Source: Agapetus fuscipes (taxonomy: Eukaryota > Arthropoda > Insecta > Trichoptera > Glossosomatidae). Taken from it: DNA of 64,000 bases. Of the stretch, positions 1 through 64,000 are shown piece after piece (positions within the stretch are counted from its first letter, which is position 1; each line of letters begins with the position of its first letter). The notes beneath the pieces are model-generated. The model saw only the letters and a program-made list of their open reading frames with translations. It was not told where the DNA came from and searched no databases. The stretch lies in assembly GCA_951799405.1 (NCBI GenBank), contig OX637332.1, positions 11,289,001-11,353,000 of the forward strand, in the 5' to 3' direction. Position numbers and translations under genes: made by a program.

Positions 1-180
1 GAATGCAATCCACCAACCTATTTTACCTGGCCAATTGTCTTCATGCGAAAGCAGAAGCTTGTGTGCATGCAACGGCATCTGTTGAACCAAGGTCGAAGTT
101 ATCGTCGCGGGATTCGAACCAACGTTATCCGGTTCCAAATAACCTGACTTGATCCCCACGGCCATAACACCGACATGTCC
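1..180 (-). repeat. tRNA-derived SINE fragment (working family D)
   Basis: Read on the minus strand this has a tRNA-like RNA polymerase III B box (GGTTCGAATCC near 107-118) and continues into a non-tRNA body with GTTCAACAGATG and CATGCACACAAGCTTCTG. The same order of blocks recurs on the plus strand at 4288-4640, which defines the family. The copy runs off the window edge. The parent tRNA was not identified. Confidence 0.6.
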
Positions 181-647
181 TTTAAACATCGATCAAAATA
201 TTCAATTTAAATAATTGAATGTAAAGATTTAAAAAATACTTATGCACTCGTACAATTATTGCATATTTACAAATATTTTTTTGGAGCGTAAAAAAGTATG
301 ACGGTAAAGTTTTACAAGGGTTGCTCTCTTGTATGTATTCGCCAACAAAATCGGGATTTAAAGGGGTAAATATGTTCTACTGCATTTTTAATTAACGGGG
401 TATTGCTAACTATTTTCTGTACGTGAACCGTTGGCAAAAATAAAATTCGTGTCGCCTATTACCTACCTGAGCACACATTTTATACGCTTCCATAATCACG
501 TGAAAAATTATAAAACAAAAACAAAAATGTTTCGAAATTCTTTTTTCTTAAAGTTTTCTTTGTATTGTATTAATCATGTAGTCACTACAAAAAAAAACAT
601 ATAAAATATGACGCCAACCTGTCAGGACTAAGTCAAATTATCGAATC
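181..647. other. AT-rich spacer
   Basis: No coding signal or recognised repeat is visible. Confidence 0.5.
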
Positions 648-808
648 TAAGTTGCAAGGATTCACAATATATGCATTCTCACAAGCAGGCACGTATATGT
701 TCGCGCTTGCACATGCCGCATTTCAACCTACAACATAAAAACCCAAATCTCAAATAAACATACACACTGCAACTCTTGCCGACCTTCCCTGAAACAGGAG
801 TGAGTCAA
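648..808 (-). repeat. Repeat family A, partial copy
   Basis: It matches the family A consensus (tail side TCTAAGTTGCAA, middle GCAACTCTTGCCGACCTTCC, GAAACAGG) but lacks the CCTATAAGTCAAGGAA end. Family A is a roughly 240-bp interspersed repeat with more than twenty copies here. Confidence 0.8.
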
Positions 809-1223
809 TGCAATCTTTTGTTTTTCAAAAGGTTACTATGTACGAGTAGATTGATTTTCTTTGAATGCTGCTAATCTTGGTATCAACAAGACACATTCAG
901 TCTTCACAAGAAATGAGATTGAAAATAATCTTTTCTTAGGTTTAAGCTGGAATTACGGTCATTTGTCATGTTTACAATTGTAATAACTGCATCGGGAGGT
1001 AATTACAATTTTCGGATTTTAGAGGCACCGTTACGGGATTCTCTCCCACGTTGTTTAATGTTCGAAAAATACCTACCTGACGGTGTAGTTATTATAATAT
1101 GTAATTGTAAATAATCATTCTTTTTAAATTAAGTGGTTAGTACATATAAGGTTAGAATTTTTATAGAAAACAAGTTTATATACGTACTAACTTGATGATT
1201 ACAGATAATCTATAATATTAATA
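809..1223. other. AT-rich spacer
   Basis: Nothing recognised. Confidence 0.5.
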
Positions 1224-1310
1224 ATTTAATCTATAATCTAAGTTGCAAAGATATGTTCATTTAAAGCTCTCAGATGTATGTCCACAAACCAACACGTGTA
1301 GTTCAAGCTA
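1224..1310 (-). repeat. Repeat family A, tail-end fragment
   Basis: Only the tail side is present (TCTAAGTTGCAAAGATATG, AAAGCTCTCAGATGTATG, then CACAAACCAACACGTGTAG). Confidence 0.75.
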
Positions 1311-1649
1311 ATCACTTAAAGAATATATTGACAAACAGTTCATTTTACTGCTTCAAAAAAAATACAAAATTTGCCAACGTGGACCTCTCAAAATATTTGA
1401 ACTATGGAAACGATTTCTTGAAGAAAATTTAGGTAAAGTAATATTATTTTCAATTCAAATTAATTTAATGCCAATGAAAGAAAATGTGCAAAATAAAGAC
1501 GTTAACTGGGTTGACTCAATATTTCCTACATGAATGTATTTAACAAGAGCAAAAAATGTGCTTAGCAATCAAAATGGAAAAGCGAATCTGCCCTTGTCCA
1601 CAATAAAAGTATTTAACAAGTTGCTCTCTTTGTATATTTAAAATGGGTA
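1311..1649. other. AT-rich spacer
   Basis: No gene or repeat recognised. Confidence 0.5.
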
Positions 1650-1850
1650 TTATTTTAAAAGATAAAGAAAACAACTTTGTTTTTGATTACGACAAGTATA
1701 TTAAGTTGGATGACCGGTTTCGCAAACAATCCGTTTGCATCTTCAGGAGGCTAAATAGTTACTCAGCCACCTAAAGTAATTATTAGAAGTTATTATTAGA
1801 ATCAATTATCATTAATTAGTTAGCCACCTGAAGATGTTTTCCTTAAACCA
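1650..1850 (-). mobile_element. Short foldback-like insertion with hammerhead-like head
   Basis: The minus strand reads CCTGAAGATG, a stem-loop, GAAACCGGT, then a body with AACAAAGTTGTTTTC and ATCTTTTAA. The body matches the insertion at 41121-41265 (AACAAAGTTG, ATCTTTTAAGATG). A second TTAGCCACCTGAAGATG lies inverted at about 1821-1837, so the element may have inverted arms. The ends are approximate and no target duplication was found. Confidence 0.45.
1712..1746 (-). ncRNA. Hammerhead-ribozyme-like core
   Basis: On the minus strand the order is CTGAAGA, one T, GCAAAC, loop GGATT, GTTTGC, GAAA, CCGGT, C. This fits the hammerhead core CUGANGA, stem II, GAAA, minimal stem III and a GUC cleavage triplet. 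Stem II is a perfect 6-bp helix. Deviations are one extra U after CUGAAGA and weak pairing for stem I. Activity is not established. Confidence 0.35.
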
Positions 1851-1860
1851 AGGTAACATT

Positions 1861-2649
1861 GTCAAAAGTCAACCAAGTTTTTACAGCATGTAGCGTAAAC
1901 TTCATACCAAGCTTTCAGTCAAGGAACGTTTATCTTTAACTTACAAATGTCTTTCAGTTCACAAATGTCTATTCATTTTTTCGCAAAAAAAAATCTTTCA
2001 TAATCGTCGCTTACTAAAAAGCTTGTTCGGAGCATTTGGCCCGGCCCAAAGGTGCCGCCCGCGAATTTCACGGTTCGTTAATTCTACATGAATATGTATG
2101 CGGTCGCTGAGCAGGGCAGTCCTGTAGGGGGTCGGACCGGAGGGTGTCTAATTTGACTGGATACAAGGGTAGGTGGCAACTTTTGCCGAGTCTTTGACGA
2201 CAGGCCACAAGGGGTGGCGCAAGCCAATTTTTGATTTAAGCAATCATAATTAGTGCGCTAAATGTAGGGATAACGCTGGGCCTTAAATTCAGCACTTATC
2301 CTAGCTTAATTGAATAATTTTTATGCTACCGTAAATTGAAAACTAATCCTTTAATTTGAGATCTGCCTAAAAGTTTAAGGATTAAGAATTAAATGCTTCT
2401 TAGCTGCATTAAAGTAATTACTCGTTCTCCTCAAAGGGATAGCATTTTCCGTGTTAATTTTTTTATTTCAAAAATATTATAATAATTCAAAAAAAAATTA
2501 CAAAGCTTTTTGCTTTTCAGACCATCATCATAAGGATATTTTTGTTAATTTTATTAATTTAAGGACCAGATTTACTTCAACAACTTTAAATAAAGTGAGT
2601 CTCTGTGTAATATGGAATACAAACTTGTAGGAAAAGAGTAATGTTATCT
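1861..2649. other. Unique spacer with GC-rich patch
   Basis: The stretch at about 2036-2280 is much more GC-rich than its surroundings (GGCCCGGCCC, GGGGGTCGGACCGG, CCACAAGGGGTGGCGC). It has no sustained reading frame and matches nothing else in the window. The rest is AT-rich. Confidence 0.3.
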
Positions 2650-2728
2650 ATAATCTTTAATCTAAGTTGCAAAGATATATTCATTCAAAGCTCTCAGATG
2701 TATGCCCACAAACAAACATGTGTAGTCA
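2650..2728 (-). repeat. Repeat family A, tail-end fragment
   Basis: It carries TAATCTAAGTTGCAAAG, AAAGCTCTCAGATGTATG and CCCACAAACAAACATGTGTAG, the same tail portion as at 1224-1310. Confidence 0.75.
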
Positions 2729-3714
2729 TTGAAGATAAAAGGAATATTTTACATATTGTGTTGATTAAAAGATCAATTTAAAATAATGTCTAACAGATCG
2801 AAGGCAAAATAAGTTTTGAAGTAAAAATTTATTTTATTTTCTCAAATACAAAAGTATTTGTTATGTCAGTTAAAAAGTAAGTAATCGAAATCTTGATAGA
2901 AAAATAATTTACAACGCTTCCAAAATAATGAATTATCGATTCTAATGAATTTAAATGTTTGTGAAAACAATTCAAAGACAGTGTGGGGCTTAGGTGCTAA
3001 GAAGCTTAAGATGAATTAAAAGAAAGCTGTAGAAATCCCGAGCAGACTTCGTTGAATACTGTAATGATGATAATTTCTCAAAATAATACTCAAGCTGAGC
3101 GCTTTTCCAGATCTAAGCGAATTGAAGGTAGAGATTATTAAAATATGTAGGCATTCTGTAATCCTGTTACTTTGCCTGAGATAAACTAGGATTTTAAACA
3201 TTTAATGTTTTTTTAAGGGGAGTACGAAAATAATTTAATTATCTTAATGTTTCATAAGAAGAACACGATCGATATAATTTTGTACTCAATTTTTAAGACT
3301 GGGTATGGATTTGTATTTTTTTCTTAAAACAAATATTTATCCTAGCTTTTTTACATCACCAGGAATTCAAACTATGTACGTAAATTTTTGTCTGCTGCCC
3401 AAGGTGATATTCGCTAGATAAGGACCAACTCATGGATGATAAATAATGTAAATATTAATATTAAATTTTTGAGCTCTGGTTCTATATAAAGTTCACAAAA
3501 ATTTGCTTTAGAAAGCGCCAATTTATCAAAAGTAACATAGTTCATTCGAGGCTTATGATACTTTTGTAACCGGTCTTTCATAAAAAAACAAGTAACATTT
3601 TCAAGCCGGTTTTTGAAAAAAAAAGCTCTACTGAGAAGGAAACCTATATACATAACCCTTCAATTACGAGTTCGAAGCATCAACCACTAGACGACAAGTG
3701 ATTATCATTAATGT
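2729..3714. other. AT-rich spacer
   Basis: Short minus-strand reading frames (61 and 79 codons) look like chance frames. A degenerate tRNA-like scrap (ACGAGTTCGAAGC, CAACCACTAGA) lies at 3660-3700. Confidence 0.45.
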
Positions 3715-3800
3715 TTTTATGGTGTTCCGCTAAGAATCGAACCTACTTACTTCCGATTACGAATGCAAAGAGTTAACCACTAGATTATTGATCGGTCCTC
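3715..3800 (-). repeat. tRNA-like head of SINE family B, fragment
   Basis: GTGTTCCGCTAAGAATCGAACC followed by GAGTTAACCACTAGA and ATCGGTCC is the reverse complement of the family B head (A box GTCTAGTGGTTAA, B box GGTTCGAATCC, then GGCGGAGCAC). Only the head remains. Confidence 0.6.
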
Positions 3801-4287
3801 AAGGTTTCTACTGAAAGCAACATGAACTTGATTGGTTTTATTTCTTTGTTTAACCATAATCGCTGACGGGGAAAAAATATTGAGTTTTTAAAAACAATGG
3901 TCTTGAAACGATACTAATGTTCTCGGCCAACAAATACATTACACCGTTGTAAACGTATCGAACACATAAACTAAACGTTAGAGTCGCACCGCAAGATTGG
4001 GTTTAAATTAATAAATTTGCCAATTCTATTACACAAAGCCGTCGAAACAGTAAGGAGGTTTACAATTACTCTTGCGGTATCGGCAGGCTCATTCCGAACC
4101 GACCGTCTACCGGCCACCACACAAGGGCTTAGGTGCGCTTCACGGCCTTGCAATACATACTGGCTGAGCCCAGTTTATGGTCCGCACAGCCAAAACAACA
4201 TGCTCACAGTCAACTGTCAAACATTGTATTATTACGTCGCTGCAGTATCAAGTTTAACATTTCAATACAATTATTATATATCAAGAA
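3801..4287. other. Spacer
   Basis: Plus-strand frames of 130 and 80 codons begin in or span this region and run through the SINE and insertion at 4288-4513. They show no domain and are not treated as genes. Confidence 0.45.
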
Positions 4288-4356
4288 AGTCGGTGCTATG
4301 GCCGTGGAGGTCAAATCACTGTTCTTGGCTAGCGTATTGGATCAGAATAACGCTGG

Positions 4357-4513
4357 AGTTTATATTTACACCTGAAGATGGGAGGTATTGCTTCTCCCGA
4401 AACCGGTAGTGTTTTTAAAAAAATAAAAACTCATGTGAATTTTAACAAATAATATTTTATTTTAATCTATTAAAATGAACTTTCACGAAGTAACTGCTAC
4501 AAACCTAGATAAT
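4357..4513 (+). mobile_element. 157-bp insertion headed by hammerhead-like motif
   Basis: It is bounded by the perfect 13-bp duplication AGAATAACGCTGG, so its limits are exact if that is the target duplication. It starts AGTTTATATTTACAC, enters the hammerhead-like core, and continues as AT-rich DNA without an open frame. A duplication of this length suits target-primed or Penelope-like insertion better than most DNA transposons. It has no terminal inverted repeats and no poly-A at its end. Confidence 0.6.
4368..4412 (+). ncRNA. Type I hammerhead-ribozyme-like motif
   Basis: Stem I is ACAC (4368-4371) with GTGT (4409-4412). Core CTGAAGA is at 4372-4378. Stem II is GGGAG (4380-4384) with CTCCC (4394-4398). 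GAAA is at 4399-4402. Stem III is minimal, with A4402 and C4403 pairing T4407 and G4406 around a 2-nt loop, and A4408 fills the position after U. The one oddity is an extra T4379 between core and stem II, also seen at 1712-1746 and 54423. This is the most complete candidate here. Self-cleavage is inferred only. Confidence 0.4.
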
Positions 4514-4934
4514 AGAATAACGCTGGTTCGAATCACGTCTGGCCCATTTCACCATAACTTCGACATTTGTTCAACAGATGTTTTATTATTATAGATGTCA
4601 TTTCATGCACACAAGCTTCTGATTTCGCACGAAGAAAATGAAAGATTGCGGAAATCATCTTCTACTTTTTTCTTTTATAGATCCTGTGGATCTTTTGTAC
4701 TGCCACTTCTGTCTCATGTGAGGTGGACAACCAGCCGTTACATCAACTCTTCGGAGGTCTTTCCGAGGGTCTTCATCTGGTTAGGTTCCCTTGAACAATG
4801 ATACGTGGGATGTATATATGAAATAAGGTTTATATCTAGGAAAAAAGAGCTTGCATAAAATAAGTTGTGAAAATGAAAAAAAAATGCTATAAATTGCTAT
4901 AAAGTGGTGTCAGAAAGTTCGTTGTCTTGTCATA

Positions 4935-4938
4935 ATAT
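4935..4938. repeat. Target-site duplication of solo LTR, left copy
   Basis: ATAT directly before the solo LTR, repeated at 5442-5445. Confidence 0.7.
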
Positions 4939-5441
4939 TGTTATTATAATAGGCAATGTAAATATTGAAATATGTATAAGTATTAGTTATAGGAATTATT
5001 TATTGTATTGGTGTGTAGAATTGATGATTGTGAGTAAATAGAGATGTCATTATATAATCTATCTATCTTTAATCTAAATAGATTATATAGTGACTTCTCT
5101 ATTTATTCACAATCATCAATTCTAAACTAGATTACTTTAATTATGTATGTGCTTCGAGAACAGTCTAGCAAAAATGTGTTCTCGGCAGTTCCATCTTCTT
5201 AGTATAAAAAGGGTGCAAATTGCTTGCACTAGGCAGTTGGTCTTCAAGCTCTCTTAAATACAGTCTTATCTGTGAACTCCACCAATACATACAATTAACA
5301 AATTTGACCAGTGAACTAAAACCAAGTGTAATGAAATAAATGGGAGTGTCTTTGTAAAAATAAATATAAACGTGTAAAATAAATAAGTAAAAAGAAGAAT
5401 AGAGTTTTATTTGAAAAGTATCCGAACCAAAAATCTTAACA
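4939..5441 (+). mobile_element. Solo LTR, relative of the neighbouring gypsy element
   Basis: It begins TGTT and ends TTAACA. Blocks align with the LTR of the element at 5676: AATGTAAATATTGAAAT near the start, TATAAAA (5203-5209), AGTGAACTAAAACCAAGTG, GTGTAAAATAAATAAGT with AATAAA (5378-5383), and a CCGAACC-rich end. ATAT duplications flank it, as expected after recombination removed the interior. It is clearly diverged from the 474-bp LTRs and longer (503 bp), partly because of a foldback at 5016-5124. Confidence 0.8.
5016..5124. repeat. Foldback (inverted repeat) inside the solo LTR
   Basis: Two 45-nt arms (5016-5060 and 5080-5124) are inverted complements with about three mismatches around a 19-nt loop. 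The arms contain TTGATGATTGTGAGTAAATAG and its complement. The full-length element's LTR lacks this structure. Confidence 0.85.
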
Positions 5442-5445
5442 ATAT
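5442..5445. repeat. Target-site duplication of solo LTR, right copy
   Basis: ATAT directly after the solo LTR. Confidence 0.7.
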
Positions 5446-5671
5446 TTATCCATATATACTATCCAATTTTTTAAGAACTTTTTTTACTATTTGTTTAATT
5501 TATAACTTTTTTTACTTTTAAGTCTAATGGTTTTCTAAAATTGCTTTCTATGTTTCGAATTGCGTTTCTTTCATATTTGTATTCTCGATATTTCTTTTTT
5601 TTTGTAAGCTTTGTTGTAAATAAATGTAAGAAAAACTTTTCTTTGATAATATCAATACTTTAAAATTAACC

Positions 5672-5675
5672 ATAA
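5672..5675. repeat. Target-site duplication of gypsy element, left copy
   Basis: ATAA directly before the 5' LTR. The same four bases follow the 3' LTR at 12821-12824. Confidence 0.85.
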
Positions 5676-5940
5676 TGTTATGTAAATATAAATATTGAAA
5701 TAAGTATGGGTAGTTATAGTTATAAGAATCCTCAAAAGTATTGGTAGGTAAGATCGATAATTATGTATAAGTGTAGAATTCTCTAGGCTAAGTAGGTATT
5801 TGTTATAATTATAGGAATACTGTATTGCATTGGTAGGTAGGATTTTGGTTGTGTCTAGGTAGTACGTGAAACATCGAGAAGTAATAATTACTCTGGAACC
5901 GTCTGGCGACTTTAGTTCTGGATCATACTGCTCTGAAGAG

Positions 5941-5946
5941 TATAAA
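5941..5946 (+). promoter_or_regulatory. LTR TATA box
   Basis: TATAAA lies in GAGTATAAAGGTGCG, about 265 bp into the LTR. Transcription would be expected to begin about 30 bp downstream near 5970. The 3' LTR has the same box at 12612-12617. Confidence 0.65.
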
Positions 5947-6078
5947 GGTGCGAATGGCCTGCAGAGCGGGCCAGTATCATAGCGACTCACAAACACATCG
6001 AAGTCATCTGATCAGTGAACCAAAACCAAGTAGAATAATCGAGAAAGTAGTGTGAAAATAAATATTGTAACAGTGTAA

Positions 6079-6084
6079 AATAAA
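6079..6084 (+). promoter_or_regulatory. LTR polyadenylation signal
   Basis: AATAAA in GTGTAAAATAAATAAG lies 65 bp before the LTR end. The equivalent in the 3' LTR is 12750-12755. Confidence 0.6.
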
Positions 6085-6151
6085 TAAGTTTTAAAGGAGA
6101 CCTGTGTATTTTTAATTTGGAAAGACAATTGAACCCTAATTACGTAACAAT

Positions 6152-6166
6152 TGGTGTCAGGTGCGG
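6152..6166 (+). promoter_or_regulatory. tRNA primer-binding site
   Basis: TGGTGTCAGGTGCGG starts two bases after the LTR. TGG pairs with the tRNA CCA end, and TGGTGTCAG resembles sites reported for tRNA-Leu primers. The tRNA identity is inferred. Confidence 0.75.
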
Positions 6167-6815
6167 AATTGTCAAGAAAAATTAAGATCTTCTGTCTAAA
6201 AATAAATAAAATAAATTAAATAGTGTTAAAATGAACTTTATTCAAATTGAACTTTGTGTGAACTGACTTTTGTGAAAACAAGTGTTTAAATAAATTTTTG
6301 TTAAAAGAAAAGACGCAAAAGCAAGTTGCTTATAAATTCTGGAACATCATATGGAACATAATTCTGGACATAACATAATGACTATTTTACCGCATTGAGA
6401 AAGTCATCAAATTGGACCATAGTTTTTTTATTATTGTGTGTGATTAAAAAAATAAAATAAATAAATAAAAATCTTGAAAAATATTACAAAAGAACGTTCC
6501 AGATTCATCGAGAAAAAGTTTTTGAATAACTATCCTTTGTTTACAAGTGTGTGAATGTACATTAAGTACCTACCTGTGTGTTTGAAAGACTTGAGACGAA
6601 ATAAATAATTATGTACTATCAGACATTATTATGTAAAAAAATATTGGTGAATTAAAAATAAATATTAAAAGACAGTACCTACCAATCAGTGTAATCAGAT
6701 AAATTATTATTTTTGCTAAAGTACGTATTCAAAACAGCTATATATATAAAACTCAAAACTTGTATTAAATAAATTTGAAAATATTTTTGTTTTGACGTAA
6801 ATTTTGAAAAAAAAA
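6167..6815 (+). other. Untranslated leader of the gypsy element
   Basis: About 650 bp of AT-rich sequence between primer site and Gag start, with no open frame of note. It probably contains packaging signals, but none can be pointed to. Confidence 0.5.
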
Positions 6816-8129
6816 ATGGCAACTAAAGTGAACGTCAAGGACCTCAAAGTCACTGAGCTTAAAAATGAGCTTCTGGAGAGGGACCTGGAGACCTCAGGAG
6901 GAAAGGCAGCCTTACAAGCACGCCTCATAGAGGCCTTGGAACAGTCAGGCGAAGACCCGGCATATTTTGTCATGGCGTCTGGAGGGGACCGCGCCCTTGA
7001 GGAGCTGAACATCAGCATCACAAAATCCATGAAGGAGGAGCTCACGGGAAACTTCACTGCCATGGAGGAGAAGATGGCTGACAACGCCAAGACCCTAGAG
7101 GAGAAAATGGCCAGCAACTTGACGGACCTGAAGGCTGAGATCGCTGAAAAAACCAAGACCCTGAAGGAGAAGATGACCGGGCTGGAGGAGAAGATGGCCG
7201 ACAGCGCCAGGACCCTGAAGGGAGAAATAGAGGTGAAGCTGACTGGTTTTGAGGAAACAGTTGCGGAAATGAAAACCCGCATTTCCACCCTGGAGGACCG
7301 TCTGCGTGCCGAGCTGGCTGACAAGTGCCAGATGGAGTCCACCAGGATATCCCCCAAAGGCCTTCACGACGAGATCGACCAGGGATGCTCAACTCCAACC
7401 AGGGTCACAAGAGGGGATGATGACCCTTCCCTAGCAAAGCACAACCTCCCAACCTTCGACGGGAAGACGTCGTGGGAGGAATACTTGACCCTCTTTGAGA
7501 CGGCTGCCATGATGGGAGCCTGGAGCCAGCAGAAGAAGGCTTCGGTTCTCAGCCTGTCGCTCCGAGGAGACGCTCTCAGGGTTCTGCAGGCCATACCCCT
7601 GGACAACCGTGGTGACTTTGGGCAGCTGAAGCAGCGCTTGGATATGCGCTATGGCCACAAGTGCCTGGAGCAGCTGTACAAGTCGCAGCTGAACACAAGG
7701 GTGCAGAAGCCCAACGAGAGCCTCCAGGAGTTTGAAATGGACATCGCCCGCCTGGTACGAGACGCTTACCCGACAGCCTCCGACGACATCTGTGAGAGCT
7801 TGGCAGTGGACAAGTTCCTAAATGGATTGCGGGAATGGGAGACGCAACAAGCCGTAAAACTGGCCCATCCCAAGGCTTTGAACGAGGCGCTCAGCCAAGC
7901 TCTCGAGTTTGAGGCTGTCAAACAGTCCATCAGGGGCCACGCCAGGGTTCGTGCAGTCGAGGCAGAGGAGGTCAAGCTACCTACAACCGAGGAGCTAATT
8001 GAAAAAGTGCTGGAACGTCTGAGACCTCGAAGACGAGACCCACGCTGCTGGAACTGCGGACAGCTGGGCCACCTTAGCACCAAGTGTCCCAAGCCTCAGA
8101 AACCCAGAAAACAGGCTGCGGAAAACTAG
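6816..8129 (+). CDS. gag: Gag polyprotein with N-terminal SAP motif
   Basis: 437 residues from ATG 6816 (the in-frame TTG at 6804 is an unlikely start). Gag forms the virus-like particle and binds RNA. Residues about 7-41 (DLKVTELKNELLERDLETSG, then KAALQARL) fit the SAP helix-extended-loop-helix motif, usually a DNA- or chromatin-binding module. Residues about 65-175 are a charged coiled coil with near-repeats of EEKMA and TLKEKM. Residues about 205-375 look like a gypsy capsid. Near the C terminus is a CCHC zinc knuckle (C411, C414, H419, C424). Codon use is GC-richer than the surroundings. The frame ends with TAG inside the overlap with pol. SAP on Gag is unusual and may relate to nuclear retention or target choice; that is inference. 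Confidence 0.93.
   Translation: MATKVNVKDLKVTELKNELLERDLETSGGKAALQARLIEALEQSGEDPAYFVMASGGDRALEELNISITKSMKEELTGNFTAMEEKMADNAKTLEEKMASNLTDLKAEIAEKTKTLKEKMTGLEEKMADSARTLKGEIEVKLTGFEETVAEMKTRISTLEDRLRAELADKCQMESTRISPKGLHDEIDQGCSTPTRVTRGDDDPSLAKHNLPTFDGKTSWEEYLTLFETAAMMGAWSQQKKASVLSLSLRGDALRVLQAIPLDNRGDFGQLKQRLDMRYGHKCLEQLYKSQLNTRVQKPNESLQEFEMDIARLVRDAYPTASDDICESLAVDKFLNGLREWETQQAVKLAHPKALNEALSQALEFEAVKQSIRGHARVRAVEAEEVKLPTTEELIEKVLERLRPRRRDPRCWNCGQLGHLSTKCPKPQKPRKQAAEN
8078..8129 (+). promoter_or_regulatory. gag-pol overlap requiring -1 frameshift
   Basis: The pol frame opens after a TAG at 8075-8077, and gag stops at 8127-8129, so any shift must occur within these 52 bases. Pol is in the -1 frame relative to gag. 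No canonical X XXY YYZ heptamer is present. The nearest candidates are GGAAAAC (8120-8126, abutting the gag stop) and AAAACAG (8108-8114). Confidence 0.7.
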
Positions 8130-11100
8130 AAAGGGTTAATGGGAAGGGGCAACCGTTGACCCACGCTGGAGAGGCCCTGAAATCTGCTGCTACTGTCGCA
8201 ACCGTGAGAGGAAAAGCCAGCAGCATTTTTATCAATGGCATAATAGATGGAGTAACTCGTGAACTACTGGTGGACACGGGAGCAACCAGGACAATTCTGA
8301 GACGCGACATAGTGGCACGAGGTAAGCAGATTGCACCAACAAAGTGGTCTCTGCACACCGCCACGGGAGAGTCAGCACAGGTGTATGGGGAGACGATTGC
8401 CACCTTCCAAATTGGCAGCACCACTTTTGATCATCGGACGTTGGTGGCCAACATTGAAGAAGACGTTATACTGGGAATGGACATACTGGACAGATTTGGG
8501 TGCAGTTTAAATTTAAAGAAAGGGTCCATTAAAATTGGAAATGAAGAAGTCATCCTGCAAAGACGGAAAGAACTGGCTGCACGTGTTATCCTAGCCAAGA
8601 ATACCGAAGTGAAGGGGCGATCCGAGATGATAGTGAGTGCCCGCCTGGATTCCAGTAGTACAAATGACCAAATCTGTATGATAGAACCGGAGAACATGGA
8701 CAATGTTAACAAAGGAGTCATGGTGGCAAGAACAGTGATTCGCGCAAAGGAGACCATTCCTGTCAAGATCATGAATGTGAACAGCTACCCAGTTAAAATG
8801 AATGAAGGTTTTGTTTTGGGCAGATGTGAGAGGATAACTTCCATTGTGCAACAGATGACAAACATGTCATGCGAAGGAAACAAATTGTCAACACAATTGG
8901 AAGCCCTGGTCCACGACGCTTCCCAAGGTCTAACCGAGGAAAACAAACGGAGAGTGAGGAGTTTGATCTGCCGCTACCAGAACATTTTCGAGGACTCTAA
9001 TGGCCGTCTGGGAAGAACCAAGGTAGTGCGACATAGCATAGACACCGGAGAAGCGAGACCAATAAAACAGGCTCCAAGAAGACTACCCTTTGCAAAGCGG
9101 GAAGAAGCTGACAAGATCATCAAAGACATGAGCAAGGATGGCATCATAGAACCATCAAGTAGCCCTTGGACATCCCCGGTGGTACTGGTGAAAAAGAAGG
9201 ATGGTACCACGAGATTTTGTGTGGACTACAGACTGCTCAACGATGTTACGAAAAAGGATAGTTACCCTCTGCCAAGGATTGACGACACCTTGGACACATT
9301 GGCAGGATGCACCATTTTTTCCACATTGGACCTGAAAAGTGGCTACTGGCAAGTTGAATTGGATGCCAAAGATAAGGAGAAAACTGCATTCTCGACTGGA
9401 TCTGGACTTTGGCAGTTCACCGTGATGCCATTTGGCTTATGCAATGCCCCCGCCACGTTTGAAAGGCTGATGGAGAATGTGCTGCGAGGACTGTCATGGG
9501 AAACCTGCCTGGTATACTTGGATGACATAATCATCCTGGGAAAGGACTTCAACCATCAGTTGAGAAATCTGGAGCAAGTTTTCGGGCGACTACAAGACGC
9601 TGGACTGAAGCTCAACCCGAAAAAGTGTAAGCTGTTCAAGAAACAAGTGAATTACCTGGGACACATAGTTTCTCAACGTGGAGTTGAAGTTGACCCTGCC
9701 AAAATCAAGGCAGTAAGAGACTGGCCCGTGCTGAAGGACAAACATGAAACTAGGAGTTTCCTGGGGCTGTGCACTTATTACAGGAGGTTTGTGCCAAGAT
9801 TTGCGGACATTGCAAAACCGCTCACCAAGCTTACGGAAGAAAACACTCGCTTCCATTGGAGTGATTCCTGCGCACAAGCATTTGAAGAGCTTAAGGGAAG
9901 ATTAACAAGTGCCCCCATCTTGAGCTACCCACGAAAAGATGGAAAGTTCATCCTGGATACCGACGCTAGTAATGTGGGGATAGGAGGCGTCCTTTCCCAA
10001 ATACAGGATGGGCATGAGACTGTTCTGGGTTACTTCAGTAAAGTGCTTTCCAAGCCAGAACGAAATTATTGCGTGACCAGACGAGAACTTCTTGCCGTGA
10101 TAAAATCAGTGGAACACTTCCGCAAATACTTGTACGGGAGAAAATTCACACTACGGACTGATCATGCTGCACTGGTTTGGCTTCTGAAATTCAAAAACCC
10201 AGAAGGGCAAGTGGCTAGATGGATTGAAAGGCTCCAGGAGTATGATTATGACTCCGAACATAGACCTGGCACGCTTCATCGAAATGCGGACGCATTATCC
10301 AGACGACCATGCGCCAGTGACTGCAAACATTGCAGCAAGATGGAGGACAAGGTAGCAATTGTCCAAAGGACGACCACCGAAGATGAGGACTGGCAAGATG
10401 AAAAATTGGCGCAAGACCAACTGAATGATCCGGACTTGAAGTATGTGATGGAATGGGCGCGAGAAGGAGAAAGGCCAACCTGGGAAAAACTCGCCCCCTT
10501 ATCACCAACTGTCAAGGCTTATTGGGCTCAATGGGGATCCATAGTGATAGAAGGAGGGTTTCTGAAACGAAAGATCGAGAAGGAAGACGGCACACTTAGA
10601 AGAAAGCAAACCCTCGTTCCGAGGAGCCGAGTACCGGAAATCCTTGGACTGCTGCATGGAGGAACTTCTGGAGGACATCTAGGCGTTAAGAAGACGCTGA
10701 AGAAAGTGAAAGAGCGATTTTACTGGATCAACTGCAGCGAAGACGTCAAAGATTGGTGTCGAAAATGTGTAACCTGTGCAACGGCCAATGGACCGCAAAG
10801 GAAAAGGCGAGCACCAATGCGTCAGTACAATGTTGGCAGCCCCTTTGAAAGAATTGCCATCGACATAGCTGGCCCATTTCCTACAACTGAGAAGGGTAAC
10901 AAGTACATCATGGTGGTGATGGATTACTTCAGCAAGTGGGTGGAAGCTTACTCAATCCCTAACCAAGAGGCCGTAACCGTGACTGAAGTTCTAGTTACCG
11001 AATTTATCAGCAGGTTTGGCGTACCCCTGGAATTACATTCTGATCAGGGAAGGAACTTTGAAGCTGCTATTTTCCAGCAAATGTGTGAGCGGCTAGGGAT

Positions 11101-12346
11101 CTACAAGACCAGGACCACTGCGCTACATCCACAGTCTGATGGAATGGTGGAAAGGATGAACCGTACCGTGGGGAGGTACTTAGCCAAAGTAGTGTCCAGC
11201 CATCAGCGGGACTGGGACCGACATCTGCCTTTGTTCTTATTGGCTTACCGGTCGGCTGTTCAGGAAACGACGAAGAAGACTCCCAGCAGCATACTGTTTG
11301 GGCGAGAAATGCGACTTCCTTGTGATCTCAAATTTGGCTGCAAACCAGGTGAAGACCTAGCCGGAGAAGACTATGTGACAGACCTTCGCAGGAGGCTGGA
11401 TGACATCCATGATCAGGTCCGCATGAACATCGGGGAAGCCAGCGATCAAATGAAGGAGCGCTATGACACCAGAGCTGACAGCATGGGGTACAAAGCTGGT
11501 GACTGGGTGTGGCTTTTTGACCCCAAGAGGCGCCAAGGATACTGTCCGAAACTTCAGCGTTCCTGGGACGGGCCGTACGAGATCTTGGAGCGCATCAACG
11601 ATGTGGTCTACCGCATAAAAAAGAGACCAAACGGAAAACCAAGGGTCGTGCACTACAATCGCCTCTCACCATACCTAGGCGATAATGATGACCAACCAGC
11701 CCAAAAAGTACGACAGTGCGTCGCATCCGAAAGATCACCAGCCTTTGAGACGTTTTGGGAGAACGCGAAGGCAGGGCAGAAGTTTCGCCATGGAGTGACC
11801 ACAGAAGTCCACAAGGACTTATTTGAGGTCACTAGGGACCACACACTGGCATGCAGTGTACCGGAAGATCTAGATATGTCTAGAGGAATTGCACGGGTCT
11901 TCCGATACAAATTCGGAGAACCGCAACCCTCGAGCAGCCCGCAAGGAAGAGCTCTGAGACTACCGAAGGGGCGTCAACAAGCATACTGCCTGGTTGTCCC
12001 GGATTCCAGCAACCTGGAAGAGGACTACAAGGCATTGTGGGACGGCCTTGTTGAGCTGCGTGACTACATGTTGGAGGATCAGCAGGCGCGTCTGGCAATA
12101 CCGAAGATGGGTGGCGGCCGCGCTAATCGAGACTGGCGGATAATCCGGAGTATGATTGAAGCAGTGTTCTCGGGAGTCGGCATCAGCGTCATGGTGTGCT
12201 GCGAGCAAGCGCAGCCGAGAGCCAGTGGGGAGAAATCCGTGGACTGCCACTTCTTCCTGACCACAGGGTGTCGACGTGGATCAGCATGCCCCTACCTACA
12301 CAGAGTCAAGACTGTTCCGGGACGAAACAGTCTAGGTGGGGGGTAG
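8084..12346 (+). CDS. pol: Pol polyprotein: PR-RT-RNase H-IN plus macrodomain and CCCH finger
   Basis: 1420 residues counted from GTG 8084; in life expressed by -1 frameshift from gag. Protease: DTG at 64-66. Reverse transcriptase: about 340-540, catalytic YLDD at 478-481. RNase H: about 615-740, DTDAS at 625-629. Integrase: zinc-binding H858, H865 and C892/C895/C898, catalytic D927, D987, E1023 (35 residues between the last two), GPY/F module about 1120-1190. Most gypsy Pols end here. This one continues about 200 residues: 1235-1378 resemble an OARD1/TARG1 macrodomain (KDLF 1244-1247, M1265, GIA 1268-1270, KFGE 1276-1279, PKMGGG 1340-1345, MIEAVF), then C1388, C1396, C1402, H1406 form a CX7CX5CX3H zinc finger. 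The stop abuts the 3' LTR. The frame is intact. Confidence 0.95.
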   Translation: MSQASETQKTGCGKLERVNGKGQPLTHAGEALKSAATVATVRGKASSIFINGIIDGVTRELLVDTGATRTILRRDIVARGKQIAPTKWSLHTATGESAQVYGETIATFQIGSTTFDHRTLVANIEEDVILGMDILDRFGCSLNLKKGSIKIGNEEVILQRRKELAARVILAKNTEVKGRSEMIVSARLDSSSTNDQICMIEPENMDNVNKGVMVARTVIRAKETIPVKIMNVNSYPVKMNEGFVLGRCERITSIVQQMTNMSCEGNKLSTQLEALVHDASQGLTEENKRRVRSLICRYQNIFEDSNGRLGRTKVVRHSIDTGEARPIKQAPRRLPFAKREEADKIIKDMSKDGIIEPSSSPWTSPVVLVKKKDGTTRFCVDYRLLNDVTKKDSYPLPRIDDTLDTLAGCTIFSTLDLKSGYWQVELDAKDKEKTAFSTGSGLWQFTVMPFGLCNAPATFERLMENVLRGLSWETCLVYLDDIIILGKDFNHQLRNLEQVFGRLQDAGLKLNPKKCKLFKKQVNYLGHIVSQRGVEVDPAKIKAVRDWPVLKDKHETRSFLGLCTYYRRFVPRFADIAKPLTKLTEENTRFHWSDSCAQAFEELKGRLTSAPILSYPRKDGKFILDTDASNVGIGGVLSQIQDGHETVLGYFSKVLSKPERNYCVTRRELLAVIKSVEHFRKYLYGRKFTLRTDHAALVWLLKFKNPEGQVARWIERLQEYDYDSEHRPGTLHRNADALSRRPCASDCKHCSKMEDKVAIVQRTTTEDEDWQDEKLAQDQLNDPDLKYVMEWAREGERPTWEKLAPLSPTVKAYWAQWGSIVIEGGFLKRKIEKEDGTLRRKQTLVPRSRVPEILGLLHGGTSGGHLGVKKTLKKVKERFYWINCSEDVKDWCRKCVTCATANGPQRKRRAPMRQYNVGSPFERIAIDIAGPFPTTEKGNKYIMVVMDYFSKWVEAYSIPNQEAVTVTEVLVTEFISRFGVPLELHSDQGRNFEAAIFQQMCERLGIYKTRTTALHPQSDGMVERMNRTVGRYLAKVVSSHQRDWDRHLPLFLLAYRSAVQETTKKTPSSILFGREMRLPCDLKFGCKPGEDLAGEDYVTDLRRRLDDIHDQVRMNIGEASDQMKERYDTRADSMGYKAGDWVWLFDPKRRQGYCPKLQRSWDGPYEILERINDVVYRIKKRPNGKPRVVHYNRLSPYLGDNDDQPAQKVRQCVASERSPAFETFWENAKAGQKFRHGVTTEVHKDLFEVTRDHTLACSVPEDLDMSRGIARVFRYKFGEPQPSSSPQGRALRLPKGRQQAYCLVVPDSSNLEEDYKALWDGLVELRDYMLEDQQARLAIPKMGGGRANRDWRIIRSMIEAVFSGVGISVMVCCEQAQPRASGEKSVDCHFFLTTGCRRGSACPYLHRVKTVPGRNSLGGG
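11786..12217 (+). other. Macrodomain segment of Pol (OARD1/TARG1-like)
   Basis: Residues about 1235-1378. Macrodomains bind ADP-ribose, and some remove it from proteins or nucleic acid. The order of conserved blocks (a DLF turn, LAxSVxEDxxM, GIAxxFxxKFG, a PxMGxG loop, then W and MIEAVF) fits the OARD1/TARG1 branch. TARG1 catalysis, as I recall, needs a Lys and an Asp just after the GxG loop. Here that loop reads GGGRANRDW, so the Asp position appears to be Ala or Asn and no matching Lys is evident. It may bind rather than cleave. Assigned by eye, without a profile search. Confidence 0.75.
12245..12301 (+). other. CCCH zinc finger at the Pol C terminus
   Basis: C1388, C1396, C1402 and H1406 give the spacing CX7CX5CX3H with aromatic residues between (HFF, PYLH), typical of RNA-binding CCCH fingers. 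It lies ten residues after the macrodomain and 14 residues before the end of Pol. Confidence 0.75.
12334..12346 (+). promoter_or_regulatory. Polypurine tract overlapping the pol stop
   Basis: AGGTGGGGGGTAG directly precedes the 3' LTR. It also encodes the last Gly residues and the TAG of Pol, so the second-strand primer and the protein end share the same bases. Confidence 0.8.
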
Positions 12347-12820
12347 TGTTATGTAAATATAAATATTGAAATAAGTATGGGTAGTTATAGTTATAAGAAT
12401 CCTCAAAAGTATTGGTAGGTAAGATCGATAATTATGTATAAGTGTAGAATTCTCTAGGCTAAGTAGGTATTTGTTATAATTATTGGAATACTGTATTGCA
12501 TTGGTAGGTAGGATTTTGGTTGTGTCTAGGTAGTACGTGAAACATCGAGAAGTAATAATTACTCTGGAACCGTCTGGCGACTTTAGTTCTGGATCATACT
12601 GCTCTGAAGAGTATAAAGGTGCGAATGGCCTGCAGAGCGGGCCAGTATCATAGCGACTCACAAACACATCGAAGTCATCTGATCAGTGAACCAAAACCAA
12701 GTAGAATAATCGAGAAAGTAGTGTGAAAATAAATATTGTAACAGTGTAAAATAAATAAGTTTTAAAGGAGACCTGTGTATTTTTAATTTGGAAAGACAAT
12801 TGAACCCTAATTACGTAACA
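12347..12820 (+). repeat. 3' long terminal repeat
   Basis: 474 bp, identical to the 5' LTR except at 12484 (T here, A at 5813). TATA box at 12612-12617, AATAAA at 12750-12755. Confidence 0.96.
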
Positions 12821-12824
12821 ATAA
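12821..12824. repeat. Target-site duplication of gypsy element, right copy
   Basis: ATAA, matching 5672-5675. Confidence 0.85.
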
Positions 12825-13049
12825 TAAATGACGCTGATTTATACAAACATTTCGATTCGATATTAATGGAATAACAAAGATGTGTTTTGTCATTTTCATG
12901 GTTCGAGTATGTGTTACAATAATGTAGGTATGACAATAACACAATTTTTTAATCGGAAATTTCAAATTAAATTTATAGAACGAATTTGAATCTAGCCGTG
13001 TGGCTTTTTTTTTATAAAGAATTAAAAATTATGAATTTTACAATTCATC

Positions 13050-13104
13050 TTAGAGGGCTCTTGAGGTGTGATACACACAAAAACAGCGCTCACCAAATAA
13101 ATCT
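13050..13104 (+). repeat. 3' end of SINE family B
   Basis: AGAGGGCTCTTGAGGTGTG through AGCGCTCACCAAATAAATC is the family B 3' end. It abuts the (TCTAA)n edge of the next repeat. Confidence 0.7.
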
Positions 13105-13512
13105 AATCTAATCTAATCTAATCTAAGTTGCAAAGATATGTTACATTGGAGATTCACATTACATGCATTCCCACAACCAGACACGTACAAGTTCGCGCTT
13201 GCACGTGCCTCATGTGAACCTACAACATAAAAACCAATCTCAAATGGACATACACCCTGCAACTCTTGCCGTCCTTCCCTGAGACAGGGGTGACATTGGC
13301 AAAGTGAACCATTTTTACAGCATGGGTGGTCAGCCGCATACCAACCTATAAGTCAAGGAACATACACGACAAATTACATTTTTTAAATCAATAAATAATA
13401 ATATACATGGACAACAAAAACTTAAAACATAAAAAAAAAATCATTTTAATAAGCCCTAGCCGCCAACATTACAGATCAACCGCCATTTCTTTCTGTCCTT
13501 ACATAAATCTCT
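13101..13512 (-). mobile_element. LINE 3' end continuing into repeat family A
   Basis: Reading the minus strand from 13512: a LINE C-terminal frame (LCKDRKKWRLICNVGG, then stop), about 100 bp of AT-rich 3' UTR ending GACAAATTACAT-side at 13378, then family A from TTCCTTGACTTATAGG at 13360 to a (TTAGA)n tail at 13101. The junction TAATTTGTCGTGTATG-TTCCTTGAC recurs at 21497. The copy is strongly 5'-truncated. Confidence 0.75.
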
Positions 13513-15217
13513 GTCCTAAATAAATCATCCTAATATTATATTATCAAGGATTTACATGTTCTGATTCTCACGTTTATTGTTCACAATGAACTTCTCAAAT
13601 GTTATAGTGTGTTATCGTTGGACTTTATATCGGAATAAGTTGTCCGAAGCAGTTTCAAGAGATTTCGGATTTTACAGAAGCCTTTAGCTGTTCGACCAGT
13701 TAACAGAAACTTGGAGCTTAAGCACTTGAGTTCTCTCGTTTCAAATTACTTCCAAATAGAACATGAAGTGATTCCTCTTGGAGTTGGAAGAAGAGTAAAT
13801 GGGAAATTCCAATACCTTACAACTCCGATTAATTTCAAACTGGTTAATTTTACAATAAAATCAATTCCTGGGAAACGCTAACTTGGAAACTATGTAATTT
13901 CTTAATTACATCTTCAGTTGAAGAACTATGCACATGTTTTATCGATTTCTTACATTCTGTATAATTTTATCTGCTGAAATATGATGTGTTGATAAAAATA
14001 ATCTTACGATTTGATTTGAGAATTCGTGGATAAAGCATTTAAATAGATGTAACTTCTCATAGCGAGTGAACTCATTATTCGGAAATGGTCACGAAAAACT
14101 TCAGGATTTTTACACCTTATCTCTCGTAGAAAATAGGAAAAAGGTGCAATTATCTGAGAAAGTCATATTGGCTTAAAATTTCACTTATTCAGTTTTACTA
14201 ATGAAGTTACTATAATGATCAATTTACAAAAAAAAAATCTTCCAGGTTCCTGTTCACAAATAACATATGTATCTGGGCTTTTCTGTGAATACAAATATGC
14301 TCCACAAACTCATAAAAAAATAACATTAAAATCTTTGAAAAATAAACGCAACTAGAAGTAATTCAGAAAAACAGACACAGAAACAGTGCACAGGTTTATC
14401 ATAGTGAAAGGGACAATAGCAACACTTTTTAGTACGGCCATTGTTAGCTAGGTACATTTGTTCCGCTCCACAGTGCGACGCAATATTTGTCGCAATTCCC
14501 ATTGACACGCTGCGCTGATGGATAGGTACTCCCAGCGACACAGAGGGCTGGACGCATTGTATACGTACGTGTGCATATTGGGCTGTGTCATCACAGTTTT
14601 GTTTTGCGATTTCAAAGATTCTTATCCCATGAAGTTTTCATTGTTGGTATAAAATGGCCGCCATTATTTTGGCACTTGGTTAGTTTTTTAGCATTTTTTT
14701 AAAGAAGTCCTTATCCAGTTGTGAAGAGAAGGGTGCATGCAAGAAAAAAGGATTATTGATTTTCACTTTAAAGTGAAATGCAATTTGCACCCTTTGGATT
14801 TCTCTATACCTTCATTGGAGACCGTGGGAGTACAAAAGATTTATAGAAATATATCCAAGTCACCAAATAATATAATATATTTGTTAAGAATTTAACATTA
14901 TTTACCATAAAATAATGTTAACAAACCTACCGAGATGCATTTGTATTCTTGTCTATGGTGGTTTTTACTGCCAACTTCATATCAATGTTTTTGACAGCTG
15001 CATCCTATTCCGCCTCTCTCTCTTGAACCTTTGTGCTAGCAACATGTCCGCTTGCGTTAATCCAATAAAATCAAAAGTAATCATGTTCTAATTTTGGCTT
15101 AATGCGTTGAATAAATATTATGAACAATGATACAACAGTGTTGCAGACATTACTTGGATGATTCCTCCAAAACCCAGCGCCTAACTTACAAAATGGCTAA
15201 ATTTGGCCAATCATACT
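13513..15217. other. AT-rich spacer
   Basis: No gene recognised. A minus-strand frame at 14326-14541 has no domain. AAAATGGCCGCCATTAT at 14650 is a small palindrome. Confidence 0.45.
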
Positions 15218-15460
15218 TTCCTTGACTTATAGGTTGGTATGAGGCTGACCACCCATACTGTAAAAAATGGTTCACTTTGCCAATGTCACCCCTGTTTCAG
15301 GGAATGTCGGCAAGAGTTGCAGGGCTTATGTTCATTTGAGGTTTGGATTTTATTTGTAAGTACACAATCAGCATTTGTAAGCGCGAACTACACGTGTTTG
15401 TTTGTGGGCATACATCTGAGAGCTTTGAATGAATATATCCTTGCAACTTAGATTATAGAT
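15218..15460 (+). repeat. Repeat family A, full copy
   Basis: Runs from TTCCTTGACTTATAGGTTGG to CAACTTAGATTATAGAT. It belongs to the subtype with GCATACATCTGAGAGCTTTG and is nearly identical to the copy at 63207-63450. Confidence 0.9.
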
Positions 15461-16376
15461 ACTAATAGCACTACGCTACTTCTATTCGGCATTGGAAGTA
15501 TTTAAAGAGGTTCTTATTTAAGAATTTTAGATATGTATTATATGGTGAAATCCATTTTATACTCATTGTTATCTACTTCTGACTCTATAAATTAATCTAT
15601 ACCTAAGTATGTCTGTATGTTCAGGTGTACATGCGATGTAAATGCAAATGTTAAAAATGCGCGGTTTTAAACTGTGAACGTGCGATAAAGCAGCAGCTGT
15701 TCTAGTAAACTGGAGCTCAATCGCATCACTGCCACCGTCACACGTCGACCTGACGACTTTCACAATAATTACAGGTGCAAATCTAAATAATTTAATCGAG
15801 ACTGAATACTGTTACGTTATTGTAAAGATAATAACATTACCTAATAGAAAAAAATAAAAATAAAACATTATCATGATAGTTGGCGCGGTCGTTAGCCGAA
15901 AGATGCCGAAGGTTGAGCCAAAGGATGAGCCGAAGGACTACGGAAACAGTCGTGTTATTTTGGCACAATCTGAAGTGACCCGGACCTGCATGATGCTCGA
16001 GCGTAGGTACACTAGTCTTGAGCAAGATGTGACCAAAGGTAGATGTGCGACAAGAACGTGGCAAGTGACTAAGTGAGAGCAAAGCATAATAAAAGTAGTG
16101 TCAGCACAGAAAAACTGGATAAAATCTCGGCCGGGTTACGAAGAAAATAGGTAGATTACGTACCATATTTTAATTTAGGTTGCTGAAGATCCTTAGGTAC
16201 TAAGAACCCGGTTGATTAACTCTCTATACGTGTAAGCTTATGGGATTAATTATTATAATAATAATAGTTTTATTCATTCAAAAAATACCTCTTAACACTA
16301 CATTTTTATACATCTCAAAACAAAATAAGAAAATAATAGCAGAATAAGAACTCGGAAAACCTGTGTCTCGGGCGTT
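15461..16376. other. Spacer
   Basis: A 67-codon frame at 15873-16076 is lysine/glutamate-rich at its start but has no recognisable domain. Nothing else seen. Confidence 0.4.
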
Positions 16377-16431
16377 GCATTTAATATGAATCTTCAGTAT
16401 TATATATCTCTACAACTTAGATTACAGATTC
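16377..16431 (+). repeat. Repeat family A, tail fragment
   Basis: GCATTTAATATGAATCTTCA then CTACAACTTAGATTACAGAT matches the family A tail. Confidence 0.55.
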
Positions 16432-16875
16432 ACCAAACTCACATTAAAGAATGTGTCGTACTTTCTAGATTCAGTCGCCTGCGTTCATCCGCGCGGGCAT
16501 TGGTTTATTACAAATGTGAGTAATCTATTAATGCCGCATGATTTACGGTCGCCGGTTGGTTTGATCTGCCGTCACCGTGACCGTGTTGGCGCCTGGCTTT
16601 GTGCGAGGTGTCCATCATTGATCAGGACCGCGATGTGTCGCGCCAGCATAGCCGTTTACCGCGTTGCCCACCCACACACACACTGTCTACCAAACTATGC
16701 GCCCAATATGCTGTCACCAACTTACTTGCACAAATACTTGCACTGTTTTTTCATTAAAAATATTGTTATTGTTATGATTTATTTCGGGCTCACTTTTAAT
16801 AAAATTGCAGTTGAATTTATATTTAACAAATCGATAACATGTGGTTTACTTAGTAACTTCTGTATTGGCGGCTTT
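16432..16875. other. Spacer with GC-rich island
   Basis: 16470-16690 is GC-rich (GCGTTCATCCGCGCGGGC, GTCACCGTGACCGTG). An open frame of 151 codons (16453-16908) crosses it but runs into a SINE and shows no domain, so it is not called a gene. It could be a conserved noncoding element or a promoter remnant. Confidence 0.3.
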
Positions 16876-17377
16876 GTGGCAAAAAACGCAACTAAGCTAC
16901 ACATATAGTGTAACTTCTTGCCTGCGTTTCCTCGAAGGGGGCGCATGTGGCGCTTCGGGACCTATTTATTTTTACAGGTAAGGGGGCCGGCCTCACACCA
17001 AACACTTTCAGTTGAAGTGGGGGTTTCCCAGCTCCCGGGGGGTTCTCATTTCTTGTGAAGGCTGAGTAAACCTTTGAGATCGAACCCTTGCTCTCGTCAT
17101 GGAATGCAAGCATTCTACCAATTGAGCTATCGACCTTTTTACGAGCTTGGTCTTCGTCGCTACAAAGCGCCAATTCTCAAGCAAGACCCAGTTGCTGTAA
17201 GGCTGGATGGACCTTTGGTGACCGGTCATTGATGAAGGTTTAATAAATTTTTCAACCCAGCGAAGAGCAAATTTGAAAATATAAATGGTATACCTTTTGT
17301 GCTCCGCCAGGAATCGAACCCACAACCTTCCCATTCAGAGTCCGAAGTGTAACCACTGAACTACGGATCGGTCGGAC
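16876..17377 (-). repeat. Composite SINE (family B head fused to family C)
   Basis: On the minus strand a family B unit (tRNA-like head with a degraded B box at about 17300-17377, body to CGACGAAGACCAAGCTCG) runs through a short A-rich linker straight into the tRNA-like head of family C (ATAGCTCAATTGGTAGAATG) and its body, ending at ACTATATGTGTAGCTTAGTTGCG. The same fusion occurs at 20037-20405. Both heads keep recognisable A-box sequence. Confidence 0.8.
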
Positions 17378-17759
17378 CAATAGGAATGCCAATAACTGCC
17401 TTTATTTTTTTAAATTTTGAGCTGCTTTGATTTTAACGATATGATAAAAAATAAAAAAGTTATGCCATCTTGCTGCAATCTCAAACTTTCAACTGCTCTC
17501 TTGAACAATATAAGATTAGCCACTTTAACCTCTCGACCATTACGCTGATCAATATAAATCAACTTCTATAAATCGACCTTTATAAATCAACTGATACATT
17601 TATGTAGATTCATCAAATGTGCGAGGGAGTAGTATCCTTACTCTTGTTTTGATTCGCTGCGTACAATTCAGTCTTCAATTTTATTTAATTTAAAATTCGA
17701 TACATTTGAAATGATTCACATTTTGGTTTACGGATTCACACAATGGCGATAACAATCAG
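17378..17759. other. AT-rich spacer
   Basis: Nothing recognised. Confidence 0.45.
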
Positions 17760-18560
17760 GTCGGTGCGATGCCACAGCGGGCGTTGTTGCGGCCCCCTCC
17801 CCCTTCATCCAGAGCTGTGGCCCTCTTCCGGCCCGAAGTTGTGGCCCTCTCCGGCCAAAAGTTGTGGCCCCTTCTTTGGCTCTCTCTATATTTGGTGGCT
17901 GTGATCTATTACTTGTCCCTTAGTTATAGAGATACATGGAGGACGGGTATATGTTTGGTTAGCCGTTAGAGTATACCTATCCCTTTATTATTCTTTAATT
18001 GTGGTCCATTTTTAGCCCATGGTTGTGGCCTCTTCTGCTTGTAGTTGTGACCCATTAGTTGTGGCACTGTTTTCAATGAATATTTGTTGTCTTACTCAAC
18101 CTGTGGGTAAAGCCTTGTTTTGAACCACAATTGAAAACTTTTCTTCAGACCGTAGCTGAGGGCTTTTCTTCGACTTGTAGCTGTAGCCCACTTTATCCGT
18201 AGTTTTTCTATCATCGAAGGTTTTGTTCTTATCCTCTTTTCAACCATTGATATGGCCCATTCCTCAATCCATTTTTGACACCTAGTTTGCGTCCCGAAGT
18301 TGTAGCTTTTTCTTCTTCAAGTTGCAGTTGGGATATTTTCTTTCAGCCCGTGGTTGTGTCTCTCTCTTCGTCCCTAAGCTATCTGCCTGTCAGTTTTGTA
18401 ATTTTGGCCCTCTTTTCTTCACATTATTGTTGCCTTTTTTGTCCCATTGTTGTGATATTCTCTTCAACCCGTAGTCGTGGCCCCCTCAGCGCCGTTATTT
18501 CGGCCCCTCTCCCCATGGCCCATCGTTGCGGCCCCCCGGCCGCGAGCATTAGCAGCCGAC
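17760..18560 (+). repeat. Degenerate GC-rich minisatellite
   Basis: Diverged tandem units centred on GTTGTGGCCCTCT plus CCCGAAGTTG or CCCGTAGTTG, irregularly spaced at roughly 25-60 bp, run across 800 bp. Examples are GAAGTTGTGGCCCTCTCC near 17840, CATGGTTGTGGCCTCTTC near 18018 and CGTAGTCGTGGCCCCC near 18470. The strand is pyrimidine-rich. Frames at 17769-17969 and 18275-18634 translate the units (RPEVVA-like repeats) and are byproducts. Confidence 0.65.
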
Positions 18561-18852
18561 CGACCAGTCAAATTATTCACCCGCTAATTAGACGAGACGA
18601 ATTATTGTCGCTCGTGTACAATATGTACGAGTGACCTGCATTGTCCAGCAGAGGCGTTCAATATTTCATACTGAAAGCGTAACAATAAAATATCATAATA
18701 TTATTCCAGCGCTCCATTCTGTGCTCCTGGAAACATTAAATAACTCTTCTTTTTCTTTTTCATCTCACACAGATAACTTTTTTGTCACTGCTATGGTCGG
18801 GCTGATAAGACGTTGGTACTCGAATTAACATTATTGTTCCAAATACAGTCAT

Positions 18853-19096
18853 GTCTAAATCTAATTTAATCTAATATAAATCTGAGCTGCAAAGATATAC
18901 ATCATTTAAAATTCATATTAAACGCATTCCCACAAGCAGATATGTATAAGTTTCTAAAACATAAAAACCCAATCTCAAATAAACATACGCCCTGCAACTC
19001 TTGTCGACCTTCCCTGAAACAGGGGTGACATTGGCAAAGTGAACCATTTTTTTCAGTATGGGTAGTCAGCCTCATACCAACCTATAAGTCAAGGAA
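18853..19096 (-). repeat. Repeat family A, full copy
   Basis: From a degenerate (TCTAA)n edge to CCTATAAGTCAAGGAA, with a small central deletion after GTATAAGTTTC. Confidence 0.88.
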
Positions 19097-20036
19097 TAGA
19101 AGCAATGCTTTTAATTCATTAAGCTTAATGCTAACAGGATTTGAAATTAATTAATGTGACTAGAGAGGTGTAACAAAATGATGAACGACATTGTTGTTAT
19201 TTTGTAGGAACTTTGAATGATAATGATATGACATTGCTTGGCGCCCTTTCAAGGAATTATGTCCATCACGATAACTTTGAATCTGGTTCAAAGGATGCTA
19301 TTGAGTATTTATGAATTACATAATTATTCATTAGTTAATAATGAATAGATGATATTAAAACCTGTTTCAGGCCAAGCAAAATAGTTCGGAAAATTCCATT
19401 CCTTTTCACAAATCAATTAAAAAACAACCATGTTTTTTTCTGTAATCTTTCTATTGAAGTAAGAAATCATCCTAGCAAGTTTAATTTTGCAATGGCAACT
19501 GCGCTTTGCGGAGACTGAGTTTTACCATGAAACTCAGTCGCGTCAATTTCCTAGTAAAATGTTCCGCATTTTCTTTTCAGTGTATATTCCTACAATCCTC
19601 ATTTCACTTGAAACATATTTTGCGTCGTTTTTATAAAGATGGTTCAAATAATGCAAAGGTGAGTCGCGTTTCCTAATAAATTATATAACTCGTACTTTGA
19701 TCACCTATACATTTAAAGTGATGAGCGTCGAAGAACAGCACCAATAAGAAGGAGAGTGCATTAAATTAATTAATTTTATCAAACTATTGAATTTTAAATA
19801 TTTTGCAATCCTGCTTGCCTGAATTCGCATGTAAGCACGTGTATTACATTCCTGATGTACATATATGAACACCTACATATGTATATTTGAACCAGGTGAC
19901 CGTTTAGTCTCAGTCTGGTGCACCAGTTTGCTGTCACACACATTCTTCAGATACAGATCACAATTTGGAAGAAAACATATATCACTACAATGATACTTCT
20001 TTGATGCTCCATTTATATCTATGTCATGGGCTGGGG
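19097..20036. other. AT-rich spacer
   Basis: No gene or recognised repeat. Confidence 0.45.
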
Positions 20037-20405
20037 CCTGGTTCTCATTTCTTGTGAAGGCTGAGTAAACCTTCCTGTTATTTATTTTGCGTTTGAAATA
20101 AACACCGAAACGGAAAATCATTTCTTCCATTTTCTGACAGTGGGGATTGAACCCTTGCTCTCGGCATGAAATTCGAGTATTCTACCAACTGAGCTATCGG
20201 CCGGAATTTTTACGAGCTTGGTCATCGTAACATAGCGCCAATTCTCAAGCAATGGGCCTTTAATGACCGGTATTTGGTGAAGGCTATGAATTTTTCAACC
20301 CAACCAAGAGCATTTTTGAAAATATATATGTAACATTTTTTGTGCTCCGCTGGGATTATTTTACTTATTAGTCCAAAGCGTTACCACTAGACTACGGCCC
20401 GGTCT
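20037..20405 (-). repeat. Composite SINE (B fused to C), truncated
   Basis: Minus strand: family B (GTAGTCTAGTGGTAACGC, then AATTGGCGCTATG) joins family C (GCCGATAGCTCAGTTGGTAG) at the same position as the copy at 16876. Family C is cut off at AAATGAGAACCAG. Confidence 0.75.
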
Positions 20406-20466
20406 TATTAATTCATAAAAACACATTTGATTTGTTCTCTGTTTTCATACGTACGTATTCATATGA

Positions 20467-20732
20467 CTAATCTAATCTAATCTAATCTAATCTAAGCTGC
20501 AAAGATATATATCATTTAAGATTTATATTAAATGCATTCCCACAAGCAGACATGTATAATTTCGCGCTAACACATGCCGCATGTGGAACTACATTATAAA
20601 AACCCAATCTCAAATGAACATAATCCCTGCAACTCTTGCCGTCCTTCCCTGAAACAGGGGTGACATTGGCAAAGTGAACCATTTTTGTACAGTATGAGTG
20701 GTCAGCCGTATACCAACCTATAAGTCAAGGAA
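20467..20732 (-). repeat. Repeat family A, full copy
   Basis: Begins with a clean (TCTAA)n edge and ends CCTATAAGTCAAGGAA. It lies inverted relative to the copy at 21497-21754. Confidence 0.9.
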
Positions 20733-20886
20733 CACTGACTGCAAATCAACAATCCTATGCATTTTTATAGTTTGGATTTCCATAATTATATTGTCCATCG
20801 TAGCTAACGCTTTTGAACGTTTCGCCCATGTCTTCAATACTTCCTCAGTGTGATGTGATGTTCTTGTTATTTTCCGTCTATATCTT

Positions 20887-21147
20887 AATAATCTAAGTTG
20901 CAACTTGCAAAGATATATTGGGATTTAAGGCTCATATTGAATACACGCTCACAAGCAGGCATATGTAAGTTCTCGCTTTTACATACTGCACGTGTGCATA
21001 CAAAATAAATCAAACCTTATATGAAAATAAACTTTGCAACTCCTACTGCCTGTTCCTAAAACCGGTGTGGCATTGGCAAAAGTGAAACAAGTTTTAACAG
21101 CGGGGGGGGGAGGGGTCAGCCTTCTACCAACCTATTAGTCAAGAAAC
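20887..21147 (-). repeat. Repeat family A, diverged copy
   Basis: ATCTAAGTTGCAACTTGCAAAG, GCTCACAAGCAGGCATATG, CGGTGTGGCATTGGC and ACCAACCTATTAGTCAAG follow the consensus with many changes. It contains a G run at 21103-21111. Confidence 0.8.
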
Positions 21148-21324
21148 AGTAGGTATTGTTTTTTTTACAATAATTGAAATTCTATGGAAAAAAATGTCTT
21201 TTTATCTAAATAATTCTAAATTTGTATCATTCGATTTTATAACTATGAATAAACTTTTTTCTGTAAGGTTCATTTCACAATATTATGGGTATCGCTCGTG
21301 TTGGAAAGTTTTATATCATCATCT

Positions 21325-21754
21325 TAGGAAAAAGAGGAAATGAAAGAAGTATGTAAGGATAGAAAGAAATGGCGGTTGATCTGTGATGTTGGCGGCTAGG
21401 GTTTGTTAAAGTAAAATTGGTTTTTATGATTTAGTTTTTTATGTCCATGTATATATTATAATTTATTGATTTTAAAAATGTAATTTGTCATGTATGTTCC
21501 TTGACTTATAGGTTGTTATGTGGCTGACCACCCATACTGTAAAAAATTGGTTCACTTTGCCAATGTCACCCCTGTTTCAGGGAAGGACGGCAAGAGTTGC
21601 AAGGCTTATGTTCATTTGAGATTGGGTTTTTATATTGTAGGTCCACATGCGGCATGTGTTAGCGCGAAATTATACATGTCTGCTTGTGGGAATGCATTTA
21701 ATATAAATCTTAAATGATATATATCTTTGCAGCTTAGATTAGATTAGATTAGAT
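21325..21754 (+). mobile_element. LINE 3' end continuing into repeat family A
   Basis: A LINE C-terminal frame (EMKEVCKDRKKWRLICDVGG, stop TAG 21397-21399) is followed by about 95 bp of 3' UTR ending TAATTTGTCATGTATG, then family A from TTCCTTGAC at 21497 to a (TTAGA)n tail. Gene piece, UTR and family A are in one orientation, matching 13101-13512. Confidence 0.78.
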
Positions 21755-21939
21755 CTTAGTGCTTTTTTGTATTATCTCCAACAGAGGTATTTCTCATGAG
21801 CAATGTTTGTATGTGTACTGGACCGATGCGTCTTCTGAATGCTAAAAAAAATGATTTTGAAAATATTAAAAAGGTAGTGGAATGGTCTACCAGTATCTGT
21901 GTTTCCTTCCCAATTCCAACAAATTCCAACAAAACCAAC

Positions 21940-22075
21940 ATCAATCACCACTTCCTTGCAGCGCCTTACGACAGAACCAAGAACTCAAGCAACACCTCTG
22001 CGGCACCCTTCCAGGGTGACATAGACCCCCAAGACTTTTAAGAATTGGGGAGCCTCCCGCACAGGATTCCTTAAA
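21940..22075 (-). repeat. Possible RTE-like LINE 3' end fragment
   Basis: AAGCAACACCTCTGCGGCACC and GCACAGGATTCCTTAAAAAAT parallel 51460-51550 (GCAACCTCTGCAGCACTCC, GCATAGGATTCCTTAAAAAAT), which lies next to RTE-like coding sequence. Confidence 0.45.
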
Positions 22076-22080
22076 AAATA

Positions 22081-23360
22081 AATAAAAATAACTCTCATAT
22101 TATCGTGTTTTATGTTTTTTTTTCTGAGCTCAGATTGTGTAGAATGTGATTCTTAAGAAAATTTCATCTAAAAGTTATCTTTGAATCAAATGTTAGATAC
22201 TCCAAACAAGCATTGAGGTGACGATATGTGTGACAAAGTTGGTTTGTGACTCCTTGTTTATAAGGTATACCTGTGCTCAGTGAGCGAGCTCGTATCTCAC
22301 TCATCAATATCCATCTATTCATCTTTCAGCTCGCGGTGATAGGTTACACCTTGACAAATGTTTCCATGCTGAAATACAAGGACATTCACTTATTATTATA
22401 GCGTGTGCCGGCGGAGTGATAGTTATACCAGAGTCAACATTTGTAGTTGTTGATGTGACTCGTGTAGGTGTGAAATATACAGGTGAAATATAGCGAAAAG
22501 TAGTTTTTTCAAAAATTCTCTTATAAATTGTTTGAAAATATTTATGAGGATTCTTTATACAAAAATATTATCTTATTTGTTGTATATTTCTTACTGTAAG
22601 TTTATCTCGTTCATTGTTATTGTCTTTAATCAAATAGTCTAGAAATAATAAATATTTACGATGTTGTACAATCTAAAAATATTAAAAAAAGGTGGTGAAA
22701 ATTTAGATACAAATTTATTCTTCTTACCCCAAGATTTCATATCTAAGATGAAACAAATATAACAACTGTATAAGATTCATAATAAGTTGTCTTGTATGGA
22801 TAAAGTTGTATAATATTATATCTCGGCGATATTGTTTTAATTTAGTATCACTGAAATTATGTAGAGAGGTTTCAACTTCCGTCACTCGTCTTCACAACAA
22901 AACTTATTCAAAAAAGTTTTCATACTATTAGCATTTCGCGCGCCCGACAAACACTGAAAATAACTTGGAAATTTTGATTCTGTATAAATTGTGTCAACCA
23001 AACTCGAGCGAATCAATTTGAATTATTTAAGAAGTTATTCAGATGTTGGGTTCCTCGACAAATTGGTCACAGACAACCCGTTACAGATAGCTCAGTCATG
23101 GACAAATCCGTAACATGACAGTTTATGTAAACGACTTTTTGGTAAGATACGATATATCATAATATGGTCCAAAACTTCATCACAGAAAACTTAATGAATT
23201 ACAAAGGTTTTCGGGGAGAAAGCTTTTTATGACGGAGCTATTTATTGGCCTATATTGTATGTGAAAGAAATGTCATTGACCAAAAAGTCGTGCAGACAAA
23301 CTGTCGTGTTAACAATTTGTCAATGAACGAGTTATCTTTGTAATAATAATAATATTATGA
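22081..23360. other. AT-rich spacer
   Basis: No gene or repeat recognised. Confidence 0.45.
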
Positions 23361-23643
23361 TGATTTATTTGGTGAGCGCTGTTTTGTGTGTATCACACCT
23401 CAAGAGCCCTCTGCGAGCCTGGTCATCAATGTAGAAAGCGCCAATTCTCAAGCAAGATCCAGTTGCTGTAAGGCTGGATGGACCTTTAGTGACAAGTCTT
23501 TGGTAAAGGTATATGAATTTTTCACCTAGTAAGAGCATATTTGAAAATATTAATGGTATTTTTTTGTGCTCCGCCAAGATTCGAAGCCACAACCTTCCAT
23601 TTACGAGTCCGAAGTGTTAACCACTAGACTACGGACCGGTCAC
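23361..23643 (-). repeat. SINE family B, full copy
   Basis: Minus strand: GACCGGTCCGTAGTCTAGTGG head with degraded B box (GGCTTCGAATCTTGG), GCGGAGCAC, body with CCATCCAGCCTTACAGCAAC and GAGAATTGGCGC, 3' end AGCGCTCACCAAATAAATC. Confidence 0.85.
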
Positions 23644-24432
23644 ATCCTCTTTGAACGACTTGCCGTGACACGCCGATGTAGAGCATCTGAAATTCATTTC
23701 TCGGAAAGAAAGTTTCTCCGGTGTAAAGTGTGTTTTCCGTTTGTTTTGAAAGTTGACACGTTCCCTGGGCAATGGCTCTGTTAGGGAATAGGTAGGCCAT
23801 AATACGGCACCGATTATCACCGGGCCTGGTGCCTGGAGGCTCGGGGACCGCCCCTCGTTATTATGCCCCATGGCAATACACACAACTTTTGTGTGATCGG
23901 CGATGAATATTTTTTTCGTGTCGGAAAAGCCATTACGACCGCTCTCTGTGGAGAGGCAATAATTGCTAGAACGGCAGCTTGTTTGTCAACTTATCGACTT
24001 TCACAAAAGCCGGAATATAAAATGTGAATCGAGCGTGTTTTGTTAACATAAATGCATTTATTTAGCGGCCATAAATCCGAAATAATGTAATTTTTTTTCG
24101 TTTTGAAATCCTGCCTAGTTTCTTTTTTTTCCACGGTGTTAAACAAAAAGTGTATTTACGTATAACATTTTTTTTTTTCAGTATTTACTTAATAAAACAC
24201 TGCAATAAGAAGTTGGTTTAATTAAAATTCCCAACAACAACAATTTATAAATTCAGTTAATAGTTTATTGGAATGCCGTAGGCAAGAAAACCTTAGAAAA
24301 AATGTATTGTTGGAAAGCAGTCTATGCACAGAGATATTTAAATGATAATATTTCTGCAGGAGGGATGGCTTTTAGTTTTTAATTCAAAATCTTGTATGAA
24401 AAGGTTGTATGAAATTTTACAAACAAAAAATT
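23644..24432. other. Spacer with GC-rich patch
   Basis: 23750-23880 is GC-rich (ACCGGGCCTGGTGCCTGGAGG, GGGGACCGCCCC) and bounded by imperfect inverted blocks (GCCATAATACGG, CGTTATTATGCC). No gene recognised. Confidence 0.3.
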
Positions 24433-24735
24433 GTCCGGTTTATAGCTCAGTGGGTAAAATGATTCGCTTCCATGCCCAAGGGCTAGAGTTCGGTCCATAC
24501 AAAGGGTTTTAGAAATGATTTCCCGTTCCGGTGTTTATTTCTAACTTAAAATCAAAATCCCAAAAAGTTTTACTGAACTTTTACAAGAAATGAGAACCAG
24601 ACCCCTCTGGAGTTGGGAATTTCCCACTTCAAGTGAAATTATTGGCGTAAGGCCAGCCAAAAAAAAATACCAGTGGAAATAAATAGGTTCCATATGTTAA
24701 TTGCAAACCCTTCGGGGACAACACGTTAAGAATTT
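24433..24735 (+). repeat. SINE family C
   Basis: Head GTTTATAGCTCAGTGGGTAAA with a weak B box, then GATTTCCCGTTCCGGTGTTT, AAGAAATGAGAACCAG, TTGGCGTAAGGCC and ACACGTTAAGAA. Confidence 0.75.
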
Positions 24736-25217
24736 GATATATATGTACACCTATGTTGCAATAAGAATAGCTTTGTACTTTATTTGGGAACAAATGATTA
24801 GTTATTAAGAAAATGGGTACGACTCACGATTTTTTTACACAATAAACTTATAAATTTTCAAAAGTTTCATCTAATGTGTTTTCTTTATTTGATTGATTTC
24901 TATAAATATTATTTCTCCATACGCGCTTTCACTTCGAATAAATACTTATTATTCGGATTTTTTACATTAGCCCTTCGAATGTGACGCGTTTGGCTTAGCG
25001 AGTACATGGATTGTTGATGAGAGGAAGGAGCGAGGAATTTCAGTGAGCAGAGGAAAACAAACATCCAACTTCGTTAATCGGTCAGTTTGTGGCGGACTAG
25101 TTTATGTAAGGGAAGCAGATTAAAGAACTGTAAGCGATGTGCAGCAAAACACAAATGCAGGAAAAACAATACGAAACTTTTAACAGAATTTAAATTGGAA
25201 CTACGTCAGCTTGCCAT

Positions 25218-25218
<1 letters not shown>
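24736..25218. other. Spacer
   Basis: Nothing recognised. Its right end is the LINE insertion point. Confidence 0.45.

Positions 25219-25256
<38 letters not shown>
25219..25256 (-). repeat. Poly-A tail of the LINE (38 T on plus strand)
   Basis: An uninterrupted 38-T run, the complement of a poly-A tail. Its purity suggests a fairly recent insertion. Confidence 0.9.
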
Positions 25257-25258
<2 letters not shown>

Positions 25259-25386
25259 TTCAAACAGTTTTTATTTATTTATGAATAAAATACAATATAT
25301 GATACATAAGAGCATAGAAAAAACCAAAGAAGAAAAATAATAAATTACAAGAAAACTAAGTCAAAAACAAGATAAAACATGTGTGA

Positions 25387-25700
25387 GCAGAAAAAATAAA
25401 CTTGAAGCAGCAAAAACATAAATACATAGTGTAAGATTTAGCAAACATATAAAACACATAAAAGCAGAAAAAAGAAACAAAGAAGCAGCAAAAACATAAT
25501 TATATAGTGTAAGATATAGTATACAGGTATATTAAAATAAGTATAAACAGCAGAAAAAAGAATCAAGAAGAACAAAAACAAAAAATGTGTAGTGTAACAG
25601 ATAATAATATATAAGTATGACAAAATAAGCACAACAGCAGAAAAAAAAGAAACAAGAATCAGTAAAAATAAATAAATGTATGCATAGTGTATAAAAACCT
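25387..25700 (-). repeat. Tandem repeat in the LINE 3' UTR
   Basis: Four diverged units start with GCAGAAAAAA at 25387, 25464, 25550 and 25637 (spacings 77, 86, 87). Each contains AAAACATA-like and TAGTGTAAGAT-like blocks. The last reaches the ORF2 stop. Confidence 0.8.
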
Positions 25701-28540
25701 AAAGCTTAGCAGTGACAAAAAAATGCTTCAAAACTCCAATACTGTCAGGGGCAAAGGGGTCGAAATGCTTCAATTGCTTGTTGTAGACAGTGCATGCACG
25801 CTCTACAAAGGAATTCTGAAGGTAGCTTGTCCTGGAGATGCCAATATAAAAGAGGATCTTTTCACGGAAAATCCTATTAGGTACATTTATTTTTATCCTG
25901 TCAAGCAAATATGGCGAGTCAATTTGATTGTTTAAAATTTTGTATAGAAATAGTGCATCTCTATATGATCTACGGGTTTCAAGAGTTTGAGTGGAGTATA
26001 GGCTACATGAAGATGCGTAGTCAAGATAATGGTGATTTCTGAAATTTAAGTATCTTAAAAATTTCTTCTGCACTCTTTCTATTTGTGTTATGTAGACTTT
26101 ATAATGTGGATTCCAAATGACTGAACAGTATTCCAAGCGAGATCTAACAAAAGCGTTATAAGTCAATTTGAAAACATCTAACGAGGTAAATTCTTTGCAT
26201 AATCGTAGGACATATCCTAACATGCTCAGGGACTTTTTGACTGTACAGGATATGTGAGCTTGAAAATTAAGCTTACTATCTAGAAATACCCCTAAATCTT
26301 TAATTAAATTGGTTCTGGGAAGAGGTAAATTTTTTAATTTATATTCGTGGAAAACAACATGATTATTTCTACAGAAAGAGACAACACTACACTTGCTAAT
26401 ATTAATGGATATATTGTTATTGATGCAATACATCTGTAAACACTCAAGATCCTCCTGTAGTAAGGCGCAGTCGATGGGGGAATTGATATTTTTGAAAATT
26501 TTAGCATCATCTGCATATAATAATATTTCGGAGTGTTTAATATAAGATGTTATGTCATTTAGAAAAAGAACAAACAAGAGAGGGCCGAGATGGGAACCCT
26601 GAGGTACTCCAGATGATACTGGAAGAAAAATTGAGATGTATCCCTTAATAGCCACTGCCTGTGTTCTATTTTTTAGGTAAGAAGATACCCAGCGTAGAAG
26701 ATCGCCATGCACACCAAGGTCGCCTAATTTTCTTATAAGAAAGTTGTGGTCAATTTTGTCGAAAGCTTTAGAGAAATCGGTGTATATTGCATCAACTTGA
26801 CCCTTTACTCTAAACGCTTCATAAATGTGACTTGTAAATTCGCTCAGATTTGTTTCAGTGGATTTCTTGCTGATAAAGCCATGTTGTTGATTAATTATGT
26901 GGGGGCGAACTGCTGCATATAGTTGATCATAGACAATTTTTTCAAACACCTTGCTAAAAATTGGTAGTTTTGAAATTGGACGATAATTAGCTATATCATT
27001 TTTGTTGTCAGATTTGAAAATTGGAGTAATGAAAGCTCTTTTCCAGGAAGTCGGAAAAGTACATTCCGCCAGTGATAATTTAAATAATATAGTAATTGGG
27101 ATGGATAGTTGTTTTGCACATTTGGATATGAACAGGGGAGGGATGCCATCGGACCCCGACCCTTTATTTAGGTCAACACTAACTAGACGTTTACATACAT
27201 CAGATTTATCGACGGTAATCGAGTGTATATCACAAAGACTATTTTGTACAGCATTAGAGGTATTATTAATAGGAAAAGGTTCTTCAAAGCTTGAGTGAAA
27301 ATAATCATTAAATGCATTACATATGGACAAACCGTTGGTGAATTTATTTTTACCGAAATAAACTTCATCAGGAATATCTTGATGGTTACGTTTAGACTTT
27401 GCGTATTTCCAAAATTGACAAGGATTAATTTTTATAGAGTTTTCTGTTGTCTGCAAGAAATTCCTACGGCATTGCTTTTCGATTGTCTTCTGACGCTTCC
27501 TTAGGGTTGTAAAAGACAGGTAATCAAGAGGATTTCCACAAATTTTCCACCTTTTATGTATTCTCTTCTTTTCGGCTATCAGTTTTATGAGCGAGCTAGA
27601 GTACCACATGGGGAAATTTGGCTGATTCTTAATTAAAACAGATGGAATATAACTTTCGATGATGGAGTCAATAATGGAGTAAAAATGTAAGGTTGCAGAT
27701 TCTGTGTCACGGTATGAAAGTTCATTCACCCAATTCACTTGAGAAAGTCTTTCACAAATTATATTGTAATCAGCTTTGTTGAAAAGCTTTGAGTATCTGG
27801 GTGGAGCTCTAGTTGATTTTACAGATGTCTGGTATGCAAAAGATAAAGTTACAGGGACGTGATGAGGGTCAACATTTGTCAATGGCGAGTCGCTTTGAGC
27901 AACTTCACAAGGTATATTTAAAAATATTAAATCTAGGATTCGATTATTTGAGTTTATTAAACTGAAATAGGTTATTTAGAGATAAAAAATCATTTATTGT
28001 AGAGAGTATTTGAATGTTATCACCAAAGGGTTCTAAATGGTTTCCATATGAAGAATTAGACCAACTAATAGAAGGAAGATTATAATCTCCTAGAACAATA
28101 TAAATGTCATCTGGGTCCGATAGCATTACATCTGAGATTAGGTCGAAAAGGGTAGATATTTGGCTAAAATTTGAGGAGCCATTTGGGAGATAAGATAAAA
28201 CCACATTTATAGATCTTTTAGATGATGGAGACTTGATCCTAATCCAGAGATTCTCTCCTGCGTGAGTCCAGGTGCCACAGATGCACGAACTAAAAGTCTT
28301 TCTGACAGCAACCAGAACCCCACCACCAGAAAGTTTTCCGGTGGAGATCAAATCTCTATCATTCCTATATACATTATATCGATCATCCAGCAACTCTCCG
28401 TCAAAAATACTAGGGGTAAGCCAGGTCTCCGCTATGCATATAATGTCATACTCATTGCAAGATACATTTTCAAAGAAAGTTTGTAGCTTCGTTCGTAATC
28501 CTCGTGCATTCTGATAGTATAATGACAAATAAACAGCCAT
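25699..28540 (-). pseudogene. LINE ORF2: endonuclease-reverse transcriptase, frameshifted
   Basis: ORF2 nicks the target and copies element RNA at the nick. ATG at 28540 starts YYQNARGL (endonuclease Asn), then IAETWL (catalytic Glu) and LGDYN (Asp/Asn). This frame stops at 27944. The frame from about 27955 down to 25699 carries the last endonuclease motif (DPHHVPV) and the reverse transcriptase: GSGSDGIPP, ANYRPIS, DFSKAFDKIDH, SSGVPQGSHLGPLLF and YADD (about 26505-26516). A single-base length change near 27955-27965 separates the halves. No RNase H domain is evident. The rest has no internal stop, so the break is probably recent. Confidence 0.9.
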
Positions 28541-28598
28541 TGTATAAAAAGTTAAAATCTAGCAATACAAAAAAATAAAAATTTATAATATCCAAATC

Positions 28599-29567
28599 CT
28601 ACTTCAATTTATTTAGGACCTCCACAGAGCTAATCAAAATCTTAGGAGACTGTTCATCCTTTCTAATGAAAATTCGGGAATCCCTTACCCAGGTAAATTT
28701 GTACCCTAGGTTTCTCTGTACCTCTTTGGTCTGTGCCAGCAGTTTCTTTGTGCACAGGGTCAGATGGTCGTTGATAAAGATCCGTTTGTTTGTTTTGATC
28801 CCTAGCTCGCTGGCCATTAAGCCCTTTCGCCTTTTTATTGCCGCCATTAGTGCATCCTTCGAACATTTTTTGTTGAATATTATTATAATAGGCGGATCTC
28901 TTAGTTCGGTAGTTTTCATGGTACTGGCTAAAGTATTTGGTGGTTGTCTCCGACGGATCCTGTGACATGATTCCACGTCCATAGCCACCTCTGGAACTCC
29001 CAGCTTCGTGGCAATATTTTTAATTGATATGCTAAGGTCCTCACCAGAGACGATCGGGAGTCCGGACAGCTCCACATTCCTTTGGCGGGAAATAATTTCA
29101 TTTTTAAGTATTGTATTTTTAAGTGAATCGACTGACTCACTTAGTTCTTTTATTTTGCAGTCAGCAATCCTCGCATCCTCGTTTAACTTTGTAATGGTCG
29201 AGTTCATCTCGTCATAGCGATTAGAGAAAAATAATAGAGAATCTTTCATCTCCCGTATCTCATTCTTTAATTCTTTCATTTCTCCGAGGAGCAGGAGTGT
29301 GTCTGCTGTCGGAGGTGATGATGGTGATGATGGCCGGACGGGTGGATTTGCCGCAGAGGTGAATGCCGCAGAAGATGGGCTGGGGCCCAGTTTTGATGTC
29401 CTTGGGTCCTCTAGCCTGCATGAGTCACACATAAATTGTGATCTCGTCCTTGTAGACATTTTCTCAGCTGATTGACGCTGGCATGATTGGTGGTACGACT
29501 TATAGCACCTGGAACATTTTAATGCCTTTTTTGGGCTCATTTCATCCGAGCATATATGGCACTTCAT
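28599..29567 (-). CDS. LINE ORF1 protein with PHD finger and coiled coil
   Basis: 322 residues from ATG 29567; the frame extends upstream to 29624 only through a TTG. ORF1 proteins bind the element RNA. Residues 3-50 form a complete PHD C4HC3 finger (C3, C6, C18, C21, H26, C29, C47, C50). A proline/serine linker follows, then a coiled coil at about 88-155 (EMKELKNEIREMKDSL). The remainder (RNVELSGLP, HRIRRR, then GYKFTWVRDSRIFIRK near the end) resembles the nucleic-acid-binding half of Jockey/CR1 ORF1 proteins. The finger sits almost at the N terminus, so the true start may have been lost. The frame is intact. Confidence 0.85.
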   Translation of the reverse strand: MKCHICSDEMSPKKALKCSRCYKSYHQSCQRQSAEKMSTRTRSQFMCDSCRLEDPRTSKLGPSPSSAAFTSAANPPVRPSSPSSPPTADTLLLLGEMKELKNEIREMKDSLLFFSNRYDEMNSTITKLNEDARIADCKIKELSESVDSLKNTILKNEIISRQRNVELSGLPIVSGEDLSISIKNIATKLGVPEVAMDVESCHRIRRRQPPNTLASTMKTTELRDPPIIIIFNKKCSKDALMAAIKRRKGLMASELGIKTNKRIFINDHLTLCTKKLLAQTKEVQRNLGYKFTWVRDSRIFIRKDEQSPKILISSVEVLNKLK

Positions 29568-29650
29568 GTTTTCTGATGTGATTGCCAAATGTTGTAAAAG
29601 ATTCACACTGTTCACTGTTGACAATTTGCAGATTATTTTTTGTTAAAAAT

Positions 29651-30239
29651 ATTTATAATATTTAATGATTATTATTAATTTAATAATAGTGAAATGTCAA
29701 AAACAAAAACACATACACAAAATCTTGTGCTCCTTACAAATGGTTATAACTTTTGCTATTTTTAATTCTTTTAGCCCAATTTGGTTTTAAAATCTTTTGC
29801 CTTATGTGTTCTGTGATTTGTGAACTAGATGGGGAATTAATGTGCACTTTTAACCACTTTTTTTTTTTTACTTTTTTACATTTTGATTTGAAATTTGACT
29901 ACACCCAACATTATTGTTACAAAGTGTTGAAATAGCGAATGATGTTAGTACATTTTGAAAACAGATACGTCAAAACAATAATTGACAACGCTGTGAAAAT
30001 AAAAAATGGATATTTTAAGCAAGCAGTACTCCAAGTTTAAACATTATGTTTAAAATAACCACGGCGTTTAACTAACAGTGTACGAAAACTAAAATGTTTA
30101 ATTCTTTTAGTAAAACGCTTTGCATGAGTTTAAACGTACATAATATGTTTCTGTACTTGAGGCACAGATAACTGAAAAATATCCTTTGTTATCTCAAAGT
30201 TACGCTGCCTCTAAGCTACCATTAACAAGAAACTTTTTT
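29651..30239. other. AT-rich spacer, may include LINE 5' UTR
   Basis: No frame or repeat recognised. Part may belong to the 5' end of the LINE. Confidence 0.35.
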
Positions 30240-30900
30240 GTTGACAGGTTAACAAGAGAGAATAGTTTCATATTTCTAATACGTATGATTGGGTAAAAAC
30301 GGAGTGAGGGGGTGAGGAATGAGCTTGCAAGAGAAGAATGTGGTGCAAGAGAAAGTGTGAAAGTGAAGATTAAAAGATGTTGTTTAAGACGGTTCGGAGA
30401 GAATAAGCGATGAAAGATTGTCGAAAAATGTATACTTTGCAAGAATTGATGGATCTTGTTGTAGAGGAAGACCGAGAAGGGTATGAATGGACCAAATACC
30501 TGAAATAGCGAATGAACGGGACATCCAAAGTCATAATAAAAAGAGAGCTTGTATGAAAAATGTGATAACTCTAAATGAAATGAACGAAGTATGTAGAGAC
30601 AGAAAAAATGCGGTTAATCTTTAATGTAAGCCGCTTTTTTCTTGATATTTTATGTAGTAGGTACCTACTGTTTTTTATAAAGATTTATTTTTAAGAGTTT
30701 ACTGTTTTTATTGCTTTTATCCCTGTTTCAGGGAATGTCGGCAAGAGTTGCAGGGCTTATGTTCATTTGAGGTTTGGATTTTATTTGTAAGTAGGTACAC
30801 AATCAGCATTTGTAAACGCGAACTACACGTGTTTGTTTGTGGGCATACATCTGAGAGCTTTGAATGAATATATCATTGCAACTTAGAATTTAGATTATAG
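30240..30900 (+). mobile_element. LINE 3' portion continuing into repeat family A
   Basis: The plus strand shows decayed LINE C-terminal coding sequence: a VRNELAREECGA-like block, KIKRCCLRRFGE, GRGRPRR (30462-30480), then DQIPEIANERDIQ and MNEVCRDRKNAVNL before a stop near 30622. After about 95 bp of UTR comes family A from CCCTGTTTCAGGG (30720), missing its first 60 bp, to ATTTAGATTATAG at 30900. This is the longest coding remnant of the LINE whose end is family A. The clade is uncertain. Confidence 0.7.
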
Positions 30901-30931
30901 GTCCCTCATAAATGTTATTGATTGCTTTTAT

Positions 30932-31075
30932 CCCTCGACTTATAGGTTGACTTATAGGTTGATTATATAATAGAGTAATATAATAGAGATAAGTAAAGTA
31001 AGTAAGTATAATGATAGTAAAGTAAAGTAAGTAAAGTAAAGCAAGAGTAAGAGTAAGAAGTAAAGTAAGTATAGA
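30932..31075 (+). repeat. Family A end fragment and (AAGT)n-like microsatellite
   Basis: GACTTATAGGTTGACTTATAGG at 30936 duplicates the family A leading end. It is followed by AGTAAAGTAAGTAAGT-type repeats from about 30990 to 31070. Confidence 0.6.
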
Positions 31076-33460
31076 TGATAGAATTGTGGATGATATTTTT
31101 TTAATACATTTGAAAAACAATATAATATGTATTTTTGTAAAAAATCAACTTTAAATGCATTTTAAATACATCCATACAGTTTAGTTTACTTTCTATTTGT
31201 ATTTGTATGACTTATACGTCGTTTTCTAACATACGTATTTTTGTTATTTATAATATTTTTTTGTGGGAAAACAAAATCTAACAAGAATGTAAATAACGCA
31301 AGTACCCAGTTTATCCCGTAAATATTCCACTGAAGATGTAGATATTTCACATGTTACGTACGTATATGTATGCAGAGTAATATCTACTTGGTTTGAAATC
31401 AAGATATAGTGAGATGTAGGTAAATCAAGATAGATAGCTGGGTTTACGAATAAGAGAACACCTACTGCTCCATTTTCATGCTATAACCTCGAATGTTTTT
31501 GACATAGCCGGTAACTTTAGTAACACTGCACTTTTATGTTAGATTTTTTTGTTTATTTATTTTTCATTCATGTGAATGGTATTTTTACATGAATATGATT
31601 TGAAAAGGAGAATACTTTTAAGTCATTCCAAAAATAGATAAATTAAGATTGGTTTTATAAAAAGTTCTAAGCCTTAGTGTTATCTTAAGCTTCGATAAAT
31701 TATTTCGTACGTTTTTTTAAATTTTATCTGAAGTGTATATTATTCTATGTTTTACATTCAGATATATCAAACATACATAAGGGGTCTGTTCAAAACAATG
31801 GTGAACGTTATTTTTTAATTGTTCAATTTAATAATCAATAATTTCAAATTATTTCTGATTTGCCTTTTTGCGATGCGTTCATAATCTCTTTAAGCATCGC
31901 AAAACATTATTACAACTTTCATTTTTTTTTTCATTTGAAGACAGTTATTTTTTGTGCAATTTTGGTCAGAAAATCGTGAACAAGCAATGACGTGTGCGAT
32001 TGCGCATTATCTTCACTACATAATTGCAAGAGTATTTATGTGTAACGTTAACAGAATGACGCAAAAATTCAAGTTTATATTCCTTATCTACATCATACGA
32101 CCTCAGAAACAACTAAAATTTCATTGCAATTTTTTAAATTGCCCTTTTTTACTAAAACTCGTACCTACAGAGATTAATATTGTTTGTGTTTCTGAATTTG
32201 AGTAGGCGCGGCTTCAGAACGACATTGTTTTCAAATGTTTTATCCATAGCATCAACGAGCGTCATCAATAGTGATGGACATTTTCTTTTTAAATAACTTG
32301 CCTTTGATGGTGACCATCAATATTTCAAATTTTTGACATGAGTACAAATGAATTAAAAAGTTTGTTGTAAAAAAAACTTCCTTACTTTAAGAATATCTCA
32401 AGAGGATTACTTTCTGGGGCGCAACCCTTTGCATCACAGATTTCTGCCTCTTTTTAAAAGTTTCTCAGGCTGTATTGACGTAATGGACATTTATTTATTT
32501 GAACATATATTTATTTTTATTGCCAGTTGGAAAACAAAAAAAAAATTAGGTCTCACCACAAAATTGCGCGACCTGCTTTGACTAAAGACTTGATTTAAAT
32601 ATAGATTTTGATTAATTTTTAAAAAATATTTTTTTACAATAACCAGATAATATTACAGTAACCAGATAACATTTATGTAAATATTGAATCTAAGTGGACA
32701 TAGCAATGATTGAAGACTAAAGTTTTGATGATTAATATGATCTGTGATTAATATCGTCTAATAATTACGCAAATTTTTATGAAAATCTATGGCATGAAAA
32801 AACTGCACTAGTTTATTTGATTTATAAGAACTTATTAAAAAGCAGAATACTTTTTTTCTATCTCTGTGTCTCACAGATAAGAACTCAGAACTTAAATTTA
32901 TTGTAATACTTTTTGACTAATAAAGTAAGGTGGTATTCAAAAAGCCATTAAATAATAATTTAATGGATATAATGGATACTTATAAACAGCACATTAATTA
33001 TCTTTACCTACTTAAAATGATTAAAATTGACATTTTTAAGTGCAACACTGTGGTACTACTTTGAGCGTCCTTGGGGTGGCTAGTGCCACTAAACGGCTCT
33101 ATATAAAATTGACCAATTATAATTGTTTTTACTTCATGTCATTTTTTAGGATATTAAAAATACAAGCTTTGAAATATATATCTTTTTTTGTTTGATGCCT
33201 ACAAACAGTACAATATTGTTTTAAAGTTTTTTCTGATGGATGGATCCATTCTCATAACGTGTTGATAAAAAAAATATCTTTAAAAAATGTTATCAATGGT
33301 GTAATCCCCAAAGGCATCCTGCTTTTATTTAAAAAAAGTAAGAGGCTATGTAATCTTATGTTACCAAACTAGTTTACATAATGTTAAGATTTTTTCTGTT
33401 CTCAAATGAGAAGGATCATTTTTCTTTGCGAACGTGTGACTAAGATCTCCGTAAGAAGAA
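31076..33460. other. AT-rich spacer
   Basis: 2.4 kb without coding signal or recognised repeat. A plus-strand frame at 31954-32205 (83 codons) has no domain. Confidence 0.45.
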
Positions 33461-33527
33461 AATAACAAGACCGGACATCATTTCTGCAGCCGTCGGACTC
33501 AACCTCACGCTTCCGCGTAGCAACAGC

Positions 33528-33535
33528 TATAAATA
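33528..33535 (+). promoter_or_regulatory. Candidate host-gene core promoter
   Basis: TATAAATA lies in a locally GC-richer stretch (CGTCGGACTC, TTCCGCGTAG, then ACCAGCGCCTC). About 130 bp downstream ATCAAGGTGAAAT (33666-33678) and later CAAAGTGAGTAAC (33762-33774) could be 5' splice sites of a noncoding first exon. No ATG frame follows. It could equally be a chance match or an old LTR. Confidence 0.25.
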
Positions 33536-33909
33536 CCAGCGCCTCTACATAGTATAAAGCATTGCGTAAACTCACCTAGATCACGTGAATCGAAACATCA
33601 ATCACAACTAAATCACTCCCTAGCAGTGTCGTCGTACATTCCAAACATTCTAAATTTACGCAATCAAGGTGAAATTTACAAACTCTTGTGTTCTCGAGTT
33701 ACAGAATATTCCTTGTTTTTGTATCTTTTGTATAAATTTGGAAATTTAAAATAATTTTTCAAAGTGAGTAACCTAAAAAGTAAGAATTTCAACACCAAGA
33801 ATCAATAGTATAATTAAGAATGTCACTCTCAAGAATCAATAGTATATAAAGTAACGTAACTAAGCTGCGCGTCTCTCACCGCGCCGTCCGGAACGGGTCG
33901 CATTTTCTT

Positions 33910-34005
33910 ATTTTGGGTTCGAAATTAACAACGATACGAAAAATCATTCTAGGAACCATCCTAGCTCTCGGCATGGAATTCAAGTATTACCGACTAAGCT
34001 ATTAT
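33910..34005 (-). repeat. SINE family C, head-end fragment
   Basis: TTTTGGGTTCGAAATTAAC and CTCTCGGCATGGAATTCAAG match the head side of family C. Confidence 0.55.
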
Positions 34006-37000
34006 CAAGAGTAACAAAAACCCTGAAAAATATATATTAACAAGCACAACAACACTAGCCTTCAATGTTTCAGAAAGCATAGAACGAGAATAATAGTGCA
34101 ATACCGTTGTATCTCCCTTTTGCAAACATGGAACAGCGAACGCCATTATGTGATAGGATGTAGTATTAACAGCTCACAGTAAATTAATGGAATTTGGATA
34201 TTTAGACAAGTCACCTGGGGGAAATCTAAAATATACACGGAGCTGGCATGCGAGGAGGGAAGGGGGGCACCACGACTAGTCACGAACCACCCTGTCGAGA
34301 TTTTTCATTCCAACAGCAAGCTAGAGATAAATTGACTTTAATTGCAAAATCCAAATAGAGCGACCCAGCGAGTTGGTAATTTGATTGCACTGTGGACCTC
34401 GTGCCGCACTTACTTGTGGGAACTTGGCCCTTTGAGTCTTTGATGATGCTTAATTTCATTCCATTCCTTGCAACTTATAACTTATTTTCTCTTATGAACT
34501 TCGTTTAAATTTTAATTTACTTATCGACTTTGCCAGAAGCGTATCCTTTATGCCGTAAACTTCTAACACACGGACCGAAATTATCATGTAAATTTGGCTG
34601 GTTGTGGCCTAGTGGTTAATACTCGGACTTAATGTCGGAAGGCAGTGGGTTGAAATCTTTGACGAGAGCGTAAAAAATCAACAATTGTTTTATTTAAATA
34701 ATTGGATGCTGAGTTTAAAAATAAACTAAGTTTTCTCTTTACATTCTGCTCTAATAGGTTAAATATTGACTTCTACATCTTATAATACATGGAACGATTA
34801 AGGCAAGATGGTTAACAGGTCAAAGAAGAAGATCTTGGTTGATGAACCTATATTAGAGGGTGGTTTGGTAGAAGTACAACACCCCTTTATCTAGACACAG
34901 TATTTAAGGTGTAGATTACTACGAAGATCACCAAGCTTCACTAAATAAACGAAGAATAGGTTTTTGTGAGGCTGAGCTAAAATTCCTATTGTAATTAATG
35001 CCAATGTTGCGAATACCACTCCTATTCAGAAAAAGGTGGCAATAGTGGAAAATTACATGTTCTATTGCGTGTCACGTTCAAAGATTCAGGCATGTTTTTA
35101 TCTTGGAAGGTATAAAATTTATAATTTAAAAAAATCTAGATAGGCTACGACTCATAAAATCATCTTTATTTTAAAAATTCAATTGGAAAAAAACAAGTTT
35201 TAATTCACTTTTTATTTTAAAAATTTACCTAGTTTTCACTTTTTATTTTACAAAATTGCATTTTTAAAATACAATGGACATTCGCTGTGTGAACAGATTT
35301 ACACTTAAAAATATATTACATCATCTTTATACTATAATTTAGATTCAATAAAAATTACATCGATTTCAAAAACATAATTTAATTTTAAATGATAATAATA
35401 TCAGCTAGATTCTAGCATTTTTGAGAATGTTAGATCTAATAAAGGATGCTACAAGGACATACTTACAAGTATATTTGTAGGTATATGTGGTATTAGGATC
35501 TACTCTCGACTCTATATATACGATATATATATAGGTATTTCTATAACAGCGTTCAGGGTAAAGCATATTTTTTCATCGACAGTACAGACAAGCTTGGATA
35601 CTATTTTATTAAAAAACATAATATTAGATGATAGTTCGTGGCCCCACACTGAAGTTAATACCCATACTCGTATACGCCAATGGAGTTAACCGAGTAAACT
35701 TTTATTAATATTTTACTAGCACGCCGTTTCACATTACATGGTTATTTGAAAAAAAAAAAATCATTAAATTTTCCAGGTCAGAATATTGATTCGGTTACGC
35801 AAAATTACACGAAGTTAATTACAAAAATACATAGAGTGCTTTTAAAACTAACATGTAAATTTTTGGTGAAATTATAAATTAGTTTCTCCGTTACATTAAA
35901 AATATAAATTTCACGAAAGCGAAGTGTCTCTCAGTACTCACATCTTTAGTTTTCGTGGAATTAATTAATGAAATTTGCGATCAAGCCATGAACTTCTAAT
36001 ATTGATTTTACATAATATTTGCTCAGACGCTATGAATTTTGAAAACGTCAAACATGTGGTTTCTATGTCTTTTTTTTTATTTTTAAGATCGAACGTAAAC
36101 AATTTCAAATTATTGCCTCTGAAGCGAAGCTTAAATATGTATATGATAAGCTTTAAATTGCAATCTGAAATAAAACATTTAAATTTATATGTTTTTTTTG
36201 AAAAGCGTAGAATAATAATATGATGAATAAGGAAAAGAAATTAATACTCTAGAAAAATAAAAGCCGCAAATTGAACAATTATAAATTGTATATTTTTTAT
36301 AAATTCAATAAGAAAAACAGTGTTTTAATTCCCTTTTTTTTTTTCTTTTTGTTCAAACGTTTTTTGCCTTTCTGGAGCACAATTGTTACAAATATTAAAA
36401 CAAATAAAAGTTATACAAAAAATCAAACGACTTTCACTGTGTTAACAAAAATACCCTAAAAAATATAATTATACATTGTTTTCCATATTACAATGTATAA
36501 ACAGTTACTTTTAATAAATAATCAATAGAAGAACCTAAATATAAATTTTCCTATTTCTCACATAATTTTTGCACTTTTTAATTTTAATATGCCATGAATC
36601 TGATCCTGCAGTGTTATTGTAAGCTATTTCTATGTAAGCTATCTCTATGTAAGTTATTTATTTATTTAAAAAAAACTTTACAAATTCCTCTTCTCGGTTC
36701 TTTCATATTCATAGATTGGTCTATAACTGTTTAGAGCAAAGCTCCTCACCTGATATCAATTGCGATCTGTAGGAATGGAACTATTTTCTTTTTCCGCGCA
36801 TGAATTGAAGTCCATATCCTTAAATGGATGCTGAAGTCCATATCCTTCTAAAGATTTTGAGGCAATCTTGAAGAGGTAGATTTTCCACTCAGGCATTCTG
36901 TCTATCGTATCATATAAGTTCATGTGTGATTTCGATCATACAAAGAAACACCGAAAGTAAACTGCAGCGATATCTTCGAAATAGTTATCGGATTGCTTTC

Positions 37001-37166
37001 AATTTGAAAGAGCATTCGCCCAAAACACATTCTCATTATGAAAAACCAAAATCAATCTTTGTAGACCATTTTAATAAAACATTAGATACAGCATAGCATG
37101 AGTTACTTAAGTGCAAATATTGAGTTGTTTCAGATTTTCAATTATGGGCACTCTGTGGCATGGAAG
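34006..37166. other. AT-rich spacer with one tRNA-like scrap
   Basis: At 34598-34680 TGGCCTAGTGGTTAATAC resembles an A box and GTGGGTTGAAATC a decayed B box, probably a SINE head. Short frames at 35975-36223 and 36271-36459 look random. 36285-36445 contains CAGTGTTTTAATTC and TTTCACTGTGTTAACA, blocks shared with 56500-56580. Nothing else recognised. Confidence 0.4.
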
Positions 37167-37285
37167 AGTGCACAGTGGATGTTCTGTCATTGTAATGTTT
37201 TGTCTTGTCATGTGATGTTCTGTCATGTGATGTAAATTCGTGTGACTTTATGTCATGTGTTGTTATGTCACTGTGCCGTTTTATC
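37167..37285 (+). repeat. Short minisatellite (TGTCATGTGATGTTC-like)
   Basis: About seven degenerate units of 15-18 bp, such as GTCATGTGATGTTCT, GTCATGTGATGTAAA and GTCATGTGTTGTTAT. Confidence 0.65.
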
Positions 37286-37805
37286 ATGGAACGCTTAATT
37301 TAATATTAATATTATTACAATACAGATGATCCAATTTTTTGTTGTTGATTAAAATCAATAATTTTTCACTAAACCAGTTCAGTGTAATAATTAAATCGTT
37401 TCTATAAATACATTATCATACGTGAGATAATCAAATTTTGCACGTACACGATATTAATAATTCCTAGGTAGGTAGAAACAGCATGTTTTCCGTGCATGAG
37501 TCCCACTGCAGCTACGAAGTCATCCATACTATTTGGTGTAGAATAACATTGTGCCATGGCCTAAACTCTAAAGTACAAACCATAACATTTAAACAGAATC
37601 ATAGTGTTAATCAAAAGAAGACTCTAGTTAAAGTTTGAGTTTTCATGCGTTTTTTGCTGAGTTTAAACGTAAGCTTAGTACTAGTATACTTGGGTACTGG
37701 GTGGGTTGTACCCCCCGAGCGTTGGTCTCCCCGGCCACAAAAATTAATGAATTCACAGCGTTCAAAATGAAAACAGTAATAGCTTTGTACTATATTCGCA
37801 GTCAC
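37286..37805. other. AT-rich spacer
   Basis: Nothing recognised. Confidence 0.45.
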
Positions 37806-37808
37806 TAA

Positions 37809-38227
37809 GGCCCGGTATTTTGAAGTATCGTAAAGTTAACTAAAATGCAATTTTAGTTAAATCATCATAATATTTCACTCACCGAATTTCGCCAGTAAAT
37901 ATTTAGTAACTTTAACTTTCGATTTTCAAGATGGCGGCGCTTCACTGACAGCAGCCGTTCTTTTTTAATGTAAGGATACATCAAAATTGGTGCAAACTGA
38001 ACATTTTTTGTCTTGTTTTCTAGCTTAATGAAGGTTAGGCATATGATTTTTATGAATAGTTGTTTGATTTAAAGCTTTTGAATGGCATTTTAATTATTTC
38101 CAAGATTTGGGGGCGGGGCTTCATACTTCGGTAATGTTCGGTTTTAGTTAACTCGAGATTGAGTATTTTAAATGAAAGTTCAAGTAATAGTTAACTAAAA
38201 TATTACTACAGTTCAATATACCGGGCC
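37809..38227. mobile_element. PIF/Harbinger-like MITE (419 bp)
   Basis: Termini are inverted repeats beginning GGCCCGGTAT and sharing TTTAGTTAACT-type blocks inside. TAA duplications flank it (37806-37808 and 38228-38230), the TWA type of PIF/Harbinger. There is no transposase frame. The interior includes AAGATGGCGGCGCTTC. Confidence 0.85.
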
Positions 38228-38230
38228 TAA

Positions 38231-40093
38231 TTCGTTTCAATCCTTTAAATGCATTTATACTTTGCGTTACTTTAATTATAAATCCTTTTTGTCTTTTCTT
38301 GGAAAGTGAATTAAAGAAATAATTTACTTGATGCAGTTGTATGCCACTTCAGAAAAAGAAGAACAAATAGAAGGATATGATGTTGTGACGAGGGAAGTGG
38401 TAAAAAAGGTGTAAACACGAATATCAAAGATTAATAAACATATATGTAAGCCAGACTTAGGACTGCGACAAATGAAGAAAATTTTCTTTCTTACAAGAAA
38501 ACTACAAAAATAGAAAGATTTATTTCATAATAATATTACTATTGTATACCACGATTAAAAGATAGGTGCATGCAATTCCCAGTGGTCAGTGCACACATAA
38601 AAAAGACGTTGCAAAAAATGTATAGAATGGTGGTGCGGGATATACAAATGAATACTCATCCGCTAGATTTCGAGGGATGGATGATATCTTACACGTAACT
38701 AAGAAAACCAGGTAAAGTGAGTTAGGCTTGAAAAACATAGTGGACATTGTACAAATTTCATGGAGAAAAAAGTGGCATCACACTTGTGAAATAAAGCAAA
38801 TGTCATGTTTTTGGTTGTTTAGGACCCTACTCACATAGGTATATGACATCTGCCCGCCGGGAAAAATCCTTTTCGCAGTTTGCGATAGGTTCACTAAGGA
38901 AATAAGAAGAGTCTGTAGGAGAATAAAGCTGATGTAGATATAAATGTAAAGGTCTTGACGGGTTCAGAAAAAAACTTAACAGTTATCCACTACCCCAAGC
39001 AACAAAATTGCGTAAATCTACCCTCGATTGCGTAATTCTAAAATGTACGGAATATGTGTAAGCATTCCTAAAGCGTCATTTAGTTGACATACATTTTTTC
39101 GATTTATACGATCGAGGTGAGTTCAGCAATTTGTTATCTTCGGAGAACAGGTGGAAGGATAATAGTGCAAAGGCTAAGGATCGATGAGCAAAAAATATGT
39201 CACACCGCTTCTTCAACTGGTAGGAAATTCGAGGACAGGTGAAGAGATATGTGACGCACGGTGGCCAATGGGATTTTCAAAGAGAACAAGACAAAGAAGA
39301 AAATGTACGATACCTCTGAAATTAAGCAAAATAGCTTTTTGATTGTTTCCAGCAGTTAAATGTAGGTCATTTTTCTCGTTCCAAGAACACCGCAATACTC
39401 TTACAAGAATATTGAATTTATTTAGTTTGCTGTGAATGCTTCGTTGATTTCACATGTAGGCATGCAGAGCTACCAGATTCACTACCTACCAGTTTCACAG
39501 ATTTTCCATACATATTCTATACGGCTCTAGCAGATACAAGTACGGACAGTTGAGCTCGTATATTATTCAGCTGTGCTTGGAAATTTACAATTGACTATAA
39601 AAACATAATTTAACTTATCAAATTGAAGTTATTCACTTGAAATAAATATTAAAAAACATTAGTTTATCATTTATTACTCATGAGCCTTTCAACAGCTGTA
39701 TTTGCAAGTATATGGAACGCTTAGTTAACAATTAAAATTTATTTTTATATCTCACTTTGTAAGGATGAATTGCTGTAAAAGTATTTTTTGATAAAACTGA
39801 TTGAATTTATGGTTTTAATTTAAATAACAAAATTGAGAGCCCTTTATACTTAAGTTGTACTGAAAAATATTTTTGATAAAAATTTTTATTGTAAATATTT
39901 GTAGTTATATAACAAAAACAATCCTTTTATCATACACAAATATTTATAGTTTCTAAGGTTTGTACATTCGCGGAGAAAAAATTCATTTCTGATTTTAATA
40001 CCAGTCCATTTTCAGAGCCTAACTCAGTTAGCCTCTGGAGATGGACTAATCAATGAGTATTTTGCAATCAATAACGTACCGCAACAACTATTA
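38231..40093. other. AT-rich spacer
   Basis: No gene. A 60-codon minus-strand frame at 39213-39395 has no domain. Confidence 0.45.
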
Positions 40094-40223
40094 GACCCGG
40101 TATTTTTAACGTTGGCGCAATATGTGAATTTAAGCTGATAAAAAAAACTACCCACACAATTTTCATACGTGAGTCCTTTTCATTCAGTGTAACTTTACTA
40201 CGGTAACGTTAAAATTACCGGGC
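40094..40223. mobile_element. Small MITE related to the 37.8 kb element
   Basis: The left end GACCCGGTATTTTTAACGTT and the complement of the right end GCCCGGTAATTTTAACGTT are inverted repeats of about 19 bp. They share CCCGGTA with the element at 37809. TTA precedes it; the right-hand duplication is degraded. Confidence 0.65.
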
Positions 40224-40349
40224 TTCAGCCTTTATTGAGGTTTTGCTAATGACTACAAGTAGCCTGATGATTTATGTAATCAATGTTAGTATTTAACAGC
40301 ACACTATCTTAATCAAAAACAACATACACTGGATCAATGGATTGTAGCT

Positions 40350-40627
40350 CGGTCCGTAGTCTAGTGGTAATGCTTTGGACTCGCAAATGGAAGGTTGTGA
40401 GTTGGAATCCCTGCGGAGCATAAAAAAATACCATTTATCTTTATAAATATGTTATTTTATGGGTTGAAAAATTCGTGTATAACTTTGCTAAAGATCGGTC
40501 ACCAAAGTTCCATTTAGCCTTACAGCAACTGGTCTTGCTTGAGTATTGGCGTTGTTTATAGCGACGACCAAGCTCGCAGAGGGCTCTTGAGATGTGATTC
40601 ATACAGAAGCGGCGCTCACCATGTAAA
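40350..40627 (+). repeat. SINE family B, full copy
   Basis: GGTCCGTAGTCTAGTGGTAA head, decayed B box (GAGTTGGAATCC), GCGGAGCAT, CAGCAACTGGTCTTGCTTG, 3' end CGGCGCTCACCATGTAAA. Confidence 0.85.
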
Positions 40628-41034
40628 TTATTATTATTATTTTTATTATCACATCTGCTTAGACCGCTGGACCACAATACTACTTTTATTTTCTAAATTA
40701 GTTAAAAAAACTAGTAATATAAATGCCCCCGGATCATTTATTCTTGAACGTTTAATATTGCATTATTACGCAGCTTGTGATGCTGAAAATTTGCATTTAT
40801 AAGGAATCTGGGCTCATAAATATGCGCTTTAGAGCCGCGGTCATGAGGTGAGGCTATCACTGAGAATAGTTGGGACTGCGATCCGCTATCTTAATTCTAA
40901 CCGATTTATATCGACACTCAAATAGTGAATTGTCTTAAACGACATTTCACGCAACGTTCAAAATTTTCAATGGACTCGGCACATTTATTCATGTACAGAA
41001 ATTAAAATGGCGTCACAAGGCACGGAAACGGCTA
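40628..41034. other. Spacer
   Basis: Nothing recognised. Confidence 0.45.
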
Positions 41035-41375
41035 ACATGCTACTAAGCTACACATTTATGTAACTGCTTGCCGCGTGTTCTCTGAATGGGTCGTGTGTGG
41101 TGAATGGAAGCTATTTTATTGATAATAGAGGTATTAGCTTTGTAATCGTTCATCTTAAAAGATAAAAAGTAAAAACAACTTTGTTAACGATTACTTTGAG
41201 TAGGTATAATATGTTTTAATTCCACAACCGGTTTCGCAAACTTCCGTTCGCATCATTTATTTATTTGGCCAAAAGGGGGCCGGCCTTACGCCAACCACTT
41301 CAGTTAAAGTGGTTGGCGTAAGGCAATAACTATTGCAAGCACTCTACAAACTGAGCTACTGAGCAGACGAAACAT
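41035..41375 (-). repeat. SINE family C split by an insertion
   Basis: The 3' side (AAGCTACACATTTATGTAAC, CTTGCCGCG) is at 41035-41115. The rest (GGGGGCCGGCCTTACGCC to GCACTCTACAAACTGAGC) is at 41268-41375. An internal deletion brought together CCTTACGCCAACCACTT (41284-41300) and its exact complement (41307-41323), a 17-bp hairpin. Confidence 0.7.
41121..41265 (-). mobile_element. Short insertion with decayed hammerhead-like head
   Basis: Minus strand: GATGCGAACGG, GTTTGCGAAACCGGTTGTGG, then a body with AACAAAGTTG and ATCTTTTAAGATG. The body matches 1650-1746, and this insert interrupts a SINE. The CUGANGA part has decayed (TAAATGATG). Ends are set by where SINE similarity resumes. Confidence 0.55.
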
Positions 41376-41643
41376 ATATTTTGTTATTGGTTGCTAAAAA
41401 CGGTAGTCTAATACATTTGTGACGTTTGCTTGACGATAAAAAAAATCCAAATTAACATTTGTTTTGAGTACAATTGAACAAATAAATTCAGAGCATGATA
41501 ATAAGAGAAAAAAAACATTTCAAATATTTACTCGTATAATGCAATTGCTTTCATGATAAAAAAGGTTTTTCTTACTTATATCATCACTTGATTAGAAGTG
41601 AACGTTGCTATATTATATACATTAGTCCTGAAGATTCAACTGC
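41376..41643. other. AT-rich spacer
   Basis: Nothing recognised. Confidence 0.4.
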
Positions 41644-41651
41644 CTCTATAG

Positions 41652-41796
41652 CAGAGGTGCCCAAACGGTCTATCGAAGGGTTTTAAAGTCGATCGCCGAG
41701 GATATCGAAAAATTTCAGTGATCGATCTTAAAACCGTAGTTTTTTGCAAAAAATAAAATATTTTTGTAATGTTAGAGATCAACAATTTCACCCCTG
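41652..41796. mobile_element. hAT-family MITE (145 bp)
   Basis: A perfect 8-bp duplication CTCTATAG flanks it (41644-41651 and 41797-41804). Termini CAGAGGTG and CACCCCTG form an 8-bp inverted repeat with one mismatch, in the usual hAT form. It is too short to encode transposase. Confidence 0.9.
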
Positions 41797-41804
41797 CTCT
41801 ATAG

Positions 41805-42992
41805 AAAATGTTAAAATCATCAGTATTAGTGCTACAAATAACAAATTGAGTTTATTAATACACATTTATTTATTTGATCAGGTAACAGTAAAAAAATCCA
41901 AAATACGAAAAGCCCTACAAAGAAAGAAACAAAAATGCTCTTTCAGTTCGTTCACTTTTCAATCGTGAAATCATGATTACATTTTTGTTATCCGTGTCGT
42001 CGGAATCTTTTGATTTATTTAAGAGTAATTTATTTTGTAAGCGCATTTGCACTACCATTTTAATGAATCCAACTTTATTTCAAAAGTTGGAGTGACATAT
42101 GAGAGCATCGTTTACTTGTAAACTTAGAACTTAGTGAACAATAACCAAAATTAGTTAGATTTTTTCCTAGCAACCTGTCCGTACACGTCACAATTTTTTA
42201 CTATCGAATTTTTGACGAGTCCATTCCTGCTGTACTAAATATTATTATTTTATGGACATATCACCCAAAAAGTTTGATTGAGACTAAAGCTTTACTCATT
42301 ATTACAAAAAAAACATGACATATTTTAATGGGTTGGGCAATAAATCTGTGCCAATTAATTACTATTTCATAAAGAAAATCTTTTAATTTCTTAAAATTAA
42401 TGATTCTAATAAATTGAAAAACTCGTAAAACATTGGAAAGAATGCGCTGTGTATTGATGGAAAATCTAATGCTATTCAGAAACATTCAATAATTCCATGA
42501 CATGCAGGTCATCTTATGTTCCTACACATTTTTGTATACCAATTCTCATTCAATCTTTGAATGATGCATTAAGTATTATATATCTCAAAATAGTAGCATA
42601 TTAAATCAAGGTATCACATTGATTGTTCTAAAACTCAATCGATATCTTTAGGGGTGTGTATTTTGTAGGCAGCCCACATAGAGCGGGGGTAAAGTTTTGA
42701 TATTCACGTGGTATTATAGTTGTTTGATGTGACTTGTTTGATTAGCATAATTTAATGTCACAGTAAAACAAAATGCTTCGCATGGTCGCGCACGGGGCGC
42801 GCGTGCGGCACTCCATGGAGCCGTGCGCCCCGCTCGTAGTTCACGACTAACATGTGGGGCGTGCTGACGAGGGTTGCATGGAGAGTGAGCTCCGACAATG
42901 ATGTCCGCACACGAATTGACATAGATAAAATTGTGACGTCACACGAGTTGCTGGGGAAAAGGCAAACACACATTTTTTAGTTAAAAAAAATA
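41805..42992. other. Spacer with GC-rich patch
   Basis: 42778-42960 is GC-rich (GTCGCGCACGGGGCGCGCG, TGACGTCAC) against AT-rich surroundings. A 71-codon minus-strand frame crosses it without a domain. Function unknown. Confidence 0.3.
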
Positions 42993-43239
42993 TTCCTTGA
43001 CTTATAGGTTGATATAAGGCGACTTTCCATACTGTAAAAAAGGGTTTACTTTGCTAATGTCACGACTGTTTCAGAGAAGATTGGCAAGAGTTGCCGAGAT
43101 TAAGTTCATTTGAGATTGGCCTTTTATATTGCAAGTCCACATGCGGCATGTGTAAGCGCGAATTAATACGTGTCTTCTTGTGGGAATGCATTTAATATGA
43201 ATCTCAAATGTAATATAACTTTGCAAATTAGATTATAGA
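42993..43239 (+). repeat. Repeat family A, full copy
   Basis: TTCCTTGACTTATAGGTTG to GCAAATTAGATTATAG, subtype with CACATGCGGCATGTG and GGGAATGCATTTAATATG. Confidence 0.88.
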
Positions 43240-43555
43240 TAATACATCACAGTTTTGATCTCCAGATAAACTTCCTTCTTGGTCATCTTTAGATAAACTG
43301 AATATGGTCAAGAAGTCAAAACCGATAACATATTGAAACACTGTTTTTTTTGTTAATTCATTTTTAAGCTAAAATGGAGGTCTACAATTTTTTTACTGAA
43401 ACATTTCATAAATTAACCTTAATTCAAATTTATTCTGAGATCAAATTAATGCAGTGCTATCAGACTTACTGAATATATTATGGTCGTAGAAATATGTTAA
43501 ATGCGAGGCTAAGAGTCGACTTAACGGAGCCGAAAGTTATTAAATATCTGACTGA

Positions 43556-43625
43556 TTTATTTAGTGAGCGCTGTTTCGTGTGAATCACACATCAAAACTT
43601 ATTTGCAAGCTTGTTCATTGCGCCA
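43556..43625 (-). repeat. SINE family B, 3' fragment
   Basis: GATTTATTTAGTGAGCGCTG and GTGAATCACAC match the family B 3' end. Confidence 0.65.
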
Positions 43626-44155
43626 AAGCTCGATTACTATACGACTAATTTCACACGTATCCATTGATTTAATCGGATTGAAAAATTATGTGCTACGAGT
43701 ATTTTGTAATCAGGTGATGTTTTTGTTACCACTATGGTTTTAAAATAACATTTTTTCTCAAAACACTAAAATAGACGACTAAATACAGATCTTTTCTCAT
43801 TTTTTAGGTCTTCTCACCACTAACTTTATGTTGATTTTTTAAAAATTATTCTCAGTTCTCACCTAATGTCTATTTATATGACCCTCCCAGCATGTGTAGA
43901 ACAAAATAATAGTTTCATGTGCAAAGTTAAAAAAATCCGATTCATATTATTCCACGAGTAATTCTTGATTATTGTGCTAATAATTTACCGGGGAAATAAT
44001 GTACTGGCTTAAATCTTTATAGAATTAACACGGCAATGTACTAAAATTTAAGAAATATAGATCTAGGAAGTAAAAGTGGTTGAGCATTTCTATCGCATGA
44101 GAAAAAAAGTAATATATAATATTAATCGGCCTAAGTATGCTACGTTTTGAGGAAA
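43626..44155. other. AT-rich spacer
   Basis: Nothing recognised. Confidence 0.45.
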
Positions 44156-44405
44156 TTCCTTGACTGATAGGTTGGTATGCGGCTGACCACCCATACTGTA
44201 AAAAATGGTTCACTTTGCCAATGTCACCCCTGCTTCAGGGAAGGTCGGCAAGAGTTGCAGGGCTTATGTTCATTTGAGATTGGTTTTTTTTATATTGCAG
44301 GTGCACATGCGGCATGTGTAAGCGCGAAATTATGCGTGTCTGCTAGTGGGAATGCATTTAATATGAATCTCAAATGATACATATCTTTGCAGCTTAGATT
44401 TAGAT
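44156..44405 (+). repeat. Repeat family A, full copy
   Basis: TTCCTTGACTGATAGGTTGG to a (TTAGAT)n edge. Close to the copy at 21497. Confidence 0.9.
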
Positions 44406-45304
44406 TTAGATCAGATTTTGAGTAATTCACATAGGACACAGGTTCATATTTTGCAAAATTCAACTAACAATAATGGTGCAATAGTTTAACATTTTTGCAT
44501 TTTTACTATTCATCATTCACACTATATTTTAGTGGTGATAAATAACATTAAATCAACACCTGATGCGAATAATGATTTGTAACTTATTGAATAATATGAA
44601 TAACAAAATACAGAAAATTCACTGAAGGTGGTGAATGAATTTTATGCACAACAACACACAATTAAATGAGGCGCTTAAAAATAATTGGAGGTTTTTAGAT
44701 TACAAAAAAACCCGTTTCAGTGCGATTCATCGATTAAGAGAAAAAAAACTTTAATAAATGAAGTAGGCCCTCTAAGGGCTAATACTTGGAAAAGAAATGA
44801 GAGAACGTAGAAAAACAGATTTTTTTTTTCTTATTTTCATAAAAAATTCAAGATCGCTGTGTTTGATTCTACACGACTCAAATGATTTTATACTCTAGTT
44901 TGACTTTGACTCTAGATAAAATATTGAAACAACTACAAAAGCCAGGTCGCGTTTCCACTCGGAGAATGAAGGATGTACATTATGTTGGATGATATCAATT
45001 TTGTCTTGAAGATTTGCGTCTCCTCACTTGCGCTGCGGAGTGAGACCGCCGCTTTTAGTGCAGCGGGGTCTGGAAAAAATTTGATACCACCTTGTGGCTG
45101 GGGCGCTGAAATTAAGTTTCTGTCCCGGGAAAGCTCTTGAGCTCGGCTAAGAAAAGCGGCATGGGACAGTTCGATAGGAATAAGTGCCCGTGACCCGAGA
45201 GAATTGCCACAGAATTGTATTTTTATGAAAATTGTATCCAATATAATACTCACAGTTTTGTTGTGCTTAATTTATTAATTACAAATGTAAAATTATGTTT
45301 TTGA
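44406..45304. other. Spacer with GC-richer block
   Basis: 45000-45230 is GC-richer. The minus-strand frame 44933-45253 (106 codons) resembles decayed coding sequence, but I recognise no family in it. Confidence 0.3.
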
Positions 45305-45542
45305 TCTCTAATCTAAGTTGAAAAGATATGTTAATATTTAAAATTCATATTAAATGCATTCTCACAAACAGGCACGTGTAAAATCGCGCTTACAAATGCT
45401 GCATGTGTAGTGTGTACCTCAGTACGAAACTTAAACCCTACAACTTTTGTCAGCCTTCCCTGAAACAGTGTTGGCATTGGCAGAGCGAAGCATTTTTTTA
45501 AATTATGGGTGGTCAGCTTCATACCAATCTATAAGTCAAGGA
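45305..45542 (-). repeat. Repeat family A, full copy
   Basis: CTAATCTAAGTTGAAAAG to ATCTATAAGTCAAGGAA. Confidence 0.88.
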
Positions 45543-46160
45543 ATTGATAATTCGTAAATACAAGAAGATTCAAGAGCAGTTCCAATTAATGTGCTGTGAA
45601 TGAGATGTTTCCACACTAAGATGTCAGAAATGAAGTAGGTACGAGGAACATTGGGCACAATTAATTTTGCTGTCAACTGAAAATGTCTCTCTTTTGAGCA
45701 AGAATGGCTCACCAAGGCGTTAGTAATGTTGAGATGAAACACTAAGGCTCGGGTGTTTTAAACCGAGCTTGGCGACTTTGCACTGAGTGAAAATGACAAT
45801 CTTATGAGAACCAAGCGTTGACAACCAACACACCTTAAGGATTATGACTCCTCCAGCAGCACGGTTTTTGAAAATATCTAACAACCATTTGAATAACATA
45901 CACGGTTTATGATTTCATATTTTTACGAACCTATGAGTTCGTGTGGACAAGGCACGCGCATTGGTGTGTTTGACGTCTCTGGTAAAGTGTAGAATAATGC
46001 TCTAGTATAATCCATTATGGATGTATCTACCATGTTCTCGAACATACAAGAATCTTCCCTGCTACACATATACATACGAGCAAAGATTCTGTAGGACAGA
46101 CAGCATCGCTTTGACCATTTTAACGCGAAGATCTGTAAGCAGAGAGTGAAGAGTGAACAG
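45543..46160. other. Spacer
   Basis: No gene; frames of 68 and 80 codons lack domains. Confidence 0.4.
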
Positions 46161-46257
46161 CCCAAGTAACCTTTTAGGTTTTAAAATGGTTACAAAAAGG
46201 TTAAAAAAGGTTCTGGAACCTTTTGTAACCTTTTTAAAACCTAAAAGGTTACTTGGG
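46161..46257. repeat. 97-bp palindrome (foldback element)
   Basis: Arms of about 41 bp, CCCAAGTAACCTTTTAGG onward and its complement ending at 46257, pair with one length change. GGTTAC and AACCTTTT motifs repeat inside. Confidence 0.88.
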
Positions 46258-49106
46258 AGTACATTGTAACCTATATTTTGAAATAAATTTAAATCGCAAT
46301 TTAATTAATAAAAAGGACCCCAGGTGAAATCATTACAATATATATGAAATTGATTTTTTATAAGAAACGTGTAACGAAAGCTTCGAAATTACCAAACCGT
46401 CCTGAAGCTAGAAAACCGAGCAAAAGTGACAAAGGCCCCCCCCGCCTCGCCCCCGCTTCCTCCATGCTTGCTTATATTCTGTTTCACTGTCGGCAATTTG
46501 CCTAAGCTATGAAATTTTGTTTTTTTTCCTCGAGCACTAAAGCCGAGCGAGGAAACAAAGTGCAGGGAGGTATGCAATACAAACAGTGGGGGACTCCTTA
46601 CTATTCGACCCAATTTGAAGCCTTAATTGAAAAGAAATGGCCTCACTCACAATGAAAGTGCGACGCGGTAGAATTCTGCTGAAAACTTAAATTTTCAATT
46701 AAATTTTTGCTCCGCAAAGAAAAGAATAGAGACGCGAGGGGTTGGAGGATAAACAAAACAATGCTAAATTGCAATGTTAGCATGGCAGAAAAAATAAACG
46801 TAAGGCGTTATGAGTTTACATTGTACAAGGTTGTGTAGGTGCCTACTATCAGCCAGCTTTATCCATTGCTCGGTAGAAAAAGTTTCTAGATATTTCTCTC
46901 AAATATTGTTTTGGTTTTTAAACGGAATGCTTGAATTCTTTGATTTTCATGAATAATATAGTATTTTTAATAAGTATTTTTTATGAACTCTAGGTGCGGC
47001 GCGTACACGAGGTAAAGGAAATTAGTTTGATTTTTAACAGATATTCATATTGAGCAGTAAATTGTGATGAAAATTAAAAAAATTGGGTTGAATGCATTAT
47101 TTTGCTAACCATATAAATACATGCACCTATATGGGCTGCTTACTCCTGGTGAACACCGATCTTTAGTTAACAGTTATAATGTATTATACCTATGTATGTT
47201 TTTATTTCTTATTCACCAAATCTATCCGCTGTTATTTTACCATTTATTTTAGAATCTAGCCCATTCCATCAATATTGATTAATAAAAATAAATCAAAGAG
47301 TTGTTTAGCATATAAATACTTTTTTTTTCATACTAACCTTTGGGTTTTTAGTACTCTTATTTCATATCCCAAATAAAAAAAGCTTCATTTTATTTAATAA
47401 GTTTTAAACTTTCATTTTCAAGGCCGGTGCTAGATGACATAGTTTTTTCTCGGGTTAGACCATTTCATTTATTTATTGTTAATTTTATTTATTTATCGTT
47501 CATTCCATCTGTTGAAGAAAATCAAATTTCAATATTCTTTATATTATTTTTCCCTTAAAATCGTGAGCTCTAATGAGTAAAATATATATATATATATTTT
47601 TTTTGATGAGGAAGTATTTAGTTTTTATTTTGAATATTTTTCCTTTGTATATTAAAGCTATCTGTTCACTTTTCACTTTTGCAAAATTTAACGTAAAATG
47701 AAATTATCATATTTTTCGCTATATTTGGGAGCTGGAATTAATTGAATTGCGGTCACAACGGCTATCTACGCGATATTCGCGTTTAATGGCGATTAAATGA
47801 ACAAAATCATATTTTACAAATAAAAAGCGTTTAATTTTCAATGGTTATAGCAAAAATTATGATAAAAAACTGATTCAATTAAAAACGAAAATTGTAAATA
47901 TTAATTATCCTTTCTACATAGGACTGAAATACATAAGTTGAAAATTAGGTAAATAAATTGCTGGACACCAAACGCAGATGCATTTTTAGGTTTACCTGGT
48001 TCTATAAAATCGATTCAAGAAAAAATATTTTAACGATGTTTATATCTCTTGAAGTAATAATATGATCAATCGTTAACATAGATTGAAACATCGAACTAAA
48101 ATATTGTTACCTATCAGAAAAACAAACAATTCATGAAGGTTAATCTTAAAAATACATTTCTTGATATTCATGAAGGAGAAAGATTTTTTTGATGTTTGTT
48201 TGGTTTGCTAGGTTTGAAAATGCTGCTGCTTTTTGCCCATATTAAAAACATATGCCGTTTCACCCATATTAACTTTGGATATCGTCGCTAAGATATTCAC
48301 ACTAATGGACATTTCATTATGTTTTACATTACGGACACGTATCGAATGTTAATCTTAAATGTTTGCGATTAGATTATAAATAATAGATAGACTAAACACT
48401 ACTTTTTAGTTTGTAGATGGTCAAAGGTTTCGTGTCAATGTGACTTTGGTCATTAGCAACCAATAAAAAAAAATGGTTTGCCTTTTTCGTAGCAACCCGG
48501 TTGTATATATGATATCACAATTAAGTTTTTGATGGGTTTTCTATTGCATATAACCAATGCACGCGCCTGGTAGATAGGCATACATAAAGTAAGATGTCTA
48601 CTTCAAGACATATATGAACAGTAAAAATATTATGTTAAACTGTTTTTTATTTTTCAGGAAAAGTTATCAGAACATTTTTAGTAAACCTCGTAAAAATACA
48701 TTGGTACAAAGTATCATTGCCGCACAGAAAGACGTGCTCTAACTTTTTAAGACGAGCAATAAAAAACAAAACCTGGTTTTTGTCACGGCGTCATAACGGT
48801 GCTATGTCTGCAAACAGCAGAAACACTTCTTTAATATCAAAAAAATAAAACACGAAAGAATGAAAAATATTTTTATTTTTTCTTCAGATGCATTCACGTA
48901 TCAAAGCTTGAAGAAAAATACTGAAAGTTGTTACTTTTTAATTAATGTTACTATATTAATACAAAATAGTCATAAAAACAAATTTGAGACATCGTTCATT
49001 TTTTTTTTTACAAATTTTATGTGTCATTTTATCCCTTTAATTTCAATCGTTCATAGCTAGATTGAAGTAAAGTGAAAGAAAGAAATAATAATGTTAATAT
49101 TAGGAT
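46258..49106. other. AT-rich spacer
   Basis: 2.8 kb without gene or known repeat. A (TA)n run lies at about 47580-47600. 46435-46460 is C-rich. Confidence 0.45.
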
Positions 49107-49382
49107 GATTTATTTGGTGAGCGCGGTTTTTGTATGAATCACACCTCAATAGCTTGGTCTTGCGAGCTTGGTCCTCGCTGTAAAAAACGCCTATTCTCAA
49201 GCAAGATCCAGTTGCTGTAAGACTGGACGGACCTTTAGTGCCTTTAGGGCCTTTAGTTTTTTCACCCAGCAAAGAGCATATTTGGAAATATAAGTGGTAT
49301 ATTTTTGTGCTTCGCCAAAATTCGCACCCACAACTTTCCAATAACGAGTCAAAAGTGTTCACAGACTACCCACGGACCCAAT
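49107..49382 (-). repeat. SINE family B, diverged full copy
   Basis: GATTTATTTGGTGAGCGCGG at the 3' end to TCCGTGGGTAGTCTGTG at the head. The head is decayed. Confidence 0.8.
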
Positions 49383-49656
49383 GTAACAAAAAAATGCATA
49401 ACACTTTTTCTCCCTTCCATATTTATTAAATCAGCGTTATATTATTAGACTTAAATTAAATAAGAGCCTTCTGTTTGTGGTAAAATAAACAATATAGAAA
49501 TCTAGAAAGCAATGTTGAAAAGAAGATTAGTAATGTACATAATATAAGGGTTAATTTCTGAAAAATGTACACTGTCAGTGAGTTAACAAAATCAGAATTA
49601 TAATGAGGGCAACAAAAATTTAAGTAATAGTTATTTATGCCATTGCCAAGTAATGA

Positions 49657-49739
49657 TAGTCTTTTTAACACGAGTGCTAGTTTGTGCCATGAGGCGCAGC
49701 CGAATGGCACAATAGAAAGCACGAGTGTTACAAAGACTA
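49657..49739. repeat. Nested inverted repeat
   Basis: Outer arms 49657-49678 and 49718-49739 (22 bp, about three mismatches; TAACACGAGTGCT against its partner). Inner arms GTGCCAT (49684-49690) and ATGGCAC (49704-49710). Possibly a small MITE. Confidence 0.6.
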
Positions 49740-49888
49740 ATTACGTGCAGTGGCATACAATACTTTTTCTACGACCATGAGAGAATTAACAAAATAGTGA
49801 ATAATAGTCATTATAATGTACTCGTCCATTTGAAGTAACTAAAACCTTACCTTTGTCAAAACGTGTGATTTATCATTCCCTTCGATTA

Positions 49889-50117
49889 TCTAATCTAACC
49901 TAAGTTGTAAAAATAAATTATATTTAGGTTTCATATTGAATTCATGCCCACAAGCTGACACATATGTATAAGGTCGCGCTTTTACATCCTGCATATAAGC
50001 TTAAACATTCAAACCCAAAACTCAAATAAACATATGCCCTGCAGTTGTATTGGCAGGTGAACCAAATTTGTACATCATAGGTGATCAACCTCATACTCAC
50101 CTATTAACCAAGTAACT
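49889..50117 (-). repeat. Repeat family A, diverged copy
   Basis: CTAACCTAAGTTGTAAAAAT, CCCACAAGCTGACACATATG, CACCTATTAACCAAGTAAC. Among the oldest copies here. Confidence 0.7.
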
Positions 50118-51439
50118 TTTTGAGTTTGTTTATTTTTTGCGGTGAAATTTTTTGTATTGTTTTCCTTTCAAGCCTTTTATTTTCCATTGAAAAAAGGAAA
50201 GCTTTATTTGGAGCAATCCGATAAATAAATTCGATAAATTTTAGCACTATTAACAATTTTTATTTGACTCTACACATAAAATATACTTATTTATTTTCAT
50301 CTGAACAGGGCTGAAAGTCTCATCACCACGGTAATTCCTACCTACCGAATATCACTAATATTGTATGAAGCCTAATCAGCTGATCGCTTGCGGCCATCTT
50401 GGATTGACAGGTCTTCATACCCCCATACAAGGTTGACATTTGAAATTAAAAAATGGTTCCAATTCTGACAATGCGCATGCGCACATGTTCATTTTAACAC
50501 GGTTACCGGTTGCATAATGTAACATTATGCAACGGGTGTAGAAATGTATGGCATTGTGATTGCGTTAGCCGTTTTGTAATTAGTAAATTACCAAATGGGA
50601 GTAGAAAAAATATATTTGTAAATCGACATCTTTTCACTGGAGTATCACACGAAAAAGGAGAACGTAAAAATAAATTGAGAGTGTTGTTGTTTCATTTAGG
50701 GGCGGGCCAACACCACTGCAGTCTCCTCTGTTTTACATCAATTACAAAACTTATTCATTTAGCAACGTGAGCGTTACCTTGCGGGAGACACCGCCGCCAT
50801 TGTTTCTGTTGACTTTTTATCGTATTTCAACAAATGCACGCGGCTCTGCTTTGCATAATGCATATTCTAGACAGCAAACCGTAAACACTATATAAAGTAT
50901 GCGACGAAATATTTTTTATGACTTACGGTAAATTTTTTTACAATGTTGCGAATGTCATGCTAGTGTCACGGAGAGACCAATGTTTTGGTGTTTTAATTAA
51001 TGTTAATTTTTTGTCCATTTTTCGAGGAAACTATTTCTTTGCAGATAAAAAGGCCGATCAACCGTCAACTATTTCACTTGTAGTGAGGATTTCTCTGTCC
51101 GCAAGAGGGCTAGGTCTCCTTTATTGTCGCGGCTGTATAAATTGTTGGTACAATGATTTTTGGTTGGAAATACGAGTAAACACCGATTAAAAAATAATAT
51201 ATATATATAACCTTCTTGGTGGAGATCGAATCCTAGGCCCCTTGTTTTAAGCGTAAGCGTGTAAAAACCAAAGAGACAAACTACCGGCATTTCAAAAAAA
51301 ATATATATAATGAAACCATAGTTTTCGCATCTAGAGATGTGTGATACTCGTAAGCTCACAATAATTATTCTATGAGTTTTCAATATCTTAAAGTAAAGGA
51401 AACACAACACTACACAGTACACACCCCTGCTGTAATGGG
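50118..51439. other. Spacer with small palindromes
   Basis: TGCGCATGCGCA (50472-50483) and the hairpin GTTGCATAATG/CATTATGCAAC (50509-50533) lie close together. Frames at 50510-50770, 50918-51190 and 51069-51422 show no domain. Confidence 0.35.
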
Positions 51440-52020
51440 TCAGGACATCAACTCAAAGCTTAGCAACCTCTGCAGCACTCCAAAAAACCTCATAAATTTG
51501 TACATTTCTTGAAATCTGGGAGAGTCTACTGCATAGGATTCCTTAAAAAATCATATAATGAAAATTCTAACTTTTCCTTCTTCTGCCTCAGCTTTTCTCT
51601 GTCCACTCCTGAACGTAAGCCTCCTCCAATCCTCTCCATTCCTATCTATCGGCTGCTGTGTTCACCCATCCTCTGCCTGTAGTTCTCTTAATGTCGTCCA
51701 GCCACCTCAGTTGGGGCTCCCCTCTCCCAGCTTGAACATCCTGGGTCGCCACTGAGCGATCCTTTTCGGCCACCTGTCATGGTCTTGTCTTGTGAAGTGA
51801 CCAACCCAGCGCCACTTTAAGCAGGCCATTCGCTGCATGACATCAGAGACACCAGTGCGTCTACGGATCTCCTTGTTTGGAACCCTGTCTCTGAGGCTGA
51901 TTCCCAGCATCCTCCTTTCAATGGCTCTCTGGCAAGACCTCAGTCTATTGGTGGTGTTGTACTGAGTGAGCCCTTTTGTTTTCAAGCCATAGGTGGATAT
52001 TGGAAGCACGCATGACTCAA
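51440..52020 (-). pseudogene. RTE-like LINE C-terminal remnant
   Basis: The minus-strand frame 51707-52009 (100 residues) holds the region after the reverse transcriptase of RTE-type LINEs: LPISTYGLKTKGLTQYN, RLRSCQRAIERRMLGISLRD, DVMQRMACLKWRWVGHFTRQ. The coding similarity continues in another frame downstream (RWLDDIKRTTGRGW, WTEKS), so it is frameshifted. The 3' end at 51455-51550 resembles 21940-22075. Catalytic domains are absent: a 5'-truncated dead copy. Confidence 0.8.
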
Positions 52021-52916
52021 AGACCTTGTTTACTCACAAGAGTTCAATAAATATCTACTATTAATTTTTGCTCAGAGCCACATTCACAGTGAATGGCGCA
52101 TTGATAAGTTGTAAGTTGTAATGTGCAGATAATTAATATCACAAGTAAACATTAACCTCTGGCAACAGGCTTTATGGCGAGACTGCGAGAGTCCAACTGA
52201 AATGTTAACAAAATTAACAGTGGCTCGTATATTATTATTAAAATAATGTAGTTATCCCACGTGCAAACCCTGCAAAGTTAAACAATTTTTGAACTGGGAG
52301 GGTTTATAATTATTATAGTGGGAGGATACACCGACGCTTTTAAAAGTTAGGCATTTATCATACACGAGGATAGTAATGCAAAACATAGTTTGATTATAAT
52401 TTTAAGTAGAGTTTATACGTACCGTAAATTTTACATTCGTCGTTGAGAGTTTATGTACTCTGAAACTTAAATATTGTCCTTCGTAAAATTATTATGAAAA
52501 CGGTGATGATATAGAAAATGTTTATGTACACCAAGAGCTTTGAACTCATTAAGGCGACGTGTGTTCAAATCACGAGGTTGATTTGACAATTTTGTTGGCC
52601 CTTTAGTGTTCAGATGAAAATTGAGCTATGACTTACAGATATCTCATATATTTCACTTTTTATAATAAGATGTTTGTTTTTTCATTAAATGTGTAAATAC
52701 TGTAACCTTTACTGGTAGTATGCCAGTTTTTTTTAATCTAAAAGAGAGTTGTGATGTTTATACGTTTTGGATTTATTTTTATCACACAATACAAAACCCA
52801 ACACTTATACGTCCAAAACGGAGACAACTTTTGCATACTAAGATTTTTTACGCATAAGAAACATGAACCAGTATTCAGAAAGAAAAGAAAGAGAAAGTTT
52901 TTGAGTAGGTGAAATG
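52021..52916. other. AT-rich spacer
   Basis: Nothing recognised. Confidence 0.45.
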
Positions 52917-53177
52917 AATAATAATCTATAATCTATAATCTAAGTTGCAAGGATATATTCATTTAAAGCTCTCAGATGTATGCCCACAAACCAACAAGTG
53001 TAGTTCGCGCTTACAAATGCTGAATGTGTACTTACAAATAAAATCCAAACCTCAAATGAACATAAGCCCCACAACTTTTGCCGACCTTCCCTGAAACAGG
53101 GGTGACATTGGCAAAGTGAACCATTTTTTACAGTATGGGTGGGGTCAGCCTCATACCAACCTATAAGTCAAGGAATA
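52917..53177 (-). repeat. Repeat family A, full copy
   Basis: AATCTATAATCTAAGTTGC to CCTATAAGTCAAGGAA. It sits 68 bp from an inverted partner at 53245, forming a loose head-to-head pair. Confidence 0.9.
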
Positions 53178-53244
53178 TGTGCATTCATCAAAAAAGTCTT
53201 TTTTGAAATTGATTATATTTTTGTCACTGTATTTTGCCTCTTAA

Positions 53245-53490
53245 TCCCTTTACTTATGGGCTAGTATGAGGCGGACCACTCATGCTGTAAAAAGTGGTTC
53301 ACCTTGCCAATATCACCCTTTGTTTCAGGGACAGTCGGCAACAGTTGGAGGGTTTATATTCATTTGAGATTTGGTCTTTAATTGGTAAATACACATGCAG
53401 TATTTGTAAGCGTGTACTCACAAATGGCTGTTTGTGGGCATGCATTTAATATTAATTTTAAATGTAAATAAATCTTTTCAACTTATATGA
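53245..53490 (+). repeat. Repeat family A, diverged copy
   Basis: TCCCTTTACTTATGGGCTAG through GTTTGTGGGCATGCATTTAA to TTCAACTTATATGAG. Confidence 0.8.
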
Positions 53491-53959
53491 GATAAGGTCC
53501 GATGCCAATCTGTTGTTCGTAAGAGAAAATCTTAATTTAGAATAAAAACATACAAAATAGTGGCACATAAATTAGGGGGCATAAACCGAGATACAAATGT
53601 CATTTTTCCCGTGTAAGCATCCAGCGGCTACCCAGCAGTATATTTTACAGCGCGGCACGTCGTCCAGTCAACACAAAGGAAAACAAGGGTAGGTACACGT
53701 TGCCGGTCCCGAGGGTGCCACACATCCACATTCTCTCATAATGGAGTAAAAGCCAGGCGTCCCATGGCTCTTGCCGACATCAGCTCTGAATTTCTTTTGA
53801 CTAAATATTTTATTAACAGCTCTTAAGCACGTCAACTTTATTTTTGACAAACTTAACATTGAAAAAGTTGTACCAAGGCCGCTTAGTGAGGCGGAAAGCG
53901 CGTACACAGGTTCCAGAAAAATATTTTAATAAAAAATATATTTTTCAAATGTCTAATTT
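53491..53959. other. Spacer
   Basis: A 79-codon minus-strand frame (53668-53907) has no domain. Nothing else recognised. Confidence 0.4.
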
Positions 53960-54189
53960 GCTGCGTTAGTATGCGGCTGACCACGACATGCTGTAGAAAA
54001 TGGTTCACTTTGCTAATATGACCCCTGATTCACGGAAAGACGGCAAGAGTTGCAGGGTGTATGCCCATTTGAGATTTGTTTTTTTATGTTGTAGGTTCAC
54101 ATGCGGCATGTGCGAACTTGTACGTGTCTGCTACTGAGAATGCATATAGTGTGAATCCCCAATGTTACATATCTTTGCAACTTAGATTA
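53960..54189 (+). repeat. Repeat family A, copy lacking the leading end
   Basis: TAGTATGCGGCTGACCAC to GCAACTTAGATTAG. The first 15 bp of the family have decayed. Confidence 0.82.
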
Positions 54190-54269
54190 GTTCAACACAT
54201 AAAATATATGTTTTTTATGGTTTGTGCATTAACACTGTGAAAATTCATGTTTTTTAGTTGGTTATTCAA

Positions 54270-54273
54270 TAAA
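54270..54273. repeat. Possible target duplication of the 54.3 kb palindrome
   Basis: TAAA here and at 54535-54538. Confidence 0.5.
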
Positions 54274-54534
54274 CAACACCTTTAACTTTTATTTAAACAC
54301 TGTTTTTATTTCACAAATATAATATATTTAAAAATTAAATTTTAAATTCTACTACGAACGTTTTCGACTATTCAGTCATCATCAGGTAGGAAAATATTTT
54401 ATTATTTAGAATATTTTCCTATCTGATGATGACTGAATAGTCGAAAACGTTCGTAGTAGAATTTAAAATTTAATTTGTAAATATATTATATTTGTGAAAT
54501 AAAAACAGTGTTTAAATAAAAGTTAAAGGTGTTG
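54274..54534. mobile_element. Near-perfect 261-bp palindrome with hammerhead-like motif in each arm
   Basis: Arms 54274-54398 and 54410-54534 (125 bp each) are inverted complements with about two mismatches around an 11-nt loop. It begins CAACACC and ends GGTGTTG. Each arm reads outward CTGATGA, T, GACT-GAAT-AGTC, GAAA, ACGTTCGTA (plus copy from 54423), a hammerhead-like order. No coding capacity. It directly abuts a truncated family A copy. Confidence 0.88.
54423..54457 (+). ncRNA. Hammerhead-like core (mirrored on the other arm)
   Basis: CTGATGA 54423-54429, stem II GACT/AGTC (54431-54434, 54439-54442), GAAA 54443-54446, then ACG-TT-CGT. One extra U before stem II and one extra A after GAAA depart from the consensus. 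Confidence 0.28.
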
Positions 54535-54538
54535 TAAA

Positions 54539-54694
54539 TTTGCGCTTACGAATGCTGAATGTGTACATACAAATAAAATCCAAACCTCAAATGAACATAA
54601 ACCCTACAACTCTTGCCGACTTTCCCTGACACAGGGGTGACATTGGCAAAGTGAACCATATCTTACAGCCTCATACCAACATATAAGTCAAGGA
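54539..54694 (-). repeat. Repeat family A, tail-truncated copy
   Basis: GCGCTTACGAATGCTGAATG to ATATAAGTCAAGGAA. The tail side is missing where the palindrome begins. Confidence 0.82.
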
Positions 54695-56525
54695 AAACAA
54701 ATAATAAATAACATTTAAGTATATAAAACAACAAAACCTTAAAAAGAAATCTATACAAAAAAGTCAATACTTCCCCATACAAAAAATGTAACATAATTAG
54801 ATAATAAAACTACATTGAGAATACGCCAATTGGAAAGAAGGATTAAAGAGGTATTCAATGTAATGTGACGTATTATTCATGTATAAATTATATTATTATC
54901 GATGATGGTCAATTACAAGGCTGCTCTTGGTGGTAGTTAGTTAGTTGGTAGCGATGGTAAGACATTGACAAACATTGTCCAGCCATGTTGTCCTATAGAA
55001 GATAGGAGGATATGTTTATATTAAATTCAATTAAAATGAATCTGTAACTGAAACACGATTAGAGTAAAGTATTTCCCTTCAAGCTTAAAAACAAACGCGG
55101 TTCATACTCGTATTTATTTTACACACTACTTTTTAAAAATAAATTACTACTGAAAGCTACCGTGATCTAAGTCAATTCTACGTTGTGACAAATTGTTTTC
55201 GTTTTTTTTTTTTGCAATTTTTTATCTGTCTAAGCTTCGTACTAACGGCGAGTGAACGCGAAGACCGGTACGTCGCTTTGATAACTCACAGAAAACGAAA
55301 CGTCGACAGATAAAAAAACTGAAAATATATCTCGGTCTAACCAGAAAAACACAAAAACAATGTGTCATATAGCACCGACTATTAAAATTAAGAATAAATA
55401 CATTGATAAGCCACTATTCGGTAATAAAGACCCTGTGTATCTTCCCCGTCTAATCCTTGATAAAACTTCATCAAACGTGCTGAGTGGCCAAACCATAGTT
55501 ATTTTATATTTTTTAGGGTGGATTTATTAACATAGTTATTTTAATTGAAATGTTTTATTCTAATGTCTCGTCTTGTACTCTGTCTAGCCTTAATTTTTCT
55601 GAATTGTCTTTGCGAAGTCTTGTGAGTTTTGCGAGCTTGTAGGAATAAAAACATTTAAAAAAATGTCGTTTCACCACGTTAATACAAACTCATTATTCAA
55701 TTATCATTTTTGTTACCTAATCATTTTAGTTTGGAAACTTGAAATGCGATAAGCTCGTTTCTTAGTAAACTTTATTTTGATTAGAATATTATCGCTTCAC
55801 CAGGTCCGAGTAACTGAGTATTATCTGGGCTCTGACGGTGCCCGGTAGCTGTCCTTCGTAGGTGCGCATTATAGGATCGTAAATTTAATATCTCATAACA
55901 AAATTGATTTTGAGCTAGCGCCGGATAAAGTGGACGTGAACACGTTATAGCGCATCGTTTCACTGCTTTGTTCTACGTTCTATCTTCCTTCATACATATA
56001 TACTTTCTGCTATCAATCTTAAATCCTTCTCTTCTATATTGTACTATACTGAAGTTTCAAGAGGAAATTTCATTCAAACCCGTTCACTCAAACCGGTCAT
56101 CTTCAAACAATATTATGGATACGATAACTCGCATATTTTCATAATTTTCATAACCTCAGCCCTCAATTGTCCATTCCTGCCCTTCACCACTTCCTCTTCA
56201 CAATATAACTTTGTGGCGTTTGCAAACAGCGACTCCTCGATCAGGTTAGTTGGTCTTTGATCAGGTGGGGCTTCCAGTGTCATACTCATGTCATCATGTC
56301 TAGCACATCTAGCGCCTACATATCATATATTGCAGTAGCAGTTCCTCCAGCACTGTTACTGTCCAGCTGTCCAGCACGTGCTTTAATTTTTTGTTAATCT
56401 TTAATAATAATCGAAAATCTCAGTAAAGTTTTATGAAAAATAACAGTGCTATATTAAAATAAAAAAAAATACAATCAATTAATATTTTTTAGTGTTGATC
56501 TGTTAACACAGTGAAAGTCCATTTT
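54695..56525. other. AT-rich spacer
   Basis: No gene. A weak inverted pair, TTTTTTATCTGTC (about 55219) and GACAGATAAAAAAAC (about 55305), was seen. Other frames (55781-55963, 56039-56260) lack domains. Confidence 0.4.
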
Positions 56526-56645
56526 TATAAATATTTAAAAATATAAATGGTAAAACATTGTTTTAATTCACTTTATTAAAAAAAAATAAAAAAAATAAAG
56601 TAAATTAAAACAATGTTTTACCATTTATATTTTTAAATATTTATA
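56526..56645. repeat. 120-bp palindrome, AT-rich
   Basis: Arms 56526-56577 and 56594-56645 (52 bp) match with one mismatch around a 16-nt A/T loop. The left flank TGTTAACACAGTGAAAGTCC resembles sequence near 36435 and 54228, suggesting a repeat family. Confidence 0.85.
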
Positions 56646-57067
56646 CAATCAAATATCAATTAATATTCAACTGAATAAAAGTATGTATATTAATTATTTT
56701 CAAAATACAAGTTTTTTTTTCAGCACAAACAAAAAGTTTTCTTAAAAGTGATATGATTTATGATGTTTAAATCACATTCAATAACTGAGAGCTGTGATTT
56801 TATTACGTTTGTATTGTAAGCTTGTACGGAACATAAAATTGAGACCCCTTACGGGAAATAAAAACCCCTTCCGTAATAAAATGCACTTTATCATAAATCA
56901 CCTAAAAAAAGTTTCGATATATTTTTAATGTTAAAAAATGGCCACCTTTGTCTTGCGATCTATAATAAAGGAATCTTTATTTTACGAGTTGTAAAATCAT
57001 AATGACGGTATTGGAATAAAATATTTCATAGCCTTTTGAGGGTAGGGGTTAACTGAGTAACGCAAAA
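56646..57067. other. AT-rich spacer
   Basis: Nothing recognised. Confidence 0.45.
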
Positions 57068-57407
57068 AAAAAAAACGCAACTAAGCTACACATATAGTGT
57101 AACTTCTTGCCGCGTTATCCCCGAAGGGGTCGCATGTGGCGAGTTGAACCTTTTTATTTTTACAGGTAAGGGGGCCGGCCTTACGCCAACCACTTCAGTT
57201 GAAGTGGGGGTTTCCCAGCTCCCGAGAGAGCTGGTACTCATTTTTTGTGAAGGCTGAGTAAACCTTGCCGGTATTTTTATTTTGGGGTTTGAAATAAACA
57301 CCGAAACGGGAAATCATTTCTGACACCCTCGCGCTCGGTGGGATTCGAACCCGAGCTCACGGCATGGAATGCAAGCACTCTACCAACTGAGCTATCGACC
57401 GGACATC
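57068..57407 (-). repeat. SINE family C, full copy
   Basis: Minus strand: GGTCGATAGCTCAGTTGGTAG, B box GGGTTCGAATCCC, GATTTCCCGTTTCGGTG, AAGGTTTACTCAGCC, GGCCGGCCCCCTTACC, GCGGCAAGAAG, ending TGTGTAGCTTAGTTGCG and a T run. Promoter boxes are intact, so this is a good reference copy. Confidence 0.9.
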
Positions 57408-57887
57408 GGACGGAGTCTTTCCTACAAATACTACTAACTGAGTTCTTCATATAATATAAGCATACCCTTTAAGTAATATATTTCATGTAATGGTGTCAAT
57501 AATAATATGATAGAGTATTGCCATTAAAAAAAACATCTTTAAGAAATTATATTCAAATTTTAAGCCCATACATTGTACAACATGACATTGTGCTTCTGCC
57601 AAACCACTTTTTCAGATTCTTCAAACAAGATATTCTCCTTCAACCTGGAGCCCGACGTCCCTCAATCTTTCCCTGTTTGATGATTATATACATACGAACT
57701 TACATAATGTAAAAACAAGTATTGATACTATGTGTAGAAATAACATTTTTAATATCAAAATTCAATCTTAAATCAACCAAAACTTGCTTCTATCACTGGA
57801 TGACATAAAACAACAACTAAGTAATCTAGGAAATCATCTTTACATCAACGAGTACGTTTTATTTTCACGTAATCTCCGACGAATAAA
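57408..57887. other. AT-rich spacer
   Basis: A 64-codon frame at 57518-57712 has no domain. Nothing recognised. Confidence 0.4.
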
Positions 57888-58120
57888 ACAGCAAGAAGTT
57901 ACACGTATAGTGCAACTTCTTGCTGCTTTATTCCCGAAGGGTTTAAAAGGTTTACCACATTTCAATATTAAAACATCAATCTTGAGCACTGCTTTTGTGT
58001 GAATCACATTTAAAGTGCTGTATGCTACTGAAAACAAATTTATATTTCTTTGTGCTTCACCAAGAATCAAACACTTGAACTTCTAATTAAGAGTCTGTAG
58101 AGTTAATAATTAGACTAACA
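57888..58120 (-). repeat. Fragments of SINE families C and B
   Basis: GTGCAACTTCTTGCTGC with TTCCCGAAGGG (57913-57943) is the 3' part of family C. GCAAGAAGTT to its left forms a 10-bp hairpin with AACTTCTTGC. 57978-58120 (AGCACTGCTTTTGTGTGAATC, TTGTGCTTCACCAAGAATC) is decayed family B. Confidence 0.55.
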
Positions 58121-58560
58121 TCATGTCATGTCATATTGATTTGCGCGATAGGTTGCTTTTTTGTATATTCTTGCTATTTAAAAGACAGATTGAGAACGAA
58201 AAACATAATATTATGTACTTGCATAATATAAGGTGTTTCAAGAAGTTACAAGTATTTCAGTAGCAGCTACATAACGTGCCTAGTTCCAGCGGCAGAAAGT
58301 TAGCCAACTCCGAACACTAACTAATTATTAATGATTTCGATTAAGCTGTGATTGGCAGAATAGAGATCCGGTAATAGCGCTTTTCTAGCTGATTGCGGAT
58401 CACGCGTGATCTCGGAAAAAACACAGAAATGCCCTCTCAGAGCGATTCGCCTTTATTTCCTTGATTATCCAAGATGAAGGGGAAACGGTGATATGAAATA
58501 ATTAATGGTAGTTAAGTGATACTTTTTTGTATTGTAGGTACAAAGGGTCTGTATTGTAGG
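58121..58560. other. Spacer
   Basis: Nothing recognised. Confidence 0.45.
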
Positions 58561-58853
58561 TACGGACCGGTCCGTAGTCCAGGTGGTAACACTTCGGACT
58601 CGTAACTGGAAGGTCGTGGGTTCGAATCCCGGCGGAGCACAGAAAATATACCATTTATATTTTCAAATTTGCTCTTCGCTGGGTTGAAAACTTCATAAAC
58701 CTTTACCAAAGACCGGTCATCAAAAGGTCCATCCAGCCTTACAACAACTGGGTCTTGCTTGAGAATTGGCGCTTTCTACAGCGACGACCAAGCTCGCAGA
58801 GGGCTCTTGAGGTGTGATACACACAAAAACAGCGCTCACCAAATAAATCAGCC
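58561..58853 (+). repeat. SINE family B, full reference copy
   Basis: A tRNA-like head with A box (GTCCGTAGTCCAGGTGGTAA) and perfect B box (GGGTTCGAATCCC) is followed by GGCGGAGCAC, a body with CATCCAGCCTTACAACAAC and GAGAATTGGCGCTTTC, and the 3' end CAGCGCTCACCAAATAAATC. Length is about 290 bp. Confidence 0.92.
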
Positions 58854-58970
58854 TAATTTAATTTTTTAATTTTTTTTTAAAGAATTATACAAAACACACA
58901 TCTTTTATTCTACTTGTAAACAAGAGATTATAACTTTTATATTTTTATTTATAATATTTATTGTGTTTGC

Positions 58971-59220
58971 TCCTTGACTTATAGGTTGGTATGTGTCTGA
59001 CCACCCATGCTGTAGAAAATGGTTCATCTCGTCAATGTCACCCTGGTTTCAGGGAAGGTCGGCAAAAGTTACAGGGTGTATATTCATTTGAGATTTGGGT
59101 TTTATGTTGTAGGTTCACATGCGGAATGTGCAAGCGCGAACTTATACGTGTCTGCTTGTGAAATTTATATAATGTAAATCCCCAATGTAACATTTCTTTA
59201 CAACGTAGATAAGAGAGATT
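58971..59220 (+). repeat. Repeat family A, full copy
   Basis: TCCTTGACTTATAGGTTGG to a TTAGATTAGAT-like edge. Shares AATCCCCAATGTAACAT with the copies at 13101 and 53960. Confidence 0.9.
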
Positions 59221-59950
59221 AGATTAGATATTATAATGTATTTAAAAAATGTGGAATCGCATTCTAACAAAAAGTTTGTTGTACACGTCTTCAATAATTG
59301 ATGCTCCCTACGATAATAAGTTTGGATAAAAATTTGTCATATTTAATTTCTGCAGATATTTAACTTTAAAAAAAGTATTTTATCCTGTTAACAAATATGT
59401 ATACACTCATTAAAAAGGCTTAGAAATATTCGTGGATGAGTAAAATATCTAAAGATGATTACTAAAAATAGCGTTTGTTGTGTATAAAACAATTCACTAG
59501 ATATTTTAGAACCATCGATATCCTAATGTCGCCAAAAAACAACGAAAAAGGGTGGAACGTTTTTCTAAGAAGAGCTTAATAAGCAGACCTCTAGACAGAT
59601 AGTTAAGGTTCATTACTCTATTGACGTCATCACTTCGAAATCTTGATTGTATTACGAACAAAATAAATAAAATACTGAGTATTTTTGACAGATCACTCCA
59701 GTTTGTAAAACTGATTGGATGAATTTCTATTGATACATTAATTTTATTTTTCAATGGAGTTTTCTTTGAGCTGTCTTACCGTATTACTAATGATGTATGG
59801 TGCCCATAAGAACAGAAATCATGGTGCCAAAACTGTAATTAGACAACTCAAATTTTGGTGGTACTGAGTTATTTACGTAAAATATTTGCCATAATCAGGG
59901 AGTATTAAAAGCCACAATTTTTTTTTTTCAAATATGCTTTCCTGATTTAA
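59221..59950. other. AT-rich spacer
   Basis: An 82-codon minus-strand frame (59506-59754) has no domain. Confidence 0.4.
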
Positions 59951-60193
59951 TCTATAATCTAAGTTGCAAAAATACATTAGGTACCATTTAAAGCTCATAT
60001 TAAATGCATGCCCACAAACAAACCCGTGTATTTTGCGCTTACAAATGCTGAATGTGTACTTACAAATAAAATCCAAACCTCAAATTAACAAAAACCCTAC
60101 AACTTTTGCCGACCTTCCCTGACACAGGGGTTATATTTGCAAAGTGAACCATTTTTTACAGTATGGGTGGTCTGCCTCAGAAGTCAAATCAAG
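59951..60193 (-). repeat. Repeat family A, full copy
   Basis: TCTATAATCTAAGTTGC to CAAATCAAGGA, with a small deletion in the leading end. Confidence 0.88.
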
Positions 60194-60355
60194 GACAAAT
60201 TTTAAAAGTCCAGATATCTATCTACAGTATTTTTTTTTAAATTGTTAGGTATTTCAATGTGGATTTCATACATTTAGTGGCTTCCTAAAACTTCTACAAA
60301 TATGATTCAAAAGTAAAAATAACATTTATAACTTACTATACTTCTCAAAGATCTC

Positions 60356-60569
60356 ATTCGGTGTTTATTATAACCCAAAATCAAAATACCGGCAAGGTTT
60401 ACTAAGCCTTTGCAAGAAATGAGAATCACCCCCTCAGGATCGGGTTAAACTCCACTTCAAGTGAAAGTGCTTAGCGTAAGGTCGGCTCCATTAGCTTTGA
60501 AAAAAAAATAGGTTTCACACGCCGCATGCGACATCTTCAAGAACAACGCGTTAAGAAGTTGCACTAGTG
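60356..60569 (+). repeat. SINE family C, head-truncated copy
   Basis: TTCGGTGTTTATTATAACCC, AAGAAATGAGAATC, AGCGTAAGGTCGG and AACGCGTTAAGAAGTTGCAC. The tRNA-like head is missing. Confidence 0.75.
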
Positions 60570-60654
60570 CTGCTAATTTAGATTTGTGTATCCTTCTGAA
60601 AAACTGCCATTATATTTATACAATAAACATAACAAAGAAATCACTTTTGTGTTC

Positions 60655-60735
60655 TTTCGAGTTTGACCATGTTCCACTGCAGCTTCCACATCTGCCGACG
60701 TTTCGCTTTCATGAGCAGAAAGCATCTTCAAGGCG
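60655..60735 (-). repeat. Stem-loop repeat with GAAACGTCGG core
   Basis: The minus strand reads TTGAAGATGCTTTC, loop TGCTCAT, GAAAGCGAAACGTCGGC: a perfect 6-bp GCTTTC/GAAAGC stem followed by GAAAC. It resembles the hammerhead-like elements elsewhere, but the CUGANGA box is altered. Confidence 0.4.
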
Positions 60736-61265
60736 AAAGAGCCACGGCGCTTTAAAAACACCGGCCATGAAAGTGAAAGTGAAAGTTGTAAGCTTTATTT
60801 AATAAACATAACGTTGTCTAGCTAAAGAACTGAACCCATGATATTATGTTGAAGTATAGTCTAGTGTACATGTACACAAAAAAATAAATAGATAACGTCT
60901 GAAAGGAAAACCTCTCAATCATGCTTTGGTAAAGAGCTCAAAGAAGCAAAAGGCATGGAGTGGTAGTAATAATAATTATTAGGAGGTATTAGTATGGAAC
61001 ATTAATCAGCCGGGTCTGCTTATCGCCCGCCACCTTGTCTCTATTGAACCGGCTCGATAATTTCAAGACACACACTCAGTAGAGACTAGACTCTTGTTAT
61101 TGTACCGTGCATAGTTCAGAGAATTCGCAAGCAAGAGATGGCTATTGAAACAAGGGCAAATACAAATAAATTATTATTATTTAATTTAAAAAATACATAG
61201 AAATCAGTTTATTGCATATTTATTGGTAACACTACTTATTGTAAAAATTACTAACGTTTATGATT
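60736..61265. other. AT-rich spacer
   Basis: Nothing recognised. Confidence 0.45.
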
Positions 61266-61582
61266 TTTAGACCAGTTGGTAGAGTGCTTGCATTCCATGC
61301 CGTGAGCTCGGGTTCGAATCCTACCGAGGGTGTCAGAAATGATTTCCCGTTTCGGTGTTTATTTAAAACCTCAAAATAAAATACCGGCAAAGTTTAGTCA
61401 GCCTTCACAAGAAATGAGTCCCAGTTCTCTCGGGAGCTGGGAAACCCCCACTACAACTGAAGAGGTGGGCGTAAGGCCGGCCCCCTTACCTGTAAAAATA
61501 AATAGGTTCAACTCGCCACATGCGACCCCTTCGGGGATAACGCGGTAAAAAGTTACACTATATGTGTAGCTTAGTTGCGTTT
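61266..61582 (+). repeat. SINE family C, nearly full copy
   Basis: Starts within the tRNA-like head (CAGTTGGTAGAGTGCTTGC, B box GGGTTCGAATCC) and ends TATGTGTAGCTTAGTTGCG and T8. Very close to 57068-57407 in inverted orientation. Confidence 0.9.
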
Positions 61583-61750
61583 TTTTTAATAGCAATTATT
61601 CTACTATAAAAATAGGCATAGGTACTGTTAGTATTAATAACACATTAATGTGTAACAAATAGTAGAATAAAAAAAATCAGAAAATAAAAATAAATAAAAA
61701 GGAGTTCTACAATGTTTCCGCTGAAACATTTCAATTTTTTTTTCATATCT

Positions 61751-61953
61751 ATCTATAATCTAAGCTGAAAAGATATGTGAACATTTAAGGCTCATTTTAA
61801 ATGCTCAAATGTAGTCTCGCCACTACACATTCTGCATGTGTACATTTAAATAAACAAAACCTCACATGAACATAACCGGGGTGGCATTGGAAAAAGTGAA
61901 CCAATTTTTACAGCACGCAGGGTCAGCCTCATATCAACCTATCAGTCAAGGAG
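61751..61953 (-). repeat. Repeat family A, copy with internal deletions
   Basis: TCTATAATCTAAGCTG to CCTATCAGTCAAGGA. Confidence 0.82.
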
Positions 61954-62149
61954 ATTCTACATACTATATTGGCAATGAATCCGAGTTGAAGTTAAGCGTC
62001 CCTGTTTGTTGGGATATGTCGGCATAATAATTATTATCTACCGCTTGCAATAACAACATGATGCATGTGATACGGTACTGGCAGAGACCTAGGTGGAGCT
62101 TATTACTGATCAATATGCGGGAGAGATTTCAGTTTAATACACCCAGTAT

Positions 62150-62300
62150 TACAAATGTCGCTTGTAGACTTGCAATAATAAAAACCCTATCTCAAATGAA
62201 CATAACCCCTGCAACTCTCGTCGACCTTCCCTGAAACAGGAACGAAGTGTAGGGCATTTTTTAAATTGTGGATGGTCAGCCTCATACTAACCTAAAAGTA
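62150..62300 (-). repeat. Repeat family A, tail-truncated copy
   Basis: CTATCTCAAATGAACATAACC, CTCGTCGACCTTCCCTG, GATGGTCAGCCTCATAC. Confidence 0.75.
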
Positions 62301-63206
62301 ATTATGAGGAGGTGTATAAATTTAAATGAAACCACAAACTTTTATTTTCACAAATTGAGAATTAATTTCACCTCAAATACTTTCAACTTGCTTACGTTAT
62401 TAATGTAAGGATTGTTTGTACAGAGTTCATATGTTTCTTTGAAATATAAAATCGATACTTTTAGCATTAAACTATTCGTTTTAATAAGAAAAAAACAGAG
62501 CCAGAGCAGTCATTAAATTTTGTACAGGTGCTTATTCTGTTTTATTTTTTCAATAATTTTTATTACATTGTTTTGTAGTTTTCTTTTTCCTTGATTGTTT
62601 TCCAGTTTTCTGTGGGCATTCAAACGCAAACACTTACTAATTACAGCTTCCGCAATATCAAATTGAATTCCATGTATTGGAATTCAGAAAAAAAACTGCA
62701 GAACGCATATAGGTAGTTGACAAAAAAATAAAAATGTAACACGATAAAAAAAATGGATTGAAAAATGCCTGGGCACGTTCGCCGCTTTTCGATCATTTTT
62801 TTTTGTATGCCTACGGGTAATTCCTACGGGGCTGGCTGTCCACCCCCCTCCCCTGCTTTGACCGCCCCCTCCCTCCCACCCACCCCCTCACACAGCTAGT
62901 TAGCCGTCCTGCCAATGGTTCTTCCAATATATTGCGAGTCAAACCTTTATAGCAGTGATTGCGGCGGGCGAGACGACGAGTACTGGTGTGGATGGGTCCC
63001 ACAGAGACAATAAACTTTTAATGAACGAAATCAATAAAAGATGAAACTTGTGCAGGCACCATATATCTTACAAAAGTTTCAACGTGGTAAATTTCGAAAA
63101 AATTAACTCGAACGCTATAATTCATGGGTTATTTTAACATGAAAAGCGTAGGTACATATTATTACATACCATTTATGTGTCGATAAAGGGAATATCTAAA
63201 AGTATT
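62301..63206. other. Spacer with C-rich block
   Basis: 62835-62895 is strongly C-rich on the plus strand (CACCCCCCTCCCC, CGCCCCCTCCCTCCC). A 63-codon minus-strand frame across it lacks domains. Confidence 0.35.
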
Positions 63207-63450
63207 TTCCTTGACTTATAGGTTGGTATGAGGCTGACCACCCATACTGTAAAAAATGGTTCACTTTGCCAATGTCACCCCTGTTTCAGGGAATGTCGGC
63301 AAGAGTTGCAGGGCTTATGTTCATTTGAGGTTTGGATTTTCTTTGTGAGTACATAATCAGCATTTGTAAGCGCGAACTACACGTGTTTGTTTGTGGGCAT
63401 ACATCTGAGAGCTTTGAATGAATATATCTTTGCAACTTAGATTATAGATT
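63207..63450 (+). repeat. Repeat family A, full copy
   Basis: TTCCTTGACTTATAGGTTGG to CAACTTAGATTATAGAT, nearly identical to 15218-15460, implying recent activity. Confidence 0.92.
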
Positions 63451-64000
63451 TGACTTAACTAGAAGCAATTTGTATTTATTTGATTAAAAAAAAAGGCTTA
63501 CACGACCAGCTGATACACGACATGCTGGAGAGTTGCTTCCCGGGATCTGTTGCCGTGGTCTGTGGGAATTGGAGCTTCTGGACGTTTCGCCCATGTCTAA
63601 GATGGACTTCTTTAGCGTGAAAGTGAAATAATGAAGATGGTTTTGATGTAACTGGGATGCATCACAGTTTCATCAAGATCATCACAATGACCTTAGTGAA
63701 TATTTTTTTTTGTATTCAAAACAACAGTCTTCGATAAAATAATCATATCAAACTCGAAGAACTAAATTATACAAAGAGATGACAACGTTAAAACGTTAAA
63801 AGAAAATGTTTTGAATTAGTTATTTAGCTTTATACTGATTCTGGATTTGCGTTTACTCCCTGCCATTAAAAATTGATCAAAAAAGATGAGTTTATCGTGA
63901 ATCGAACACTTGAACTTATTAACAAAGGTTTGAGTTGATTATCACTAGACTACATCTGTTCATTAGCAAATACTTTTTGAAGAAACCATTCCCCAGGACT
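63451..64000. other. Spacer with tRNA-like scrap
   Basis: Around 63560-63620 the minus strand has GGGCGAAACGTCCAGAAG, related to the GAAACG stem-loop repeats (also near 20830). 63888-63962 (GTGAATCGAACACTTGAAC, TATCACTAGACTAC) is a decayed tRNA-like head in the minus direction. Confidence 0.4.

What the first reader, a model, noticed from the sequence alone, without database searches (positions are those of the whole stretch)
11786..12217. Gypsy Pol carries an OARD1/TARG1-like macrodomain after the integrase
Seen: about 140 residues beyond the GPY/F module with the macrodomain block order (KDLF, GIAxxFxxKFGE, PKMGGG, MIEAVF), in frame and intact in an element whose LTRs differ by one base. 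Known: macrodomains read or erase ADP-ribose, and hosts use ADP-ribosylation against invading nucleic acids. Inference: the element may counter or exploit host ADP-ribosylation, or bind ADP-ribose during integration at DNA breaks. The expected catalytic Asp after the GxG loop appears substituted, so binding is more likely than hydrolysis.
Basis: partly seen in the sequence, partly recalled or inferred. Interest (0 to 1): 0.88.

Follow-up and report, generated by a model that had tools for sequence, protein, structure and literature searches.

The report
ADP-ribose enzyme captured by retrotransposon
A jumping gene in this genome carries, fused to the enzyme that pastes it into DNA, a domain related to the cell's ADP-ribose-removing enzyme TARG1; most of its examined relatives that carry the domain keep that enzyme's active site, while this copy has lost it.

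The parts
5672..5675 (.). target-site duplication ATAA, left copy
5676..6149 (+). 5' LTR, 474 bp, TGTTA...TAACA
6804..8129 (+). Gag ORF: SAP domain, imperfect repeats, Retrotrans_gag, CCHC zinc knuckle
8084..12346 (+). Pol ORF (1420 aa), overlapping Gag in another frame: protease, RT, RNase H, integrase, macrodomain, CCCH finger; its stop codon ends at 12346 and the 3' LTR begins at 12347
11570..11671 (+). integrase C-terminal module (PF22938 Integrase_p58_C; GPY/F type)
11792..12196 (+). TARG1/OARD1-type macrodomain
11999..12001 (+). codon at the position of TARG1 catalytic Lys84, here Pro
12122..12124 (+). codon at the position of TARG1 catalytic Asp125, here Ala
12245..12301 (+). CCCH zinc finger, C-x7-C-x5-C-x3-H
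12347..12820 (+). 3' LTR, 474 bp, one mismatch to the 5' LTR
12821..12824 (.). target-site duplication ATAA, right copy

Best explanation
The Pol tail is a TARG1/OARD1-type macrodomain captured once, in frame, by an ancestor of this Ty3/gypsy clade, followed in most judged members by a CCCH zinc finger. Shown by sequence: identity of the domain, its conservation across the clade, one branch, retention of the TARG1 active site in most members. Inferred: in most members it is an active ADP-ribosylhydrolase carried with RT and integrase on the element's RNA and cDNA, where it would strip ADP-ribose placed by host transferases on nucleic acid (thymine or uracil bases, end phosphates) or on Pol and its partners. 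In the window copy the residues at Lys84 and Asp125 are gone while the conserved adenosine and pyrophosphate side is kept, so it probably no longer hydrolyses and at most binds ADP-ribose.
Against: No activity assay. Over the window and its relatives Lys84 is changed in 3 and Asp125 in 3 rows, at least 3 and 2 events; P0004 and P0026, inside the clade, lack the tail, so it is not always needed; P0023 has changed on both sides of the pocket (3/5 and 4/6). No insect OARD1 was in the tree. Natural substrate unknown. No DNA of relatives, so no dN/dS.
Confidence: 0.6

Rival explanations
1. One reading: the macrodomain guides the integrase to ADP-ribosylated chromatin or broken DNA, as chromodomains guide chromoviral integrases (recalled); catalysis is incidental and can be lost, as in the window copy.
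For: Fused directly behind the integrase; window copy keeps 6 of 6 conserved adenosine/pyrophosphate sites while 5 of 5 catalytic-pocket sites are changed; on the tree at least three changes at Lys84 and two at Asp125.
Against: Most members keep Lys84 and Asp125, which a pure reader would not need. No insertion-site data.
Confidence: 0.2
2. In the window's own lineage the macrodomain is a passenger under relaxed constraint, on its way to loss.
For: Of 24 tails the window's has the lowest identity for its integrase distance (mean residual -0.09; next P0013 -0.075, P0003 -0.056) and an end branch of 1.34; near kin P0004 has no tail; the window and P0003 are the two rows with most changes at other conserved sites (10 each).
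Against: ORF intact in an element with one LTR mismatch; loss concentrated on the catalytic pocket, other conserved sites changed no more often than in sister P0003, which keeps its pocket; CCCH finger kept; P0001, 99% identical over the tail, also open.
Confidence: 0.35
3. The tail binds RNA or cDNA through the CCCH finger and a macrodomain repurposed as a nucleic-acid or poly(A) binding surface; ADP-ribose plays no part.
For: CCCH present in 16 of 24 judged tails, window included; its best PDB sequence match is CPSF30 (E 0.002).
Against: Lys84 and Asp125, which serve ADP-ribose hydrolysis, are among the conserved columns; a six-row subclade lacks the CCCH finger but keeps Lys84 and Asp125 in all six.
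Confidence: 0.1

Closest known systems
TARG1/OARD1 (C6orf130), ALC1-type macrodomain hydrolase
   Same: Sequence, fold, D20-L21-F22, GxG, and in most relatives the Lys84/Asp125 pair
   Different: Fused to a Ty3/gypsy integrase; window copy lacks Lys84 and Asp125; in most judged members followed by a CCCH finger
DarG antitoxin macrodomain and TARG1-like proteins of viral contigs
   Same: Same ALC1-type class (PMC6397177) and catalytic Lys; the 19 viral-contig stretches translated keep TK and GCGLD (by eye)
   Different: Separate branch (100/98); their neighbours and any fusions were not examined
Macro-domain ORFs of fish epsilon-like endogenous retroviruses (Basta et al. 2009, seen only as cited in a passage of PMC4977317)
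   Same: A retroelement carrying a macro domain
   Different: Described there as additional open reading frames in fish retroviruses; type of macrodomain not stated in the passage seen
Chromodomain-bearing integrases of chromoviruses (recalled, no call)
   Same: Extra domain behind the GPY/F module
   Different: Chromodomain reads methylated histones; here a macrodomain
Alphavirus and coronavirus macrodomains
   Different: RNA viruses; another macrodomain class (PMC6397177)

Membership tests
Macrodomain fold | alpha/beta/alpha macro fold with significant match | tested here: met
TARG1/OARD1 hydrolases | sequence closer to OARD1 than to DarG and other macrodomains of known structure | tested here: met
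   E 4.1e-48 against 1.1e-8; tree, with human OARD1 as the only eukaryotic reference
TARG1/OARD1 hydrolases | pattern TKx(30,35)Px[IL]GxGxD with Lys84 and Asp125: window copy | tested here: not met
   Pro and Ala at these sites, pattern absent
TARG1/OARD1 hydrolases | same pattern: the clade | tested here: met
   16 of 26 tails in full; Lys84 in 23 of 25, Asp125 in 22 of 24
TARG1/OARD1 hydrolases | ADP-ribosylhydrolase activity | not testable with these tools
   needs purified protein
CCCH zinc finger | C-x7/8-C-x5-C-x3-H with Pfam PF00642 score at cut-off | tested here: met
   21.6 bits against cut-off 20.5 on the 221-aa tail; 19.9, just below, on the 313-aa piece
Ty3/gypsy LTR retrotransposon | LTRs, target duplication, Gag, Pol order protease-RT-RNase H-integrase | tested here: met
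Envelope-bearing errantivirus | env gene between pol and the 3' LTR | tested here: not met
   pol stop codon ends at 12346, 3' LTR starts at 12347

The most novel reading that the evidence does not exclude
A whole clade of Ty3/gypsy retrotransposons of arthropods (hosts named so far: two beetles) carries a captured TARG1-type eraser, guided by a CCCH finger, that removes ADP-ribose from its own RNA and cDNA, which would mean that these hosts use nucleic-acid ADP-ribosylation against retroelements; some lineages, this copy among them, then turned the eraser into a non-catalytic ADP-ribose binder.
Probability: 0.3. Interest if true: 0.92.

Novelty: new variant of a known kind. Interest (0 to 1): 0.74.

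Why it matters
TARG1 and its kin remove ADP-ribose from DNA and RNA, but why animals modify nucleic acid in this way is unsettled. A retrotransposon clade that keeps such an enzyme fused to its replication and integration protein suggests that ADP-ribosylation acts on retroelements and gives a direct way to ask on which molecule. Natural members with and without the catalytic pair offer ready-made comparisons.

Tried and rejected
Led nowhere: search of the large protein set with the tail as scored region gave nothing at Pol length (347 candidates, none at E 0.001) and one near-copy, P0001, at tail length; one search also missed the tails that later brought in, so that search is not sensitive to them. 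Viral-contig scans with the integrase and with the single tail gave no relative; with the tail alignment, 25 loci, of which 19 matching stretches were translated and whose neighbours were not examined; that these contigs are phages was not checked. The one genome-contig scan used gave none. No Rfam match in the window. The window's own genome could not be searched: searches were unanswered.

Rejected: chance motif resemblance; tail unique to this copy; tail as a separate gene (one open frame). A clade of exactly the 27 tail-bearing rows is rejected by the AU test, p 4.3e-10: P0004 and P0026 lie inside without the tail (losses or recombination, not told apart). P0026's 73-residue remainder holds what look by eye like CCCH-end remnants; P0029 lies at an open fork, and its lack of the tail may be primitive or a loss.

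Rows dropped: 'tail' means more than 90 residues after the anchor. P0002 (long remainder looks like a second Pol copy) and P0080 (221-residue remainder judged unrelated by eye, not tested) were taken out before all tail counts. P0001 is outside the 120 and not counted. P0007 and P0030 are cut short; P0007, P0030 and P0049 were left out (regression); P0007, P0020 and P0030 were left out of the CCCH count. Integrase tree: 79 of the 120 listed Pols (P0002-P0080) plus the window. Macro tree: 23 of 26 tails, the window, human OARD1 and 19 of 25 viral loci. One search scored only the 7986 candidates sharing most words and listed 120 of 2295 hits. The alignment used 21 of 26 tails plus the window. 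In one search the window row was in a wrong frame, replaced; one search failed for the same reason, replaced.

Full report
What is there. The window holds an intact Ty3/gypsy element at 5676-12820: two 474-bp LTRs (TGTTA...TAACA) that differ at one base, flanked by ATAA on both sides. Gag (6804-8129) has a SAP domain, imperfect repeats, a Retrotrans_gag match and a zinc knuckle. Pol (8084-12346) overlaps Gag in another frame and holds protease, RT, RNase H and integrase matches. Its stop codon ends at 12346 and the 3' LTR begins at 12347, so there is no env between them.

Relatives. The integrase search returned 2295 proteins at E 1e-10 or better among the 7986 candidates scored, of which the best 120 were listed. 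Of these 120, 26 carry the same tail. On an integrase tree of 80 rows, 27 of the 30 rows in one clade (support 100/99) carry it, window included, and 0 of the 50 other rows; the least number of changes is 4, of which starred branches force 3. The exceptions in the clade are P0004, P0026 and P0029. P0004 and P0026 lie among tail-bearing rows, so a clade of exactly the tail-bearing rows is rejected (p 4.3e-10); loss or recombination explains them. The macrodomains of 23 relatives and the window form one branch (99/94), with human OARD1 beside it and 19 viral-contig sequences apart (100/98). One capture by an ancestral element fits both trees. The donor is probably an animal OARD1 gene, but human OARD1 was the only eukaryotic reference, so the donor is not shown. 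Host names given for tail-bearing Pols are the beetles Callosobruchus maculatus (P0020, P0030) and Molorchus minor (P0049), and Erysiphe pulchra (P0022, P0025) and Klebsiella (P0027) records that I take for contamination (inference; names). The host of the window was not identified.

Active site. In TARG1, Lys84 attacks the distal ribose and Asp125 resolves the adduct; Asp20, Leu21, Phe22, Ile44, Leu47 and Pro118 are among the residues that hold the adenosine, the GxG loop holds the pyrophosphate, and His32, Cys33, Ser35 and Thr83 lie at the distal ribose (PMC6397177, section 5 read). Among relatives Lys84 is kept in 23 of 25 and Asp125 in 22 of 24 rows that reach the site, and 16 of 26 tails meet the published TARG1 pattern in full. 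The window copy has Pro and Ala at these sites. Of sites conserved in at least 80% of the other rows it departs at 5 of 5 in the catalytic/distal-ribose pocket, 0 of 6 on the adenosine/pyrophosphate side and 10 of 36 elsewhere (Fisher p=0.002, pocket against the rest; one of 24 rows tested, not corrected); its sister P0003 departs at 0 of 5, 0 of 6 and 10 of 38. So the loss in the window copy is concentrated on the catalytic pocket. Not every altered tail looks like this: P0023 departs at 3 of 5 and 4 of 6. Against a retained function: the window macrodomain is the one of 24 most diverged for its integrase distance, the window and P0003 have the most changes at other conserved sites, and near kin P0004 has no tail, so relaxed constraint is a live rival. 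Over the tree Lys84 changed at least three times and Asp125 at least twice.

How it may work. TARG1 reverses thymine-linked ADP-ribose on DNA, and K84A does not rescue (PMC8501950, passages). TARG1 also removes ADP-ribose from DNA and RNA ends in vitro (PMC8385414, passages). TARG1 and DarG reverse uracil-linked ADP-ribose on RNA, and fly Targ1 and Targ3 act on its synthetic probe (PMC13036486, passages). A TARG1-type domain on Pol would sit on the element's RNA, cDNA and integration complex. I therefore think most members use it to erase ADP-ribose from their own nucleic acid or proteins; this is inference. The window copy would at most bind ADP-ribose.

Known and new. Additional ORFs for macro domain proteins were reported in fish epsilon-like endogenous retroviruses (Basta et al. 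2009, known to me here only as cited in PMC4977317, passage). Eight full-text searches on this question listed no paper on a macrodomain fused to a Ty3/gypsy integrase; of the papers listed by them, passages of PMC4977317 and PMC4299795 (no macro domain in its text) were opened for this point. Most subscription journals are not in that library, and annotated transposon collections were not searched. I file it as a new variant of a known kind.

Noticed in passing
window 25699-29624, minus strand: Three ORFs with reverse transcriptase, endonuclease (Exo_endo_phos) and PHD plus Baculo_FP_2nd matches: looks like a non-LTR retrotransposon split over frames.
   Followed up: no
window 6804-7300: Gag begins with a SAP domain (PF02037, E 3.7e-8) followed by five imperfect repeats at 33 to 54-base steps that may encode a coiled coil.
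   Followed up: no
19 of the 25 loci L001-L025: Viral contigs (IMG/VR, taken for phages, not checked) encode TARG1-type macrodomains; all 19 translated stretches keep the TK and GCGLD motifs (by eye). Possible counters to DarT-type defence; neighbours not examined.
   Followed up: partly
P0006, P0009, P0010, P0024, P0025, P0028: A subclade of six lacks the CCCH finger but keeps Lys84 and Asp125.
   Followed up: partly
P0013, P0015, P0023: Other tails with altered catalytic residues, apart from the window copy on the tree.
   Followed up: partly
P0004: Near kin of the window element by integrase, but Pol ends soon after the GPY/F module like tail-less elements: loss or recombination.
   Followed up: no
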